A DNA stretch of 64,000 bases, from the NCBI GenBank assembly GCA_032881465.1, contig CP126168.1, forward strand, positions 682,001 through 746,000, read 5' to 3'. The notes below the pieces were generated by a model. That model had not been told where the DNA came from. It made no database searches and was given only the letters and a program-made list of their open reading frames with translations. Positions 1 to 64,000 of the stretch are shown in pieces (within the stretch, counting starts at the first letter, position 1; every line of letters begins with the position of its first letter). The position numbers and the translations under genes are program-made. The DNA comes from Parvibaculaceae bacterium PLY_AMNH_Bact1 (lineage in GTDB: Bacteria > Pseudomonadota > Alphaproteobacteria > Parvibaculales > Parvibaculaceae).

Positions 1-48
1 GCGACCAGCTGGGGCGCTAGGGATAATATCGTAGAACGTTTTGCTCAT
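1..48 (-). CDS. aceA: Isocitrate lyase, N-terminus only (cut by window edge)
   Basis: Only the first 16 codons are in the window, reading MSKTFYDIIPSAPAGR, which resembles the conserved start of alphaproteobacterial isocitrate lyases (IPSAPxGRFDGI). The enzyme splits isocitrate to glyoxylate and succinate. A purine-rich AAGGAC stretch lies just upstream of the ATG. It sits 60 bases downstream of the malate synthase gene on the same strand, so the two glyoxylate-shunt genes probably form one transcript. The call rests on a short peptide plus context. Confidence 0.72.
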   Translation of the reverse strand, partial: MSKTFYDIIPSAPAGR

Positions 49-108
49 AGCATTGTCCTTTAGTTAGAGGTGACACTCAGTCGAGCTATCGGTTGAGTGG
101 TAGTGCGA

Positions 109-1734
109 TTAATTCCCGCTTTTGACGAGAAGTTCATAGGCCGGAAGGGTGAGGAATTCCTCGCAATCCCGGGATGTTGCCATTTCGGCGAACATAGAGA
201 TCGCCTCGTCAAAATGGCCGGATGTCCAACGCTCTTCACCGAGCGTTTCTTCAAGTTTCTTCATTTCATCGTCGAGAAGGGTCGTGAAGAGTTCTTTCGT
301 GACCTTCTGTCCGTCAGCGAGATCAACCTCGTGATAGAGCCACTGCCAGATCTGTGTCCGGCTGATTTCAGCCGTCGCCGCATCTTCCATGAGATTGTAG
401 AGCGGTACCGCGCCGCGGCCGCCAAGCCAGGCTTCGATATACTGAACACCTACACGGCAGCAATCACGCAGGCCTTCTTCAGTGCGTTCGCCTTTGTGCG
501 GCTCGATCATTTCTTTCTGACCGACATGCACATCTTGGCGCTGACGGGCGAGCTGGTTGGTCTCCGGCAGTTTGCCGAAGATCTCGCTCACCACATCGAC
601 CATGCCCGGGTGGGCGATCCATGTACCATCATGACCATTGTTGGCTTCGCGCTCTTTGTCGGCGCGGATTTTTGCAAATGCCGCTTCATTGGCTGCATCG
701 TCGCCCTTCACAGGGATCTGCGCTGCCATGCCGCCCATCGCGAACGCGCCGCGCTTGTGGCAGGTCTTGATGAGAAGCAGTGAGTAAGCGGACAAGAAAG
801 CGTCGCCCATGCCCACCTGCGACCGGTCTGGCAGGATGTAGTTTGCATTTTTGCCAAGACGCTTGATGTAACTGAAAATGTAGTCCCAACGACCACAGTT
901 CAGACCCACAATGTGGTCGCGCATTTCATAGAGGATCTCATCCATCTCAAACGCTGCAGGCAGCGTTTCGATGAGGATCGTGCAGCGTGCCGTGCCCACA
1001 GGAAGGCCCAGGGCCTTTTCAGCGTGCGTGAATACGTCGTTCCAGAGACGCGCTTCCAGATGGCTTTCCATCTTTGGAAGGTAGAAATAGGGCCCTGTGC
1101 CATTGGCTTTGAGGTTCGCGTGGCTGTGGAAGAGATACATGCCAAAGTCGAACATGCCGCCGGACATGTTCTGACCATCAATTTTCAGATGCGCTTCTTC
1201 CAGATGCCAACCGCGAGGACGGACGATGAGCGTTGCCCGCTCACCATTTGGCAGGGCGTCATATGTCTTGCCATTGGTCTCATCGGTGAAGCCGATCGTG
1301 CCGGCCCACAGATCCATGAGATTGAGCTGACCGCCGATCATATTGTCCCAGGTAGGAGACGCGGCATCTTCAAAGTCGGTCATATAAGAGTTGGCGCCTG
1401 AATTGAGCGCATTGATGACCATCTTTCGATTGTCGACAGGACCCGTGATTTCGATCCGACGATCCAGCAGATCTTTCGGAATAGGAGAGATTTTCCAGTC
1501 GCCATCCCGCACAGATTGAGTTTCAGGCAGGAAATCGGGCAATTCACCCGCATCGAACCGCTTTTGGCGCTCTGCGCGGGCTTCCAACAGCTCGCGGCGA
1601 CGACCGCCAAAATTCCGCTCCAAATCTGCGACAAAGGCTAAGGCCTCGTCGGTCAGAACGCGTTCGTATCCTGGCTTCATCGCGCCGACAATTTCGACGC
1701 CCTCAACGCTGGACTTCACCTGAGCCTGGCTCAT
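109..1734 (-). CDS. aceB: Malate synthase A
   Basis: A 541-residue protein of usual length for malate synthase A, which condenses glyoxylate with acetyl-CoA to malate in the cytoplasmic glyoxylate shunt. The family signature RDHIVGLNCGRWDYIF is visible in mid-protein, as is TDFEDAASPTWDN near the active site. The gene precedes aceA on the minus strand and is divergent from a RamB/ScfR-type regulator at 1937. The shared 202-bp intergenic region carries inverted repeats that could be the regulator's operator. The shunt permits growth on acetate and fatty acids. Confidence 0.96.
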   Translation of the reverse strand: MSQAQVKSSVEGVEIVGAMKPGYERVLTDEALAFVADLERNFGGRRRELLEARAERQKRFDAGELPDFLPETQSVRDGDWKISPIPKDLLDRRIEITGPVDNRKMVINALNSGANSYMTDFEDAASPTWDNMIGGQLNLMDLWAGTIGFTDETNGKTYDALPNGERATLIVRPRGWHLEEAHLKIDGQNMSGGMFDFGMYLFHSHANLKANGTGPYFYLPKMESHLEARLWNDVFTHAEKALGLPVGTARCTILIETLPAAFEMDEILYEMRDHIVGLNCGRWDYIFSYIKRLGKNANYILPDRSQVGMGDAFLSAYSLLLIKTCHKRGAFAMGGMAAQIPVKGDDAANEAAFAKIRADKEREANNGHDGTWIAHPGMVDVVSEIFGKLPETNQLARQRQDVHVGQKEMIEPHKGERTEEGLRDCCRVGVQYIEAWLGGRGAVPLYNLMEDAATAEISRTQIWQWLYHEVDLADGQKVTKELFTTLLDDEMKKLEETLGEERWTSGHFDEAISMFAEMATSRDCEEFLTLPAYELLVKSGN

Positions 1735-1860
1735 GGTCTCAAACCTCCGCTGTCACTGGGTGGCCCCTGATCGTAGCGTCAGGGTGCTTTAAGCGGGGTC
1801 ATACAACTCGTACAAAAGATTGTCCAACGATTCATAAGTCATTGAAAATATTAAAGTAAA

Positions 1861-1915
1861 AATCTTTACACGATTCCAGTGAAATTCTGTAGTAAATGTA
1901 AATCTTGTAAAGATT
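1861..1915. promoter_or_regulatory. Inverted-repeat operator candidate between aceB and its divergent regulator
   Basis: AATCTTTACA at 1861-1870 is matched by its exact reverse complement TGTAAAGATT at 1906-1915. The second arm also lies inside a local palindrome, AATCTT-GTA-AAGATT (1901-1915). A related half site, TACAAAAGATT, begins at 1811. The repeats sit 21-75 bases before the regulator start and on the upstream side of aceB, in an AT-rich patch. Binding by the adjacent regulator is inferred. Confidence 0.55.
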
Positions 1916-1936
1916 GGTGACAGGAAAGCGCGGAAA

Positions 1937-3394
1937 ATGGCGTATGAGCGGCAGGATAAGAAAGTCTTTGCGGGTCCAAGGGTCCGGCGGCTTCGCCGTG
2001 ACAAGGGGCTCACCCAGGCACGCATGGCTGATGAATTGTCGATCTCCGCAAGCTATCTGAACCTGATTGAGCGCAATCAGCGGCCGGTTTCAGCCCAGAT
2101 CCTGCTCAGGATGGCCGATGTTTTCGACGTCGACCTGCGATCACTCGGTGGTGATGAGGAGGCGAGGGCACTCTCCGCCTTGAAAGAGGTGTTCTCAGAC
2201 CCGCTCATGCGCGATACAGGCCTCTCAGATCAGGATCTGAAGGATGTAGCCGACGCAACGCCCGCCATCGCAGATGCCGTCGCAACCCTGTACCGATCCT
2301 ATCAAGAAGCTGTGGAGGCGAGCTCGATGCTGGCCGAGCGCCTTGCGGATCGGGACGATGACACCACATCGCAGGCAATAGGGCTTCCGATTGAGGAAGT
2401 ACGTGATTTCATTAACGCCCACACCAATCATTTCCCTGAGCTTGATGAAGCTGCCGAAGATCTCTATGCGAGCGCCAAACTGTCCGCCGACGAGCCCTAT
2501 GTGGCGTTGCGCGATTACCTCAGAGACACACATGGCGTAAGCACACGCGTGGTACCGGCAGATTTTATGTCTGGAGAACTGCGCCGGTATGACCGACATC
2601 GCCAGACCATGTTTCTTTCAGAACTACTAGACCAGCCCGGGCGGTCTTTTCAGCTTGCCTATCAGGTCGGATTTCTTGAACAGGCCAAGACTCTTGAGCA
2701 ACTTGTCGACCAATCAGGCCTAAGCGACGACGAGGCGCGCAGGTTGCTGCGCATTGCTCTCGCCAATTATTTCGCGGCGGCACTGCTCATGCCCTATGAC
2801 GCCTTTTTCCGGACGGCGCAGGAGACCAAGTATGATATCCGGCTGTTGGGACGGCGCTTTGGCACAAGCTTCGAACAGGTCTGCCATCGGTTGACGACAC
2901 TGCAGCGCGCAGGGGCTCGCGGCATTCCTTTTTTTCTCATCCGTGTCGACAATGCAGGCAATGTTTCAAAGCGCTTTTCTGCAGCAGGGTTTCACTTCGC
3001 CCGCTTCGGTGGAACCTGTCCGCGTTGGAACGTGCATGATGCGTTTCGCGTACCGGGCGAAGTCTATACCCAGGTCGTTGCGATGGATGATGGGACACGT
3101 TATTTCTCCATCGCCAGAACGGTAAGTCGCGCGGGGTCTGGCATTGGAGTGCCGGGGGACCAATATGTGGTGGGGCTTGGTTGTGATATTTCCCATGCCC
3201 GCGATTTCGCTTATTCCTTAGGCCATGACTTGGACAATGAAGAAGCAGCCACACCAATCGGTGTCAATTGCCGCTTGTGCGAGCGACTTGACTGCTCTCA
3301 GCGGGCGTTCCCGCCGCTCAAACGCAAGCTACATGTTGAAGAACATGTGCGCGGCGTTTCTGCGTTTGGCTTGCCCTCCGACGGTGCGGACTAA
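1937..3394 (+). CDS. XRE-family regulator with IrrE-like domain (RamB/ScfR type, short-chain acyl metabolism)
   Basis: A 485-residue protein with an N-terminal XRE helix-turn-helix (about residues 13-68; ISASYLNLIERNQRPVS is the recognition region), a middle IrrE/ImmA-like region and a C-terminal DUF2083-type domain. It ends with a conserved cysteine cluster, NCRLCERLDCSQRAFPP, typical of the family. Known relatives include RamB of Corynebacterium, which controls aceA/aceB, and alphaproteobacterial regulators of propionyl-CoA genes. Its divergent position next to aceB supports control of the glyoxylate shunt. A TonB gene follows after 6 bases. Confidence 0.87.
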   Translation: MAYERQDKKVFAGPRVRRLRRDKGLTQARMADELSISASYLNLIERNQRPVSAQILLRMADVFDVDLRSLGGDEEARALSALKEVFSDPLMRDTGLSDQDLKDVADATPAIADAVATLYRSYQEAVEASSMLAERLADRDDDTTSQAIGLPIEEVRDFINAHTNHFPELDEAAEDLYASAKLSADEPYVALRDYLRDTHGVSTRVVPADFMSGELRRYDRHRQTMFLSELLDQPGRSFQLAYQVGFLEQAKTLEQLVDQSGLSDDEARRLLRIALANYFAAALLMPYDAFFRTAQETKYDIRLLGRRFGTSFEQVCHRLTTLQRAGARGIPFFLIRVDNAGNVSKRFSAAGFHFARFGGTCPRWNVHDAFRVPGEVYTQVVAMDDGTRYFSIARTVSRAGSGIGVPGDQYVVGLGCDISHARDFAYSLGHDLDNEEAATPIGVNCRLCERLDCSQRAFPPLKRKLHVEEHVRGVSAFGLPSDGAD

Positions 3395-3400
3395 CGGCCA

Positions 3401-4126
3401 ATGACAGTCTCTTCCAAAGAATGGGTAATTGTTCTGACAATTGCTCTCTTGTTCCATGTGGCCGCGGGACTTGCCTGGTGGTGGCAACCTACCGTGGAGG
3501 TAAAGAACCCCGGTGCGAGCTCTATGCGCCTGGCTTTGGCCCCAAGCCATGTGCCCAGTGATGATCGCGCAGAGACGGTGCCGCTTGAGGAAGATGATCC
3601 TGTTGTTCCGGAGCCTGACCCTATTGTGGAACCTGCACAAAAACCTGTGGTGACGACACCTCCGCAAGAACCAACGGTAGAGCCCCCAGCTCCTTTGCCT
3701 GATCCAACACCACCAAGGGCTGCACAAAATGCTCCCGCTGAACAAGCAGCTTCAACTCCATCGCCGACAGCGCTTACCTCGGCCACCAACCTAACGGGAC
3801 AGGCTGCCGCCACAACGGGAGTCTCAAACACCGATATGGAAGCGGACTACCTGGCAACGCTGACGAGCTGGCTTGCGCGTCATAAGCGATATCCCAGATC
3901 CGCACGGCGCCGGAACCTTGAAGGTACAGCGACACTTTCATTTACGATGAACGCTTCAGGTAATGTGCTGCGCTACGAGGTGGTTAGGTCAAGTGGCTAT
4001 GATGTGTTGGATCGTGAGGTGGTCAACATGCTGCAGCGGGCGGAGCCTTTGCCTGCCCTGCCGAGAGGCCTGCGACGCACCAGTATGGACATCACCATCC
4101 CCATTCGCTTCGAACTCGCGCGTTAG
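3401..4126 (+). CDS. Energy transducer TonB family protein
   Basis: A 241-residue protein with an N-terminal transmembrane anchor (about residues 8-26), a long proline-rich periplasmic spacer (about 55-115) and a C-terminal TonB domain (about 145-241, YPRSARRRNLEGTATLSF and the terminal IPIRFEL). TonB proteins pass proton-motive energy from ExbB-ExbD to outer-membrane receptors. No exbB, exbD or receptor gene is nearby. It starts 6 bases after the regulator, so co-transcription is likely. Its 3' end overlaps the convergent channel gene by 4 bases. Confidence 0.88.
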   Translation: MTVSSKEWVIVLTIALLFHVAAGLAWWWQPTVEVKNPGASSMRLALAPSHVPSDDRAETVPLEEDDPVVPEPDPIVEPAQKPVVTTPPQEPTVEPPAPLPDPTPPRAAQNAPAEQAASTPSPTALTSATNLTGQAAATTGVSNTDMEADYLATLTSWLARHKRYPRSARRRNLEGTATLSFTMNASGNVLRYEVVRSSGYDVLDREVVNMLQRAEPLPALPRGLRRTSMDITIPIRFELAR

Positions 4127-5139
4127 GACCTCGTAAGGTCCCTGTCCGTATTGGACGAGTTGGAGATGAGGGCCCGCAACGTACACCAACTTACAAAACC
4201 TATGATGAGTGTTGCGGCCAGAAGCAGGCCGACGGCAAGCACGCCTGCGCCAAAGTCTGGCTCATTCAACATAGTATATCGCTTGAGGGCAGCTCCGGCG
4301 AGAGCGGCTGATGGAAAGGTGAATGCCCACCAGGACATCTGAAAAGTCAGGGAGAGGAATTGCCGTGCCATGCTTGCCAGAAGTAGCGCAACAAATAATC
4401 CCGCAAAAAGGAACCCATCCGCGAGTGGGGTGAAAGCCCCTGACAGGACCGCTGTTGAGGTGGCGGCCAGGGCAGGGGGCGCAATCAAGATAAAAAGCGT
4501 AGGCAAAAACTGTTGCGGTAACTGTCCGTGAAAAAGAATGCGGTTCAGAACAACGGGCAGGAGTGCCAGCCAAAACAGAAGCGCCACAGCAAAGCAGAAC
4601 ATGGCGATCGTCGAGGAGCCGTCATCAGGCAAGGTCGCAGGCACCACAAACAGTCCAGCGATAGGAACAAACATCGATGGATTGGCTATGGTGATTTCAA
4701 CATTATGGACAATCCAGATCCGTAAAACAGAGATTGCCAGTACGACGTGCAGTATCGCTGCAAAGGTCCATAAAGGAGTACTGACAGCAAAGCCCAGTCC
4801 GTGAAGCCAAGAGGCCAGAAGGAGAAGCGAGATGGTGAAGCCAGGAAAAAAGTTGGCAATATTGGTATCGCAAAAATCCTCAACGACCAGCCGAAAGTGA
4901 AGGACCAGTTTTGTGGTATAGAGCAGCGAGACAAGCCCTGAGACGGACAAAGTAAGCGCAAAAAGAATATGCGAAATCCCGTCCGCTGCAGGAAGGAAAG
5001 AAGCAGCCTGGACCCAGGCGCTAGCCAATCCACCAAGGCCCATACCGACTCCAAAATAGGCGGGCGAAGTGGTCCGTGAAATGGCTTTGAGCTTCTCAAT
5101 CATGCCCCACACTCTAGTCAGCGGTTCTAAAAGCGCCAT
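4123..5139 (-). CDS. SLAC1/TehA-family anion channel or C4-dicarboxylate transporter
   Basis: A 338-residue polytopic membrane protein with about ten hydrophobic segments. The stretches PAYFGVGMGLGGLA, NPSMFVPIAGLFVVP and WWAFTFPSAALA are characteristic of the TDT/SLAC1/TehA family, which includes plant SLAC1 anion channels and bacterial TehA. The transported ion cannot be told from sequence. An internal ATG at 5103 (MIEKL) is a possible start because the first 12 residues look unlike a family N-terminus. Confidence 0.8.
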   Translation of the reverse strand: MALLEPLTRVWGMIEKLKAISRTTSPAYFGVGMGLGGLASAWVQAASFLPAADGISHILFALTLSVSGLVSLLYTTKLVLHFRLVVEDFCDTNIANFFPGFTISLLLLASWLHGLGFAVSTPLWTFAAILHVVLAISVLRIWIVHNVEITIANPSMFVPIAGLFVVPATLPDDGSSTIAMFCFAVALLFWLALLPVVLNRILFHGQLPQQFLPTLFILIAPPALAATSTAVLSGAFTPLADGFLFAGLFVALLLASMARQFLSLTFQMSWWAFTFPSAALAGAALKRYTMLNEPDFGAGVLAVGLLLAATLIIGFVSWCTLRALISNSSNTDRDLTRS

Positions 5140-5297
5140 TCACTTTTGCGGGCGCCAGTTCCGCAGGTTGGTGAACAGAATGTAAACGGCCCCTAAACAT
5201 AGGGACTAAACCGCTTGTTAGCGAATTACCCGTAACTTGAGCTTGAGAGTTCCTCACCAACTGATGGAACCACGGTGATCGCAGGGCGAGAGTGTTT

Positions 5298-6086
5298 ATG
5301 GGCAACCCGAAAAGAAGATTCAGAATTGAAACCGTGAACATTCATACACGTGACCGTGTTGAAGCCGGTGAGCCTGTTGCGGTGGCAACAGAAACGCATG
5401 TGCCAGACAGCGTCGCCGCAGAGCGTCATCAAGAGATTATGGATGCGATTGGCCAGCTTGGTGGTTCGGTGGACGCCAGCGCTGCGGCAGAATTGGCGCT
5501 GCCTGATGCAGCGCCGGACGCTTTGCTCGACAAATACAAAGAAGAGATCAAAGAGGCAGCAAAGCTTAAGTCCGAACTGGATCTGATGCAGGCTGCCATT
5601 CAGAGAACAAAAAGCGAGATCGTCGCGTTGCGCTATGACGGAGCGTCATCTGAACGCATCAGGTCGGTGACTGATGAGCTCGATGAGGTTGTTGCAGGCA
5701 CAGAAGCTGCGACAGAAGGTATTCTGGGTGCTGTGGAGTTGATCGATAGTAATGCTTCGGCTCTCAGCACAACGTTGTCTGGTGTTGAGGCGAGCCAGGC
5801 TCTCGAGATCCAGGAACAGGTCGTGGCAATCTTTGAAGCCTGTAACTTTCAAGACATTACCGGTCAACGGATCACAAAAGTTGTGAATGCACTTCGCTAT
5901 ATCGAAGAACGTATTGAAAGCATGCAGGTCATCTGGGGTGATGCTGGATTTGAAGGTGTCGAGGCTGCCGAGGATAGCTCTTCAGATGCAGAGGTTCCAG
6001 AAGGGCGGGCGTTGGCAAGCGGACCTTCTATGCCGGAGGCAGAAGATCGGGCAAGCCAGGCAGATATTGACGCTTTGTTCGACTAA
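5298..6086 (+). CDS. CheZ-like chemotaxis phosphatase
   Basis: A 262-residue, largely helical and acidic protein. The core EACNFQDITGQRITKVVNAL is the CheZ active-site helix: D and Q of QDITGQR correspond to the residues that position water for CheY-P dephosphorylation. The C-terminus SQADIDALFD fits the short CheY-binding tail of CheZ. I chose the ATG at 5298 over the in-frame GTG at 5292 because GGGCGAGAG precedes it. There is no cheY next to it, but a second CheZ-like gene with nearly the same tail lies beside a cheY at 38-39 kb. Confidence 0.83.
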   Translation: MGNPKRRFRIETVNIHTRDRVEAGEPVAVATETHVPDSVAAERHQEIMDAIGQLGGSVDASAAAELALPDAAPDALLDKYKEEIKEAAKLKSELDLMQAAIQRTKSEIVALRYDGASSERIRSVTDELDEVVAGTEAATEGILGAVELIDSNASALSTTLSGVEASQALEIQEQVVAIFEACNFQDITGQRITKVVNALRYIEERIESMQVIWGDAGFEGVEAAEDSSSDAEVPEGRALASGPSMPEAEDRASQADIDALFD

Positions 6087-6102
6087 AGCGCTTCGCTTTT
6101 AT
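6085..6102 (+). terminator. Weak hairpin after the CheZ-like gene
   Basis: AAAGCG (6085-6090) and CGCTTT (6094-6099) form a 6-bp stem with a 3-base loop and only a short T run. It overlaps the stop codon of the CheZ-like gene, so termination would be weak. Confidence 0.3.
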
Positions 6103-6187
6103 GTGGTTCATGAAGGTGCCAAAGGATGCGCAATCTTAGCGTTTCTATTGCCTCTGCATAAACGCCATACGCACTAGTTAGCCGGTT

Positions 6188-7747
6188 TTAACGCACGAGG
6201 CGTGCGGCTGGTAAAACCATCTCAACAACACCATGGCCTTTTGAGGATTTCTCTATCGTCAATGATCCACCGTGAAGTTCCGCAACTTTGCGTGTGAGCG
6301 AGAGGGCAAGTCCCACGTCGCGTGGCCGACGGCGGCCCTCGGCGCTGACAAAGGGGTCTTCAACCAACGCGCAGGCATCTAGTGGAGTGTCGTCATAGGG
6401 AAGCGTCATCTCAGCGCCATCTGGACTGTTAATCGTAGCCTCAATGGTAAGTGACTGACCGATCTCGCTGACGCCCAATTCGATGCGCGAGCCTGATCCT
6501 GTCGTATGCAACAGCTCCGAGATGAGTCGAAAGATACCCTGGCGCAGCTTTTTAGCATCCCCCCGAAATCCCGGGATATCCAGACATGAATTCACTGAAA
6601 GTGTCACACCGGCCTCAGCCGCTGTTCGCTTTTGGGATGTGACGACGGTCTCCAGCAGGGCGTCAAGGTTGCAGATGTCATTTGCAAGAGAATCATCATC
6701 TGGATCTGATTCAGCGATGCTCAAAAGGTCTTCAATCATATCGAGCAGCATCGTGCCCGATTGATGGATGTCGCGGGCATAGTCCCGGTATCGGTCTGCA
6801 AGCGGCCCAAACTGAGCGTCCTTCATAATCTCAGAGAAGCCGATAATGTGTGTTAGCGGCGTGCGCAGGTCGTGATTGACGTTAGAGAAAAAACTGTTGG
6901 TGCGCCGCTCTGATGTGAGACCCTGCTTCTCGGCATCGCGGATCGTTTGTTCAAGATGCTTGCGTACAGTAGTGTCTGTAAAGGCTGCAACGCGCGCAGG
7001 CTGCCCACCCCACTCGGTTTCGACGATCCTGAGGTCCGCTGTGCGCTCTTCGCCACTGGGCTGTTTTATCCGAATGTCTCTCTCACCCGGAGTGGTCGGC
7101 ATGTCCAACCTTTCTCCAGCGAGAGACTCCAGTGAGCGACCGAGAAGCTCGGCAGCCGCAGAGTTGGCGAAGGCGACCTTGCCATCATTGTCGAGAATGA
7201 CCATAGCGTCGGCGGCTTCCTGGACCACGGTGACTGGCGTCTGTTCCTCTGGCGCTTCCTCGGCAACAACCGCTGGGGCGGTGAGGGGGGCTACGGTTTT
7301 TAAACGGGCATGTCGTGCAATTGCGACGGCTAACGGCGTCAGCAGGTTTTCCGCATGAAACGCATCAAATATGCAGGCATCGTCCGCGCCATATTCGATG
7401 GCACGTGCTGCCATCGCGCGGTTGAAGACGTGGGTTTCAAATAACGCAATCACAGGCACGTCGGGTCCGAGGCTCACAACTCGGGCTAAAGCGTCGAAAT
7501 CGCGGTCCGATCCGATCCCCATATCGTAAAGGATGGCGTCGAGTCCAGGTGCAAGCAGGGGAGCGATGCCGCGTGATCGCGCGACGGGAGTGATATCCGC
7601 GTCCAGGTCATCAAAAATCGAACCGGGCAGCGCTGCATCGCTCACAAGTGCAAGCGATGGGCGCGCAGACGCAGGCTGAAGGCTGGCGGTTACCGCCTGC
7701 TGAGCAGACGACCCCGATATTGACGGGCGAGGGGCAGATCGAATCAT
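6188..7747 (-). CDS. PAS sensor histidine kinase with a degenerate ATP-binding domain
   Basis: A 519-residue soluble protein: a receiver-like N-terminal segment (about 35-150), a PAS domain (about 175-270), a good dimerisation/phosphoacceptor helix with H292 (NVNHDLRTPLTHIIGFSEIM), then a HATPase_c-like region. The ATP-binding motifs are lost: the N-box reads IFRLISELLHTTG without the key Asn, the G1 box reads INSPDGAEM instead of DxGxG, and the G2 box reads RDVGLALSL. The end (AELHGGSLTIEKSSKGHG) is still family-like. It is probably unable to autophosphorylate but could exchange or remove phosphate. No response regulator is adjacent. Confidence 0.85.
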   Translation of the reverse strand: MIRSAPRPSISGSSAQQAVTASLQPASARPSLALVSDAALPGSIFDDLDADITPVARSRGIAPLLAPGLDAILYDMGIGSDRDFDALARVVSLGPDVPVIALFETHVFNRAMAARAIEYGADDACIFDAFHAENLLTPLAVAIARHARLKTVAPLTAPAVVAEEAPEEQTPVTVVQEAADAMVILDNDGKVAFANSAAAELLGRSLESLAGERLDMPTTPGERDIRIKQPSGEERTADLRIVETEWGGQPARVAAFTDTTVRKHLEQTIRDAEKQGLTSERRTNSFFSNVNHDLRTPLTHIIGFSEIMKDAQFGPLADRYRDYARDIHQSGTMLLDMIEDLLSIAESDPDDDSLANDICNLDALLETVVTSQKRTAAEAGVTLSVNSCLDIPGFRGDAKKLRQGIFRLISELLHTTGSGSRIELGVSEIGQSLTIEATINSPDGAEMTLPYDDTPLDACALVEDPFVSAEGRRRPRDVGLALSLTRKVAELHGGSLTIEKSSKGHGVVEMVLPAARLVR

Positions 7748-7980
7748 TCGACGGTCTCATCATTAAGCTTTCGCTAACCATGAGGCCTGCTTGGTAAACA
7801 GAGCGTAAAGAAAAACGCTATTTAGGTGCTTTTGGATGGGTGAACACAAGTCAAATATTGATAGTCGAAGAGAAGTTTTGTGTTTATTTTCATGAGGTTA
7901 GAGTGCTCGTCCCAAGTCAGACGCTATCCTTGCCAATCCTTTAACAGTTAACGTCTGAGTAACACGCTGATCGCCGTTGC

Positions 7981-8433
7981 CTACGACTGTTCGGGCTTTG
8001 GCAGAATGAGGCGTCCATCCTCCTCAAATTTCCAATAAGGATTGAAAGCCACCTCCCAGGCATGTCCGTCTGGATCCGCGAAATAGCCTGAATAGCCACC
8101 CCAGAATGCTTTGTGTGCAGGTTTCAGGATTTTAGCCCCGTAGGTCCCGCCCTTGTCGCCGATCAGTGCGAGCAGTTCATCCACTTCTGCTTCACTCCGC
8201 GCGTTGTAAGCGACTGCAAATCCCTGATAGCCGGTCGCCGGAACAATTGGGTCCAGATCGGCATCTTTGGCAAGCTCGTCATGCCCGAACAGGCCGAACA
8301 CGAAACCACCGGCGTCATAGGCTGTCATGCCCTCCGTCATGAATGGTTGCCAGCCCAGGAGGTCTTCATAGAAGGACCGGGTCCGCGCCATGTCGGCGGT
8401 GCCAAAGGTGATGATGCTGTAGCGCTGTTCCAT
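7981..8433 (-). CDS. VOC-superfamily (glyoxalase/bleomycin-resistance-like) protein
   Basis: A 150-residue protein with the paired beta-alpha-beta-beta-beta modules of the vicinal oxygen chelate fold: IITFGTADMARTRSFYEDLLGW at the start and GGYSGYFADPDGHAWEVAFNP near the end. The DPDGHxWE signature is typical of the glyoxalase/dioxygenase group. The substrate is unknown. It is divergent from hisS. The 233 bases between it and the kinase gene at 7747 hold no feature I can support. Confidence 0.85.
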   Translation of the reverse strand: MEQRYSIITFGTADMARTRSFYEDLLGWQPFMTEGMTAYDAGGFVFGLFGHDELAKDADLDPIVPATGYQGFAVAYNARSEAEVDELLALIGDKGGTYGAKILKPAHKAFWGGYSGYFADPDGHAWEVAFNPYWKFEEDGRLILPKPEQS

Positions 8434-8639
8434 GGTCGTTTTGCTCCCTGTTTTTATTTATTGGAACATAAGAGGAACATTTCAACAAGCGTTGAAGGAG
8501 AAATACCAAAAGAGTCTGAGGCTGCAAAGGTTTGTGGCGCGCGGCAGGCTTGCGGCAGCTGCGGGCTTGGGTTACCACTGCGCGGCCCAATAGACGCGAA
8601 ATTCCGGGCGAGAGCGGCAAGACCCAAAGCAGCAAAAAA

Positions 8640-10142
8640 ATGGCGAAAAAGAAAAAGACATTTCGCCCCAAGGCACGGGTGCCTAAGGGGCTGAGAGATA
8701 TTCCCGCGGAAACTGTCCGCGCGGAAGGTGCCATGCTTGCGCGCATCCGAGAAGTTTATGAGCTTTACGGCTTCGAACCCCTGGAAACGTCGGCCTTTGA
8801 ATATGCTGATGCACTGGGCAAATTCTTGCCGGATGAAGACCGTCCCAATGAAGGTGTCTTTTCCTTTCAGGATGACGACGATCAATGGCTGTCGCTCCGC
8901 TATGACCTGACAGCGCCTTTGGCCCGCTTCGTGGCGGAGAATTATGACGGCCTGCCAAAGCCCTTCAGGCGCTACCAGACCGGACCTGTCTGGCGAAATG
9001 AAAAGCCGGGGCCTGGTCGCTTCCGCCAGTTCACCCAGTTTGATGCGGATACGGTCGGTGCTCCGGGTCCCGCGGCGGATGCCGAGATGTGCATGATGGC
9101 TGCCGACTGTCTTGAGGCTTTGGGTATTCCGCGCAACTCCTATGTCATGCGCGTCAATAATCGGAAAGTGCTGGACGGTGTCTTCGAGACCTGCGGCATT
9201 GTTGGTGAAGGGCCAGAATTCGAAAAACAACACCTCACGGTTATGCGGGCCATCGACAAGCTTGACCGTCTGGGAAGCGAGGGCGTGCGTCTTCTGTTGG
9301 GCAAGGGCCGTAAAGACGAGTCCGGCGATTTCACTGAAGGCGCTGGCCTGTCTGACGATCAGATTGAGCGCATCATCTCCTTCACTGAGTCTGGTGGCGG
9401 CGGGCGTGAAGCAGTGTGCAGCGCGATGGAGAACCTAGTTGGTGACAGCGAGATTGGCCTCGCAGGTGTTGCTGAATTGCGCGACATCGATGCTCTTTTG
9501 ACCGCAGTTGGCTACGAAGAAGACCGCGTTGCTTTCGACCCAGCTGTTGTCCGCGGACTTGGCTATTACACAGGGCCTGTCTACGAAGCAGAGCTTACCT
9601 TTGAAGCAACGGACGAAGCAGGCCAGCAGCGGCGCTTCGGATCTGTTGGTGGTGGTGGGCGCTATGATGACTTGGTGGAGCGCTTCAAGGGTGTGAAGGT
9701 TCCCGCGACGGGGTTTTCCATTGGCGTGAGCCGTCTGTTCGCGGCGCTGGAAGCTTTGGACAAAGTGGAAGAGAATGATGTCGCGGCCCCTGTGATTGTT
9801 CTGGTGATGGACAAGGACGCCATGCCTGGCTACCAAAAGATCGTCAGTGAGTTGCGCGCCGCAGGCATTCGCTCGGAACTCTATCTTGGCGGGTCGGGCA
9901 TGCGGGCCCAAGTGAAATATGCTGACCGCCGCGGGGCACCGATTGTTGTCATCGAAGGTGAGGATGAGCGGCAAAAAGGCGAAGTGACGCTAAAAGACCT
10001 GATCCTTGGTGCGCAAAAGTCTGAAGAAATCAAAGACAATGCGGAATGGCGGGAAAGTGCTCATGCGCAGGTGTCTGTGCCGCGTGCAGCGCTCGTTGAG
10101 CATGTGCGGGAAATTCTGGGCCGACATAGCAAGGCTCACTGA
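8640..10142 (+). CDS. hisS: Histidyl-tRNA synthetase
   Basis: A 500-residue class II aminoacyl-tRNA synthetase charging tRNA-His. Visible motifs are motif 2 ([20 protein letters not shown]), the HisA motif ([16 protein letters not shown]) and motif 3 region [12 protein letters not shown], followed by an anticodon-binding domain (about residues 405-495). I chose the ATG at 8640 ([17 protein letters not shown]), as the open frame upstream to 8532 does not look like protein. It is followed by hisZ and hisG. hisZ is itself a catalytically dead HisS paralogue, so this may be an old tandem arrangement. Confidence 0.96.
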
Positions 10143-10251
10143 CCGTCTGGCATCTGCTGGGGGTTATGTGGGCCTGACAGGCGACACTCTTTCAGAATTC
10201 TTTGCATTTCCATGTTAGACAGGAGCCCGTAATCATGTGCCGTAAGGCAGG

Positions 10252-11445
10252 ATGCGGGATGAGACCATGACAAGCATTTCCAGCAGTGGGGACGAGCTCA
10301 AGGCACGTGAGCGACAGGCTGCGGCCGTTCGGGCGTCCTTTGAAGCTGCCTCTTTCGAACCCGTATATGCACCCGTTCTACAGCCTGCCGACATTTTTCT
10401 GGACCGGTCAGGCGAAGACATAAGGCGCCGAACCTATCTCTTTACGGACGCAGGCGGTCAGGAGCTCTGTCTTCGGCCGGAGCTCACTATCCCGGTCTGT
10501 CGTCTTTACCTCGAAAATGATCCGGACGGAGTTTCGCCTCGGCGATTATGTGCCAGTGGACCTGTCTACCGCTACCAACCCGCGGGTTCAGACAAGTTGA
10601 GTGAATATAATCAGTGTGGCCTCGAAATACTGGGTGGCGTTGACGAAGCGGCTGCGGACGCTGAGGTTACACGCCTGGGCATCGCAGCGGTCGAGGCTGC
10701 GGGTCTCACGGACTTTCAGTTGGAGCTGGGCGACCTATCCCTCTTTGATGCTCTCATTGACGCGATCAATATTCCAAAAGGTTGGAAAGGACGCTTGCGC
10801 CGGCAGTTCTGGCGGCCGGAATTTTTTGCAAACCTATTAACTGATCTCTCCAACGGTGAGGGACAGACTGGTAATAGGGATCAAGACGGTCTTCTTTCGG
10901 TCCTTGCCGGTCTTGATGAGAAACAGGCAACAACGCTTTTGACTGACGTCCTGAAGCTCGGCGGCATCGCGCCCGTTGGCGGGCGCGGAGTTGATGAGAT
11001 TGCCAGCCGTTTGCTTGAGAAAGCAGGCGAGGCGACGACAGAGCAGATGCCCAAGGAAGCTGCAAATATCATTGCTGCCTACATGAAGATTTCGGTTCCG
11101 GCGATTGACGCAGTAGGCCAGGTTGGGAGCCTTCTGAAGAAAAACGGCCTGTCCGCCGACGCAGCGCTTGAAAAACTGACTGTTCGTCTTCAGGAAATTT
11201 CGGACGCTGGTGTCGATCTTGGGCGTGCGACCTTTGCCACAGGCTTTGGCCGGAAGCTGGAATATTACACGGGCCACGTTTTCGAACTGCGCGTGCCTGA
11301 ACTAGGCAAAGACGCCGTGATTATGGGCGGTGGACGATATGATGGTCTCCTGCAGAGTCTCGGCGCTTCAAAGCCTGTACAGGCTGTTGGGTGTGCCATC
11401 GCGCTGGAAAGACTATTTCTGGCGACCAATAAGGGAGAAGTATAA
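10252..11445 (+). CDS. hisZ: ATP phosphoribosyltransferase regulatory subunit
   Basis: A 397-residue HisS-like protein without the full synthetase motif set, as expected for HisZ, which forms a complex with short HisG in the first step of histidine synthesis. Seen are FTDAGGQELCLRPELTIPVCR, YRYQPAGSDKLSEYNQCGLEI and YYTGHVFELRVPELGKDAVIMGGGRYDGLL. A second in-frame ATG at 10267 is possible; AAGGCAGG favours 10252 slightly. Its TAA overlaps the hisG ATG by one base, pointing to translational coupling and matched subunit amounts. Confidence 0.92.
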   Translation: MRDETMTSISSSGDELKARERQAAAVRASFEAASFEPVYAPVLQPADIFLDRSGEDIRRRTYLFTDAGGQELCLRPELTIPVCRLYLENDPDGVSPRRLCASGPVYRYQPAGSDKLSEYNQCGLEILGGVDEAAADAEVTRLGIAAVEAAGLTDFQLELGDLSLFDALIDAINIPKGWKGRLRRQFWRPEFFANLLTDLSNGEGQTGNRDQDGLLSVLAGLDEKQATTLLTDVLKLGGIAPVGGRGVDEIASRLLEKAGEATTEQMPKEAANIIAAYMKISVPAIDAVGQVGSLLKKNGLSADAALEKLTVRLQEISDAGVDLGRATFATGFGRKLEYYTGHVFELRVPELGKDAVIMGGGRYDGLLQSLGASKPVQAVGCAIALERLFLATNKGEV

Positions 11446-12425
11446 TGAGCTCTAACAAACTCATTTTGGGTCTCCCTTCTAAAGGTCGTCTTCAGGAAAA
11501 TGCATCTGAGTTTTTTAAGCGGGCGGGCCTCAAAGTCTCCAAACACGGGGGCCGAGGTTATACCGGAACTCTAAAAGGCGTCTCTGATGTGGAGATTGCC
11601 TTTCTCTCAGCGTCTGAAATCGCCGGGAACCTGGAACAGGGGACAATTCACTTCGGCATTACCGGCGAAGACCTGATCCGCGAAAAGCTGGCAGCACCCG
11701 ACCAGAGTGTTGAGCTGCTGCTCAAGCTTGGGTTCGGGCACGCAGACGTTGTAGTCGCCGTTCCACAGAGTTGGATTGACGTCGACAAGATGGCTGATCT
11801 GGACGACGTAGCGCTGGCGTTCCACGCAAAGCGCGGCAAACGCCTGCGCGTGGCAACGAAATACTTTAATTTGACGCGCATGTTCTTTGCTGAACACGGC
11901 ATCAATGATTACCGAATTGTGGAGAGTCTTGGGGCAACCGAAGGCGCGCCGGCAGCAGGGTCTGCGGAAGCTATTGTCGATATTACATCGACTGGGGCGA
12001 CGCTTGTCGCGAACAATCTCAAGATCCTCGACGATGGGGTTATGCTCCGGAGCGAGGCCAATCTCGTGGCATCCTTGAACGCAGATTGGGGTGATGCATC
12101 GCTCGCAGCTGCCCGAGTGATCCTCGATCGCTTGGACGCAAGAGATCGCGCTGAGAACCATATGCTTGTCGCTGCGCGCGGACCTTTTGATCCGGCAAAG
12201 ATGGCGGAAGATCTGGATCGTCACTATCAGTGCGCTGCAGACGTGTTCAGCGTCTTTGAAGGCGGTGGCGAAGTGCGGGTGATCTGCCCCACGGCGCAGG
12301 TTCAGGCGGTCGCCGATCACCTGCGTCAGGCGGGTGCTGAAACCGTGTCTGCGAGCAAGGCGGACTATCTGTTCGCAGCAGAGAATGTTCTGCACGATCA
12401 GCTTCTGAAACGTCTCGGGCGTTAG
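11445..12425 (+). CDS. hisG: ATP phosphoribosyltransferase catalytic subunit
   Basis: A 326-residue enzyme joining ATP and PRPP to phosphoribosyl-ATP, the committed step of histidine synthesis. GLPSKGRLQE at the start and EAIVDITSTGATLVANNLKIL (PRPP loop) in the middle are HisG signatures. It is longer than the shortest HisG proteins, carrying about 90 C-terminal residues as is common in alphaproteobacteria. Coupling to hisZ supports the hetero-complex. The gene is convergent with the SDR gene at 12430. Confidence 0.94.
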   Translation: MSSNKLILGLPSKGRLQENASEFFKRAGLKVSKHGGRGYTGTLKGVSDVEIAFLSASEIAGNLEQGTIHFGITGEDLIREKLAAPDQSVELLLKLGFGHADVVVAVPQSWIDVDKMADLDDVALAFHAKRGKRLRVATKYFNLTRMFFAEHGINDYRIVESLGATEGAPAAGSAEAIVDITSTGATLVANNLKILDDGVMLRSEANLVASLNADWGDASLAAARVILDRLDARDRAENHMLVAARGPFDPAKMAEDLDRHYQCAADVFSVFEGGGEVRVICPTAQVQAVADHLRQAGAETVSASKADYLFAAENVLHDQLLKRLGR

Positions 12426-12429
12426 GGGG

Positions 12430-13236
12430 TCAGGCCTTTAGACTTGCCAGGTATGCCTGCTTCTTGTTGTTTCCTTGCTTCTCCATATATCGAAAGACTC
12501 TCTCTAGGGTTTTTGGAAAAGCCATGACCAGGCCAGCCATGCGCCCCTCGCTTTTTGGGAGCCAGGTTTCCAGGTCACCGGAAGCAAGCGCGTGTACAAC
12601 TCGCTTTGCCGTTTCCTCAGCAGAGAGAGGGTCGGCATTGCCTGCAAAATTAAGAGGAGAACCGTCCGGGTGAGACATCTCCTCGCGCAGCATCGGTGTA
12701 TCAATAGCACTGGGATAAAGACCGCCGACACCAATGCCATGGGGGGCAAGTTCAAGGGCGAGCGCCGCCGTGAATCCGCGTAGGCCGAACTTCGACGCGG
12801 TATAGGCCGCACTGTCTTTGAGCGGAAACAGGCCCGCCAACGAGACGATGTTAAATATCTGGCCGCAGCCTCTGTTTAACATGCCGCGCGCCGCAGCCTG
12901 GCAAAGGCGCATTGGGGCCGTAAGATTAATGTCGATATGCTTTGTGAGGAGGGTCTCATCAAGTGCTGACACGGACCCTGGAACGCCGATCCCTGCATTG
13001 TTTATGAGAAGGTCGATTGGTTGCTCACCACTTTCCAGTCGCGTGCAAAGGCGTTGTAGATCCTCGTCGTCGCAAAGATCAGCATCGATCAGCTCATCGG
13101 CCGAATTTGGAAGAAGTGTAGACAGGTCCCCGTGTCGATCGGTCAAGACCAATTGATCTCCCTGGGCGCGAAACACGTCTGCCAGCGCGCGTCCGAGACC
13201 GCCCGCAGCGCCTGTGATCATGACTGTTCTGCTCAT
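12430..13236 (-). CDS. Short-chain dehydrogenase/reductase, second gene of the FMO operon
   Basis: A 268-residue SDR: TGAAGGLGRALADVF (cofactor loop), NNAGIG, and the catalytic set S-Y-K in NIVSLAGLFPLKDSAAYTASKFG. I chose ATG 13236 because it forms a 4-base ATGA overlap with the stop of the monooxygenase gene upstream; the open frame extends further but only inside that gene. Co-expression with the flavin monooxygenase suggests consecutive oxidation steps on one substrate, for example an alcohol/ketone followed by Baeyer-Villiger or N/S oxidation. The substrate is unknown. Confidence 0.87.
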   Translation of the reverse strand: MSRTVMITGAAGGLGRALADVFRAQGDQLVLTDRHGDLSTLLPNSADELIDADLCDDEDLQRLCTRLESGEQPIDLLINNAGIGVPGSVSALDETLLTKHIDINLTAPMRLCQAAARGMLNRGCGQIFNIVSLAGLFPLKDSAAYTASKFGLRGFTAALALELAPHGIGVGGLYPSAIDTPMLREEMSHPDGSPLNFAGNADPLSAEETAKRVVHALASGDLETWLPKSEGRMAGLVMAFPKTLERVFRYMEKQGNNKKQAYLASLKA

Positions 13237-14594
13237 GCGGCTTCCGCTTTCGTCACGCGGCGAACAGGATTGAAGTGCCCATCTGGGACATCCGGCCAAC
13301 CCATATGTTTACGCAGGTCCGTCATTGCCTTTTTGTAAGCATCCACGTTTACATAGGTCGCATGGCGGTCAGACCCGACATAATTGACGCCACCGGAAAG
13401 GTCGGGCTGGTGATTGGCGAGACGCTTATGAAAACGTTTTGCCTGTTTCGGTTGGTCCCGCTCCGCCAAGATGGCGCGGGCGATCAGGTCTGCCATATTG
13501 TCGAACAGTTTGTAGGCACCGCCATTGGTTTCCATAAAACCAAGAGAGAACAGGTTGGCGTGGTCTTTGACAAACAGGTTCATATAGAGGTCCGGGCGGC
13601 CAGCCTTCCAGGTAAACTCTGACGGGTCAACATAAGGGATTTTCCACTCATACCCTGTTGCGCAGAGCACCAGATCAATCTCTTCGCGGCTGCCATCCTT
13701 GAAGACGACATGCTTGCCGTCGAGGCGTTCAACATCGCCCTTCGCCTTAATGTCACCGTGGCCAAGATAGTGAAGAAGCTGTGTGTTGAGGATCGGATGG
13801 CTTTCAAAAATCTTGTGGTCGGGTGCCGGCAGACCCAGGCGGGTCAGGTCGCCATTGATAAAGCGTAGGAGGAGCCCAAACACCTTTTGTGTCAGCCACA
13901 TCGGCAGATGAGGCCCTTCATGGGCAAAGACATCAGCAGGCTTGCCCATAAGATGTTTTGGAATGAAGTGATAGCCACGTCGGAGGCTGATAAACGCCGC
14001 ATCAGCTGCGGCCGCGGCATCGCACGCAATGTCACAGCCTGAATTGCCCGCACCGACAACCAGAACCCGCTTCCCTCGAAACTCGTCCATATGACGGAAG
14101 CTGTTGGCATGGCGGACTTCACCGTCAAATCGTCCCGAGGCCCAGTCAGGCAGGGTCGGGTGCCAGTTCGTGCCATTGACGCAAATGAGCCAGCGGTAGG
14201 GACGTGTCTCTCCAGAGGAGAGTGCCACTTGCCAGCCACCCTTTTCAAATCGGGTGCCTGTCACTTCCGTGTTGAAAGTGATGTCGCCAAAGAGTCCATA
14301 CTCGTGGGCAAAAGCCTGCATGTAGGAATGGATCTGCTTGTTGGAGGGATAGTCCGGATAGTCATCCGGCATAGCGAAGTCTGTATAATGCGACTGCGTC
14401 TTCGATGAAATGAAGTGTGCCGAGGCATACATGGGCGAGCCGGGGTTCTTTGCATCCCAAATACCACCGACATCGGAATGCCGTTCAAAAATATCAAACT
14501 CAATGCCAAGCAATTTGAATGTCCTGGCAAGCGCAAGACCACCGGGGCCAGCGCCAACGATACAGGCACGATTGGGAATGGAAGAAGATGCCAT
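13233..14594 (-). CDS. Flavin-containing monooxygenase
   Basis: A 453-residue FAD/NADPH enzyme. It has an FAD Rossmann motif (GAGPGGLAL), the FMO signature FDGEVRHANSF, a second nucleotide motif (GAGNSGCDIA) and the late LVLCATGY motif. An upstream in-frame TTG at 14606 exists, but ATG 14594 has a GGAG six bases before it. It is divergent from a TetR regulator, with a palindrome between them, and overlaps the SDR gene by ATGA. Such enzymes oxygenate soft nucleophiles or ketones; the context does not settle which. Confidence 0.9.
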   Translation of the reverse strand: MASSSIPNRACIVGAGPGGLALARTFKLLGIEFDIFERHSDVGGIWDAKNPGSPMYASAHFISSKTQSHYTDFAMPDDYPDYPSNKQIHSYMQAFAHEYGLFGDITFNTEVTGTRFEKGGWQVALSSGETRPYRWLICVNGTNWHPTLPDWASGRFDGEVRHANSFRHMDEFRGKRVLVVGAGNSGCDIACDAAAAADAAFISLRRGYHFIPKHLMGKPADVFAHEGPHLPMWLTQKVFGLLLRFINGDLTRLGLPAPDHKIFESHPILNTQLLHYLGHGDIKAKGDVERLDGKHVVFKDGSREEIDLVLCATGYEWKIPYVDPSEFTWKAGRPDLYMNLFVKDHANLFSLGFMETNGGAYKLFDNMADLIARAILAERDQPKQAKRFHKRLANHQPDLSGGVNYVGSDRHATYVNVDAYKKAMTDLRKHMGWPDVPDGHFNPVRRVTKAEAA

Positions 14595-14644
14595 GACGGG
14601 CTCCAATTGTGAGGGTTCCTCATATTTGTAAAAAGTGATAAACC

Positions 14645-14657
14645 CTCATATTATGAG
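14645..14657. promoter_or_regulatory. Palindromic TetR-type operator candidate
   Basis: CTCATA-T-TATGAG is a perfect 13-base palindrome in the 102-bp divergent region between the monooxygenase and the TetR gene. A second half site, CTCATA, lies at 14619-14624, close to the monooxygenase start. Assignment to the adjacent TetR protein is inferred from position. Confidence 0.5.
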
Positions 14658-14696
14658 AATCAAGCAAAACCTTCCCGACAATGATTAAAATCTGAA

Positions 14697-15338
14697 ATGT
14701 CAGCTGTTTCCGTTACTTCCAAAAGAACATCCGTGCGCAAGACCCCGACCCAAGCTCGCGCAAAAGAGCGGTTTGAACGGATACTGGATGCCGCCCGTAA
14801 CCTCATAGAGGAAAGCGGCAGTGATCATTTGAAGATGAGTGATGTTGCGGCCCGGGCAGGGGTGCCCATCGGCTCTGTCTATCAATACTTTCCGGACAAG
14901 TCGGCAATCATTATCACTCTTGCAGAGAGGATCATGGAGCTGGTGCATGACGGCCTTGCTCAGGCAATGGGTGAGGTGGGCTCTCTCGAAGATGGGGAAG
15001 AGGCACTGAGATCGACTCTGATGGCCTACTACCAACTCTTTCTTGCAGAACCTGTTGCCCGCGATATCTGGTTTGGCATCCAGGCGGACAAAACGCTCAA
15101 TGTGTTGGATATCGAAGATAGCCGGGCCAATGGTCAGATTGTTTTTCGGACGCTCAAAAAGTTCACGCCAAGGAAAGACTGGAAGCGCCTTGAAACAGCC
15201 AGCTTTCTGATCATGCAACTGACGGGTATGGCTGTGCGTCTAGCAATTTCCGTCGACAGAAAAGAGGGTGACCGGATCATGGCCGTCTATCAGGACATGA
15301 TCCGGCGTGAGCTCATTGCAGTGACTGCCGAGAGTTAG
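14697..15338 (+). CDS. TetR/AcrR-family transcriptional regulator
   Basis: A 213-residue protein with a TetR N-terminal helix-turn-helix (about residues 18-65; ARAKERFERILDAARNLIEESG and VAARAGVPIGSVYQYFPDKSAII) and a helical ligand-binding domain. It is divergent from the FMO-SDR operon and likely represses it through the palindrome at 14645-14657. Its last 4 bases overlap the convergent glyA end. Confidence 0.92.
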   Translation: MSAVSVTSKRTSVRKTPTQARAKERFERILDAARNLIEESGSDHLKMSDVAARAGVPIGSVYQYFPDKSAIIITLAERIMELVHDGLAQAMGEVGSLEDGEEALRSTLMAYYQLFLAEPVARDIWFGIQADKTLNVLDIEDSRANGQIVFRTLKKFTPRKDWKRLETASFLIMQLTGMAVRLAISVDRKEGDRIMAVYQDMIRRELIAVTAES

Positions 15339-16609
15339 AGCCCCGGTACTGGAAAACGTGTTGTAAGTGCGGTGACTTCGGCTGCAAGGCCCGCCAGATG
15401 TGTTTCATCGTGCGGAGACCTGAGCGCGGATGCGATCAACCGTCCAATGATCGCCATATCGGCTTCTCCCATGCCCCGCGCTGTGGGCGCCGGAGTGCCG
15501 AGTCGCAGACCCGATGGACGTATAGGCGGGTTGGGGTCGTCCGGGATCATTTGTTTATTGGTGGTGAGCTCAATTCTGTCGAGCGTCTCCTGGGCTTGCC
15601 TGCCGTCAATTCCGAAGCTTTCCACGGTATCGATCACCAATAAGTGGTTTTCAGTGCCACCGGTAATGAGCCGAACCTGATGATCTCGCAGGGACTGGGC
15701 GAGCGCCTGCGCATTGGTGAGCATTGCCCGCGCGTAGGTTCTGAATTCGTTCGCGGCAGCGAGCCTAAGTGTGAGCGCAGTGGCGGCCACCTGATTCATG
15801 TGTGGTCCGCCTTGAAGACCTGGAAAGACAGAGGCATCAATCGCTTTGCTGTGTTTCGCCTTGCACAGAATGAGGCCCCCGCGAGGCCCCCGAAGCGACT
15901 TATGTGTCGTCGTGGTCATGACGTCGAAGCCATGGTCCAGGGGATTCTGCAACGCGTCTCCAGCGATCAGGCCACCAACATGGGAAACGTCGGCCATCGT
16001 GAGAGCACCAACCTTGTCGGCAATCACCTGGAACCGAGCATAGTTCACTTCCCGTGGATAGGAAGAATGTCCGCAAACAATGAGTTGTGGTTTTTCCTGA
16101 AGCGCGGTTTCTTCGAGTGCGTCATAGTCGATGTCTCCCTGCGCACCGACGGTCTTGTAGCGCACGAAATTGAAGAGACGCCCCATATGACTGACCGGTG
16201 CACCATGGGTGAGATGTCCTCCGTGGCTCAAATCCATCGCCAGGATCGTGTCACCAGGTACAAGCAGGCCAAGATAGACCGCCTGGTTCATGGGCGATCC
16301 GGACAAAGGCTGTACATTAGCATGCTCAGCCCGGAAGAGGCTGCAGGCCCGTTCCTGCGCGAGTTGCTCGATGGTGTCAGTATTGGGTTGGCCGCCGTAA
16401 TAGCGACGTCCCGGATAGCCTTCTGAATACTTGTTGGTGAAGGCACTGCCGAGAAGGGGAAGCACTTCCGGGAAGCAATAGTTTTCCGACGGGATAAGTT
16501 CCAGGCCCGTGCGCTGTCGGTCTTCTTCAGCGACAAGGGCGGCAAAAATGTCTGGGTCTTTCGCCGCGAGGTCATCGCGGAGTCGATTGAGGTTTATGTC
16601 CAAATGCAT
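15335..16609 (-). CDS. glyA: Serine hydroxymethyltransferase (divergent GlyA)
   Basis: A 424-residue PLP enzyme that interconverts serine and glycine with transfer of a one-carbon unit to tetrahydrofolate. K237 in TTTTHKSLRGPRGG is the PLP lysine; MDLSHGGHLTHG and MADVSHVGGLIAG hold substrate and PLP contacts. The region HSSYPREVNYARFQVIADKVGAL differs from the usual ASAYPRxIDFxRFxxIAD of standard GlyA, so this may be a second paralogue. A putative ZTP riboswitch precedes it, linking expression to purine/folate status. The upstream gene on this strand encodes an HD-domain protein. Confidence 0.9.
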   Translation of the reverse strand: MHLDINLNRLRDDLAAKDPDIFAALVAEEDRQRTGLELIPSENYCFPEVLPLLGSAFTNKYSEGYPGRRYYGGQPNTDTIEQLAQERACSLFRAEHANVQPLSGSPMNQAVYLGLLVPGDTILAMDLSHGGHLTHGAPVSHMGRLFNFVRYKTVGAQGDIDYDALEETALQEKPQLIVCGHSSYPREVNYARFQVIADKVGALTMADVSHVGGLIAGDALQNPLDHGFDVMTTTTHKSLRGPRGGLILCKAKHSKAIDASVFPGLQGGPHMNQVAATALTLRLAAANEFRTYARAMLTNAQALAQSLRDHQVRLITGGTENHLLVIDTVESFGIDGRQAQETLDRIELTTNKQMIPDDPNPPIRPSGLRLGTPAPTARGMGEADMAIIGRLIASALRSPHDETHLAGLAAEVTALTTRFPVPGL

Positions 16610-16622
16610 AACGGTCTCTCCG

Positions 16623-16693
16623 TTTCAAAGCCAAAATGTCAAACGCCCGGCCAGCTCTTCTAAAAAAGGCTGCCCAGGCGAACGGCTTTGAAA
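16623..16693 (-). promoter_or_regulatory. Inverted repeat linking riboswitch and glyA ribosome-binding region
   Basis: TTTCAAAGCC (read on the minus strand at 16693-16684) is exactly complementary to GGCTTTGAAA (16632-16623). The upstream arm sits just before domain 2 of the putative ZTP riboswitch. The downstream arm lies about 14-23 bases before the glyA ATG (16609), next to its GGAGAG. A 10-bp pairing here could be the alternative structure that couples ligand binding to expression. Confidence 0.5.
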
Positions 16694-16791
16694 TCGGCTT
16701 CCGCGCTCCCTCGTGGTTGTTCACTCTGAAAATCAGGGCGGTTTCCCACATCCCCCAAAACAAACGGGAGACTTTCGCCAGTCACGCGGAA
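16662..16791 (-). promoter_or_regulatory. ZTP/ZMP (pfl) riboswitch candidate in the glyA leader
   Basis: On the minus strand, domain 1 opens with TTCCGCG-TGACTGGCG (16791-16776). It closes with GGGAG-CGCGGAA (16710-16699), giving a perfect 7-bp P1 around the conserved TGACTGGCG and GGGAG elements; GTGGGAAACC lies between. Domain 2 follows as CCGTTCGCCTGGGCAGCC (16685-16668), close to the consensus CCGCCTGGGC, and runs into six Ts. These are the hallmarks of the pfl/ZTP class (Rfam family pfl), which senses the purine intermediate ZMP/ZTP and is known to precede one-carbon genes such as glyA. It was recognised by eye, not scored by a covariance model. Confidence 0.82.
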
Positions 16792-16863
16792 TATATGGAC
16801 CAGTCGGGTCAGGGCGAGTGAACCAAAGGATGGACGTTAGGTCAAAGAAAATCTCGATTTGCA

Positions 16864-17466
16864 CTAGTCAGAAAAGGGTGCCGTGTCGATCAGGGTGTCA
16901 AGATTGAGATCGCGCATGACAGTGGCGATGCCAGAAGTGGGGTTGCGGGCGGCCTCCGCACCCAGCAGCTTTCGCAAGTGCGTCTTGCAGCCGGTTCGCG
17001 GATGTTCCTCCAGGATTCGTTCCAGCGCACGTGCCGGAATGTCGTCAAGCCGCATGCCAATAACATCAGCTATCGCACCCATGTGAAGGAGCGCGACCTC
17101 GGACCTCTCATCGTCTGCTGAGGCCAAATTGGTGTGAAGGGAGATTGCCGTGCGGACAGACAAGGCGAGGCCGGTGGCAGCACCCCGTTTCAGCAGAAAC
17201 TCTTCTGCTGCTTTTCCACCACGCACTTCAAATTCATCCTCGCCGACAATAGTATGGTCCAAACCCAGATCATGAAACAGAGCACCGACATAGAGGGCTT
17301 CTTTGTCGGCACGGCGTCCGATCTTCTGACCAATGAGTTCGGCAAAGAGAAAGGTCCGGTGGCAATGATGGATCATGGGCGGCGCTGACACCTCTTTCAG
17401 AAAGCAGGTAGCGGCGTTCGCAATGTCACTATCCGGGGCGTTTGGGAGCTGAGTGTTGATGGTCAT
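16864..17466 (-). CDS. HD-domain protein (cyanamide hydratase-like phosphohydrolase fold)
   Basis: A 200-residue protein with an HD metal site: H in MIHHCHRTFLFAELIG and HD in VGALFHDLGLDHT. The arrangement resembles HD proteins annotated as metal-dependent phosphohydrolases or cyanamide hydratase-like proteins. Substrate unknown. It lies upstream of the glyA leader on the same strand, 254 bases before the glyA start, and may be transcribed separately because the riboswitch fills the gap. Confidence 0.78.
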   Translation of the reverse strand: MTINTQLPNAPDSDIANAATCFLKEVSAPPMIHHCHRTFLFAELIGQKIGRRADKEALYVGALFHDLGLDHTIVGEDEFEVRGGKAAEEFLLKRGAATGLALSVRTAISLHTNLASADDERSEVALLHMGAIADVIGMRLDDIPARALERILEEHPRTGCKTHLRKLLGAEAARNPTSGIATVMRDLNLDTLIDTAPFSD

Positions 17467-17662
17467 TTTCCCTCCTGTTTAAAGTTGGAGAGAAATTGGA
17501 CATGTGCGGCACCCTGTAACAGCGTGGAATGCGACAGAGTGCTGGTCTAACTGGACATTTCCGCGCTTTTGAGCGCCCCGGGTGACCGCTTAGGTTTCTC
17601 ATCAGTATTGTGCGGGGCGCAACTAGCCTGCCAGGCACCCCATGCACTGTTTGGGGCGGAGG

Positions 17663-18070
17663 TCAGTTGGGCGGTATGTAGTCACCCTCGAATTTTTGCA
17701 GGTCGTCATCAATCTCATACCAGTCGGGCTTCGACGCGGTGTGAATATGGATATTGGGTTTAAGGCCTGGATCATTATCCAGAATAGAAGCCGCAACAAC
17801 ATAGATGCCGCCCTCCGTTGCAAGATCGCCGAGTGAAGACCCGCAATGCTCACAAAAGGCACGGGCATGGACGAATGGCGCTTCTGCCTTGTAGTGCGCG
17901 ATATGGCACGCCCCGCCGGTGATTGTGAGATCGGCCACGGGGCCGATAAGAACGGCAGAAAACACACCCGCCGCCTTCCGGCAGCGCGAACAGTGGCAAT
18001 AGCTGAGTGAACTGGGTGTACCTGAAATTTCCAGTGTCACCGCCCCGCACAAACAACTTCCTTTGATCAT
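17663..18070 (-). CDS. GFA/CENP-V family zinc protein
   Basis: A 135-residue protein with the glutathione-dependent formaldehyde-activating (GFA/CENP-V) fold: GSCLCGAVTLEI, CHCSRCRKAAG and FCEHCGSSL supply the paired zinc cysteines. I chose ATG 18070, preceded by GGGGAG; the open frame runs 79 codons further but is not protein-like. Most members have no proven formaldehyde role, so the enzymatic function is open. The 196-bp gap to the HD gene holds nothing I can support. Confidence 0.85.
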   Translation of the reverse strand: MIKGSCLCGAVTLEISGTPSSLSYCHCSRCRKAAGVFSAVLIGPVADLTITGGACHIAHYKAEAPFVHARAFCEHCGSSLGDLATEGGIYVVAASILDNDPGLKPNIHIHTASKPDWYEIDDDLQKFEGDYIPPN

Positions 18071-18303
18071 ATTCGTCTCCCCTGATGCGTATTTACACAT
18101 AAGGGCGAACCAATCGAACAATAAGAGAGAGAGCCAATGCTCCTGACAGTAAGTGGCAGGAGAGTGTTCAGCTGTGCTTCTTCCACTCTCAGTGCATTGC
18201 CGGACTTGTTCCAGCAATCCAGGGCTGCATACTCGATAGGGAATGAGAGGTCTCAGCGACAGCTTTGTGCTGCGAGGACGTGAACCCCTCCACTGTCTTC
18301 CAT

Positions 18304-18705
18304 TCAATTGGCCCGAGAACTAGCGACCTTGTAGCCGCTGATCAGTAAGACCAAGAGGACAGATTGAAGGATGAATGTCGGAGCCATCTGTTCAGTGGTA
18401 ACCACGTCCATTGAGATGGCCACAATTTCAACGGCGATATAAGCCATTACTACAGGCACCAGACAAAGGACGACACCCTTGCGTCCCATAGGATCGTTGT
18501 TGGCCCAGATGAGGAGCAAGGTCCAACCAAACATAACCGGCGCGCCATATAACAGTCCAATTGTCAGGCCCGGCACCAGAGGCAAATCAAATCCGCTGGT
18601 CGCTAGAAACAGACTAGGAAAAATCATTCGAACCGTCTCAAACCCATCCGCGATGATGCCCCAAAGGAAAGCTATTCGTAGCAACAAAACCCTGTTCTTC
18701 AACAT
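18304..18705 (-). CDS. Small four-helix membrane protein of unknown function
   Basis: A 133-residue protein with four hydrophobic segments (about residues 7-24, 42-66, 78-98, 108-126). It has no motif I recognise. It starts MLKNRVLLLRIAFLWG and ends ISGYKVASSRAN. The base composition is lower in GC than the neighbouring enzymes. It lies between the GFA and LLM genes on the same strand with untranslated gaps on both sides, so it is probably its own unit. Confidence 0.6.
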   Translation of the reverse strand: MLKNRVLLLRIAFLWGIIADGFETVRMIFPSLFLATSGFDLPLVPGLTIGLLYGAPVMFGWTLLLIWANNDPMGRKGVVLCLVPVVMAYIAVEIVAISMDVVTTEQMAPTFILQSVLLVLLISGYKVASSRAN

Positions 18706-18781
18706 AGTCTTCTTTCAATATTTGCCATTGGAACTCATCCTACTGTCCTGCTCACACCGGCTGGGCCGCAGGGAGGCCATC

Positions 18782-19750
18782 TCAGTGTGTCGAGGCCAGC
18801 GCACGAAGGCTTTGCTCTGCCAGTCCTGCGTCCAGCCCGCCGAAGCGGGAAACAAATGCGATGTGCTGAACGCCAATTTCGCGGTATTGGTCAATCTTTC
18901 CTTCGACAAATTCTTTGGTGCCGAATAAGCCTGTACCGGAATTGGTCATCTGCACGTACATACCCAGTGGGTCATCTGGGGTGATGCCAGCGACAGCTTG
19001 GGAAAACTTTGTCATTGCCGGAACGGACACTGCCTGAGCGATGTCCGAAGACGGCGCGACAAATGCGAAGACCACAACGATAGCTTCCGCTGAGTCATGT
19101 GGGTGGCCTCCATCCAGCAAGCCTTTTGAATGCGCTTTGAGAATGAGATCGGTGGTCGAGAGGTCCTCAGCGAGGGGGGAGACCATTGTTAGTATTGAGT
19201 GTCCGGCGATCCCGGCTTTGTGGGCACCGTCTTCACTTAAGGTGGCGACAAATATTGGAGGAGCTGGGTGTTGTATTGGTGCGATATTGAGGGGCCCGTT
19301 TGACTGCTCTGGGGACGAAGCAGTGGCCCAGTTCGTGCGCAGCTCTTTAAGGTTCTTGTCAAAGGCTTCGCGGCGGTTGTCAAAATCTCGACCGAGGGCT
19401 TCAAATTCAACAAGCTGAGATCCTGTGCCAACGCCCATATTGAGACGTCCGTCGGAGAGAATGTCGACGAGTGCATAGTCTTCAGCCGTGAGTATTGGGT
19501 CTCGCAACGGGAGTAGGCAGACACCAGGGCCAAGTCGAATGTTTTTTGTAGTTTGCGCAATTGCTGAGAGTAGGACCGCCGGATTTGGCGCGGTGCCAAG
19601 TTTGTGAAAATGATGTTCAGCAAGCCAAAGGCTGGAATAGCCAAGCTGATCGGCAAGTTGCGCATGTTTGAGTGCAACAGAGTAGATGGAGGCGGTATCC
19701 TCCTGGTTATCTGTGTACTGATCCAATAGCCAAAAGACAGAGCGGCGCAT
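18782..19750 (-). CDS. LLM-class flavin-dependent oxidoreductase (luciferase-like)
   Basis: A 322-residue TIM-barrel flavoprotein of the bacterial luciferase-like monooxygenase group. YSSLWLAEHHFHKLGTAPNP and RLGPGVCLLPLRDPI are the typical early motifs, and ILSDGRLNMGVGTGSQ is a flavin-binding stretch. Members use reduced FMN or F420 to oxygenate varied substrates; nothing nearby identifies this one. It is separated from the groEL region by a small putative DNA-binding gene. Confidence 0.87.
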   Translation of the reverse strand: MRRSVFWLLDQYTDNQEDTASIYSVALKHAQLADQLGYSSLWLAEHHFHKLGTAPNPAVLLSAIAQTTKNIRLGPGVCLLPLRDPILTAEDYALVDILSDGRLNMGVGTGSQLVEFEALGRDFDNRREAFDKNLKELRTNWATASSPEQSNGPLNIAPIQHPAPPIFVATLSEDGAHKAGIAGHSILTMVSPLAEDLSTTDLILKAHSKGLLDGGHPHDSAEAIVVVFAFVAPSSDIAQAVSVPAMTKFSQAVAGITPDDPLGMYVQMTNSGTGLFGTKEFVEGKIDQYREIGVQHIAFVSRFGGLDAGLAEQSLRALASTH

Positions 19751-19807
19751 TACGCTTCCTTCCGTAAGAGAGTTTGGGGGTGAGTGTTTGGTGAGGCCAA
19801 CGGCCTC

Positions 19808-20077
19808 TTACGGATCTGATTGATCGCTTTTTTCGATGAGACGGTGGCTGGCACTCGCGTCCAGGTCGAGGCCATAGACCCGTTTCAGCTCTTCCAATGC
19901 ACGCAGGTGTTCTTCGGTAAACGGTGGCGCTTTACCTTCAAATGCATGAAGCACAATGCCTTCAAGCAGGTCGCCAAGGGTAATGTCAAAATACTCAGCC
20001 AGCGCCTTAAGAACTTTAAGGACACGTTTTTCAATGCGGACGCCGGTTTGTACGCGTTCAACAACAGGGTTTGTCAT
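19808..20077 (-). CDS. Small conserved protein, possibly ribbon-helix-helix
   Basis: An 89-residue protein beginning MTNPVVERVQTGVRIEKRVLK. The basic N-terminal segment followed by two helices (LKALAEYFDITLGDLLEGIVL) resembles ribbon-helix-helix DNA-binding proteins, but no experiment-based name comes to mind. The ATG at 20077 is preferred over the longer frame to 20146, whose extra residues look untranslated and overlap an AT-rich promoter-like stretch. It follows groEL on the same strand beyond a terminator. Confidence 0.65.
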   Translation of the reverse strand: MTNPVVERVQTGVRIEKRVLKVLKALAEYFDITLGDLLEGIVLHAFEGKAPPFTEEHLRALEELKRVYGLDLDASASHRLIEKSDQSDP

Positions 20078-20226
20078 AGTGTTTCTCTGGAATGTATAAA
20101 AATACCGTGGTAACAAAATAACAAATACTTTGGGTTTGTCAAACAATCTCTGAGACCAGTTGTCAGGCGTGATGTGTCGCAGGCCGGACTGGAAGAAGGA
20201 CCGCTATATGACCGTGCGCTAAACAC

Positions 20227-20262
20227 AAAAAAACCCGGTCCTAGATACGCAAGGACCGGGTT
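20227..20262 (-). terminator. Intrinsic terminator of groEL
   Basis: An 11-bp perfect stem (AACCCGGTCCT at 20232-20242 with AGGACCGGGTT at 20252-20262) and a 9-base loop. Read on the minus strand it is followed by a run of seven Ts, about 65 bases past the groEL stop. Confidence 0.9.
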
Positions 20263-20327
20263 CCGTTTGACGCCTCAGTTGACCTGAGTTGTCATTATTC
20301 AGTCGGGCGGGTGCCCGGACTGCATGA

Positions 20328-21995
<1,668 letters not shown>

Positions 21996-22026
21996 TTACG
22001 GCAATCATTGGGGAAGTTGAGGCAAT

Positions 22027-22056
22027 AAAAAGCCGCGCTGGGGGAATCCCGCGCGG
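22027..22056 (-). terminator. Hairpin with T run between groES and groEL
   Basis: On the minus strand CCGCGC (22056-22051) pairs with GCGCGG (22038-22033). An inner GGG/CCC pairing is possible, and TTTTTATT follows after one base. It looks like an attenuating terminator or an mRNA-processing/stabilising stem inside the groESL operon. Confidence 0.5.
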
Positions 22057-22060
22057 GTGA

Positions 22061-22366
22061 TTATTTCTTCTTCTTGCCGCCTTCGATGATGCCGAGAATG
22101 TCGGATTCTTTCATGATCAAGAGCTCTTCGCCGTCGACCTTTACTTCAGTGCCGGACCACTTGCCGAACAGAACGCGGTCGCCCGCTTTCACGTCCAATG
22201 GGGTCACTTTGCCGTCTTCAGACTTGGAGCCTGTGCCAGCCGCAACGATTTCACCTTCAGATGGCTTTTCCTGAGCTGAGTCAGGAATGATGATGCCACC
22301 GGCGGTTTTCGTGTCTTCTTCGACCCGGCGCACCAGCACCCGGTCATGGAGAGGACGGAATTTCAT
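22061..22366 (-). CDS. groS: 10-kDa co-chaperonin GroES
   Basis: A 101-residue co-chaperonin, slightly longer than the usual 95-97 because of a C-terminal lysine tail (EGGKKKK). [14 protein letters not shown] and the mobile loop [12 protein letters not shown]-like segment are canonical, as is [16 protein letters not shown]. It is the first gene of the groESL operon. Confidence 0.97.
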
Positions 22367-22424
22367 GAGATATCTCCCTTGAAGCCTGCAAAAGTGCAGG
22401 AATTCTCTCAGATTTCTGGTTCTG

Positions 22425-22451
22425 TTAGCACTCAGTCATAGTGAGTGCCAA
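22425..22451 (-). promoter_or_regulatory. CIRCE element (HrcA operator) upstream of groES
   Basis: TTAGCACTC (22425-22433), a 9-base spacer and GAGTGCCAA (22443-22451). This matches the CIRCE consensus TTAGCACTC-N9-GAGTGCTAA except for one base. It lies 59-85 bases before the groES start, downstream of the promoter motif, where HrcA repressor would block transcription. Confidence 0.93.
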
Positions 22452-22461
22452 CGAAGCGAAG

Positions 22462-22493
22462 CAGAAATAGGGAGTCCGGGCTTTCCTGTCAAG
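22462..22493 (-). promoter_or_regulatory. RpoH (sigma-32) type heat-shock promoter of groESL
   Basis: On the minus strand CTTG (22493-22490, within CTTGACA), an 18-base spacer and CCTATTTCTG (22471-22462). The second element fits the alphaproteobacterial RpoH -10 consensus CYTATNTNNG at every fixed position. The -35 TTGACA would also suit the housekeeping sigma factor. CIRCE lies 11 bases downstream. Confidence 0.75.
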
Positions 22494-22628
22494 GCTTGGA
22501 ACGGGCTAAGCAGCGGAAATGATTCAGCTTTTCACGCATTTGCACGGCGCGTGCTTGGTGCTCTCGTCAAAACAGATAGGATCGCCTGCAAAACAATATG
22601 ACTTACCTGGTAGAGGGAGGGGACGAAT

Positions 22629-23774
22629 TTGTCAGATTTCATCAATAGGTCTTTAGTTGGGGCGCCCGGCAGCCGAGGGAGGATAGCGACACCCGCTCTG
22701 GTAATTGATCTTCCCGCCTTCAAAGCAAATCTGAACGCTATGGCAACCCATTGCGAGACACACGGGTTGAATCTCCGTCCCCATGCGAAGACGCACAAAT
22801 GTGCCGAAATCGCCCGCCTCCAGATATCTGCCGGGGCGCTTGGTATCTGTTGTGCAAAACTGGGCGAGGCAGAGGCGCTTGCTGCGGAAAGCATAGACGG
22901 TATTCTGCTGACGTCGCCAGTTGTACAGCCATTCTCCGTTGAACGTCTGATGAGGCTGAATGCCAAACTGAATGACCTGATGGTTGCCGTCGACAATCCG
23001 GAGAATGCGACATCACTCGCCGCCGCTGCGGAAGCCGCAGGTAAACCGTTGCAGGTCTTGATGGATCTTGATGTGGGCCTTCATCGAACGGGCATCACAC
23101 CGGGCGATGAGGCTCATGCGCTCGCCCGCCAGATGGAAGAGAGTCCGCATCTCCATTTCAAAGGCCTGCAGGCCTATGCTGGCCATCTCATGCATATTGA
23201 GGATTTTGCGGAGCGTCGCGAAAAGTCCCTCGCCGTGATGGATATGCTCAGAGACATGCGCGATCAACTGGAGGAAGACGGCATCACGTGCAAAATCCTT
23301 TCGGGCGGCGGGACCGGCACGTTTGACATTGATGTGGAAGCAAATGTGCTCACCGAGTTGCAGGGTGGCTCCTACGTCTTCATGGACAAACAATACAACG
23401 ATGTGAACGGTGCGGATGGCAGTTCGCTGGAAAGCGCTTTCCAAACCTCGCTCTTTGTGCAGATGAGCGTCGTCTCCAACAACACACCCAGGCTTGCGAC
23501 TACGGATGCTGGGTTCAAGAGTTTCTCTACAGATGCCGAACCACCGGTGCTGAGCGAGGGCGCGCCGGATGATGCCAAGTATTTTTTCTTTGGTGATGAG
23601 CAAGGAGGCATCATGCTATCAAGCGCAAACGAAAAGCTGGCACTTGGGTCAACACTCACCGCGGTCACGCCTCACTGCGACCCCACAGTCAATCTCTATG
23701 ACGCCTACCATGTAATGGACGGTGACAGGCTGGTCGGCATCTGGCCGATTGAAGCGAGAGGCCGTTCAGCGTGA
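22629..23774 (+). CDS. DSD1-family PLP enzyme (D-threonine aldolase / D-serine dehydratase-like)
   Basis: A 381-residue fold-type III PLP enzyme with an alanine racemase-like N-terminal barrel. RPHAKTHK carries the PLP lysine (K54 region), DLDVGLHRTG is a barrel motif, and PHCDPTVNLYD near the C-terminus supplies the metal ligands of D-threonine aldolase and D-serine dehydratase. The start is a TTG at 22629 with GGGAGGGG upstream; no in-frame ATG is close. The stop overlaps the GTG start of a HAD hydrolase by 4 bases. The choice between aldolase and dehydratase is not decided by sequence. Confidence 0.85.
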   Translation: MSDFINRSLVGAPGSRGRIATPALVIDLPAFKANLNAMATHCETHGLNLRPHAKTHKCAEIARLQISAGALGICCAKLGEAEALAAESIDGILLTSPVVQPFSVERLMRLNAKLNDLMVAVDNPENATSLAAAAEAAGKPLQVLMDLDVGLHRTGITPGDEAHALARQMEESPHLHFKGLQAYAGHLMHIEDFAERREKSLAVMDMLRDMRDQLEEDGITCKILSGGGTGTFDIDVEANVLTELQGGSYVFMDKQYNDVNGADGSSLESAFQTSLFVQMSVVSNNTPRLATTDAGFKSFSTDAEPPVLSEGAPDDAKYFFFGDEQGGIMLSSANEKLALGSTLTAVTPHCDPTVNLYDAYHVMDGDRLVGIWPIEARGRSA

Positions 23775-24388
23775 CAGACATTCGCGCGCTCATCTTTGAT
23801 GTGGATGGCGTGCTTGTCACCGGCCATAAGGAAAAAGGCGGCTGGTGGCATGCCGACATGGAAAAAGACTTGGGCCTCGACCCTGAGCTTTTTCAGCGGG
23901 CGTTTTTTACGAGCCAATGGGCGGATATTGTCTGTGGCAGGCAAGGCATTGAAGAGCCGCTCACAAAGACGTTGGGTGAGATTGCGCCACATTTGAGTGT
24001 CCAGAGTCTGCTGGACTATTGGTTCCGACAGGATTCTAGACTGGAACACAAGCTGCTGGCAGAGCTGGAAACGCTTAGGTCCCGCAGCAATATTGGGCTC
24101 AGTCTCGCGACCAATCAGGAACATCGACGTGCGAACCATCTGTGGAAAGAGATCGGACTCGAGCATCACTTTGATGCGATCCACTATTCCGCCGATATTG
24201 GGCATGCGAAACCGAACAAAGAATTTTTTGCAACTGTCGAAGACCGAACCGGCTTTGATGGACCCCATCTCCTCTTTTTCGATGATCAGGAACGCAATGT
24301 TGTGGCAGCTCGTGAGCAAGGCTGGCAGGCGCATGTGTGGACGGGGATGGATACCTTCGAGAAAGCCTTGCTGACGCATGGTCTTTGA
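23771..24388 (+). CDS. HAD-family hydrolase
   Basis: A 205-residue haloacid dehalogenase-like phosphatase: FDVDGVL is motif I with nucleophile and acid Asp, SLATNQEHRR is motif II, and HAKPNKEFF with LLFFDDQERN are motifs III and IV. It starts with GTG at 23771, overlapping the preceding PLP enzyme by GTGA, so the two are translationally coupled. The substrate is unknown. Confidence 0.87.
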   Translation: MTDIRALIFDVDGVLVTGHKEKGGWWHADMEKDLGLDPELFQRAFFTSQWADIVCGRQGIEEPLTKTLGEIAPHLSVQSLLDYWFRQDSRLEHKLLAELETLRSRSNIGLSLATNQEHRRANHLWKEIGLEHHFDAIHYSADIGHAKPNKEFFATVEDRTGFDGPHLLFFDDQERNVVAAREQGWQAHVWTGMDTFEKALLTHGL

Positions 24389-24464
24389 ACGTTTGAGGTT
24401 TGATTTGATGGCGAACCTGAGGCCTAATCTGTCTAGGACGGTTGATTAAAAGGGATGCTGAGAT

Positions 24465-25616
24465 ATGCGCATTGGAATTCTGACGGGCGGTGGGGATGTT
24501 CCGGGGCTAAACCCCTGCATTAAGGCCGCAACGCGCGCTGCGGAGACACTCGGCTGGGAGATGGTCGGCTTCCGCCGAGGGTGGGCTGGGCCGCTGAACT
24601 ACAATCCAGATGACAAAGCAGGCTCAGATCATCTGCTAATGCCATTGGACCGCGCCCGTGTTCGCAAGATCGACCGCACCGGTGGCACAGTGCTCCACAC
24701 CTCGCGGACTAAACCCAGTAAGGTCAAAAAAGAGGACGTCCCCTCCTTCGTCAAAGACGCCACCTTGAACGAGGACGGCACCTATGATTGCACGGCCCAT
24801 GTCCTGCGTGTGATGGAAAGTGTGGGCATTGATGCACTCATCCCTATCGGGGGCGATGACACGCTCTCCTATGGGGCGAGGCTCTATCAGGAAGGCATGA
24901 AGACCATGTCGATCCCTAAGACCATGGACAATGATGTTTTTGGCACCGACTATTGCATCGGCTTTTCCACAGCCGTCACGCGCTCCATTGACGCTATCAC
25001 GGGCCTTCGCACCTCGACAGGGTCTCACGAGCGCATAGCTGTAGTAGAGCTGTTCGGAAGGAATTCTGGCCAAACAGCTCTCATGTCCGGCGCCTTGGCA
25101 GATGCTGACAGGGTATTGATTGCTGAAGTGCCATTTGACGTGAAACGTGTGGCGGAAATGCTTGCGGCTGACCGGGCTGCAAACCCGTCCAACTATTCCA
25201 TGGTTTGCGTGTCGGAAGGCGCCCAGATGGAAGGTGGCGAAATCATTGAGCGCGGTGAGGCGGATGCCTATGGACATCGCAAGCTCGGCGGCATCGGCCA
25301 GATGTTAGGGGATGAGATAAAGCGCATCACCGGCATCAATATTATTTCTCAGAACTTGGGCTACTTGATGCGGGCAGGTGCGCCAGATGCACTCGACCAA
25401 ATGGTGTCCCGATCTTATGGGACAATGGCGGTGCAGCTTCTAGCGGAAGGGAAGCACGGGCTCATGATGGCACTGCAGGACGGCAACTATACAACGGTTC
25501 CTGGTGACACTTGTATTCAGGGCGAGAAGCGCGTCGACATTGAGGCCTTCTACGACACCGAGACCTACCGTCCCCGTGTGGAGCAAATTCTCGGCAAACC
25601 GATGTTTATGTATTGA
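24465..25616 (+). CDS. 6-phosphofructokinase, PPi-dependent signature
   Basis: A 383-residue phosphofructokinase that phosphorylates fructose 6-phosphate. [16 protein letters not shown] starts the protein. Two diagnostic positions are of the pyrophosphate type: GGDDT (129-133; ATP enzymes have Gly in place of the second Asp) and PKTMDND (151-157; Lys where ATP enzymes have Gly). A PPi enzyme works near equilibrium in glycolysis and gluconeogenesis, fitting an organism with a glyoxylate shunt. Phosphate donor assignment is inferred from these residues. Confidence 0.9.
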
Positions 25617-25638
25617 GAGAAACTCTGGGGGCGAAATC

Positions 25639-26406
25639 GTGGGCTACTTCCGTGATTTAGGGCTTGTCGTTGGAGGGGTCTGGGGGGCGGTCAAAAGGCC
25701 GCTTACCGAACAGCACGCCTATCTTGTTCGCTCTGCAAAACATCATCGCCACCCTATTGCCAGCGTTCAGAATATTTTGGGAGAAGGGTCCCAGTCAGTG
25801 GAGAGAGCAACTGTTCTCTTCGCCAAGGGATTCGCTCTCAATTTAATACTGTCTCAATTGATTGGGATTGCACTTCAGAATGGGCCAACAGATCTCGCAT
25901 ACTTCTTCTACCAGGCAATCTGGACTCTATTTTTGTGGATCTACCTCATTTGGTTTCTTCTTTTTGTCTCCCTCTTTAGCGGTTTTAGGGTGCAACCAAC
26001 CAAGTGCATCTCCACTGGAGCAACTTTTTATGGGGTCTTCTATCCAACATTGGGAATTCTGCCCATTGCTTCATTTGCATTGTATGCAACGCTCCTCAAG
26101 CCAGATTTGATCATCTGGTTGGGTCCAAAACTGCGGGAACTCACGTCTGTTTCGCCCGTCGTCCAAAACCTATCTGAATGGTCGATAGTAGCGATCGGAG
26201 TCCTGAGCATCCTGGCTTGGGTCATTATCTTTTACAAATGGATGAAACAATCACTACAAATGAACGGTGTATTGATAGCGATTGCAATGTTGCTTGCATC
26301 AGCTGCCAGCTTCAAGACGAACAATGTGCTCGCTGAGCTAAACCTATATGCTGTTTATGGGCAAACCCCTGAGCAGCTGGAATGGCCTGATTTTCATCGT
26401 AGGTGA
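25639..26406 (+). CDS. Polytopic membrane protein of unknown function
   Basis: A 255-residue protein with about five hydrophobic segments (near residues 55-75, 83-105, 125-150, 180-202, 210-230). The GTG at 25639 follows GGGGGCG and gives MGYFRDLGLVVGGVWGAVKRP; the open frame before it overlaps the phosphofructokinase gene. Codon use is more AT-rich than the neighbours, which could mean later acquisition. No motif allows a function. It could be a Yip1-like protein but I cannot support that. Confidence 0.6.
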   Translation: MGYFRDLGLVVGGVWGAVKRPLTEQHAYLVRSAKHHRHPIASVQNILGEGSQSVERATVLFAKGFALNLILSQLIGIALQNGPTDLAYFFYQAIWTLFLWIYLIWFLLFVSLFSGFRVQPTKCISTGATFYGVFYPTLGILPIASFALYATLLKPDLIIWLGPKLRELTSVSPVVQNLSEWSIVAIGVLSILAWVIIFYKWMKQSLQMNGVLIAIAMLLASAASFKTNNVLAELNLYAVYGQTPEQLEWPDFHRR

Positions 26407-26413
26407 TTCCACC

Positions 26414-26842
26414 TCAGGCCTTCAACAACCGCTCCACAGCGCGGGCTTTGAGCGCGATCTTGCCATCATCATTGGTGAAAGTCGCCTCTACATAAGCCTG
26501 CGTTTTGGAAACATTCACGACCTCCCCGACGCATGTAAGCGTGCCGCTCGTTACCGGTCGGAAATAGTGAAGGTTGAGATCAACGGTCGTGAAATTCTGA
26601 TCATCTTTGAGCAGCGTCATCAGCGCAAAGGAGCATGTCTGGTCTGCAAGGGTCGCGAGATAGCCGCCAAACACTGCCTGCGGATTCATAAACTCCGGAT
26701 TGACCGGCCATTCATAGGTAATGCGGCCCTCGCCAATTTCTGTGAGCTTGCCGTCATAAAGCTTCAGCGCATGCACATGAGGCGGGGCTTTCTCCATGTC
26801 CTGATCCATAATGCGATCAAGAATATTCTTCCAACTGGGCAT
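26414..26842 (-). CDS. PaaI/hotdog-fold acyl-CoA thioesterase
   Basis: A 142-residue hotdog protein. NPEFMNPQAVFGGYLATLADQT is the catalytic helix region of PaaI-type thioesterases, followed by TTVDLNLHYFRPVTSGTL. It would hydrolyse a CoA thioester. Its ATG touches the stop of the ICL-family lyase, making it the last gene of a three-gene unit (cupin-XRE regulator, lyase, thioesterase). Confidence 0.85.
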   Translation of the reverse strand: MPSWKNILDRIMDQDMEKAPPHVHALKLYDGKLTEIGEGRITYEWPVNPEFMNPQAVFGGYLATLADQTCSFALMTLLKDDQNFTTVDLNLHYFRPVTSGTLTCVGEVVNVSKTQAYVEATFTNDDGKIALKARAVERLLKA

Positions 26843-27720
26843 TACTCGTCTTTTCCTTCAAGCGCGGCTGCTTCGGCGAGCATGTCGCCCAAGCCGATCA
26901 CTTCATTATATTTCTGGAAAGTTACCCGCGGCGTGTCGATGGGCAGTTTGTTCGCAGACAGCATGTCCGCATAAAGGGTTTGCAATCGTTCGGTGACGGA
27001 AAGAAGAGCTGAAACTGGGAAGATCGCAATCTTATAGCCCATCTCTTGAAGCGTTGGCCCGTCGAGATAGGGCGTCTTGCCGTCTTCCACCATATTGGCG
27101 ACGAGGGGCGAGCCCTTAAACGTCGCCGCGACAATCTCCAACTCTTCAATGGATCGCGGCGCCTCGATGAAGAGAATGTCTGCGCCTGCGTTAAGGAAAG
27201 CTTCTCCCCGCCGCAGCGCTTCATCAAAGCCATCCGTCGCCCGCGCATCAGTCCGCGCCATGACTTTGAAGTCTGGATTGTCCCGCGCGTCCACTGCCGC
27301 GCGGATCTTTGTGGCAGCATCGCTAAGGGGCACGATCTCTTTGTTCTCCATGTGCCCGCAACGTTTGGGGAAGACCTGGTCTTCCAGCTGAATGCAGGCA
27401 ACGCCAGCTTGTTCGTAAAGGCGGGTAAGGCGCGCCGCATTGAGCGGACCGCCATGGCCATTGTCACCATCTGCAAAGACAGGAACCGGTGCCGCAGCGC
27501 CCGCCAGCGCCCGCGCCCTGTCTGCCATTTCAGTGGCGCTCATGAGACCAATATCGGGAACACCCAATGTCGAGCCCGCGACACCAAAGCCGGTCATATA
27601 GACAGCTTTCGCGCCTGCCTGTGCGGCAAGTTTCGCCGAAAGCGCGTCATAGGCTCCCGGTGCCAGAATGATATCGGGGGCGTTGAGCATTGCGCTCAAC
27701 TGATCAGTCGTTGAAGACAT
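26842..27720 (-). CDS. Isocitrate lyase/PEP mutase-family C-C lyase
   Basis: A 292-residue ICL/PEPM-superfamily enzyme. DGDNGHGGP is the metal-binding loop, and PKRCGH is the mobile-loop motif with the catalytic cysteine, as in methylisocitrate lyase (PrpB). This points to lyase rather than mutase activity, for example on a 2-methylisocitrate or dimethylmalate-like acid. ATG 27720 is chosen; the longer frame runs into the upstream gene's end. It follows the cupin regulator by 8 bases. Confidence 0.85.
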   Translation of the reverse strand: MSSTTDQLSAMLNAPDIILAPGAYDALSAKLAAQAGAKAVYMTGFGVAGSTLGVPDIGLMSATEMADRARALAGAAAPVPVFADGDNGHGGPLNAARLTRLYEQAGVACIQLEDQVFPKRCGHMENKEIVPLSDAATKIRAAVDARDNPDFKVMARTDARATDGFDEALRRGEAFLNAGADILFIEAPRSIEELEIVAATFKGSPLVANMVEDGKTPYLDGPTLQEMGYKIAIFPVSALLSVTERLQTLYADMLSANKLPIDTPRVTFQKYNEVIGLGDMLAEAAALEGKDE

Positions 27721-27728
27721 ATGCGCTC

Positions 27729-28334
27729 TCAAAAAGAGGGGGGAGTACAGGAAGAAACGATGACGCATTCTTCCTTACCAAGATTACGGAAGCGATGGGG
27801 CAACCGGCTATCGAAATAATATGCTTCACCGGGCTGCAGGAGGCGAGTTTCCCCGCCAACGGTCAGGACAATTTCGCCGGAAATCACGATGCCGCATTCC
27901 TCCCCAGAATGGGCGAGCATTTCTTCTCCGGTGTCTGCGCCTGGCTGGTACTTTTCATGCATCATCTGGATCGCGCGATTGCGCGTATCCTTGCCCAACA
28001 GTTTGAAAGAAATCGGATCGCCACCTGCGATCTCCTTCTGATCTTTTTCGCCATAAAAGATCTGGCGATTAGGCTGCATGTCGAGGGTCAGAAAATCCGT
28101 CATGCTGATGGGAAAACCATCCAGCACCTTTTTCATCGAGCCAATCGACGGGCTGATCCGTTCCTGTTCAATGAGCGAAATCGTGCCATTGGTGACACCT
28201 GCGCGTTTGGCCAATTCGCGCTGAGAAAATCCATACATTTTGCGGAGTTCACGAAGCCGCCGTCCAATATCCGGCGCTTCTGTCTTGGTTTCTGCTTGGG
28301 CCTGCCCATGCGCGATGCGAAAATCCTTGGTCAT
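27729..28334 (-). CDS. XRE-family regulator with C-terminal cupin domain
   Basis: A 201-residue protein: XRE helix-turn-helix (about residues 25-80; FSQRELAKRAGVTNGTISLIEQ) then a cupin domain (about 115-195; HSGEECGIVISGEIVLTVGG and DSRLPHRFRNLG). The layout is that of PuuR-like regulators of amine or amino-acid use. A 20-base palindrome lies directly before its ATG, suggesting autoregulation together with control of the divergent aminotransferase. It is probably the first gene of an operon with the lyase and thioesterase. Confidence 0.9.
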   Translation of the reverse strand: MTKDFRIAHGQAQAETKTEAPDIGRRLRELRKMYGFSQRELAKRAGVTNGTISLIEQERISPSIGSMKKVLDGFPISMTDFLTLDMQPNRQIFYGEKDQKEIAGGDPISFKLLGKDTRNRAIQMMHEKYQPGADTGEEMLAHSGEECGIVISGEIVLTVGGETRLLQPGEAYYFDSRLPHRFRNLGKEECVIVSSCTPPSF

Positions 28335-28354
28335 TCGTTTAATTTACTAAACGA
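28335..28354. promoter_or_regulatory. 20-base palindromic operator candidate next to the cupin-XRE start
   Basis: TCGTTTA (28335-28341), spacer ATTTAC, TAAACGA (28348-28354): a perfect 7-bp inverted repeat that directly abuts the regulator's start codon (28334). It occupies the space where a Shine-Dalgarno sequence would be. It lies in the 123-bp region shared with the divergent class III aminotransferase gene. Confidence 0.6.
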
Positions 28355-28457
28355 GCAGGATTTGTCACGTGCTCTCTTGGTTGCGTGAGAGCAGTCCAGA
28401 GCGTTCAATTGGCCGAGCGTAGCGAGGGATAACACCTGTAGAGGCGAGGGACACGCA

Positions 28458-29816
28458 ATGGCTGAGGCCGGAACCACAGAAAATCAGTCGGCGAACGGAG
28501 CGCCAAATGACCTGGAAGCTTTCTGGCTACCTTTCACGCCCAACCGGCATTTTAAGCGGGACCCGCGCATCGTTTCCCGTGCGAAGGACATGCACTACTT
28601 CAAACCTGATGGCTCGCCTGTGTTGGATGGGACCGCTGGGCTTTGGTGCTCTAATGCGGGCCATTGCCGGGAGCCTATTGTCGAGGCGATCCAGGCACAG
28701 GCAGCAGAGTTGGATTTTGCACCGACGTTTCAGTTCTCTCATCCAAAGGCCTTTGAGGTTGCCAGTCGTTTGACGGCAATGGCACCCGATGGTCTCGACT
28801 ATGCGTTCTTCTGCAACTCGGGATCGGAAGCAGCGGACTCCGCGCTCAAAATGGCGCTCGCCTACCACCGCCTGAACGGTGAAGCTTCGCGAACCCGTTT
28901 CATCGGGCGCGCGCGCGGCTATCACGGCACAGGCTTTGGGGGTATTTCGGTTGGCGGGATTTCGCCAAACCGAAAATTCTACGGCTCCTTGCTGCCGGGG
29001 GTGGACCATCTTCCGCATACCTATAATCGGGAACGACAAGCGTTCAGCAAAGGCGAGCCCGAATGGGGCGCGCATCTGGCGGATGAGCTCGAAAACATCG
29101 TTGAGCTGCATGATGCGTCCACTGTTGCAGCCGTGATTGTGGAGCCCATGGCCGGGTCAACCGGAGTGCTGCCGCCACCCAAAGGATATCTCAAGCGACT
29201 GCGGGAAATTTGTACCCGCCACGGTATTCTCCTGATTTTTGATGAGGTGATTACAGCCTTTGGTCGGCTGGGCGCCGCGACGGCTGCAGAACGGTTTGGC
29301 GTCACGCCGGACCTCATGACCTTTGCCAAGGGCGTCACCGGCGGCACAGTACCCATGGGAGGCGTGCTGGTTTCCAAAGAGATTTATGACAGTTTCCAGG
29401 GCGAGGGTGGGCCAGACCACGCAATCGATCTCTTTCACGGCTATACTTATTCCGGCCATCCGCTGGCTATGGCGGCGGCGTTAGCGACTTTGGATCTTTA
29501 TCGGGACGAAGGTCTGTTCGAGCAGGCGGCCGCAAACGAAAGTGTTATGGCAGATGCGGCGCACGCCCTTCAAGACCATCCGTTGATGCTGGATATCAGA
29601 ACCATCGGTCTAGTGGCTGCGTTTGACTTGGCGTCTGTTGACGGGCTGCCGGGGAAACGCGGTTATGACGCCATGTGCCGTGCCTTTCATGACGAAGGCA
29701 TGATGATCCGCGTAACGGCTGACACGATCGCCTTTTCACCGCCGCTTATGGCGACGAAAGACCACATTATGGAAATGTTTGAGAAGTTCGGACGCGTGTT
29801 GGATGCGTGTTCTTAA
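28458..29816 (+). CDS. Class III aminotransferase (omega-amino acid:pyruvate type)
   Basis: A 452-residue PLP aminotransferase close in sequence style to beta-alanine:pyruvate transaminase. It starts FWLPFTPNRHFKRDPR, has NSGSEAADSALKMALAYHR and YHGTGFGG, and the motif LLIFDEVITAFGRLG before the PLP lysine in LMTFAKGVTGG. Divergent from a PuuR-like cupin regulator, it probably deaminates an omega-amino acid or amine, with the lyase and thioesterase acting on the carbon skeleton. The substrate is inferred only in general terms. Confidence 0.9.
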   Translation: MAEAGTTENQSANGAPNDLEAFWLPFTPNRHFKRDPRIVSRAKDMHYFKPDGSPVLDGTAGLWCSNAGHCREPIVEAIQAQAAELDFAPTFQFSHPKAFEVASRLTAMAPDGLDYAFFCNSGSEAADSALKMALAYHRLNGEASRTRFIGRARGYHGTGFGGISVGGISPNRKFYGSLLPGVDHLPHTYNRERQAFSKGEPEWGAHLADELENIVELHDASTVAAVIVEPMAGSTGVLPPPKGYLKRLREICTRHGILLIFDEVITAFGRLGAATAAERFGVTPDLMTFAKGVTGGTVPMGGVLVSKEIYDSFQGEGGPDHAIDLFHGYTYSGHPLAMAAALATLDLYRDEGLFEQAAANESVMADAAHALQDHPLMLDIRTIGLVAAFDLASVDGLPGKRGYDAMCRAFHDEGMMIRVTADTIAFSPPLMATKDHIMEMFEKFGRVLDACS

Positions 29817-29983
29817 ACAGCGAGGGAGTGGTTTGGTGTCATTTTGTCGCAAAGCAAATTTTCATTGCGGATTTAGTGCAAAGCGCCCTTGTAAATCAGC
29901 CCGCCCATCTTATCTCTCCCTCATGAGACGGCGATCGGCTAACAAAGCAGCACCCCCCTCCCGCTGCAGGCCTGATCCCACCC

Positions 29984-30019
29984 AGCCCCTGGCGCTCCCC
30001 TCGCCGGGGGCTTTCTTTT
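29984..30019 (+). terminator. Intrinsic terminator after the aminotransferase gene, in the 303-bp gap
   Basis: AGCCCC-T-GGCG pairs with CGCC-G-GGGGCT (29984-30012), followed by TTCTTTT. The last part, GGGGCTTTCTTTT, is repeated exactly at 30029-30041. Nothing else in the gap from 29817 to 30119 could be supported as a gene. Confidence 0.7.
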
Positions 30020-30119
30020 GGGCACCCAGGGGCTTTCTTTTCGACACTATGTCGCGGAAACGCGGCCAATCTCCAGCGCCACGCGTGTTATCTTTCTCCG
30101 GTTAATAGGGGGAGGCAAA

Positions 30120-31424
30120 GTGTCCAAGAAACGTCGCGCCGTCGTTTTGGGTGCATACGGTTTTATCGGGTCAGCCTGTGTTCGTGCACTCATGGGTGCC
30201 GACTATAAAGTCATTGGCATCGGTCGATCCGAAAGTGCGGCACGCCAATCCGCTATGGATATTGATTGGAGTATCCGGGATATCTCTACGACCACGGTTG
30301 ATGAATGGATAGAGTGCTTTGCTGACACTGACATTGTCGTAAATGCCTCGGGCGCGCTGCAAGATGGTCTGAAAGACAACCTGTATAAAATCCATGAGCA
30401 AGCCGTTGCGAGCATCGCAACAGCTCTGGCGGGCAGCCAAACGAAACTCATACACATATCTGCCGCCGGTGCATCGATAACTGCCGAGACTGAATTTATG
30501 CGCAGCAAGGCGCGCGGCGATGCGATCATTCAATCGTCTGATCTCAATTGGTGTATTCTCAGACCCACGCTGGTACTGGGTGCCCAGGCCTATGGGGGGA
30601 CTGCTCTTCTACGGGCTTGCGCTGCCACACCCCTTGTTGGCTTTAAGTGTTTTGAAAGTGCACAAGTGCAGACCATCTCATTGGATGAGCTTGCTGGGGC
30701 CGTTGTTACTGTCGCGAATGGCCTCGTGGCGTCCCGACAGACATACGATCTGACGGAGGCTGGACGCCAGAGCTTCTGGCTCCTCGTGAAAAGCGTGCGC
30801 AAGTGGTTAGGCTTTCCTAGCTGGAAAACCATAATCCCACTTCCCAAACCTGCTCTATCGCTATCGGTGGTGGTGGCGGATGGCCTTGGATGGCTTGGGT
30901 GGCGTGCACCGCTGCGCAAAAATGCGGTGCGAGAATTGTCACGTGGCATCAATGGTGATCCGAGCGCTTGGTTGGCAGCAGGTGGTGCGCGGTTTTCGTC
31001 TCTGGCCCAAACACTGGACGGTTTGCCTCAGACGAGTCAGGAGCGTGCGTTTGCACGCCTTTATCTCCTGTTGCCGATGTCGGTTTTTACCTTGTCAGCT
31101 TTTTGGATTCTCTCTGGCGTCATTGGTTTCTGGTCATTTGAGAGTGCGAAATCCATTCTCACCGAGCGTGGTTTTTCTGAGACCTGGGCCATGGGTTCCG
31201 TGGCGGTAGGCAGTCTGCTCGACATCTTCCTTGGCGGGCTTTTACTCGTACGAAGATGGTCCGCCCGCGCTGCAGCTGGAATGATCTTGCTATCTTTCGC
31301 CTACATGGCCGGTGCGGCCCTCTGGGCACCTGACCTGTGGGCTGATCCTCTGGGCGCCATGGTCAAAGTTGTACCGGGCCTACTACCTGCGCTCATGATC
31401 CTCATGCTCTTGGAGGATAGGTGA
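30120..31424 (+). CDS. NAD(P)-binding epimerase/SDR protein fused to a DoxX-like membrane domain
   Basis: A 434-residue two-domain protein. The N-terminal Rossmann part has GAYGFIGSACVRAL and an extended-SDR layout (ISAAGASI, LRPTLVLG). The C-terminal part (about residues 310-430) has four hydrophobic segments like DoxX/DUF4281-type membrane domains. The GTG at 30120 follows GGGGGAGG; an earlier in-frame start is not protein-like. It overlaps the DUF2269 gene by one base. Similar fusions exist in Proteobacteria, but their role is not established. Confidence 0.8.
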   Translation: MSKKRRAVVLGAYGFIGSACVRALMGADYKVIGIGRSESAARQSAMDIDWSIRDISTTTVDEWIECFADTDIVVNASGALQDGLKDNLYKIHEQAVASIATALAGSQTKLIHISAAGASITAETEFMRSKARGDAIIQSSDLNWCILRPTLVLGAQAYGGTALLRACAATPLVGFKCFESAQVQTISLDELAGAVVTVANGLVASRQTYDLTEAGRQSFWLLVKSVRKWLGFPSWKTIIPLPKPALSLSVVVADGLGWLGWRAPLRKNAVRELSRGINGDPSAWLAAGGARFSSLAQTLDGLPQTSQERAFARLYLLLPMSVFTLSAFWILSGVIGFWSFESAKSILTERGFSETWAMGSVAVGSLLDIFLGGLLLVRRWSARAAAGMILLSFAYMAGAALWAPDLWADPLGAMVKVVPGLLPALMILMLLEDR

Positions 31425-31903
31425 TGGCATATGAACTCTTGAAGTTTGTTCATATCGTCGGCGCATGCGTTCTTTTGGGGACGGGCGCCGGGATTGCCTT
31501 TTTTATGCTCTGGGCGCATCGAACAGGAGATGCGGTGTTTGTAGCCGCTACAGCGAACGCAGTTGTTGTTGCTGACTTTATCTTCACCGCTTCTGCCGTA
31601 TTTGTTCAGCCAGTGTCGGGTGTCCTCCTAGCGTGGGAGGCTGGATGGTCATTGTGGGAAGGCTGGATATTGCTGTCGCTGGGGCTTTACATCTTTGTTG
31701 GATGTTTCTGGTTGCCGGTTGTTTGGATTCAATTGCGAGTGAAGGACTTGGCCGCGGCGGCTGTTAAAGAGGGTAAGGCATTGCCACCCGCGTATCATTC
31801 TCTTTTCAGAATATGGTTCATCTGCGGGTTCCCCGCATTCTTCGCAGTTTTGGCCATTATCTGGCTGATGATAACGAGACCTGGTGTTTCCCTGGGCCTT
31901 TAG
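31424..31903 (+). CDS. DUF2269 family membrane protein
   Basis: A 159-residue protein with four hydrophobic segments (about residues 5-27, 42-62, 74-95, 130-150) and the family-typical start FVHIVGACVLLGTGAGIAFFM. ATG 31424 overlaps the preceding TGA and has GGAGG seven bases upstream; a GTG three bases earlier is possible. Coupling to the SDR-DoxX protein suggests the two act together in the membrane. Function unknown. Confidence 0.85.
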   Translation: MAYELLKFVHIVGACVLLGTGAGIAFFMLWAHRTGDAVFVAATANAVVVADFIFTASAVFVQPVSGVLLAWEAGWSLWEGWILLSLGLYIFVGCFWLPVVWIQLRVKDLAAAAVKEGKALPPAYHSLFRIWFICGFPAFFAVLAIIWLMITRPGVSLGL

Positions 31904-32754
31904 TCCTGCCTTTTCAGACCCAGTCGCCCAGCCATCATCTTATCGACGGTACGTTTAGGGAGTAGGCCCGGAAGGGTCCAATTCAATAAGCGCCCTGGGA
32001 CAACCGCATAGCGTGTTTTGGGGTTTTCTGTTGTCAGTGCTTTCCAAACGACACGACCGAGTTTCTCTGGCGGGAAACCCTTTTTGCCATTTGCGATCAT
32101 GTATTCCTTGATGCGGTCCAGAGCTGGTGCAAAGGGCCCATTTTGGTATTGGGTGACGTCTACTTCTTCCGCCTTGTCCCAGATCTTTGTGGCAACTGCG
32201 CCTGGCCCCACAATCACCACGTCGATGCCAAACAACATCAACTCTCGGCGCAGACTCTCAGTGACACCTTCCAGCCCGTGCTTGGAGGCCGCATAGGCGC
32301 CGAGGAACGGGGCGCCATTTTTCCCGGCAACAGAACTGATCATCACAATGCGTCCAGGCTCACCCGTGAGGTCTTTGTCGACGCCGAGCATCGGCGCGAA
32401 AGCCTGCGTCACGATCACCTGGCCTGTAATGTTCACCTCAAGCTGGTTTCGAAATTCATCAATAGGTTGGTTGAGGACGGGGCCAGGGGCTGCAATGCCC
32501 GCATTATTGACCAGTCCGAACAGGGTACTCCCGTTCAACGCCTCACGCACCTGACTTGCGGCCTTTGCAACTGCTGCCTCATCTGTCACATCAAAGAGAA
32601 GGGGTGTGAACAGGTCGCCAAATTCTGATTTGAGGCGATCTCCGTCTTCTGCTTTGCGGACACTGCCAAAAACATGAACGCCATTTTTGGTGAGAATTTT
32701 TGTGATGCCCCAGCCAATGCCGGTGGAAACACCTGTGACCACAACTGATTTCAT
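31900..32754 (-). CDS. Short-chain dehydrogenase/reductase
   Basis: A 284-residue classical SDR: VTGVSTGIGWGITKIL, NNAGIAAPGP and catalytic S-Y-K in MISSVAGKNGAPFLGAYAASKHGLEG. Its stop overlaps the convergent DUF2269 gene by 4 bases. The C-terminal part (YAVVPGRLLNWTLPGLLPKRTVDKMM) resembles SDRs annotated as retinol/steroid-type dehydrogenases. Substrate unknown. Confidence 0.88.
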   Translation of the reverse strand: MKSVVVTGVSTGIGWGITKILTKNGVHVFGSVRKAEDGDRLKSEFGDLFTPLLFDVTDEAAVAKAASQVREALNGSTLFGLVNNAGIAAPGPVLNQPIDEFRNQLEVNITGQVIVTQAFAPMLGVDKDLTGEPGRIVMISSVAGKNGAPFLGAYAASKHGLEGVTESLRRELMLFGIDVVIVGPGAVATKIWDKAEEVDVTQYQNGPFAPALDRIKEYMIANGKKGFPPEKLGRVVWKALTTENPKTRYAVVPGRLLNWTLPGLLPKRTVDKMMAGRLGLKRQD

Positions 32755-32799
32755 CTGCCTTTCCTCCCTATGCGCCCGACCCCGCGATTTCTTTCGAGG

Positions 32800-33246
32800 T
32801 CAAAGCTCCATTTCGTACCGCACCCAGTCTGTGCGGGTCGCGAGTTTGTCATATAGGTGTTGGGCAGTCTTATTGCTCGACGCGGTCTGCCAATAAATGC
32901 TTTGCCAGCCAGCCTCGCGACCACGCGCAGCCAGTGCTTCGATCAAAGCCCGCCCGGTACCTGTACCTCGGGCGGGCTCTGAAACGTAGAGATCCTCAAG
33001 ATAGCAAATCGGTCCCGGTCCCCAGGTACCCCCATGAAGAAGATAGTGGGTAAATCCGACCAGCTCGCCCGCCGTGTTGATGGCTCCGAGACCAAAAATA
33101 TTGCCACTGGCGAGCATGAGCCGCGCCCAGGTGTCTTCTGTGATTTCGGGCGCAAGCTCAGTTTCGTAAAAAGTCAGATAGCCCTGCCAGAGGGGAAGCC
33201 ACTGGGGCTTGTCCTCTGGCAGAAGCGGCCTGATTTGCATAGACAT
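32800..33246 (-). CDS. GNAT-family N-acetyltransferase
   Basis: A 148-residue acetyltransferase. ICYLEDLYVSEPARGTGTGRALIEAL contains the acetyl-CoA pyrophosphate loop (R-G-x-G-x-G/A) in place. It is the middle gene of a minus-strand run with SDR genes on both sides. The acceptor is unknown. Confidence 0.9.
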   Translation of the reverse strand: MSMQIRPLLPEDKPQWLPLWQGYLTFYETELAPEITEDTWARLMLASGNIFGLGAINTAGELVGFTHYLLHGGTWGPGPICYLEDLYVSEPARGTGTGRALIEALAARGREAGWQSIYWQTASSNKTAQHLYDKLATRTDWVRYEMEL

Positions 33247-33261
33247 AGCTTGTGTCCTGCG

Positions 33262-34026
33262 TCAGCTAATGGTCACACCACCATCAATGACCAGTCCCTG
33301 ACCTGTCATGAACGCCCCAGCTTTTGAAGACAGGAACACCGCAGCGCCAGCAATCTCGTCCGGCAGTCCGATGCGGCGAAGGGGGGCATTGGAGGTGGAA
33401 CGTTCGAGTGTTTCAGGGTTGTCCCAGAGCGCTTTGGCAAAATCTGTTTTGATAAGGCCTGGTGCAATCGCGTTCACGCGAACATTGTGAGGTCCAAATT
33501 CAACGGCGAGGTTCCGTGCAAGCTGGAAGTCAGCTGCCTTTGAAATGCAGTAAGCGCCGAGTACAGGAGACCCTTTAAGGCCACCAATTGAGGACACGAT
33601 AGTGATGTTGCCATCTTTGCGCTCAATCATCTGCGGCAGGACCATGTTGCAGAGCCAGTGATTGCTCTTCACGTTGGAGCTCATGATTTTGTCAAACGCC
33701 TCGTCGGGAATATCCGCTGCGGACCCATAGAACGGGTTGACCGCAGCGTTACAGACCAGCGAGTCAACCTTGCCCCACTTGTCATTGGTCGTGTCGACCA
33801 GGCGCTGCAGATCTTCCTTCGAGGAAATGTTACACGGGACAGCCATGGCTTTGTCAGGGAACTTAGCATTGATTTCTGCGGTCACCTTTTCGCAGGCATC
33901 TGCTTTGCGGCTGGAAATGACGACATTCGCGCCATGTTCGGCCATGCGGTGAGCGATGGCCTCGCCAATGCCGCGTGTAGAGCCGGTAATGATGGCGGTT
34001 TTGCCACTAAGGTCAAAAAGTTCCAT
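33262..34026 (-). CDS. Short-chain dehydrogenase/reductase (FabG-like)
   Basis: A 254-residue SDR with TGSTRGIGEAIAHRMAEHGA, CNAAVNP (replacing NNAG), and S-Y-K in IVSSIGGLKGSPVLGAYCISKAA. RVNAIAPGLIKTDFA and the ending GQGLVIDGGVTIS are typical of FabG-like enzymes. The 225-bp space to the OmpA gene holds no supported feature. Substrate unknown. Confidence 0.9.
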   Translation of the reverse strand: MELFDLSGKTAIITGSTRGIGEAIAHRMAEHGANVVISSRKADACEKVTAEINAKFPDKAMAVPCNISSKEDLQRLVDTTNDKWGKVDSLVCNAAVNPFYGSAADIPDEAFDKIMSSNVKSNHWLCNMVLPQMIERKDGNITIVSSIGGLKGSPVLGAYCISKAADFQLARNLAVEFGPHNVRVNAIAPGLIKTDFAKALWDNPETLERSTSNAPLRRIGLPDEIAGAAVFLSSKAGAFMTGQGLVIDGGVTIS

Positions 34027-34275
34027 GAAAAAGCGATCCTTCCTGTCAGATACCGGCTGTTCGGGCCGGTTTGTCGAATTTTTGTGATGACATTTTTACA
34101 CCGTTTGGAGGCATCTGCCAGACACAAGCGCTGAAACTTCGTGTTAGAGTGCCCAAATCGGACCAGTGATTTGGTCCTTGCGTGGGGTACGCAAACGATC
34201 TGAAACCGATAAAGGGGCGGCTTTCCCTAAGAAGCAGCACTCATCTCGGAAATGGGACAAGTCAGGAGTTATTCT

Positions 34276-34932
34276 ATGAAACGTATCGCAACCCTATTTG
34301 TCGCTAGCGCATTTGCGCTCTCGGCGTGTACCTCAGCAGACCCTTACACGGGCGAGCAGGGCGTCAACAATACGACCATAGGCGCGGGGCTTGGTGCTTT
34401 GGCGGGTGGCGTGGCTGGCGCACTCATTGGCGGCGGTGACTGGCGCAAGCGGGCGCTGATCGGTGCAGGCGTTGGCGCGCTCGCTGGTGGTGGCATTGGC
34501 TACTACATGGATCAGCAGGAAGCGAAACTGCGGCAGCGTCTACAAAACACGGGCGTATCCGTGACGCGTGTTGGCAATGACATCATTCTCAATATGCCCG
34601 GCAATATTACATTCGCGTCCGGCTCTGCAGACATCAATGCAAATTTCTACGAAGTTTTGAATTCCGTCGGCCTTGTGCTGGATGAATATGACAAATCGCT
34701 CGTCGATGTGTACGGCCATACAGATAGCGATGGTTCTGCTCAGTTTAACCAGTCTCTGTCTGAGCGGCGCGCTCAGTCTGTAGCTGCTTATCTGCAGACA
34801 CGCGGCATCTTGCGGGATCGCTTCTTCATTCGCGGCCTTGGCGAAAGCCAGCCAATTGCCTCCAATGCGACGGCTGCAGGCAAGGCTCAGAACCGTCGGG
34901 TGGAAATCCGGATTGCGCCGCTGACGGCATAA
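34276..34932 (+). CDS. OmpA-family outer-membrane lipoprotein (YiaD-like)
   Basis: A 218-residue lipoprotein with lipobox LSAC (Cys18), a glycine-zipper segment (GAGLGALAGGVAGALIGGGDW and a second copy, about residues 40-80) and a C-terminal OmpA peptidoglycan-binding domain (about 105-215; VYGHTDSDGSAQFNQSLSERRA, NRRVEI). It would tether the outer membrane to peptidoglycan. ATG 34276 follows AGGAG. A terminator follows the gene. Confidence 0.93.
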   Translation: MKRIATLFVASAFALSACTSADPYTGEQGVNNTTIGAGLGALAGGVAGALIGGGDWRKRALIGAGVGALAGGGIGYYMDQQEAKLRQRLQNTGVSVTRVGNDIILNMPGNITFASGSADINANFYEVLNSVGLVLDEYDKSLVDVYGHTDSDGSAQFNQSLSERRAQSVAAYLQTRGILRDRFFIRGLGESQPIASNATAAGKAQNRRVEIRIAPLTA

Positions 34933-34954
34933 GCTGATTACACCTGTTTGAGAT

Positions 34955-34985
34955 GGGCGCTTCACTTTGTTGGAGCGCCCTTTTT
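34955..34985 (+). terminator. Intrinsic terminator after the OmpA lipoprotein gene
   Basis: GGGCGCT (34955-34961) pairs with AGCGCCC (34974-34980), 12-base loop, followed by TTTTT. Confidence 0.85.
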
Positions 34986-34997
34986 GTTGCGCCTCGT

Positions 34998-35501
34998 TTA
35001 GTAGGGCGTCAGTGGATTGTAGGGCATATCCGTGTTGCCATAGTCAATGCCCATCCGGTGGAGTTCAGATGTGATCTGACTGCGATGATGGGTCTGATGA
35101 TTGAACATCTGAGCGATATAGAACCATCGGGGCAAGTGGCGCTCTCGTCCAAGCTGCTCGCTGTCGAAAGAGAGGATGTCGTCAAACCAGCTCTCGGATG
35201 TGGACTCAAAGAAATCTATGATTTCGTCATCAAGTGTTCCGCGGCTTTGCTTAAATCCATCGTAGGTCTCTGATTGCCGGACGGTGGGGTCAAAAGCGGG
35301 GATGTTGCCTGTCTTCGCCATGCCGAGCAGTGTCTGGTCTACATGTAGGATGTGATCGAGGGTTGCCAGAATGGATCCAAAAAAAAGACCCCGATCCTCC
35401 TCCAGGTCTTCAAGCGAAAGTGTGTCACACACGCCAAGCAACTTCTCGTTTTGCCACTGATTGTAGCGCGCCATCTCGCAGGCTGTTGGTTTGTAACTCA
35501 T
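34998..35501 (-). CDS. DinB-family protein
   Basis: A 167-residue four-helix-bundle protein of the DinB/YfiT-like group. The N-terminus ARYNQWQNEKLL, the middle ILATLDHILHVDQTLLG and the late MFNHQTHHRSQI supply the three metal-ligand histidines typical of the fold. Some members are thiol S-transferases; this one is unassigned. Its ATG overlaps the stop of the glutathione peroxidase gene by 4 bases. Confidence 0.87.
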   Translation of the reverse strand: MSYKPTACEMARYNQWQNEKLLGVCDTLSLEDLEEDRGLFFGSILATLDHILHVDQTLLGMAKTGNIPAFDPTVRQSETYDGFKQSRGTLDDEIIDFFESTSESWFDDILSFDSEQLGRERHLPRWFYIAQMFNHQTHHRSQITSELHRMGIDYGNTDMPYNPLTPY

Positions 35502-35974
35502 GAGAGCAAAGCATCAATCTCAGTGAGAAGGGACGCCTCCAGCGGTCCGACCTTGCTGGGAAAAGCACCCACAAGCTGACCATCCGGTCCAATCAGATAT
35601 TTGTGGAAGTTCCACTTTGGCGCCGCGCCTTCACCGGCTTCCGCCACAACCCATTTGTAAAACGGGTGGGCATCCTCTCCGAGCACAACCTGCTTGGTGA
35701 CCATCGGGAAGCTGACGGAATAATTGACCTCGCAAAAACTGACAATCTCGGATTCTGTGCCCGGTTCCTGGGCACCAAAATCGTTCGACGGCACGCCAAT
35801 CACCGTCAGACCTTTGTCGTTGTACCGCTCCCACAGGCCCTGCAAATCCCGATATTGTGGGGTGAACCCGCACTGACTGGCTGTATTGACGATCAACATG
35901 GGCCCGCCGGAAAAGTCGGAAAGAGCCAACTCGCCCCCTGAAATATGCTGAAAAGCAAATTGATGTGCGCTCAT
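35498..35974 (-). CDS. Glutathione peroxidase (cysteine type)
   Basis: A 158-residue peroxidase. NTASQCGFTPQY is the active-site segment with Cys in place of selenocysteine; WNFHKYLIG holds the catalytic Trp-Asn. It reduces hydroperoxides with glutathione or thioredoxin. ATG 35974 is preferred over the longer frame, giving MSAHQFAFQHIS. Coupled to the DinB gene by an ATGA overlap, which hints at a shared thiol-stress role. Confidence 0.93.
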   Translation of the reverse strand: MSAHQFAFQHISGGELALSDFSGGPMLIVNTASQCGFTPQYRDLQGLWERYNDKGLTVIGVPSNDFGAQEPGTESEIVSFCEVNYSVSFPMVTKQVVLGEDAHPFYKWVVAEAGEGAAPKWNFHKYLIGPDGQLVGAFPSKVGPLEASLLTEIDALLS

Positions 35975-36138
35975 GACGTGCCTCCTTGCAAGTTTTCGCT
36001 GCGTTGGGGTCATCTTATGCGGATCGCCCGGCGCATGGTTAACACTTTCTCAAAGACTCACTGCCACTGTCTCAAACTGGGAAATAGGCGGCCTAAACCA
36101 TATTGAGGTGGGCCTTGAGACAGATGAGGAAGAGTGCC

Positions 36139-37362
36139 ATGTCGCGCTTGAACAAGATCATGCTCGTGATGACGTCGGCCATATTGGCTGCGACCCTGTC
36201 GTTTGGCCTGATTGTGTTCGGAGAATTGAAAGACATGGAAGCCTGGCTTGTGGGCGGGGTAATCTTTCTTCTTGTCGCGCAGATCCATGCGACCCTGGCG
36301 CGCGCAGGCGAACGCAAGCTGTTTGTCAAAAACATTGCTGACATTAATTCTTTTGCGGCGGGCCTCAACCGTGACTTGGAACGCGCAGAAGCCGATATCG
36401 AAGTGCTGACAGAACGCCTTGAAACAGAAACCAAGACCCGCAATGAAGAGATCGTTGCGGAAATGCGTGTGATTGAGAGCTTCGTGAAGCGTCTGGCCGA
36501 AGAGCGCCAACCTGCAAAACAAATTACAGCCTCAAAACAGTCAAACCGAGTTGTGCCTTTGCCGGGCGTCGACGCACCGTCAGTGCCGGTTGAAAAAATG
36601 AACGATGCCGATCTTTTGGATGTGATCCGCCACGCATTGGAAGAAAATCGCGTAGATCTTTACCTTCAGCCGATCGTGACATTGCCGCAGCGCAAAGTGA
36701 AATATTACGAAGCACTGACAAGGCTACGCGGTGGCTCAGGCGAAATCATCATGCCTGGTGACTATATGCGGGTGGCCGAACCTGCAGGCATGATGCCCAC
36801 AATTGATAACCTCCTGCTGTTTCGGTGCGTGCAGGTCGTGCGCAAACTGAACGAGCGGGATTCTGACACTGGTGTGTTTTGCAATATTTCTGCGAACTCA
36901 TTGCTTGACAGCGATTTTTTCCCGCAGTTTGTTGAATACATGCAGCACAATACGATGCTCGCAGATCAGCTTGTCTTTGAATTCTCGCAGGCAACAATTG
37001 ACGCGTGTGGCCCAATTGAAATTGCGAGCCTGGATGCGCTCGCGAAGCTTGGCTTCCGCTTCTCCATGGACCAGGTGACAGACATAAATCTCGACTATCG
37101 CCGCCTCCACAACCTGAACGTGCGATATGTGAAAATCGCAGCCCATGTTCTGGTGGGCCAGGCAGATGATGGCCTGACGGACATCAGGCCAGAAGACATC
37201 AAAGAACTGATGGCGCGTTACGGCATGAACCTGATCGTCGATATGATCGAGAAAGAACGCTCTGTGGTCGATGTGCTCGACTTCAACGTGGATTATGGAC
37301 AAGGATATCTCTTTGGCACACCGCGTCCTGTCCGCGATGAGGTCCTGGCGGATGTTGCCTGA
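36139..37362 (+). CDS. TipF-like membrane EAL-domain protein (degenerate EAL)
   Basis: A 407-residue protein: two N-terminal transmembrane segments (about residues 7-25 and 33-53), a coiled coil (about 65-130), then an EAL domain (about 155-400). The EAL signature is EALTRLRG (E191) with NISANSL and QGYLFGTPRP retained, but the DDFG metal motif reads MDQVTD, and LEITE reads FEFSQ. This is the layout of Caulobacter TipF, a c-di-GMP-binding flagellum-positioning factor with a degenerate EAL domain. ATG 36139 follows AGGAAG. The adjacent chemotaxis genes fit a motility role. The TipF identity is inferred. Confidence 0.75.
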   Translation: MSRLNKIMLVMTSAILAATLSFGLIVFGELKDMEAWLVGGVIFLLVAQIHATLARAGERKLFVKNIADINSFAAGLNRDLERAEADIEVLTERLETETKTRNEEIVAEMRVIESFVKRLAEERQPAKQITASKQSNRVVPLPGVDAPSVPVEKMNDADLLDVIRHALEENRVDLYLQPIVTLPQRKVKYYEALTRLRGGSGEIIMPGDYMRVAEPAGMMPTIDNLLLFRCVQVVRKLNERDSDTGVFCNISANSLLDSDFFPQFVEYMQHNTMLADQLVFEFSQATIDACGPIEIASLDALAKLGFRFSMDQVTDINLDYRRLHNLNVRYVKIAAHVLVGQADDGLTDIRPEDIKELMARYGMNLIVDMIEKERSVVDVLDFNVDYGQGYLFGTPRPVRDEVLADVA

Positions 37363-37425
37363 TGGGACAAGAGCGCTCAACCGCAGGGGCTTGACGACCC
37401 GGCTCTGAACGTCCTACTTGGGACC

Positions 37426-38292
37426 ATGACCGAGACATCTGGCCTGGTGCCGATCCACACACATTTTGAACCCATTGCACGGGAATACCGGGCGCTCCTC
37501 TGCGATATCTGGGGAGTGCTCCACAATGGTGTTGCGGCGTATGACGGGATTGTCGATGCGCTGACCCAGTACCGCGCAGGGGGCGGTAGGGTGCTTCTGC
37601 TCTCTAACGCGCCTCGGCCAGGTGTCGGCATTCCAGGGCACCTTGAAGGTCTGGGTGTTCCTCGTGAAGCTTATGACGATGTCCTGACCTCCGGGGATGC
37701 GACACGCGAGAGCATTGCTTCCGGTCTCTTTGGTGCATCATTTTGGCATCTGGGTCCTGAGCGCGACAGGCCGACATTTGAAGGACTGCCATTGAACCAA
37801 ACTGACGAAGACAAGGCTGACTTTGTTCTCTGTACGGGCCTTTTCGATGATGAAACGGAGACGGCCGACGACTATGCAGACATTCTGGCGCGCCTAAAAG
37901 AGCGTGACCTGGATCTCGTATGTGCAAATCCGGATATCGTTGTCGACCGGGGCGAGAAGCGCGTTTATTGCGGCGGGGCGATTGCTGCCGCCTATGCGGA
38001 GATGGGGGGCAGGTCTCACTATTTCGGCAAACCGCATGCTCCTATCTATGACCTAGCGCGCGCACGGTTGGACGATTTGGCGGACGACCAGATATTAGCC
38101 GTCGGCGATGGTCTTCTGACAGATATCAAGGGCGCGAACGATCAAGGCATTGACGCGCTTTTTGTCACCGGTGGCATCGCGCATGAGCGCTGCGGACCCA
38201 CAGTAAACAGTCCTCAGTCCGACTTGGTGACCAAAGTACTGGCGGAGGCCGACGGTCAGGCAATTGGCGCGATGGCCCGTCTGATTTGGTAA
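37426..38292 (+). CDS. HAD-superfamily phosphatase (TIGR01459 type, NagD-like)
   Basis: A 288-residue class IIA HAD hydrolase: LLCDIWGVLHNG (motif I, DxWGV form), LLLSNAPRPG (motif II), GKPHAPIYDLA and AVGDGLLTDIKGAN (motifs III-IV). This family is common in alphaproteobacteria beside motility or ribF genes. Substrate unknown. It follows the EAL gene by 63 bases on the same strand and is convergent with the cheZ-like gene. Confidence 0.88.
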   Translation: MTETSGLVPIHTHFEPIAREYRALLCDIWGVLHNGVAAYDGIVDALTQYRAGGGRVLLLSNAPRPGVGIPGHLEGLGVPREAYDDVLTSGDATRESIASGLFGASFWHLGPERDRPTFEGLPLNQTDEDKADFVLCTGLFDDETETADDYADILARLKERDLDLVCANPDIVVDRGEKRVYCGGAIAAAYAEMGGRSHYFGKPHAPIYDLARARLDDLADDQILAVGDGLLTDIKGANDQGIDALFVTGGIAHERCGPTVNSPQSDLVTKVLAEADGQAIGAMARLIW

Positions 38293-38311
38293 GTTGGGTC
38301 CGACGCTCTGC

Positions 38312-38998
38312 CTAATCGAACAGTGCGTCAATGTCATCCTGACTGGCACCGTCACTCAAAATGTCATCGACATCTGATTGATCGATACCCTGACCCTCAA
38401 GGGCAGGGCCATTCAGGATAAGCTCGCGTGCCCGTTTTTCTTCAGCAGTTTCTTCTTCGTCTTCAATCGTTTCGCTCAGCGCAGAACCAAGCGCTTCAGC
38501 GAGCGTACTGATTTTGGTCTCGATATGCACCAGCGTGCCGACAACTTTGCTGATCCGCTGGCCGGTAATATCTTGGAACGAGCAGGCTTCAAAGATCTCC
38601 ATGACAGCACCTTGCACCGTGTCATGGTAGGCACCCATATCATCAGGATCGGCAGACATAATCAGTTCTGCCTGTTCCATGATGGTATTCGTCGCATTTT
38701 CTGTCGACTGAACAATGGCTTCCAGCTCAAGCCCGGCTTCTGGAATATGTTTGTCTTTCAGATTGCCTGGCTGCAGACGTCCGATTTCCGTTCTCGTGGT
38801 GTCGATGAAATCGGATATCTCGGTCAGCTCTTTGTAGATAGCAGTGTCCACATGGCCAAAGAAGCCCTGCATGGATCCAACCATGATCTCGGCGAGATTC
38901 AGGATATCGGGAAGCGTAAGACTATCCGTTTTCATGTCACGGATATGACCCGCAACGTCGTCGAGACGTGATTCAACTGATTTTTCAGGCGCACTCAT
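38312..38998 (-). CDS. CheZ-like chemotaxis phosphatase, second copy
   Basis: A 228-residue helical protein with the CheZ core FEACSFQDITGQRISKVVGTL and the C-terminal tail SQDDIDALFD. It lies 39 bases downstream of the cheY-like gene on the same strand, so the pair likely encodes a response regulator and its phosphatase. The N-terminal half differs from the copy at 5298, with DDVAGHIRDMKTDSLTLPDILNLAEIM forming a different helical region. The acidic linker (ETIEDEEETAEEKRA) precedes the tail. Confidence 0.87.
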   Translation of the reverse strand: MSAPEKSVESRLDDVAGHIRDMKTDSLTLPDILNLAEIMVGSMQGFFGHVDTAIYKELTEISDFIDTTRTEIGRLQPGNLKDKHIPEAGLELEAIVQSTENATNTIMEQAELIMSADPDDMGAYHDTVQGAVMEIFEACSFQDITGQRISKVVGTLVHIETKISTLAEALGSALSETIEDEEETAEEKRARELILNGPALEGQGIDQSDVDDILSDGASQDDIDALFD

Positions 38999-39037
38999 GG
39001 CGTAAAACCGCTGTCGTTTTAAAGAAGGATTAGAAGA

Positions 39038-39424
39038 TTAGAAGTCGCCGATAACCGCGGTGATCTTCGTCTTCAGCGTTGCCGCATTGAAAGGCTTCAC
39101 GATGTAGTTGTTCACACCAGCCTTCTTCGCTGCGATCACGTTCTCCGTCTTCGACTCAGCTGTGATCATAATGAACGGTGTTGGCTTGAGCCCTTCATCG
39201 CTCCGCACTTCTTTAAGAAGCTCATACCCAGTCATGGGCTCCATGTTCCAGTCGGAAATGACCAGCCCATAGCGCTTGCCGCGCATCTTTGCCAGTGCTT
39301 CGGTGCCGTCTGCGGCATCGTCAACATTGGTGAAGCCAAGCTGCTTCAACAAGTTGCGGATAATACGGATCATTGTCTTGTAGTCGTCGACCACCAGAAC
39401 GGGCATTGAGAGATCTACTGCCAT
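39038..39424 (-). CDS. CheY-like single-domain response regulator
   Basis: A 128-residue receiver domain. VVDDYKTMIRIIRNLLKQLG holds the acid pair, VISDWNMEPMTG holds the phosphoacceptor Asp, ITAESKTENV the conserved Thr/Ser and YIVKPF the Lys. SDWNMEPM is the form typical of CheY. In an operon with the CheZ-like gene. It would bind the flagellar switch when phosphorylated. Confidence 0.93.
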   Translation of the reverse strand: MAVDLSMPVLVVDDYKTMIRIIRNLLKQLGFTNVDDAADGTEALAKMRGKRYGLVISDWNMEPMTGYELLKEVRSDEGLKPTPFIMITAESKTENVIAAKKAGVNNYIVKPFNAATLKTKITAVIGDF

Positions 39425-39711
39425 GGTTATTCTCCATGTGAAGGACGCTTTTTGCGGCGTCCCGAATCGTGTGCCTTACACCAAAGCGAACCAAGCTTTT
39501 CGCGCTAAGCTCGCTTTTGGCCCCTGCCACAACCTACGGCAGCGGCTTTAAATTTTTGGTTAAATGAGTGGGTTAGCGAAGGGTTACTGCTGCCTTCAAT
39601 GTTTCACCACTCAGCGCCGACACTTGACGTTCGCCCCTGGATGGTTATCACCACTGGGTCGAAAAGCCAGCGCACGCGAGCTTTTGCGCGAGAGAAAGAG
39701 GGTGTTCGGGG

Positions 39712-40662
39712 ATGCATGTCATCCGTCATACCGAAGATATGGCAACCGCTGAACGTGGCGGTGCCTTTGCGCTTGGCAATTTCGATGGTGTGCATTTGGG
39801 GCACCAGCAGGTCATTGGTCGCGCGTCGGCGGTGGCTGTAGAAAAATCTGCCCCAAGTGGCGTTCTGATTTTTGAGCCTCACCCACAACAATTCTTCTTT
39901 CCCGAGAAGCCTTTCTTCCGCCTGACCCCTTTTCGGGCAAAAACGCGGCTGCTGGAGGGGTTAGGCCTCGATGTCCTGGCGGCGCTGCCTTTTGACGCGA
40001 AAATGGCGGAGCGCTCTGCGGAAAGTTTCGTGCAGGATATTCTGGTTGAGGGACTAGGCGCTTCGCACATCGTCGTCGGATATGATTTTCGCTTCGGCAA
40101 GGGCCGCGCAGGCGATGGGACGCTTCTGCAGAAAATGGCTGGTGACCTCGGGTTTGGTGTGACCATCGTTGAGGAGGTCACGAACGAAGGCGTAACCTAC
40201 TCTTCAACCCGTATTCGGGAATGTCTGAATGCCGGCGACCCAGAAGGCGCGGCACGGCTTCTCGGGCATTGGTGGTCTGTGGAGACGCACATTGTGAAGG
40301 GTGACCAGCGAGGCCGGACAATTGGCTTCCCAACCATCAATCTACCTCTAGAGGAGCATGTAGAACCCGCCCTTGGCGTCTATGCGGTTCTGATCGAGAT
40401 TGAGGATGGGCTGCACAAAGGCGTGTACAAGGGCGTGGCCAATATTGGCCGCAGACCGACCTTCAACAAGTCAGACGTGCTTCTGGAGGCTCACCTCTTC
40501 GATTTTGAGGGAGACCTCTATGGGGCTCATGCAGCGGTGTCGTTCGTGGAATATTTACGTCCTGAGCGCAAATTTGACGGGTTGGACAGCCTGAAGGCCC
40601 AAATCGCTCTTGATAGTGAGCAGGCCCGAGAGCGCCTGAAGAAGGTCGGCGAACCCTGGTGA
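39712..40662 (+). CDS. ribF: Bifunctional riboflavin kinase / FAD synthetase
   Basis: A 316-residue enzyme making FMN and then FAD. The N-terminal FAD-synthetase part has ALGNFDGVHLGHQQVI and DFRFGKGRAGDGTLL. The C-terminal riboflavin kinase part has VVKGDQRGRTIGFPTINLPL-like sequence (HIVKGDQRGRTIGFPT) and GVYKGVANIGRRPTF. Length is standard. The 287-bp upstream gap to cheY holds no feature I can support. Confidence 0.95.
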   Translation: MHVIRHTEDMATAERGGAFALGNFDGVHLGHQQVIGRASAVAVEKSAPSGVLIFEPHPQQFFFPEKPFFRLTPFRAKTRLLEGLGLDVLAALPFDAKMAERSAESFVQDILVEGLGASHIVVGYDFRFGKGRAGDGTLLQKMAGDLGFGVTIVEEVTNEGVTYSSTRIRECLNAGDPEGAARLLGHWWSVETHIVKGDQRGRTIGFPTINLPLEEHVEPALGVYAVLIEIEDGLHKGVYKGVANIGRRPTFNKSDVLLEAHLFDFEGDLYGAHAAVSFVEYLRPERKFDGLDSLKAQIALDSEQARERLKKVGEPW

Positions 40663-40742
40663 TTAGCTCAATGGAGTGATCTGCTGGACGAGGTTCGCCG
40701 CCGCTGGTACAAGACGGCATCATGACGATCGAGTGGACAGAC

Positions 40743-40791
40743 GGAGCCATAGCTCCAATTAGGTACCCCGGGACGCGAATTATCGTCCCGG
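40743..40791 (+). other. Pair of hairpins in the ribF-ileS intergenic leader
   Basis: GGAGC-cata-GCTCC (40743-40756) and CCGGGACG-(8)-CGTCCCGG (40768-40791) are two perfect stems in the 225-bp stretch before ileS. Neither is followed by a T run. They might belong to an ileS leader RNA, but no known class is recognised. Confidence 0.4.
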
Positions 40792-40887
40792 CCTGTCGCT
40801 GACGCCTGGACGAAGGCGCACGCACAGGACCGGGTCTTCAACCGCCATCTTTGACCTTTATTCTTGAGCGAGAGCTATCCGCCAATG

Positions 40888-43737
40888 TCTGCTGACCAAA
40901 CTTCTGAGACACGAGATTACCGAGATACCTTACGTCTGCCGAAGACTGAATTCCCTATGAAAGCTGGCCTGCCAAAGCGCGAACCAGAAATGTTAGAGCG
41001 CTGGGCCAAACTGAACCTCTATGATCGCCTCCGCAAAGAGAGCGCTGGCCGCGAAAAGTTCATCTTCCACAACGGCCCTCCCTATGCAAATGGCGCGGTC
41101 CATATGGGGCACGCGCTGAACCACATCCTAAAAGACATTGTGGTGCGTTCTCAGCAGATGATGGGCAAAGACGCACTCTTTGTGCCCGGCTGGGATTGCC
41201 ATGGTCTGCCCATCGAATGGAAGATTGAGGAAAAGTATCGTTCTAAAGGTGTCGACAAGGACAGCGTACCGGTCCTTGAATTCCGCAAAGAATGCCGGGA
41301 GTTTGCGACAGAGTGGGTGGATGTCCAGCGCGACGGGTTTAAGCGTCTCGGCATCCAGGCCGAATGGGACAATCCCTATCTGACCATGTCCTACGATGCG
41401 GAAGCGGCAACCGTCGCTGAGTTTCAGAAGTTCATTATGAATGGCGGGCTCTATCGCGGCTCCAAACCTGTCATGTGGTCGGTCGTTGAGAAGACCGCCT
41501 TAGCAGAAGCCGAGGTCGAGTATCACGACCATGTATCTCCTACAATCTGGGTGCGGTTCCCGGTCGTGGGCGGTTCACCGGAACTGGATGGGGCAACGGT
41601 CGTCATCTGGACAACGACGCCCTGGACGATCCCCGGCAACCGTGCCATCGGCTACTCCGACAAAATTGCCTACGGCCTCTACAAGATCGATGAGACCCAG
41701 GAAGAAAGCTGGGCGGAGGTTGGTGAAACTCTCGTGCTCGCTGATGGCCTGGCAGACCAGGTGCGCGAAGACGCCCGGATTGTCAGCTGGACGCGTCTTG
41801 GCGATGCGCCAGACCTTGCTGGGACCGTATGTGCGCACCCGTTCCGCGGGCAGGGCTATGACTTCGACGTCAATCTCTACCCAGGTGACTTCGTTACCGA
41901 CGAAACCGGGACAGGCTTCGTGCACATCGCGCCGGGTCACGGTCAGGACGACTATCTGCTCGGCATGAAGCATGGTGTGGAAGTGCCGTTTACGGTCGAT
42001 GAGGCAGGTGTCTACTACGATGATGTGCCGCTCTTTGCGGGCAAGCGTGTGCTGAAACCAAACGGCAAGGATGGCGATGCGAACAATGCGGTCATCGAAG
42101 CGCTAAAAGATGCAGGTAAGCTGCTCACGCGGGGCAAGCTTGAACACTCCTATCCGCATTCCTGGCGGTCAAAAGCGCCGCTCATTTTCCGCAACACGCC
42201 TCAATGGTTTGTGTCGATGGAAACAAACGATCTGCGAAAAACAGCGCTTGCTGAAATTGACAAAACACGGTTTGTGCCGGAAACCGGTCGCAATCGGATC
42301 CGCTCAATGGTTGAAGGGCGGCCTGACTGGGTGCTTTCCCGCCAACGCGCGTGGGGCGTGCCGCTCACTGTCTTTATGCATAAAGAGACTGGCGAGATCC
42401 TGCGAGACGAAGCGGTGAACAAACGCATCGTCGACGCCGTTGCAGAGCGTGGTGCTGACGCTTGGTTCGAGGACGACCCACAGACCTATCTGGGCAATGA
42501 TTACGCAGCCGATGATTATGAGAAAGTCGACGACATTCTTGATGTCTGGTTTGACTCTGGCTGTACACACGCGTTTGTTCTGGAGGCCCGGGACGATCAC
42601 CATTCTCCTGCCGATCTTTATCTGGAAGGGTCAGATCAGCATCGTGGTTGGTTCCAATCTTCCCTTTTGGAGAGCTGTGGCACGCGCGGACGCGCGCCGT
42701 ACAAACAGGTGGTGACCCATGGCTTCTTATTGGATGAGAAGGGTATGAAAATGGCGAAGAGCGGCAAGAACGCCGTCTCGCCGGACAAAATCGCAGACCA
42801 GAGTGGCGCCGAGATCATCCGTCTCTGGGTCGGCAGTGCTGACTTCACAGAAGACATGCGGATCGGCCCCGAGGTCATCAAGTCTAATACAGATGCCTAT
42901 CGCAAGCTTCGCAACACCTTTCGCTTCCTGCTTGGAAACCTGGCGGGATATGATGGCGAGAACCGTGTTGCACCAGCTGACATGCCAGAGCTTGAACGCT
43001 ACATGCTGCACAAGCTCCATGAACTGGATGCGCTCGTTCGCCAGGCCTATCTGGATTATGACTTCAAGAAAGTGTTCCACGCCCTGTCGAACTTCATGAC
43101 GGTAGATCTGTCTGCGCTTTATTTCGATATTCGCAAAGACGCGCTCTATTGCGATCCGCTGTCGAGCCCTGTCCGACAGGCCTGTCAGACTGTTATGGAC
43201 GAGATTTTCATGTGCCTGACGGCCTGGCTGGCGCCGATCATGACCTTCACCACTGAAGAAGTCTGGCTGTCTCGATTCCCATCAGAGGAAGGGTCCGTGC
43301 ATTTGCGGACATTCCCCGATGTGCCGACGGATTGGCAGGATGAGGCGCTGGCAGCGAAATGGTCAAAGGTCAGAGATTTGCGCCGCGTTGTAACCGGCGC
43401 ACTTGAGATTGAGCGTCGCGAAAAGCGCATTGGGTCGAGCCTTGAGGCCGCCCCCACCGTCTATGTCTCTGACGAGACTTATGTGGACGCAATGGCCGGC
43501 ATTGATCTGGCGGAAATCGCGATCACCTCTCAAGCGACCTTGAGCACTGACGCTGCGCCTGCAGACGCGTTCACGCTTGAAGACGTGGCAGGTGTGGCGG
43601 TTGTCCCAAGCTTGGCCGTCGGAAACAAATGCGCCCGGTCTTGGAAAATTCTGCCAGACGTTGGCTCAGTCGAAGGCTATCCGGACCTCACCCCGCGTGA
43701 TGCGGCGGCCGTCACAGAATTTGATAGGGCGTCATGA
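40888..43737 (+). CDS. ileS: Isoleucyl-tRNA synthetase
   Basis: A 949-residue class I synthetase. PPYANGAVHMGHALNH contains the HIGH motif (HMGH), KGMKMAKSGKN the KMSKS motif (KMAKS), with the editing domain between (about residues 190-390). The C-terminal zinc ribbon is degenerate: KCARSWKILPDVG and YPDLTPRDAAAV keep one Cys. The chosen ATG is 40888; an in-frame TTG at 40864 is weaker. Its stop overlaps lspA by ATGA. Confidence 0.96.
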   Translation, partial: SADQTSETRDYRDTLRLPKTEFPMKAGLPKREPEMLERWAKLNLYDRLRKESAGREKFIFHNGPPYANGAVHMGHALNHILKDIVVRSQQMMGKDALFVPGWDCHGLPIEWKIEEKYRSKGVDKDSVPVLEFRKECREFATEWVDVQRDGFKRLGIQAEWDNPYLTMSYDAEAATVAEFQKFIMNGGLYRGSKPVMWSVVEKTALAEAEVEYHDHVSPTIWVRFPVVGGSPELDGATVVIWTTTPWTIPGNRAIGYSDKIAYGLYKIDETQEESWAEVGETLVLADGLADQVREDARIVSWTRLGDAPDLAGTVCAHPFRGQGYDFDVNLYPGDFVTDETGTGFVHIAPGHGQDDYLLGMKHGVEVPFTVDEAGVYYDDVPLFAGKRVLKPNGKDGDANNAVIEALKDAGKLLTRGKLEHSYPHSWRSKAPLIFRNTPQWFVSMETNDLRKTALAEIDKTRFVPETGRNRIRSMVEGRPDWVLSRQRAWGVPLTVFMHKETGEILRDEAVNKRIVDAVAERGADAWFEDDPQTYLGNDYAADDYEKVDDILDVWFDSGCTHAFVLEARDDHHSPADLYLEGSDQHRGWFQSSLLESCGTRGRAPYKQVVTHGFLLDEKGMKMAKSGKNAVSPDKIADQSGAEIIRLWVGSADFTEDMRIGPEVIKSNTDAYRKLRNTFRFLLGNLAGYDGENRVAPADMPELERYMLHKLHELDALVRQAYLDYDFKKVFHALSNFMTVDLSALYFDIRKDALYCDPLSSPVRQACQTVMDEIFMCLTAWLAPIMTFTTEEVWLSRFPSEEGSVHLRTFPDVPTDWQDEALAAKWSKVRDLRRVVTGALEIERREKRIGSSLEAAPTVYVSDETYVDAMAGIDLAEIAITSQATLSTDAAPADAFTLEDVAGVAVVPSLAVGNKCARSWKILPDVGSVEGYPDLTPRDAAAVTEFDRAS

Positions 43738-44279
43738 GAGAGAGGCTCATAGATTGGCTTTCGGATATGCCCTTGAAAGGCCCGCTCACGGTGTTTGGGC
43801 TTTCAATTGCCCTCGCGGCGTTTCTAGCCGACCGCCTGTCTAAATGGTGGCTGATCGATGTGTTTGGCATTGCTGAGCGGGGAATCGTAACAATTCTGCC
43901 ATTTTTTGATCTGGTAATGGCTTGGAATCGGGGCATTTCCTATGGCCTGTTTCAGGCAGATACGGCGGTTGGAGTGGCGCTGCTGGCAACTTTCGCGATT
44001 GTGGTGACCGCTGCACTGACGCTCTGGCTTGCGCGCATTAACCACCGGCTCATGGCGCTCTCGATTGGTTTGATTATAGGCGGTGCGATTGGCAATATTT
44101 ACGACAGGATTGTTTTTGGCGCGGTAGCTGACTTTTTTAGTCTCCACGCCTATGGTTATTATTGGTATATCTTCAATATCGCGGACATTTGGATTGCGTT
44201 TGGCGTGATCCTGATGATTTATGATTCATTCTTCCCTGTTGCAGAAGAGACCGAAGCTGGTCAATCTGGGAAGAAATAG
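43734..44279 (+). CDS. lspA: Lipoprotein signal peptidase (signal peptidase II)
   Basis: A 181-residue membrane aspartyl protease with four transmembrane segments, cleaving lipoprotein signal peptides. AWNRGISYGLFQ and GGAIGNIYDRIVFGAVADFFSLH contain the two catalytic Asp residues; FNIADIWIAFG is the second. It is coupled to ileS by a 4-base overlap and followed by lipoprotein genes that would be its substrates. Confidence 0.95.
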   Translation: MRERLIDWLSDMPLKGPLTVFGLSIALAAFLADRLSKWWLIDVFGIAERGIVTILPFFDLVMAWNRGISYGLFQADTAVGVALLATFAIVVTAALTLWLARINHRLMALSIGLIIGGAIGNIYDRIVFGAVADFFSLHAYGYYWYIFNIADIWIAFGVILMIYDSFFPVAEETEAGQSGKK

Positions 44280-44324
44280 GCTGACAGCTGAGCAAGCAGA
44301 TTCAACAAGGTGCCGAAGGCAAAT

Positions 44325-44915
44325 ATGACCATGCGTATCAGGACAGGTTCCACCCCCCGCAATCTTACCCGCGTTATCCTACTCGGACTTTCAGCGGCAG
44401 CGCTTTCGGCATGCGGCAGCTCTCTCTCCGATTCGCTAGGCTATGGCAAGGAGGCGCCGGATGAGTTTGCGATTGTCACAAAAGCGCCGCTGGTGATTCC
44501 GCCTGATTATTCGCTCCGCCCGCCTCGGCCTGGCGCTCCAAGTCCACGTGAAACAGCGCCTGGGTCCCTTGCCCAGGCGGCGTTGCTGGGGTCTGCGAGT
44601 GGCAGTCAAACCACAAATGGTCCGTCTGCAGGTGAACTGGCGCTTCTCTCAAATGCGGGTGCGCTCAACGCTGACCCGGCAGTGCGCGATCTGATTGACG
44701 ATGAAACCCGTGCGCTCAAGCAGAAAGACGAGCGTTTCCTTGATGACGTGCTGTTCTGGGAGAAACCATCTGAGCCAAACCGTGTGGTCGACGCTACAGC
44801 AGAGGCGCAGCGCCTCCGGGAAAATGAAGCGCTCGGACGTCCGGTAACAGAGGGCGACACGCCGGAATTTGACGATACTGAGGGCGGTGGCCTCCTGGAC
44901 TACTTCTTCGAATGA
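44325..44915 (+). CDS. DUF3035 lipoprotein
   Basis: A 196-residue lipoprotein with lipobox LSAC (Cys30) and the family stretch GYGKEAPDEFAIVTKAPLVIPPDYSLRPPRPG, typical of the alphaproteobacterial DUF3035 proteins found after lspA. The remainder is low-complexity and acidic, ending in GGGLLDYFFE. ATG 44325 is chosen over a GTG at 44310 because AAGG precedes it. Function unknown. The following 231-bp gap holds no supported gene. Confidence 0.85.
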   Translation: MTMRIRTGSTPRNLTRVILLGLSAAALSACGSSLSDSLGYGKEAPDEFAIVTKAPLVIPPDYSLRPPRPGAPSPRETAPGSLAQAALLGSASGSQTTNGPSAGELALLSNAGALNADPAVRDLIDDETRALKQKDERFLDDVLFWEKPSEPNRVVDATAEAQRLRENEALGRPVTEGDTPEFDDTEGGGLLDYFFE

Positions 44916-45146
44916 TAGGCCGAAACTGAAACTGGGTTCGGCCCACCTCTCAGACGATCACATTCGCGCGTGGCAACACTCTGTAGTGCCATCTTTTCTT
45001 GCGGGCGCTCGCCAAATCCTGGACTTTGGATGTCTTGGCCCCAATTTGGGCACAAAAGACCTGTTGAGTGACAGCACCAGACTGTGCACCAGTTTAGTGC
45101 AGGTGGGTCTGTACAGTAGGGTCAGGTCACGCGGAGGTCTCACAGC

Positions 45147-46547
45147 TTGCTCAATCGGTCTTTCATTTTCTCCAAATTTGCTCTTGGCACACTGCTTTCA
45201 GCGACTCTCGTTTTGGGTGCTTGCTCTGAAGAGGAGACCACGGCGCTAAGCTCCGAGCCGGTTATTCACGGCGATGAACCAGGTGCGCCTGAGACTTTCG
45301 AACTCTCAAACGGCATGCAAGTTGTCGTGATCCCTGACCGCCGTGCGCCAGTTGTGACTCATATGGTCTGGTATCGGGTTGGCGCCGCTGACGAGCCGGA
45401 GGGCATGTCGGGCGTTGCTCACTTTCTGGAACATTTGATGTTCAAAGGCACAGATACCATTCCTCCGGGCGAGCTCTCTAAAATTGTCGCGCGCAATGGT
45501 GGACAGGACAACGCGTTTACCTCGTCAGATTTCACGGCGTATTTCCAGCGCGTGGCCATCGATCGCCTGCCACTGGTTATGGAGATGGAAGCTGACCGGA
45601 TGTCGAACCTCGTTCTGACGGATGCGGAGGTGATGCCGGAGCGCGACGTGGTCCTTGAAGAGCGTAGCATGCGGGTGGACAACAATCCGCGGTCCCTTTT
45701 GTCTGAAAAAATCAACCAGGCTCTGTTTCCCGTGCATCCCTATGGCACGCCGGTTATTGGGTGGGAGCGCGAAATCGCGGCCTTGTCGACTGAAAATGCG
45801 GTCGCCTTCTATGACAGGTATTACACGCCCAACAATGCCATCCTGATTGTTGCAGGAGACATCACAGCCGCTGAACTGCGGCCGTTTGCGGAAAAATATT
45901 ACGGGTCTATCGACCGACGCGCAGACACACCGCCGCGGGTGCGTGAAACCTCAGAGGGTCTGGACGGGCCGTTGCGGGTCGAACACGCTGACCAGCGGGT
46001 TCGCCAAGCAACAGTGCAGCGTCAGTACCGGGTGCCGAGTTATCGCAATGCGCCAGGTCTGGACAGTGAGGCAATGGATGTTCTTGCGACGTTGCTGGGG
46101 GGCAGCGCTACGAGCCGCCTATATCGAAACCTTGTGGTCGGCACTCGTGTGGCCGCCAATGCCGGGAGCTGGTACTCCGGGACCGCGCTCGACGATGCCA
46201 CTTTGGGCATCTATGCGATCCCCGCACCAGGACACTCCATCGCAGATGTCGAAGCAGCACTCGACGCAGAAATTGCGGCCTTTATAGAAGAAGGCGTAAG
46301 CCAGGAAGACGTGGATCGTGCGGTCAATCTGCTGCTGGCGGAAGCCATCTACGCACGCGATGACCAGCAGGACATGGCGCGGATTTATGGCGTGGCATTG
46401 ACGACAGGGGGTACTGTGCAGGACGTGCTCGACTGGCCGGACAATTTGAGGAAGGTCACACCTGACGATGTCATGGCAGCCGCGAAAAAGTACCTTGATC
46501 TCTCCCGCTCAGTGACCGGGATATTGAAGCCAGCGGGAGACATCTAA
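45147..46547 (+). CDS. M16-family zinc peptidase, catalytic subunit (lipoprotein)
   Basis: A 466-residue pitrilysin-family peptidase with lipobox LGAC (Cys26). The inverted zinc motif H92-F-L-E-H96 (HFLEHLMFKGT) and downstream Glu in VVLEERSMR mark it as the catalytic member. The start is a TTG at 45147 with GGAGG upstream. It overlaps by one base the gene for a second M16 protein lacking the motif, so the two probably assemble as a heterodimer in the periplasm. Confidence 0.92.
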   Translation: MLNRSFIFSKFALGTLLSATLVLGACSEEETTALSSEPVIHGDEPGAPETFELSNGMQVVVIPDRRAPVVTHMVWYRVGAADEPEGMSGVAHFLEHLMFKGTDTIPPGELSKIVARNGGQDNAFTSSDFTAYFQRVAIDRLPLVMEMEADRMSNLVLTDAEVMPERDVVLEERSMRVDNNPRSLLSEKINQALFPVHPYGTPVIGWEREIAALSTENAVAFYDRYYTPNNAILIVAGDITAAELRPFAEKYYGSIDRRADTPPRVRETSEGLDGPLRVEHADQRVRQATVQRQYRVPSYRNAPGLDSEAMDVLATLLGGSATSRLYRNLVVGTRVAANAGSWYSGTALDDATLGIYAIPAPGHSIADVEAALDAEIAAFIEEGVSQEDVDRAVNLLLAEAIYARDDQQDMARIYGVALTTGGTVQDVLDWPDNLRKVTPDDVMAAAKKYLDLSRSVTGILKPAGDI

Positions 46548-47890
46548 TGTTCATGCAGATCACCAAAACGCTGGCGATTGTGAGCAGCATTACCATCGGC
46601 ATCCTCGGTATGGTTGCATCGCCCTCTGCCTTCGCTGCGACGGAAATACAGGAAGTCACCAGCCCAGGTGGGATCACTGCCTGGCTCGTTGAAGAACACT
46701 CGCTTCCGTTCGTGGTCATAGAAGCAGCATGGGAAAATGGAACGCTTCAGGACCCGGAAGACAAGGCAGGTCTCACCTACATGATGGCCGGTCTTATGAA
46801 CGAAGGGGCAGGGGATTTGGACAGCCAGGCTTTTCAGGGCGAGCTGGAGCGTTTGGCGGCCAATCTGTCCGTTCGAGCCAGCAGAGATAGGCTGTCTCTA
46901 TCTTTCAAAACCCTGACCGAAAACCGGGAGGAAGCCGTCGAGCTACTAAGGCTCGCATTGACCGAACCACGATTTGATCAAGGACCGATTGAGCAGATCC
47001 GCGGTCAGTTGAAGGTGGCGATCCTAAGAGACGCTGAAAGCCCGGACAAAATTGCCGCTGACGCTTGGTACAACACAGCGCTAGCCGACCATCCTTACAC
47101 CCGCCCATCAAAGGGCACGGTGGAGAGTATCGCGACACTTGGGCAAGATGACCTCATTGCCCATAGTGAGCGCCTTTTTGCGAAAGACAATGTCAATATA
47201 GCCGTTGTTGGGGATATTGGGCCGGACGCACTTAAGGAGCTTCTGGATGATGTATTCGGAGACCTCTCCGATGCCACACCCATGGAAGAGGTTGCTCTGG
47301 CGGAAGTTAACCCGGAGGCCCAGCTGCAGATCATTGAGCGGAACATGCCGCAAAGCGTGGTGCTCTTTGGTCATGCGGGTATCGCGCGCGAGGACGATGA
47401 TTTCATTCCCGCTTATGTCATGAATTACATTCTGGGCGGCGGTGGTTTTTCGTCCCGACTGATGACGGAAGTGCGTGAAAAGCGCGGGCTTGCCTATTCC
47501 GTCGCAACCTATCTCTATCCTCTCCGCCACGCCGCGCTCTTTATCGGTCAGGTAGCGACTGAGAATGAGCGCGTATCTGAATCTCTTGATGTAATCCGTG
47601 CAGAGATTGCAAAGTTGGCAGCCGAAGGGGTCACAGAGAAAGAGCTTGCCGATGCCAAGACCTACCTGACGGGCTCATATCCCCTACGATTTGACACCAA
47701 CGACAAGATTGCGGGCCAACTGATCGCGATCCAGGAAGCTGACCTGGGCATCGACTACATTACCCGGCGCAATGGCCTGATTGAGGCTGTGACACAAGAC
47801 GATATCAAACGGGTCGCAAAACGATTGCTGGGACCTGAAAACCTTATCGTCACCGTGGTGGGTCAACCAGAAGGTCTGGAATCCGACTGA
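46547..47890 (+). CDS. M16-family peptidase, non-catalytic subunit
   Basis: A 447-residue periplasmic M16 protein with a signal peptide (cleavage near ASPSAFA-A, about residue 28). The HxxEH motif is replaced by TYMMAGLMNEG, so it has no zinc site, while FSSRLMTEVREKRGLAYSV is the conserved substrate-binding R/Y segment that complements the partner. Pairing of an active and an inactive M16 subunit is well known in this family. It directly follows the catalytic gene (TAATG). Confidence 0.92.
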   Translation: MFMQITKTLAIVSSITIGILGMVASPSAFAATEIQEVTSPGGITAWLVEEHSLPFVVIEAAWENGTLQDPEDKAGLTYMMAGLMNEGAGDLDSQAFQGELERLAANLSVRASRDRLSLSFKTLTENREEAVELLRLALTEPRFDQGPIEQIRGQLKVAILRDAESPDKIAADAWYNTALADHPYTRPSKGTVESIATLGQDDLIAHSERLFAKDNVNIAVVGDIGPDALKELLDDVFGDLSDATPMEEVALAEVNPEAQLQIIERNMPQSVVLFGHAGIAREDDDFIPAYVMNYILGGGGFSSRLMTEVREKRGLAYSVATYLYPLRHAALFIGQVATENERVSESLDVIRAEIAKLAAEGVTEKELADAKTYLTGSYPLRFDTNDKIAGQLIAIQEADLGIDYITRRNGLIEAVTQDDIKRVAKRLLGPENLIVTVVGQPEGLESD

Positions 47891-47966
47891 TCGACCGCCT
47901 GACTGGCTTGCTCATGGTGATTTGGGTAGGCTCAGGCCTCTTCAATTTAGCGCAGCTGCGATTCTC

Positions 47967-49286
47967 ATGACCAAGTCTTACTACGCATGTGATATCAGCC
48001 GGACTCTGGAAACAGAGATTGGTACCGGCGGTCTGACGGCACAAGCGTTTGATGAAGTCCTTATACGCGCACAAGGTGCTGCTGAACGGTTGAAGCAGAA
48101 GCATGCCACAGGCAACATGATGCTCACGACCCTTGTTTCAGAGCGTGACGACCTCGAAGTGCTGAAGGTGTTCGCCGCGAGCCTCACGAAAGACACGACC
48201 GACCTCGTGATCCTTGGTATTGGCGGCTCCAGTCTCGGAGCACAGGCCTTGGCACAGCTCACCGGGTGGGGGCTTCCGGGCTACCAAACTCATGCCGACC
48301 GCCCAACAATACATCTACCCGAAAACCTCGACCCGCTAACCTTTGAGCGCCTGCTCGCTTCCTGCGACCTTCGAACCACACGCTTTTTGATAGTCTCCAA
48401 ATCCGGAGGCACAGCAGAACCTCTGACGCAGATGCTGGCAGCCATGACGGCGATTGAAAAGGCGGGCGGTGGCAAACACCTCAAACAACATTTTTTTGTG
48501 CTGACGAGTCCAGGTGATAACAATTCACTCAGACAATTTGCTGAATCTCATGGGTTTCCAATCCTTGATCATGCCGACATAGGGGGGCGCTTTTCTGTTC
48601 TGAGCAATACGGGGCTCTTACCGGCGGAGCTGTTAGGGGTCGATGGCGAAAAACTGAGGCAGGGAGCCGCTGGCACCCTGGAAGCCACTCTGACAGATGA
48701 TAATTCACCGGTGGTGGTCTGCGCCGCGACGACGGTTGGATTGCTGGAGCAGAGGGGCGTGAGTTTGAGTGCGCTCACCTCATATGATGATCGGTTGCAG
48801 CGCTTTGGCCTCTGGTTCCGGCAACTTTGGGGGGAGAGCCTCGGGAAAGATGGCAAAGGCCTGACGCCGCTTGCTGGTGTGGGTCCTGTCGACCAGCACA
48901 GTCAGCTTCAGCTCTATCTGGCGGGTCCGAACGATAAGCTCCACACCCTCATCACGCGCGATGTAAAAGGTGATGGGCCAGTCCCTGTCTCCGATTTTGT
49001 CGCCGGCCCCTTGAGTGCCTATGCGGGAACCACAATGGGTGATCTGCTGGATGCAGAACAGCGCGCAACGCTTGCAACGCTGGCAAAGAATGGTCGCCCT
49101 GTACGGCATTTGAATGTGACGACGCTGAATGAAGAAAGCATGGGCGCACTCCTTATGCACTTCATGCTCGAAACAATCCTTGTGGCAGATATGCTGGGTG
49201 TAGACCCGTTTGATCAGCCAGCTGTTGAAGAGGGGAAAATCCTGGCACGCGCCTATCTGGCCGACAGTGGAAAGTCGGTGACATGA
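47967..49286 (+). CDS. pgi: Glucose-6-phosphate isomerase
   Basis: A 439-residue isomerase between glucose 6-phosphate and fructose 6-phosphate, cytoplasmic. Sugar-phosphate motifs are [24 protein letters not shown] and [17 protein letters not shown]. The in-frame extension to 47922 is weaker than ATG 47967. Its stop overlaps mutL by ATGA. With the PPi-type phosphofructokinase elsewhere in the window it belongs to the upper glycolytic route. Confidence 0.93.
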
Positions 49287-51145
49287 ACAAGGTCCGACGG
49301 CTTAGTGAAGGAACCATCAACCGCATTGCTGCAGGCGAAGTGGTCGAACGGCCAGCAAGCGCAGTAAAGGAGCTTGTCGAAAACGCCATTGATGCCGGCT
49401 CCAGCCTAATCGACATTGTTGTCGTGAGTGGCGGTCGCGATCTTATTCGTGTTTCTGACAATGGCTGCGGCATGTCGCCTGATGACCTGCTCACCGCAGT
49501 TGAGCGCCATGCGACCTCAAAGCTGAAGCAGGATGCGACCGGTCGCGAAGACCTGCATGACATCGACACTCTGGGCTTTCGCGGCGAGGCGCTGCCTTCC
49601 ATCGGCGCAGTGGCCAGACTGAGCATCACAACCCGTGACGATGCCGCCGACACAGCGTCTAAACTGACGGTTGAAGGTGGAAAACTTGGCGAAATCGAGC
49701 CAGCAGCTGGCCCCGAAGGTACGCGCATTGAGGTGCGGGATCTGTTTTTTGCAACGCCCGCCCGACTGAAGTTCCTGAAGTCTGAAGGGGCGGAAACCCA
49801 GGCTGTGTCGGATGTTGTGAAACGTTTGGCGATGGCTCACGAGGCCGTCGGGTTTTCTCTCACCAGCGGTGATCGGAACCTGCTTCGCCTGCCGCCCGCA
49901 CAGGGGGACCTTTTTGAGGCCCGCCTCTCCCGTCTGTCCGGGATAATGGGCAATGAGTTTGCGGCGAATGCGCTGAGAGTTGATGCAGAGCGCGAAGGCG
50001 TAAGGCTCACGGGCTATGCGGGCCTGCCAACCTTCAATCGCGGCACGGCACAATATCAATACCTGTTTGTGAACGGTCGCCCTGTTCGGGACAAGCTGCT
50101 GACCGGGGCCGTGCGGGGCGCCTATATGGACTTCCTGGCTCGCAACCGGCACCCGGTTGTGGCGCTCTTTCTGGAAATTGACCCGGCTCTCGTGGACGTC
50201 AATGTACATCCGGCGAAAACGGAAGTGCGGTTCCGCGATGCGGGTCTTGTGCGCGGGCTGATCGTCGGCGCACTGCGTCAAGCGCTCGCAGAAGCAGGCC
50301 ACAGAGCGTCCACTACGGTGGCCGAAACCGCATTGGGTGCCATTCAATCGGAGTTTCCGGGCAGCACGCGGGATGGGTCTCCTGGGTCTCCTGCTGGGGC
50401 GGGCTGGCAGGATGGTGGCCGCAACTGGGCGCCTCCATCTGCTCTAGAGGCGCACGCCGCTGCTCAGATGCCCCATCAGCAGGCACCTCAGGCGGACTGG
50501 GGCGGGGGATTTGGCACCAGTGCACGCGTAGAGCCCGAGAGCGCGCAATCACCTGAGCTAGAGGCACGACCCTTAGGTGTTGCGCGAGGCCAACTGCATG
50601 AGACCTATGTCGTGGCGCAAACGGCAGATGGCATCGTCATCGTTGATCAGCATGCCGCCCATGAGCGTCTCGTGTATGAGCGGATGAAAGAAGCCATTGC
50701 CGCCAATGGGCTCACCCGGCAGATGCTGCTGATCCCAGAGGTTGTAGAACTGGAGGGTGATGCCGCTGATCGCTTGGCGCGCCGTGCCGAGGACTTGGCA
50801 GAGCTTGGGTTTGTGCTTGAGAAATTTGGTGAGGGCGCCGTCGTCGTGCGGGAAACGCCAGCGCTGCTTGGCAAGCTCAACGTGACGGGCCTCGTGCGGG
50901 ATCTGGCTGATGACCTGACAGAACTTGATGAGGCTTTGTCTCTCAAAGAGCGTCTGGAAGACGTCTGCAGCACCATCGCCTGCCACGGGTCTGTGAGGGC
51001 AGGGCGTCGCCTGACGGCAGAGGAGATGAACGCACTGCTGCGCGAGATGGAAGCCACGCCCCATTCAGGTCAATGCAACCATGGCCGTCCGACCTATGTA
51101 GAGCTCAAACTCGCAGACATTGAACGCCTCTTTGGCCGACGCTAG
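49283..51145 (+). CDS. mutL: DNA mismatch repair protein MutL (endonuclease type)
   Basis: A 620-residue mismatch-repair ATPase. N-terminal GHKL domain: [43 protein letters not shown]. The linker (about 345-425) is Gly/Ala/Gln-rich. The C-terminal domain carries the endonuclease motif [12 protein letters not shown] and the late QCNHGRPT, seen in MutL of bacteria lacking MutH. Overlaps pgi by 4 bases and is convergent with rsmD by 4 bases. Confidence 0.96.
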
Positions 51146-51714
51146 GGCGTTGCCAGCTGCATCAGAACAATCTGCGTGGTGGCGTAGCTGCGCCGATCTA
51201 CTTCAATAAAACCCGGTGGCGGTGAGATCATCTGATCGCGGTCCTCCTCCAGAACGATCAAAGCGTCCGGGCCTATCCAATCGCCTTCAAGCGCCGCGGT
51301 GAGCGCTTTTTCGCCCAAATCTTTGCCATAGGGCGGGTCAGCAAAAATGAGGTTAAAGGCTGGCCCTGCACTGGCAGGTCGCGGTCCCAGCCTTGTTGCA
51401 TCGCGTTTATAGAGTTTAATGCGTCCGGTGACGCCAAGATCTTCTGCATTGGTCCGGATAAGGCCGCGAGAAGCCGTATGGTCGTCGACAAAAAGGGCAA
51501 ACGATGCACCCCTGGACAGCGCCTCCAGGCCAAGAGCACCGGTACCGGCGAAGAGATCAAGCACCCGGGCATTCTGGAGGGAGAAGTTGCCAAAACGCCC
51601 GTGCGCGAGGACGTTGAAAAGCGCTTCGCGTATTCGGTCACTCGTCGGGCGAACCCGGTCATCGGTCGGGTTCTGGAGTTTCCGGCCTCTCAACTCACCG
51701 CCGACGATCCGCAT
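51142..51714 (-). CDS. rsmD: 16S rRNA (guanine-966-N2)-methyltransferase RsmD
   Basis: A 190-residue SAM-dependent methyltransferase. [16 protein letters not shown] is the classic RsmD start, [20 protein letters not shown] is the SAM loop and FADPPYGKD the catalytic [D/N]PPY motif. Overlaps the pseudouridine synthase gene by 20 bases, indicating one rRNA/tRNA-modification operon. Confidence 0.95.
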
Positions 51715-52732
51715 TCTTTCCCGTTCCTGTTTTTGGCCCGGTCTTCGAACTAGTTTTTGAACCGGTTCTTGAGCCTGTCTTCTTCGTCACACTTGTCTTT
51801 TTGGAAGCGCGTTTGCCCGCCGGTTTGTCACTGTCGGATTTTTTGCCTGTCGGTTTCTTGCCGAACGGCTTCTTGCCACCGCGTCGTGTTTCTCGGGCGC
51901 CGGACGGTTTCTTGTCAGTCGCTTTCTTCTTTGCACGACCGGTCTGGTCAGCATTTCGAGTGCGATCGGTTTCACCAAGCTGATCCATCAAAATGCGCTC
52001 GGGGACTTCCTGAACCACACCTTCTTTCAAGTCGCCGAGCTGAAAGGGACCGTAGGAGGTTCGGATGAGGCGGTTCACATCAAGTCCGAGCTTCTCAAGA
52101 ACCCGTTTGATTTCCCTGTTCTTGCCCTCCCGAAGGGTCATGTTGATCCAGACATTAGTCCCTTGATCGCGTTCAAGCCTTGCCTGGATGGGGCCATAGC
52201 GAATGCCATCGACTTCAATACCTTTTTGTAGCGCGTCGAGCTTGGCCTGGTCCGTCCGTCCATAAGCACGCACGCGGTACCGCCGAGCCCATCCGGTAGA
52301 GGGAAGCTCAAGCTTGCGAGCGAGCTCTCCGTCATTGGTAAGGAGGAGCAGCCCCTCGGTGTTCACATCAAGGCGACCAATGCTGATCACCCGGGGGAGA
52401 TCTTCCGGCAGCGCGTCAAAAACCGTGGCGCGGCCTTCAGGGTCACGAGCGGTGGTGACCTTGCCGCGGGGCTTGTGATAGCGCCAGAGCCGTGTGGGTT
52501 CTCTAGAGGGCAAAGGCTTGCCATCCACAACGATTTTGTCTGTTGAGGTGACGTTGAGGGCAGGGCTCGTCAGCACCACACCGTTCACGACAACGCGTCC
52601 CGCCTCAATCATCCGCTCAGCGTCTCGTCTTGAGCAAACGCCGGCGCGCGCAAGCACTTTGGCGATCCGTTCACCCTGCGGTGTTTTCGGCGTCTCGGCT
52701 GTTTCTGCTGATGGGGGGGCTTTGTCCGTCAT
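51695..52732 (-). CDS. Pseudouridine synthase, RsuA/RluB type, with Lys-rich tail
   Basis: A 345-residue synthase with an S4 RNA-binding domain (about residues 18-65; VLARAGVCSRRDAERMIEAG) and catalytic motif GRLDVNTEGLLLLTNDG. The last about 95 residues are a low-complexity tail of Lys, Thr, Gly and Ser repeats (KKTGSRTGSKTSSKTG), likely binding RNA and ending with tandem SKTG/GKTG units. ATG 52732 or 52744 may start it; no clear Shine-Dalgarno sequence. The choice between RluB and RsuA is not certain. Confidence 0.9.
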   Translation of the reverse strand: MTDKAPPSAETAETPKTPQGERIAKVLARAGVCSRRDAERMIEAGRVVVNGVVLTSPALNVTSTDKIVVDGKPLPSREPTRLWRYHKPRGKVTTARDPEGRATVFDALPEDLPRVISIGRLDVNTEGLLLLTNDGELARKLELPSTGWARRYRVRAYGRTDQAKLDALQKGIEVDGIRYGPIQARLERDQGTNVWINMTLREGKNREIKRVLEKLGLDVNRLIRTSYGPFQLGDLKEGVVQEVPERILMDQLGETDRTRNADQTGRAKKKATDKKPSGARETRRGGKKPFGKKPTGKKSDSDKPAGKRASKKTSVTKKTGSRTGSKTSSKTGPKTGTGKNADRRR

Positions 52733-52806
52733 GAGGGGGTGCATAGCATTGCGCGGGCAGGCTGGAAAGCTTGACGGCCGGCAAGGGGACACGGCAGGGT
52801 CCGGCC

Positions 52807-53271
52807 ATGACTGGAAAAGAGATGATAGACGCGCCCATGGAGCTGGCCTTGAAAGAGGCAGAGGCAGCGGCGAAGCGCGGCGAAGTGCCGGTGGGGGCGG
52901 TGCTTGTAGACGTTAAAGGGGAGCTTTTGGCCAAAGCCGGCAATCGGATTGTGGAGCTCAAAGACCCAACGGCCCACGCAGAGGTTCTGGCCATTCGAGC
53001 AGCGGCAGAGCGGCTGGGGAGCGAAAGGCTGATCGATTGCGATCTCTACGTCACTCTGGAGCCCTGCGTCATGTGCGCTGGCGCTATCTCATTTGCGCGG
53101 ATCAGGCGCCTTTACTACGGCGCTGAGGACCCCAAGGGAGGCGCGGTAGACAATGGGCCTCGCTTCTTCCGCCAAACCACCTGTCACCATGCGCCAGATG
53201 TCTATGGGGGATTGTCCGCAGGCCCTTCCAGCGAGCTGCTCAAGCGGTTTTTCGCAGCCCGCCGCGGCTAA
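52807..53271 (+). CDS. tadA: tRNA-specific adenosine deaminase TadA
   Basis: A 154-residue zinc deaminase converting wobble A34 of tRNA-Arg to inosine. Zinc motif HAEVLAIRAAAERLG and EPCVMCAGAI hold the H and two Cys and the catalytic Glu. Divergent from the pseudouridine synthase gene, forming an RNA-modification cluster with rsmD. ATG 52807 is preferred over a TTG at 52771 or ATG 52822. Confidence 0.93.
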   Translation: MTGKEMIDAPMELALKEAEAAAKRGEVPVGAVLVDVKGELLAKAGNRIVELKDPTAHAEVLAIRAAAERLGSERLIDCDLYVTLEPCVMCAGAISFARIRRLYYGAEDPKGGAVDNGPRFFRQTTCHHAPDVYGGLSAGPSSELLKRFFAARRG

Positions 53272-53438
53272 ACGCAGCTAGATAGCGACTAAATGGCTCA
53301 CCCAGAGCGGCCGGCCCAAAAGACTCTTTTGCGTGATTCCGGGGGGGCAAAGAGCTAATATGCCCGCATTGGTATTGGAACCGGGGGGCCAGCCAAAGGC
53401 CTCTCAAAGAACATCGTAAGAACATGAAAGGAAATCCG

Positions 53439-54677
53439 ATGGATTTTGCCTATTCAGACAAGACCCGTGAGCTGATTGATCGCCTGGAAGCGTTCATGGA
53501 TCAGCATATTTTTCCAAATGAGAAGACCTATAACGACCAAATGGACGCTTTCCGTGCGGAAGGCAACCCATGGCAGGTGCCGCAGATTCTTGAAGATCTG
53601 AAGCCAAAGGCCAAGGAAGCAGGTCTCTGGAACCTGTTCCTGCCGGAATCAGAGCTCGGTGGTGGATTGACCAACCTGGAATATGCGCCTCTTTGTGAAA
53701 TCATGGGCCGCGTGGGCTGGGCATCGGAAGTGTTCAACTGCTCCGCACCAGACACGGGCAACATGGAAGTATTTGAGCGCTATGCGAGCGAAGGTCTGAA
53801 GGAAAAATATCTCCAGCCGCTTCTCGACGGCAAATTTCGTTCAGCCTTCCTGATGACAGAGCCGCTTGTCGCTTCATCAGATGCCACAAACATCGAAACA
53901 CGGATTGAGCGCGATGGTGACGAGTACGTCATCAATGGCCGCAAATGGTGGTCGTCGGGCGTTGGTGATCCACGCTGCGTTGTAGCGATCGTGATGGGTA
54001 AAACCGACCCCGAAGCGGATCTGTATCGTCAGCAGTCTCAGGTCATTGTTCCAATGGACGCTCCTGGCGTTGAAGTTGTGCGCATGCTGCCAGTATTCGG
54101 CTATGACGATGCGCCTCATGGTCATGCTGAGGTGATCCTCAAAGATGTCCGCGTGCCTGCTGAGAACATTGTTCTGGGTGAAGGTCGTGGCTTTGAAATC
54201 TCACAAGGCCGGCTTGGCCCTGGCCGTATTCACCACTGCATGCGCACGATTGGTGTCGCAGAACGTGCTCTTGAAAAAATGTGCCAGCGTCTGCTTTCCC
54301 GTACAGCCTTCGGGAAGACCGTTGCGGAACATTCCGTATGGGAAGAACGGATTGCACGTGCACGGATCGACATCGAATGTGCACGTCTTTTGACGCTGAA
54401 AGCGGCTTACATGATGGACACAGTCGGCAACAAGGTTGCTCGTGCTGAGATCGCCATGATCAAGGTGCATGCGCCAAATATTGCCTTGCAGATCATCGAC
54501 GATGCTATTCAGGCTCATGGTGGCGGTGGTGTGACCTCTGACTTTGGTCTTGCCAAAATGTACTCCGGTATGCGGACATTGCGCCTGGCAGACGGCCCGG
54601 ACGAAGTCCATGCACGCACCATCGCGAAATTGGAATTTCGCAAGCATAAGGAACAGTTAAAGGCAGCTGCTGAGTAA
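53439..54677 (+). CDS. Acyl-CoA dehydrogenase (ACAD10/11-like)
   Basis: A 412-residue flavoenzyme. [15 protein letters not shown] and [17 protein letters not shown] are typical of the acyl-CoA dehydrogenase group related to human ACAD10 and ACAD11. Q-A-H-G-G-G-G-V and [10 protein letters not shown] fit the FAD/substrate site. The ATG at 53439 follows AAAGGAAAT; an upstream ATG 53424 is less likely. Two APH-family kinases at 58.5-60.7 kb are the other half of the ACAD10/11 fusion, so the enzymes may act in a common hydroxyacyl route. A terminator follows. Confidence 0.88.
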
Positions 54678-54730
54678 TCGGCCAGTGGCGATCTATAGAT
54701 CACAAATGTCTTTAAGGCCTTGAAGAATCA

Positions 54731-54767
54731 GGCGGTCGGCTCCACATGGGGTTACGGCCGCCTTTTT
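54731..54767 (+). terminator. Intrinsic terminator after the acyl-CoA dehydrogenase
   Basis: GGCGGTCG (54731-54738) pairs with CGGCCGCC (54755-54762), one G-U pair, 16-base loop, followed by TTTTT. Confidence 0.75.
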
Positions 54768-54810
54768 CATTGGCACTCCCCATATTGGCAAACGGGGACG
54801 GGAGGAAGAA

Positions 54811-55488
54811 ATGGCATATAAGCTCTACAACGCACAACTGTCGCCTTATTCGGCCAGGTGTCGCATGCAAATGTACGCAAAAGGCCTCGACTTTGAAGCC
54901 GTCAGTCCATTTGAGACACTCAGTCCGGAAGAATTCGCCAATTTGACGCCGCTTAAGAAAGTCCCGGTTCTGGATGTCGACGGCCTCATTCTTCCTGAAT
55001 CCCAGGTCATCGCGGAATATCTCGAAGAGGTAGAAACCGATGTTCGGCTTCTGCCTGACGACCCAGCCGACCGTGCGCAAGTTCGGCTTCTTTCGCGCCT
55101 CGGAGATCTCTATCTCATGATGCCGCTGGGCAAGCTTTTTGGGCAGGTAAACCCTCAGGGCCGTGACCCGAAGCTTGTTCAATACATGTTTGGCGAGTTG
55201 GATAAGGCGATGGCCTGGCTGGCGCATTATGTAGACGGATCGAAATATGCGGTGGGTGATAAACTGACCCTTGCGGATTGCACGCTCGTGCCCATGTTGT
55301 TTTTCGCCTCTAACATAACGCCGCTTTTCGGCCGCGAATGTGTTTTGTGCGATACCCCCGTCATCCACAACTATTTCACAAAGACCCTGGAAGACCCCGC
55401 TGTCGGGCGTGTTGTCGAGGAGCTCGAAGATGCGTTTGCCAAGATGATGGGCCCTAAGACGGAACCGCAAAAACAGCCTGCAGAGTAG
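54811..55488 (+). CDS. Glutathione S-transferase family protein
   Basis: A 225-residue thioredoxin-fold/helical protein. The N-terminal LYNAQLSPYSARCRMQMYAKGLDF and PESQVIAEYLEE give the GSH-binding domain. KYAVGDKLTLADCTLVP is the C-terminal helical domain signature. GSH conjugation or isomerase role is inferred. It is expressed apart from the dehydrogenase because of the terminator. Confidence 0.9.
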   Translation: MAYKLYNAQLSPYSARCRMQMYAKGLDFEAVSPFETLSPEEFANLTPLKKVPVLDVDGLILPESQVIAEYLEEVETDVRLLPDDPADRAQVRLLSRLGDLYLMMPLGKLFGQVNPQGRDPKLVQYMFGELDKAMAWLAHYVDGSKYAVGDKLTLADCTLVPMLFFASNITPLFGRECVLCDTPVIHNYFTKTLEDPAVGRVVEELEDAFAKMMGPKTEPQKQPAE

Positions 55489-55522
55489 TGTCTAGCGCCA
55501 TATCTCCTGGCCTGCGTGCCAA

Positions 55523-55875
55523 CTAAGAACTGACCCACGCGACAACGAGCCAGAGATACGCGACTGTAATCACACCAAACGAAACGGCGCTATTACTCGA
55601 ATGCCCGGCAGGTCCTGTCCGGGTCCCTTTACGGTCGCCTGATACATAAAGAGCTGAGGGTTAGCCCATGAGCCGACCAAAAGCAGCCAGCCCGCGATAA
55701 CCGGCAGAGCCGGGAAGACGGTGGCGATCACCATCTGCAAAATCCCCATAAAGATATTGTCCAGATGACACTGCAGAACGCGCCGCGCGTTGACCAGCGG
55801 GCCCACTTTCTCCGCACCTGTCTGAAGTCCGACCATGACCCATCCTAGCAAAACGCCGAAGGTCACTTGTATCAA
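55523..55875 (-). pseudogene. Frameshifted and 5'-truncated small membrane protein gene
   Basis: Frame A runs from a TTG at 55875 (LIQVTFGVLLGWVMVG, then ARRVLQCHLDNIFMG and VIAGWLLLVGSWANPQLF) and stops at 55570 after a charged, non-membrane tail. A second frame takes over: it opens just before 55655 and ends at 55523 with SFGVITVAYLWLVVAWVSS, a fourth hydrophobic helix that frame A lacks. A single frame change near 55620-55655 would restore a four-helix protein of about 115 residues. The frame continues upstream as LLDPQQAHASG without a start codon. Function unassigned. A sequencing error is the alternative explanation. Confidence 0.5.
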
Positions 55876-55886
55876 GCCGGACGCAT

Positions 55887-56414
55887 GTGCTTGCTGAGGA
55901 TCCAGAAGTCATGTTGCGTAGTTTAGACGACAGGCGCTCAGCTTTGTCGGAGCTGCTGCCTGAACTGCGCTCGATTTATGTCGGGGGACAAAGTGGACCA
56001 CGGTTTCGTCTCTATGAGGGTATGGATGGCATTCGAACGGTCTTGAACTCAGTGTTGATGGCGCAGGCAGACACTCTTTGCGGGATGCTCTCCATGAGGG
56101 AACTGCTTCGATTTCCTGGAAGGGAGGAACTTGCTCGATTTGTAGAAAAGCGCGTTGAGGCAGAAAAGACACTTCGTGTCATCAGGTCGGCGAGTGAAGA
56201 CGTGGATGAGATCTGGGGTGCCAGTGAAGCAGAGTTGAGGGAAGTGCGATTTACACCCACCCCGTCGCCCTTGATGATGACGACATTTGTCTATGACGAT
56301 CAGGTCGCAATCATTTCATCTGAGCACGAGAACTACGGTCTGATTATAGAGAGTACCGGCTATGCCAATGTGCAAAAGACTTTGTTTGAATCGCTTTGGG
56401 TCGCCAGCAGATGA
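55887..56414 (+). CDS. TrmB-like regulator lacking its HTH domain
   Basis: A 175-residue product (GTG 55887; ATG 55911 gives 167). Sequence such as AEDPEVMLRSLDDRRSALSELLPELRSIY and MMTTFVYDDQVAIISSEHENYG resembles the C-terminal part of TrmB-family regulators. There, the AEDPE segment directly follows the helix-turn-helix. No HTH precedes it here: the reading frame hits a stop at 55836-55838 and opposite-strand membrane-protein sequence begins. It is probably a truncated, perhaps still folded, sensor domain. Next comes a histidine kinase gene on the other strand. Confidence 0.6.
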   Translation: MLAEDPEVMLRSLDDRRSALSELLPELRSIYVGGQSGPRFRLYEGMDGIRTVLNSVLMAQADTLCGMLSMRELLRFPGREELARFVEKRVEAEKTLRVIRSASEDVDEIWGASEAELREVRFTPTPSPLMMTTFVYDDQVAIISSEHENYGLIIESTGYANVQKTLFESLWVASR

Positions 56415-56435
56415 TAGGGCGATCCCGCCCGGGAA

Positions 56436-58370
56436 CTAGGCTCGTGCGGAGCCGGTTTTAAGGTCAGGATGCGCGCTTGGGAGGGTCACGATTGCCCGTG
56501 TGCCTTGGCCCTTCTCGCTTTCAAGACGGAAGGTTCCGCCCTGTAACTCGGCGAATGATTTGGTAAGCGCAAGGCCAAGTCCTGAGCCTTCTTCCGCCTG
56601 GCTTGACTTGTCTGCGATCTGTTCAAATGGTCTCAAGAGACGGGGGATATCCGTCGGGTCAATCCCTACGCCATTGTCACTAACGCTCACTTCCAATACA
56701 TCGGGCATCGTTTGAACATCCACACTGATGGCCCCGCCTTCGCCGGTAAACTTGACCGCGTTGGAAAGAAGGTTGATCAGGATCTGTTTCGTCGCACGGA
56801 TGTCGGCGTAAGCGGAATTGTGCAGTTGTGGCGTCAAAACGTTCAATTCCACAAGCTGTGTCTTGGCTTCAGATTTTGCTTCCACAAAACGCATACAGGT
56901 TTCAACGATCTCAACCAGATCGATGGGTTCCGGCTTGATCTCCATCTTGCCAGCTTCAACTTTCGACATGTCGAGAATGTCATTGATAAGATCGAGAAGG
57001 TGGGTGCCGGACTCATGAATAAGATTGGCATACTCGTCATAGACGTCGTCGCCCAGCGGACCATACATCTTCCGCATGAGGATTTCGGAAAAACCAATCA
57101 CGGCATTGAGCGGTGTGCGGAGTTCGTGACTCATATTTGCAAGAAAAGTCGATTTTGTCCTGTTCGCGGTCTCTGCCTTTTCTCGGGCATCAAGAAGGCG
57201 TTGCTCATATTCTTTGCGTTCTGAGGTGTCTCGTGTGATAGCGATGGCTTCAATCATTTCGCCACTTCGATCATCAAGTATGGGATGTACCGTACTTTCG
57301 AGCCAAATAAACTCGCCCTTGAGATTGGGGAGGCGGAACGATATCCGGACGCTATCGGCGCCTGTGTTTAGTGCCTCGAGTTTTTGGCGAGCCTCTGCCT
57401 GATCGTCTCTATGCATCATTTCGATGATGTTGTGGCCAACCACATCTTCTGGCTCAGCACCCATGACTTTTCTGACCGCGGGGGACACAAAAGTGAGCAC
57501 GCCCTCAGGACTGTGGCGCGCAAACATATCATACGCGTGCTCCGCGATCATCTGATATTGCTCCGAGGTGCGCCGCAGCGCCAGTTCTGTGTTGAGGCTG
57601 TCCGTGACGTCATCAAGGATACCAATGACACTTCTAATTTCATTGTGATCGTCCAACTCAGGAAAGCCGTGGGAGACAAAATGGCGGTAGCTTCCGTCCT
57701 GCCGCCGCAATCGCATGGAATGAGAGAACGGTTTGGGGTCGTCCACAAGTGACCTCATCGCCTCTTTCACATGCTTTGCATCGTCTGGGTGCAACAACTC
57801 TAACAAGGTTGCGTCGGGTACTTCCTTGGTCTTGGTTGGTAGGTCGAGCATCTGAGAAAAGGCAGAAGAGACTACTCGTGTATTGCGGTCTCGGTCCCAT
57901 CGATAAGTGCCAAAGCCGGCTGTGTTTTCCGCGATGGAAAAATGGTCTTCCAATCTGCGGCGTGACGTGACGTCGCGGCTGACCACGAGGACGCCCTGAA
58001 TGTTAGGATCATCAAGTAGATTGCGTACATCCGCCTCCACCCAGCGCCACGATCCATCTGTGTGTGGCAGGCGGAAACTCTCGCTCAGCCGCACACCCTT
58101 GTTCGCCAGGCAATATCGGATCCTGTCGGCAACCCGATCGCGGTCATCACTATGTACAATGTCAGCAGCGAAGAAACCCAATGCCTCTTCAGGTTCAACG
58201 CCAATCATCTCTTTGATCGCGGGGCTGTGATAAATGTAGTGGCCCTTGTCGTCGAGCAAGGTCAGAACGTCACCAGAGTTCGCAAGCAAAGCTTCAAAAA
58301 ACTTTGCCCCGCGTTTGTGCGGTGATGCGTTTCCTGCGCCACCTTCCGCTGGTTGCTCCTGGTCCGTCAC
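56436..58370 (-). CDS. Multi-PAS sensor histidine kinase
   Basis: A 644-residue cytoplasmic kinase without a clear transmembrane segment. Three PAS domains (about 22-135, 140-260, 268-390), then the phosphoacceptor helix with H415 (FLANMSHELRTPLNAVIGFSEIL) and an intact HATPase (INLLSNAVKFT, SDNGVGID, GSGLGLALTKSFAELQGG). Unlike the kinase at 6188-7747, all ATP-binding boxes are present. No cognate response regulator is adjacent. The PAS domains suggest sensing of redox, light or small molecules. Confidence 0.93.
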   Translation of the reverse strand: MTDQEQPAEGGAGNASPHKRGAKFFEALLANSGDVLTLLDDKGHYIYHSPAIKEMIGVEPEEALGFFAADIVHSDDRDRVADRIRYCLANKGVRLSESFRLPHTDGSWRWVEADVRNLLDDPNIQGVLVVSRDVTSRRRLEDHFSIAENTAGFGTYRWDRDRNTRVVSSAFSQMLDLPTKTKEVPDATLLELLHPDDAKHVKEAMRSLVDDPKPFSHSMRLRRQDGSYRHFVSHGFPELDDHNEIRSVIGILDDVTDSLNTELALRRTSEQYQMIAEHAYDMFARHSPEGVLTFVSPAVRKVMGAEPEDVVGHNIIEMMHRDDQAEARQKLEALNTGADSVRISFRLPNLKGEFIWLESTVHPILDDRSGEMIEAIAITRDTSERKEYEQRLLDAREKAETANRTKSTFLANMSHELRTPLNAVIGFSEILMRKMYGPLGDDVYDEYANLIHESGTHLLDLINDILDMSKVEAGKMEIKPEPIDLVEIVETCMRFVEAKSEAKTQLVELNVLTPQLHNSAYADIRATKQILINLLSNAVKFTGEGGAISVDVQTMPDVLEVSVSDNGVGIDPTDIPRLLRPFEQIADKSSQAEEGSGLGLALTKSFAELQGGTFRLESEKGQGTRAIVTLPSAHPDLKTGSARA

Positions 58371-58472
58371 CGGACATGCCCCTCGCCTTGTCTATCCGGC
58401 TCCAGCCGGATTTCTCTCTATCCGGAGGATAGGAGGCTCAAGGAAAGGAAGCGTTAAAGCAGAAGGATATGG

Positions 58473-59534
58473 TTAACGATTTCTTTGAGCGACGGTCCAG
58501 GCGGTTTCTGCAAGACGGCGGCACATATCGCCATATTGGGTCGCTTTTTCTGAGCTGGCATTGCCGTCGAGCCCGCGTTTGTAGACGCCCTGGGTGATAG
58601 ATGCGAGACGGAAAATGGAGAATGAAAGGTAAAAATCCCAGTCTTCAATGCCATCGCGTCCAGTGCGTTTGCAGTAGGCGTCCACATAAGCTTCTTCGCT
58701 GGGGATGCCGAGCGTCGCATAATCCAGGTCCATAATGGTTCCCTGGCTTGGGCTGTTGAAGTGATAGAGCATGCAGTTATAGGCCAGGTCGGCGAGCGGG
58801 TGTCCAATCGTTGATAGTTCCCAATCAAGGACAGCGATCATCTTTGGTTCTGTTGCATGGAACATTGTGTTCTCAAGTCTGTAGTCGCCATGGGCGATGC
58901 TCGTTGCATCATCTGCCGGAATATGCGCGGGAAGATAGGAAATGAGATCTTCCATGGGCTCAACGGTTTCAGTCTCAGCAGCGCGATATTGTTTGATCCA
59001 ACGCCCGATCTGTCGTTCGTAATAGTTACCTGGACGCCCATAGTCTTCCAGGCCGATGGCCTTGTAGTCGACTTCATGCAGGCGCGCGAGCACATCATTC
59101 ATTTGATCATATATGGCGGCGCGCTCTTCGGCGCTGAAGTCTGGCAATTGTGGGTCTCGCAGCACACGACCGTCCAGAAAGTCCATGATGTAGAATTCGG
59201 TACCGATAATGTCTGGGTCCGTGCAGAGCGCGCGCATGGTTGGCACCGGCACATCCGTATCAGCAAGAGCCTTCATAACCCGATATTCCCGGTCCACCTG
59301 ATGTGCGCTGGCAAGCAACGTCCCGGGCGGCTTTTTCCGCATTACATAGCGTTTGCCACCAGCAGATAACATGAAGGTTGGATTGGACTGCCCCCCTGAA
59401 AACTGGCGTACGTTCAGATTGCCGGAATATCCATCAACCTCTGCTCTGCAGAAATCCTCCAGCTGCCCGACGTCAAATCGGTGGGCCTCGCGAATATCAA
59501 TGGTTTCTGCGTTCTGGGCGGCGGGCTCGGCCAT
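58473..59534 (-). CDS. APH-family phosphotransferase (acyl-CoA kinase-like), copy 1
   Basis: A 353-residue aminoglycoside phosphotransferase-fold kinase. SIAHGDYRLENTMFH is the catalytic loop (HGDxxxxN) and VLDWELSTIGHPLADLAYN the metal-binding DxE/DWE motif. NVRQFSGGQSNPTFMLSAGGKRYVMRKKPPG is the N-lobe. This subgroup includes the kinase domain of ACAD10/11 and LvaA, a hydroxyacyl-CoA kinase of levulinate catabolism. The substrate is inferred, not shown. Confidence 0.87.
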   Translation of the reverse strand: MAEPAAQNAETIDIREAHRFDVGQLEDFCRAEVDGYSGNLNVRQFSGGQSNPTFMLSAGGKRYVMRKKPPGTLLASAHQVDREYRVMKALADTDVPVPTMRALCTDPDIIGTEFYIMDFLDGRVLRDPQLPDFSAEERAAIYDQMNDVLARLHEVDYKAIGLEDYGRPGNYYERQIGRWIKQYRAAETETVEPMEDLISYLPAHIPADDATSIAHGDYRLENTMFHATEPKMIAVLDWELSTIGHPLADLAYNCMLYHFNSPSQGTIMDLDYATLGIPSEEAYVDAYCKRTGRDGIEDWDFYLSFSIFRLASITQGVYKRGLDGNASSEKATQYGDMCRRLAETAWTVAQRNR

Positions 59535-59596
59535 GTCATTCTCCTAGATGTCTTTGAGTTAGGGATAGCAAGGGATCCGAGCGCATGCAAAGGGTC

Positions 59597-59633
59597 AAAA
59601 AAAAGCCGGGAAATCCATATGGATAACCCGGCT
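59597..59633 (-). terminator. Intrinsic terminator of the second phosphotransferase gene
   Basis: On the minus strand AGCCGGG pairs with CCCGGCT (59604-59610 and 59627-59633), with an inner palindrome ATCCATATGGAT (59613-59624) extending the stem. A run of eight Ts follows. Confidence 0.85.
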
Positions 59634-59653
59634 CTCTGGGAGTGCGGTATGGT

Positions 59654-60748
59654 CTAAACAGCACCAGCCTTTTGAGCATAATGCCAGCCCAGTTCTGCGA
59701 GCGCGCGAACCTGAGAGGCATCCCGCGCCGCATGTTCGCTGGCAGCAGTGCCATCACGCACCCGGCCAACAATGCCCTGCAAAATACCGCCCAACCGGAA
59801 AAGGTTGTAGGCGAAATAATAGTCGAGATTGTCGATACCCTTGCGGCCAGTCTGGTCGCAATACATCTTCACATATTCATCCAGCGTAGGGATGCCGAGC
59901 GCCGGCAAGTCAGCGTCCCCCAGGGTCTGGGTACCGGGCGTGTCGCCGAGATTGGGCATGATCCATTGCATCATGTGGTAGGTGAAATCGCCGAGTGGGT
60001 GGCCCAAAGTCGATAATTCCCAGTCAAGGACTGCGAGCACACGATCTTCAGTTGGATGCAGCACCATATTGTCCAATCGGTAGTCACCATGGACAATACT
60101 CACCGCATCATCTTCGGGAATATTGCCCGGCAACCAATCCATCAGCCTGTCCATTTCACTGATGGTTTCGGATTCCGATGCCACATACTGCTTTGACCAA
60201 CGGGAAATCTGTCGTGCGAAATAGTTGCCTGGCTTGCCGAAATCGCCAAGGCCGATAGCCTCGTAGTCGATCATGTGGAGCTGGGCCAGGGTTTTGTTTT
60301 TAGCTTCGAAGATGGCGCGTCTTTGGGCTGGCTCATGTCCAGGCAGAAGGGGTTCCCAAAGAATGCGCCCCTCAACCATATCCATCACATAGAAGATGGT
60401 GCCAATGACACTCTCATCCATGCAGAGGCAATAGGTCTTTGCAACCGGATATCCGACTGTCCCAAGCGCCGTGATGACCTTATATTCGCGGTCAACTGCA
60501 TGTGCGGAGGGGAGGAGCTTGCCCGGTGGTTTCCGACGCAGAACATATTTCTTGTTGGGTGTCACAAGCTGATAGGTCGGGTTTGATTGCCCGCCTTTAA
60601 ACTCGCGGACCTCTAGCGGTCCCTCAAAGCCTTCAACATTGGCAGCTAGGTAGTCTTCCAGAGTTTTCTCATCAAAGCGATGTTGTTCCATCACCGCCTG
60701 CGTACCGGAGAATTGCTCCTGCTTACCACTTGATACAGGCTCACTCAT
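59654..60748 (-). CDS. APH-family phosphotransferase (acyl-CoA kinase-like), copy 2
   Basis: A 364-residue paralogue of the preceding protein: VHGDYRLDNMVLHPTED is the catalytic loop and VLDWELSTLGHPLGDFTYH the metal motif. The N-lobe VREFKGGQSNPTYQLVTPNKKYVLRRKPPGKLLPSAHAVDREY is close to copy 1, so they arose by tandem duplication. A terminator separates them, so the copies may be controlled independently. It is adjacent to purD, 29 bases past its stop. Confidence 0.87.
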   Translation of the reverse strand: MSEPVSSGKQEQFSGTQAVMEQHRFDEKTLEDYLAANVEGFEGPLEVREFKGGQSNPTYQLVTPNKKYVLRRKPPGKLLPSAHAVDREYKVITALGTVGYPVAKTYCLCMDESVIGTIFYVMDMVEGRILWEPLLPGHEPAQRRAIFEAKNKTLAQLHMIDYEAIGLGDFGKPGNYFARQISRWSKQYVASESETISEMDRLMDWLPGNIPEDDAVSIVHGDYRLDNMVLHPTEDRVLAVLDWELSTLGHPLGDFTYHMMQWIMPNLGDTPGTQTLGDADLPALGIPTLDEYVKMYCDQTGRKGIDNLDYYFAYNLFRLGGILQGIVGRVRDGTAASEHAARDASQVRALAELGWHYAQKAGAV

Positions 60749-60777
60749 GGGCCCATCTCCCTATTTCTTATTGATAA

Positions 60778-62061
60778 TTATGCTGATTTTCTCTCGCGGG
60801 CGACCGCACGATAACCAATGTCGCGCCGACAAAACCCTTGCGGCCAGTCGACAGCATCTACGGCTTTATAGGCGCGCGCTTGGGCCGCGGCGACGGATTT
60901 CCCGAGCGCGGTGACAGCCAACACGCGGCCGCCATGGGCCGTGACCTTTTTGCCGTCCTGTTTTGTGCCCGCGTGAAAAATCTCGATACCATCTTCACTG
61001 GCTGCAGCCTCAAGGTTTTTTATCTCAGAGCCTTTTTCGTAAGCTTCTGGATAGCCTTCCGTTGCCATCACTACGCTGAGAGCAGCTTCGTCATTCCACT
61101 CAAGTTCAATCTGATCAAGTGTGCCATCGTGACATGCGACCAGGGCAGGGAGAATGTCGGACATAAGTCGCATCATCAGTACCTGGCATTCCGGATCGCC
61201 AAAGCGAACATTAAACTCAATCAGCTTCGGGCCGTCTTTCGTGATCATGAGCCCGACGAACAAGACACCTTTAAAAGGCATGCCTTTGTCAGCCATGGCG
61301 GCGAGCGTTGGATTGACGATGCGATCCATGAGCGCAAATTGCATGCTCATGGAGAGCACAGGGGCAGGGGAGTAAGCACCCATGCCGCCCGTGTTCAGCC
61401 CAACATCCCCATCGGCGACCCGCTTATGGTCTTGTGCACCAACCAGCGGCACGGCTGTTTTGCCATCACAGAGTGCAAAGAAGCTCGCTTCTTCTCCCTC
61501 AAGCCATTCTTCGATGACGAGTTCAGCCCCCGCACCACCAAATTTGCCGCCGAAAATTTCATCGACTGCGGCGAGAGCTTCTTCGTCGGTCTCCGCCATG
61601 ATCACGCCCTTACCAGCGGCAAGGCCATCTGCCTTGATCACGATGGGCGCGGCGTGCTTGTCGAGATAGGCTTTGGCCTCTGTCGCGTCAGCGAAACGTC
61701 CATAGGCGGCTGTTGGAATGTCATAGTCCGCGCAAAGGTCCTTAGTGAAGCCCTTGGAGCCTTCCAATTGGGCCGCCGCAGCGTTCGGGCCGAAGCTCTT
61801 GATCCCGGCCTCATCCAACCGATCAACAATTCCTCCGACTAGTGGATCCTCCGGACCGACGACGACAAAGTCGATACTCGTATCCTGGCAAAAAGTGACG
61901 ATTCCATCGAAGTCGTCCACGCCAATGTCAACGCATCTCGCCACATCGGCGATCCCGGCATTCCCTGGGGCACAATAGAGCTCGCCGAGCATGGGGCTTG
62001 ACGCAATCGCCCATGCGAGAGCATGTTCGCGCCCGCCTGATCCTATAACCAGAACGTTCAT
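60778..62061 (-). CDS. purD: Phosphoribosylamine-glycine ligase
   Basis: A 427-residue ATP-grasp enzyme of purine synthesis. [19 protein letters not shown] starts it, then [28 protein letters not shown] and [15 protein letters not shown] (metal/ATP site). The open frame runs 25 codons further upstream but ATG 62061 gives the family start. Divergent from xseA. The 189 bases between hold no supported site. Confidence 0.96.
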
Positions 62062-62250
62062 TCGACTTCGATCCCTGAATTCCAATGTTGAACCGTTTTG
62101 TCGGTCCTCACTATTCCCTGGGCATTCCCTGAGCAATCCCCGGACAATCTTGTATCATGGTGGATGATTCCGGCAAACCGCCGCAGGACCCAGCAGGTTC
62201 TACAAATTTTGAAGTAAAATCAAAGGCTTAAAGTGAGAGACGCCGTACCT

Positions 62251-63696
62251 ATGGCTGACGATACAACCCCAGGAAATGCCTACGAATTCTCGGTCAGCGA
62301 GCTCTCCATGGCGCTAAAGCGCACGGTGGAGGACACATATGGTTATGTGCGGGTGCGCGGCGAGTTGGGGCGGGTCAGCCGACCGGCCTCAGGTCATCTC
62401 TACCTCGATTTGAAAGACGACAAGTCTGTCCTGAATGGCGTGATCTGGAAGGGTGTCGCCTCGAGGTTGAAAGTGAAGCCAGAGCAGGGGCTTGAGGTTG
62501 TCTGTACAGGCAAGCTCACGACCTTCCCAGGGCAATCGCGCTATCAGATTGTCATCGAGAGTATGGAACTGGCAGGCGTCGGTGCTCTTATGGCGCTGTT
62601 GGAGCAGCGCAAAAAGGCCCTGGCGGCAGAGGGTCTGTTTGATCCTGCAAAAAAACGGCCCATCCCATTTCTACCTGAGACCATCGGGGTGGTGACGAGT
62701 CCCTCGGGCGCTGTCATTTGTGACATCCTGCATCGTCTTCGCGACAGGTTTCCGCGCCACGTTCTGGTCTGGCCGGTTCGCGTCCAGGGGGAACAATCAG
62801 CGGAAGAAGTCACTGCCGCGATCAAGGGGTTCAACAATCTGAAGCCTGGCGGACCGACGCCGCGACCAGACCTGCTGATTGTGGCGCGCGGCGGGGGGTC
62901 GCTTGAAGATCTTTGGTCATTTAATGAAGAAACAGTGGTGCGTGCGGCAGCCGCCAGCGATATTCCGCTTATTTCGGCAGTGGGGCACGAAACCGACACG
63001 ACCCTCATCGACTTCGCGTCTGACCAGCGCGCACCGACGCCGACCGCCGCAGCGGAAATGGCGGTGCCTGTCAGGGCTGATTTGGTCGCCCGGGTTCTAG
63101 ACAATGCCCGCCGTCTTGTGCGGGCGGAAACCCGCAAAGTGACTGAACTGGGTGCCCGCCTTGAAGGTCTTAGTCGCGGCTTACCTAAACCGGACGATCT
63201 TTTTGCGTTGCCCGGCCAAAGACTGGACCATGCAAGTCAACGCCTTGGATTGGGGCTGGGAGCCGCCACGTCAGTCAAGCGCGGACAGCTTGAACGCATT
63301 GCCGGTCGCCTTTCGGGCCAAGTGCTTGCATCCAAACTTTCAAACGGCACTCAGCGGACCCGGGATCTGGCAGCCCGTGCCACCCGCGCAGAACAAAGAC
63401 ATCTGTCTGATCTTGGCAGACGAATGGCACAGGCCGGGCGGCTGCTGGATACCTTGAGCTATCAGTCGGTGCTTAGTCGGGGATTTGCCTTGGTTCGTGA
63501 CGATAGCGGTGCCCCTGTCAGGGGATCAGCGGCGGTCTCGCCTGGGGCGGCACTGGAACTGGAATTTGCGGGGGCAGACAAGCTTGCCGTTGTGGCAGGC
63601 GCGACACCTGACAAACCCGCAGTCAAACCTAAAACTAAAAGACCTGTTTCAAAAAAGAAGGGGACATCGGCTAACGATCAGGGGCGGTTGTTCTAG
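62251..63696 (+). CDS. xseA: Exodeoxyribonuclease VII large subunit
   Basis: A 481-residue nuclease subunit with an N-terminal OB-fold (about 25-110; YGYVRVRGELGRVSRPASGHLYLDLKD), and the catalytic region TSPSGAVICDILHRLRDRFP and RGGGSLEDLWSFNEE, GHETDTTLIDF. The C-terminal helices precede a basic tail. It degrades single-stranded DNA with XseB, whose gene is not in the window. ATG 62251 is preferred to a GTG at 62233. Confidence 0.95.
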   Translation: MADDTTPGNAYEFSVSELSMALKRTVEDTYGYVRVRGELGRVSRPASGHLYLDLKDDKSVLNGVIWKGVASRLKVKPEQGLEVVCTGKLTTFPGQSRYQIVIESMELAGVGALMALLEQRKKALAAEGLFDPAKKRPIPFLPETIGVVTSPSGAVICDILHRLRDRFPRHVLVWPVRVQGEQSAEEVTAAIKGFNNLKPGGPTPRPDLLIVARGGGSLEDLWSFNEETVVRAAAASDIPLISAVGHETDTTLIDFASDQRAPTPTAAAEMAVPVRADLVARVLDNARRLVRAETRKVTELGARLEGLSRGLPKPDDLFALPGQRLDHASQRLGLGLGAATSVKRGQLERIAGRLSGQVLASKLSNGTQRTRDLAARATRAEQRHLSDLGRRMAQAGRLLDTLSYQSVLSRGFALVRDDSGAPVRGSAAVSPGAALELEFAGADKLAVVAGATPDKPAVKPKTKRPVSKKKGTSANDQGRLF

Positions 63697-63708
63697 CAAG
63701 GGTGTCAT

Positions 63709-63765
63709 ATGAGCGAGAAACCATATTTGCACTGCAAGAATGACTTCTGCCTGCGCCAGGAGTAG
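63709..63765 (+). CDS. Possible 18-residue micro-ORF between xseA and the DUF2093 gene
   Basis: ATG AGC GAG AAA ... TAG encodes MSEKPYLHCKNDFCLRQE, with an AAGGGT stretch five bases before the ATG. It sits in an otherwise ordinary 78-bp gap, with two Cys residues and one His. It is too short to claim as a gene without conservation data. Confidence 0.25.
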   Translation: MSEKPYLHCKNDFCLRQE

Positions 63766-63774
63766 GTTGAACTC

Positions 63775-63996
63775 ATGAATCGACATGAAAATGGCTTCGG
63801 TGGAAGCAAAGCAGAGCTGGTGTATGGGGACGGCGAGTACCACGTGGTTCGCAAGGGCACGTTCGTTGTCTGTGCAGTGACGGGTGCGAACATACCTCTT
63901 GAGGATTTGCGTTATTGGCACGCAGATCGCCAGGAAGCCTATGTTGATGCGGCCGCAGCCCTGAAACGCGAGCTTGAGCTGAAGGGTCAGGAATGA
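63775..63996 (+). CDS. DUF2093 family protein
   Basis: A 73-residue protein. It reads GFGGSKAELVYGDGEYHVVRKGTFVVCAVTGANIPLEDLRYWHADRQEAY in outline, matching the alphaproteobacterial DUF2093 pattern (GDGEYHVVRKG, CAVTG, IPLEDLRYWHADRQEAY). Usually found next to xseA. No function is known. The stop is 4 bases before the end of the window. Confidence 0.88.
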   Translation: MNRHENGFGGSKAELVYGDGEYHVVRKGTFVVCAVTGANIPLEDLRYWHADRQEAYVDAAAALKRELELKGQE

Positions 63997-64000
63997 ATTT

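Follow-up and report, generated by a model that had tools for sequence, protein, structure and literature searches.

The leader of the second SHMT gene (glyA) of this genome, judged by its sequence, carries a genuine but ordinary ZTP riboswitch. We propose, with a probability of roughly 70%, that it acts as an ON switch for this gene through a two-layer platform, in which terminator-type invasion of the aptamer is combined with partial masking of the ribosome-binding site. The aptamer and the 10-bp repeat that underlies the masking are both beyond chance. Feature coordinates (Table 1) are positions of the window, that is, the whole 64,000-nt stretch of DNA analysed.

Table 1. Elements of the glyA leader and its surroundings, in order of transcription
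Feature	Window position	Strand	Details
Likely promoter	16817..16845	-	TTGACC (16845-16840), 17 nt, TTCACT (16822-16817); inferred start ~16810
ZMP-ZTP riboswitch aptamer (RF01750)	16665..16795	-	cmscan 51.0 bits, cut-off 39; single genome match
P1 5' strand UUCCGCG	16785..16791	-	7 bp with 16699-16705
GGCG, pseudoknot 5' half	16776..16779	-	pairs with CGCC 16677-16680; family consensus; invariant in alignment
Extra J1/2 hairpin (GUCUCCCG...UGGGGGAU)	16750..16772	-	in this genus and one sister genus
P2 with inserted apical hairpin	16713..16749	-	16749-16746/16716-16713; insert holds GAGTG arm
P1 3' strand CGCGGAA	16699..16705	-	partner of 16785-16791
Outer helix 5' arm (UUUCAAAGCC)	16684..16693	-	past bulged A continues as CCG 16697-16695
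Domain 2 / P3	16672..16686	-	GCC 16686-16684 with GGC 16674-16672; model alignment
CGCC, pseudoknot 3' half	16677..16680	-	also first bases of terminator-like stem
Terminator-like hairpin	16644..16680	-	CGCCUGG 16680-16674 / CCGGGCG 16650-16644, plus CAGC/GCUG 16672-16669/16655-16652; overlaps pseudoknot and P3
Degraded U-tract UUUGACAUUUU	16633..16643	-	after hairpin; U score 2.74
Outer helix 3' arm (GGCUUUGAAA)	16623..16632	-	continues as CGG 16622-16620 into Shine-Dalgarno
Shine-Dalgarno GGAG	16618..16621	-	GG paired in predicted off-state
Second SHMT gene (glyA), regulated gene	15335..16609	-	424 aa; PF00464 E 1e-134; NF000586 499 bits, cut-off 335

The match to RF01750 (ZMP-ZTP, pfl motif) lies on the minus strand, exceeds the gathering cut-off, and has an E-value of 2.3e-5 for the 64-kb window. 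It covers the model at full length (positions 1-86), and no second copy occurs in the genome (3.74 Mb, one contig). An earlier, sequence-only reading of this DNA had assigned the leader to the ZTP/pfl class and proposed a covariance-model search as the check; the full-length match bears the assignment out. The elements named in that reading (a 7-bp P1, UGACUGGCG, GGGAG, GCCGUUCGCCUGGGC and a T run) were all found in place. P1 comes with the conserved GACUGGCG and GGGAG internal loop, and domain 2 has both P3 and the GGCG/CGCC pseudoknot, whose bases are invariant. A purine or one-carbon gene downstream is typical of the family, and here an SHMT gene directly follows. Over nine relatives P1 is 100% paired, with two-sided changes at four of its seven pairs. 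The ligand of the class was reportedly identified by Kim et al. in 2015. Other RNA families, such as a tandem THF riboswitch, were searched for within the leader, and none appeared up to E 1.

The score is lower than those of the sister-genus copies because of lineage-specific inserts. One is the extra J1/2 hairpin, which in this sequence folds better than 300 of 300 shuffles; of the three pairs scored in it, one shows a two-sided change (C-G to U-A). The other, the P2 extension, in which GAGTG faces a CACUC-type partner, is present in six of the seven genomes of the genus. This genus thus differs from known RF01750 members in both additions. A long insert is not in itself unique, since spans of up to 186 nt occur among matches elsewhere in the phylum. 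The reduced score might be taken to mean that the match is a degraded, non-functional relic, or else a sensor of another ligand. But the core bases are intact, P1 covaries, and the element is kept before glyA in all seven congeners, which makes such an explanation very hard to credit.

The sequence-only reading had also suggested an alternative fold, between GAGTGAAC (16726-16719) and GGTTCACTC (16824-16816). Both sequences are present, but the fold is not conserved: the pairing is 8 bp here and only 4-7 bp in five congeners, and the match looks accidental. GAGTG, moreover, has its local partner in the P2 extension, and GGTTCACTC overlaps the likely -10 box (TTCACT), so it is probably not transcribed. 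The TTG of this likely promoter stands at an approximately fixed distance in the aligned leaders of relatives. Just upstream of P1, a GACC...GGTC inverted repeat, GACCCGACTGGTC (16798-16810), is conserved in the genus. This repeat, close to the inferred transcription start, might serve as an operator or form a 5' hairpin.

The downstream frame is intact and full length, and its matches to PF00464 and NF000586 agree with the earlier identification of the regulated gene as glyA. That identification overlooked that the gene is the second SHMT gene of the genome. The two copies share 47% identity and the other has no riboswitch, so the switch governs one copy of two. Presumably, the riboswitch-governed copy is condition-dependent. 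The one-carbon/purine logic put forward in the sequence-only reading, with SHMT expression raised when purine synthesis stalls, appears right, ligand binding itself being expected from the family. The riboswitch would mark the copy of the SHMT pair that is linked to one-carbon stress. Relatives of the SHMT protein at 61-65% identity come from other alphaproteobacterial bins and one Desulfovibrionaceae bin, the nearest named records being Rhodobiaceae bins and 'Alpha proteobacterium Mf 1.05b.01'. At 11 of 16 loci scanned outside the genus, this riboswitch likewise lies shortly ahead of the SHMT gene. Upstream of the leader, and on the same strand, lies a gene for an HD-domain protein (16864-17466, minus) with weak likeness to the cyanamide hydratase family.

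RF01750 matches over the cut-off were found in 7/7 genomes of the genus and 36/40 of the family, versus 22/387 sampled alphaproteobacterial genomes; the element is therefore patchy in the class and nearly fixed in the family. Each congener copy stands before this glyA. Many sister-genus genomes have two copies, and the loci read lay before glyA or before a folD-like gene. Since glyA was among the five genes first linked to the pfl/ZTP RNA class (PMC2864571), the system is an ordinary one, and a glyA-associated ZTP riboswitch is also known from Herbaspirillum (PMC7011215). The aptamer core, gene association and predicted ON logic are those of other glyA-associated RF01750 members. What we describe is a new instance of an already described ZTP-glyA association, which confirms that this little-studied group of alphaproteobacteria has a textbook regulatory RNA; its nested platform is moderately interesting.

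At the center of this platform is a terminator-like hairpin of about -24 kcal/mol. The sequence-only reading had recognized the surrounding repeat helix as an alternative pairing and missed the hairpin nested within it. The hairpin 3' arm, GCUGGCCGGGCG, lies outside the aptamer model, yet it is near-invariant across the glyA leaders of the family. It pairs with CGCCUGGGCAGC, which comprises the pseudoknot and P3 bases, and the hairpin is the main competitor of the aptamer. The stem varies too little to show covariation. In the geometry of invasion the leader matches the Clostridium beijerinckii pfl switch (PMC10085676). There and in the Fusobacterium ulcerans ZTP switch (PMC10085676, PMC7484762), as predicted here, P3 and the pseudoknot give way to an invading strand, and the resulting hairpin overlaps the aptamer. 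Both of those switches have a strong terminator, whereas this leader combines a weak U-tract with an added helix into the Shine-Dalgarno. The Pectobacterium carotovorum ZTP reporter, a lacZ translational fusion induced by trimethoprim (PMC10117056), resembles the present system in aptamer class.

Most sister-genus leaders carry UUUUUGUUUU or similar directly after the hairpin and have U scores of 4.6-5.2, compared with 2.74 here. Such a tract together with GCUGGCCGGGCG has, to judge from its sequence, the design of a terminator. Three sister-genus leaders (L018, L028 and L024) have a U-tract as weak as the one here, or nearly so, and the close congeners also carry the weak UUUGACAUUUU. A consensus terminator scan reported no terminator, the hairpin being strong but its tract weak.

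Around this hairpin, the 10-bp repeat noted in the sequence-only reading (TTTCAAAGCC, 16693-16684, with GGCTTTGAAA, 16632-16623) forms an outer helix; an equally long helix arose in 2 of 500 shuffles. Continued past a bulged A, it can grow to 13 bp, pairing the GG of GGAG. That the helix joins the approach to domain 2 with the ribosome-binding-site region, as had been suggested, is supported by compensatory changes in relatives. Among nine leaders, five of the ten pairs show two-sided changes; CAAAG/CUUUG, for example, becomes CUAAG/CUUAG in genome G003 and UCGAG/CUCGA in a sister genus. The covariation score of these leaders, some of them sister-genus members selected for an alignable helix, was reached by 0/500 shuffles and by no slid version. 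Since the set was partly chosen for the helix, 17 leaders were tested without that choice. Arms with their own partners averaged -15.0 kcal/mol versus -11.5 when swapped, and 0/20000 permutations, which ignore relatedness of the leaders, did as well. Pairing was weak in L010, L014, L024 and L037; for L024 and L037, both sister-genus leaders, 78/500 and 113/500 shuffles were as good. In L032 and L094 the register is shifted, with GGUCUUU pairing GGAGACC and again covering the Shine-Dalgarno.

These observations bear on a purely transcriptional switch, in which the nested hairpin terminates when ligand is absent and the outer helix does no more than reinforce the base of that hairpin. A terminator overlapping the aptamer 3' end is usual in the class (PMC2864571), and the stability of the hairpin and the strong tracts of most sister-genus leaders point the same way. 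However, the tract is weak in this genome and its close congeners. The outer helix, moreover, lies beyond the U-tract and so can form only once termination has been decided, yet compensatory changes preserve it. We therefore consider exclusive control by termination unlikely.

Folding the leader from the inferred start at 16810, with pseudoknot and ligand terms excluded from all energies, gave a minimum-energy structure of -87.0 kcal/mol, compared with -65.0 kcal/mol when P3 was forced and the pseudoknot bases were held single; keeping the linker single as well cost a further 2.2 kcal/mol. The minimum-energy structure contains P1, the J1/2 hairpin, the extended P2 and the nested off-state hairpin. 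In growing transcripts, the aptamer helices P1 and P2 fold first, the hairpin follows once its 3' arm is made, and the outer helix comes last; P1 and P2 are retained as the hairpin forms. Forcing P3 leaves the linker able to pair close to the start site, and P3 itself removes only three pairs of the outer helix. With so small a clash and a difference of 2.2 kcal/mol, ligand would not release the start site cleanly. The models thus predict a clear clash between aptamer and terminator-like hairpin but only a partial one between aptamer and Shine-Dalgarno masking. An AACGG-AGAGA-CCGUU hairpin forms around the Shine-Dalgarno (16611-16625) in the fold with a single-stranded linker; it is not retained in congeners with AACGGAGAAACAG.

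A purely translational switch, in which the sole effect of hairpin and outer helix is to hide the ribosome-binding site, would suit the weak U-tract here and the conserved anti-Shine-Dalgarno helix that reaches the GG of GGAG, and the folD switches of sister genera look translational. It is nonetheless improbable, because the outer helix and P3 are not fully exclusive and because GCUGGCCGGGCG with the sister-genus U-tract resembles a terminator.

We therefore favor control at both layers. Shortage of 10-formyl-THF would cause ZMP/ZTP to accumulate and bind the aptamer, as expected from the family, holding P3 and the pseudoknot in place. Without ligand, GCUGGCCGGGCG would invade both and form the terminator-like hairpin. 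The surrounding helix would then zip 16697-16684 with 16632-16620 and mask the Shine-Dalgarno GG, leaving transcripts that escape termination poorly translated as well. Given the degraded U-tract, control here probably relies more on the translational layer than it does in sister genera. It is conceivable, and we suggest it only tentatively, that within the family the balance of this nested platform has shifted from termination in sister genera, with their strong U-tract, to translation control in this genus. If the two-layer reading is true, closely related leaders would allow a switch to be traced from termination to translation control; if the balance has indeed shifted, they would provide a natural series in which a riboswitch passes from one mode of action to another.

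Other genes accompany the riboswitch among relatives. In sister genera, a folD-like gene is preceded by it at loci L016, L019, L020, L027, L029-L031, L033, L034 and L036. In these folD leaders, P3 GGGCACC can pair with GGUGCC adjoining the start codon, giving a short, apparently translational platform. DJ-1/PfpI-like genes lie just downstream in several alphaproteobacteria (L035, L098, L101, L107 and L113), the L035 product matching PF01965 (E 1.8e-22) and the other four being assigned by sequence resemblance. The literature searched yielded no paper joining ZTP, riboswitch and PfpI. Genes resembling LysE/RhtB exporters in sequence follow ZTP riboswitches in L103, L109 and L110.

Follow-up and report, generated by a model that had tools for sequence, protein, structure and literature searches.

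A recent deletion across a shared control region as the probable cause of joint decay of a TrmB-type regulator gene and a divergent membrane-protein gene

In the window, the whole 64,000-nucleotide stretch of alphaproteobacterial DNA analysed here (bases 682001-746000 of the genome), we found the remains of a TrmB-type regulator gene lying head to head with those of a gene for a small membrane protein, here called M. We consider it very probable (about 0.92) that one recent deletion of about 355 bp, together with the loss of a single base, turned both genes into pseudogenes, since no native start, native control region or DNA-binding domain is left. It is an ordinary loss of a gene pair, but an unusually legible one: a clean, recent snapshot of how a regulator disappears jointly with its likely target, close relatives showing several stages of the process.

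The junction and the two stumps

The features of the locus, by position in the window, are as follows.
54811-55488, plus strand: intact glutathione S-transferase gene; left flank, common to relatives
55523-55590, minus strand: out-of-frame 3' end of M, its last transmembrane helix recognisable in another frame
55570-55875, minus strand: M stump, four-helix membrane protein (TTG, 101 amino acids); the first 9 residues are lost from the frame, which is then open to the frame break
55876-55881: deletion junction; GCCGGA fits both sides, with 3 to 6 bases shared
55887-56414, plus strand: HTH-less TrmB-type regulator stump (GTG, 175 amino acids); the C-terminal 175 of about 248 residues, with a PLD-like effector domain
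56436-58370, minus strand: intact PAS/histidine kinase gene; right flank, common to relatives

Base alignment with the relatives G002, G001 and G005 resolved the difference into one single gap of about 355 bp (355 bp missing relative to G002 and 354 relative to G001), bounded on the left within codons 8-9 of M and on the right within codons 70-71 of the regulator. Missing are seven codons of M including its start, the entire intergenic region, and regulator residues 1-70 with the complete HTH match. The hexamer GCCGGA at the junction reads as Gly-Ser of M on the minus strand and as regulator sequence leading into Arg-Thr-His-Val on the plus strand, and BLAST carries both flanks across it. In the relatives, 3 or 4 of the six positions agree between the two sites, and we therefore give the microhomology as a range of 3-6 bases. 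An earlier note on this DNA held that the two protein-like stretches abut without a spacer near 55875-55910, and they do meet there, at 55876-55887. Its further proposal of one deletion followed by frame loss stands as to the single gap and the one-base loss; the order of the two lesions can be read either way.

Bacterial pseudogenes can form by deletion between short repeats. The present locus resembles such cases in truncation, frame loss and very short junction homology, and is unusual only in that one event appears to have beheaded two divergent genes along with their shared control region. The deletion probably arose by slippage or microhomology, joining short matches within each of the coding regions, and would have taken away M's start, the divergent promoter region and the entire winged-HTH portion of the regulator at once; M is in addition one base short towards its 3' end. 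By comparison with the orthologues, truncation and frame loss mark both genes as pseudogenes, and probably neither stump is expressed or functional.

The plus-strand stump has only two likely starts, GTG 55887 or an inner ATG at 55911, and its frame is open up to the native stop. BLASTP matches to same-genus orthologues are far beyond chance for both stumps (E 6e-114 for the regulator, 4e-61 for M). Intact regulators in relatives have about 238-248 amino acids with an N-terminal winged HTH, which is present in 10/10 aligned orthologues and missing here; the stump is thus the C-terminal part of a TrmB protein without its HTH, as had been read from the letters. The PF01978 HTH match of the G002 orthologue (residues 12-67, E 1.8e-9, 37.7 bits against a curated cut-off of 25.6) falls wholly inside the portion deleted from the window copy. 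The structural model of that orthologue places the winged-HTH helices and wing up to residue 76, a linker helix from 79 and the effector domain at 112-246; the deletion ends before residue 79, so linker and effector domain would be retained in the stump. Foldseek returned TrmBL2 and TrmB as the best matches (E 3e-10 to 5e-9) and also matched phospholipase D, these being matches of the orthologue model, 87% identical to the stump over the stump's length, with low full-length TM-scores of about 0.4. The intact orthologue is therefore like TrmB-family regulators (PF01978; TrmB 3qph, TrmBL2 5bpd) in its PF01978 HTH and in its fold, including the PLD-like C-terminal effector domain, whereas in the window copy the HTH is entirely missing. 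The intact protein of about 248 amino acids is not among the named sugar-sensing TrmB equivalogs, for which all scores were far below cut-off. Searched alone against Pfam and NCBIfam, the stump gave no usable match (best E 0.16 and 0.038, below cut-offs); the Pfam match, to a beta-lactamase-like domain, was rejected as weak.

The minus-strand frame matches residues 10-103 of the 126-residue M. Near 55588 the gene is one base shorter than in relatives, and five foreign codons and a stop follow; the last helix continues in another frame. The frame is thus, as the earlier note described it, that of a membrane protein with a broken 3' part. The same note saw no start upstream of 55875: the true start is indeed lost, but a TTG at 55875 does exist, although it is not the homologous start. 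Stump queries of the same genome found no second copy of either stump.

The intact pair and its losses in relatives

The intact divergent pair is the ancestral arrangement. Of 60 relatives (own genome aside), 10 gave a match to the regulator stump and 12 a match to the M stump, and the pair, complete with HTH and spacer, is present in 10/10 that have the regulator, including 4/6 congeners; named relatives carrying it belong to Rhodobiaceae, Candidatus Phaeomarinobacter and Parvibaculum. Across the order (40 genomes including our own), the regulator occurs in 12, and only our own match begins beyond residue 8 (at 69 of 248). Two Parvibaculum-type genomes (G017, G025) have M without the regulator. 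A contig search with the regulator alignment yielded 37 regulator loci, 10 in the family and 27 outside it (an earlier contig search with the plus-strand stump as query found no loci), and 35 of the 37 match TrmB over essentially full length.

In two congeners, G003 and G004, the flanking glutathione S-transferase and histidine-kinase genes are contiguous and the pair is absent without trace, with 98 bases between the aligned flanks in G003 and about 6 in G004. An assembly gap was rejected as the reason, the flanking genes lying on one contig and almost touching. A loss shared by our genome and G003 was likewise rejected: G002, the sister of G003 (100% support), is intact. The placement of G001 in the flank tree is less certain (66% and 0.87 support). 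From this tree and the losses in G003 and G004, three loss events in seven congeners are the simplest count.

Directly after M, 9/10 family loci carry a carbon-nitrogen hydrolase gene (the exception is L057, from G001). It is found in G005, G006, Candidatus Phaeomarinobacter and Parvibaculum, with PF00795 in the G005 copy. Of the seven congeners, G005 and G006 alone have kept it; elsewhere there are distant matches (E 2e-6 or worse), and in G001 none. The loss of the hydrolase is older than the deletion, the gene being already gone from our genome's clade. Because the hydrolase after M is gone from the whole clade and the pathway was thus already broken, the later loss was probably tolerated.

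Outside the family, tblastn found M beside the regulator in 0/27 loci. A full-length nitrilase-type gene occurs in 16/27 of these loci, adjoining the regulator in 13, with a fragment in L093 and none in 10, counts that cover fetched stretches of unequal length, so that absence holds within the stretches only. The hydrolase genes downstream of M (L058 3485-4519, L061 3452-4468 and others) are 25-31% identical to the regulator-adjacent nitrilases found elsewhere. The hydrolase beside M is uncharacterised and distinct from those nitrilases of other bacteria.

A parallel head-to-head beheading of a TrmB-type gene is seen in another class. In the betaproteobacterium Pusillimonas minor (L090 2600-3120), a regulator running from residue 94 of 239 meets a TRAP transporter gene, which we take to be DctM, running from residue 9; P. 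noertemannii (L075) has a nitrilase gene, DctQ, the control region and the HTH in between, all of which are absent in Pusillimonas minor. As far as the sequence tells, this scar arose independently yet has the same layout, a TrmB gene without HTH facing a decapitated TRAP gene head to head. In Oligella ureolytica (L093 4531-5268), only decayed scraps of a TrmB-type regulator and a nitrilase lie side by side.

Constraint, age and rival readings

We counted codons at which one of G000, G001 and G002 differs from two agreeing others. Nonsynonymous/synonymous changes on our own lineage were 4/22 in the regulator stump and 0/10 in M, as against 3/19 and 9/33 (regulator) and 1/11 and 2/24 (M) on the sister branches; relaxed constraint, a further mark of pseudogenes, was thus not seen in either stump. 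Columns invariant in relatives number 62 in TrmB and 33 in M; the stumps depart from them at 2 and 1 respectively, and the single case in M is no more than the TTG translated as methionine. Had they evolved neutrally for more than about 4% of our branch, the chance of four or fewer nonsynonymous changes would be below 5%, a rough Poisson estimate from these codons alone that assumes both stumps neutral. We therefore prefer the view that the damage is recent, dating back no further than roughly the final 4% of the branch, provided that both stumps are neutral. Unrelaxed constraint fits a recent event but also retained function, which speaks against a double pseudogene; recency is preferred because M, without start, last helix and control region, looks equally constrained.

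The earlier note had also raised a DNA-binding-free sensor. In such a case the 175-residue product would be made from GTG 55887 or ATG 55911 by read-through transcription and would serve either as a sensor or in partnership with other regulators. Its uninterrupted frame as far as the native stop, constrained like that of the intact sisters, agrees with this, as does the coincidence of the lost portion with the winged HTH, which would leave a foldable domain. Yet a promoter scan of 55300-56600 returned no promoter-like site upstream, its one match lying inside the stump against 0.6 expected; in the same scan, terminator-like sites numbered 4 where 1.3 were expected, each of them on the minus strand, and we regard the scan as uninformative for promoters and terminators alike. 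An intact close paralogue that could serve as partner is absent from the genome, where a full-length regulator query found one further weak match (E 4e-5). Relatives with the same short gene, which would have told against a deletion, form no conserved lineage: the only 2 of the 37 regulator loci that are incomplete are both decayed. We consider a functional product very improbable and advise against annotating the 175-residue reading frame as a functional regulator or sensor.

An assembly or sequencing error that joined the genes and dropped one base is more improbable again. The one-base loss taken alone could be a sequencing error, but the genome is a single contig of 3.74 Mb and 100% complete, 5/5 neighbouring genes show full-length, unbroken frames when aligned with relatives, and a junction repeat of 3-6 bp would probably be too short to mislead an assembler. 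It is scarcely credible that the short form is ancestral and that relatives gained HTH and spacer; we found no support for it, and against it stand the long form in 10/10 relatives of two genera of the family, and also in Xanthobacter, Azoarcus, Achromobacter and others, and the truncation of the M coding sequence at the same point. The recent deletion with its one-base loss is thus the reading we retain.

In the flanking kinase gene, the middle (PAS) part (57291-58010, minus strand, residues about 121-360) has diverged in our genome far beyond its flanks and beyond the distance between G001 and G002; nonsynonymous/synonymous counts are 49/79 on our own lineage, compared with 12/62 and 20/108 (Fisher p 0.001 and 7e-5). 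A recombination patch that replaced the sensor region would look like this.

M and the intact module

Intact M has about 124-126 amino acids and four predicted helices in relatives, and neither Pfam nor NCBIfam searches with it gave a match. Its best structural match, surfacing only in a second look with VIA as the top of 997 aligned chains, is styrene oxide isomerase (8pnu; Z 12.9, 123/126 residues, rmsd 2.4 A, 15% identity), a haem-dependent epoxide isomerase according to the part of the source consulted (PMC11374702). Helical bundles can attain a Z of 12.9 through a common arrangement of helices, and respiratory oxidase chains follow at 12.1 and below. Foldseek with M gave no match at E <= 0.001, with 8pnu absent from the best 50 matches, and PDB sequence searches gave chance matches or none. 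Family features of styrene oxide isomerase are a haem-binding histidine and a catalytic Asn/Tyr network; M has an invariant His46, which may or may not correspond to H58 of 8pnu. The two are alike as four-helix membrane proteins and differ in that their sequences do not match; because of this, and of a score within the helical-bundle range, we treat the resemblance as a lead only.

From the divergent placement, the HTH and the TrmB fold, the intact regulator probably controlled M. The most economical reading of the arrangement is a small catabolic operon (M and the hydrolase here; elsewhere nitrilase and transporter) under a local regulator. It is possible, although doubtful, that divergent regulator-target modules favour exit by one deletion across the shared control region, and that the TrmB/isomerase-like M/hydrolase module is an undescribed catabolic unit. 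If such an exit route were favoured, the TrmB module would offer a natural series from intact, through hydrolase loss and head-to-head scar, to complete loss, and the Pusillimonas minor scar would be an independent instance. Literature searches on TrmB regulators and nitrilase gave archaeal papers only among the matches listed and nothing on such a module; none linked styrene oxide isomerase with TrmB, and looser searches gave nothing relevant among the matches listed.

The uncharacterised module of TrmB-type regulator, possibly isomerase-like M and carbon-nitrogen hydrolase, intact in Parvibaculum, Candidatus Phaeomarinobacter and two congeners, is a better lead than the scar itself. In M-only genomes (L036 1225-3672; L037 3524-5987), a HAD-type gene lies divergent to M, with a cytochrome P450 gene after it, neighbours that hint at oxygenated substrates.
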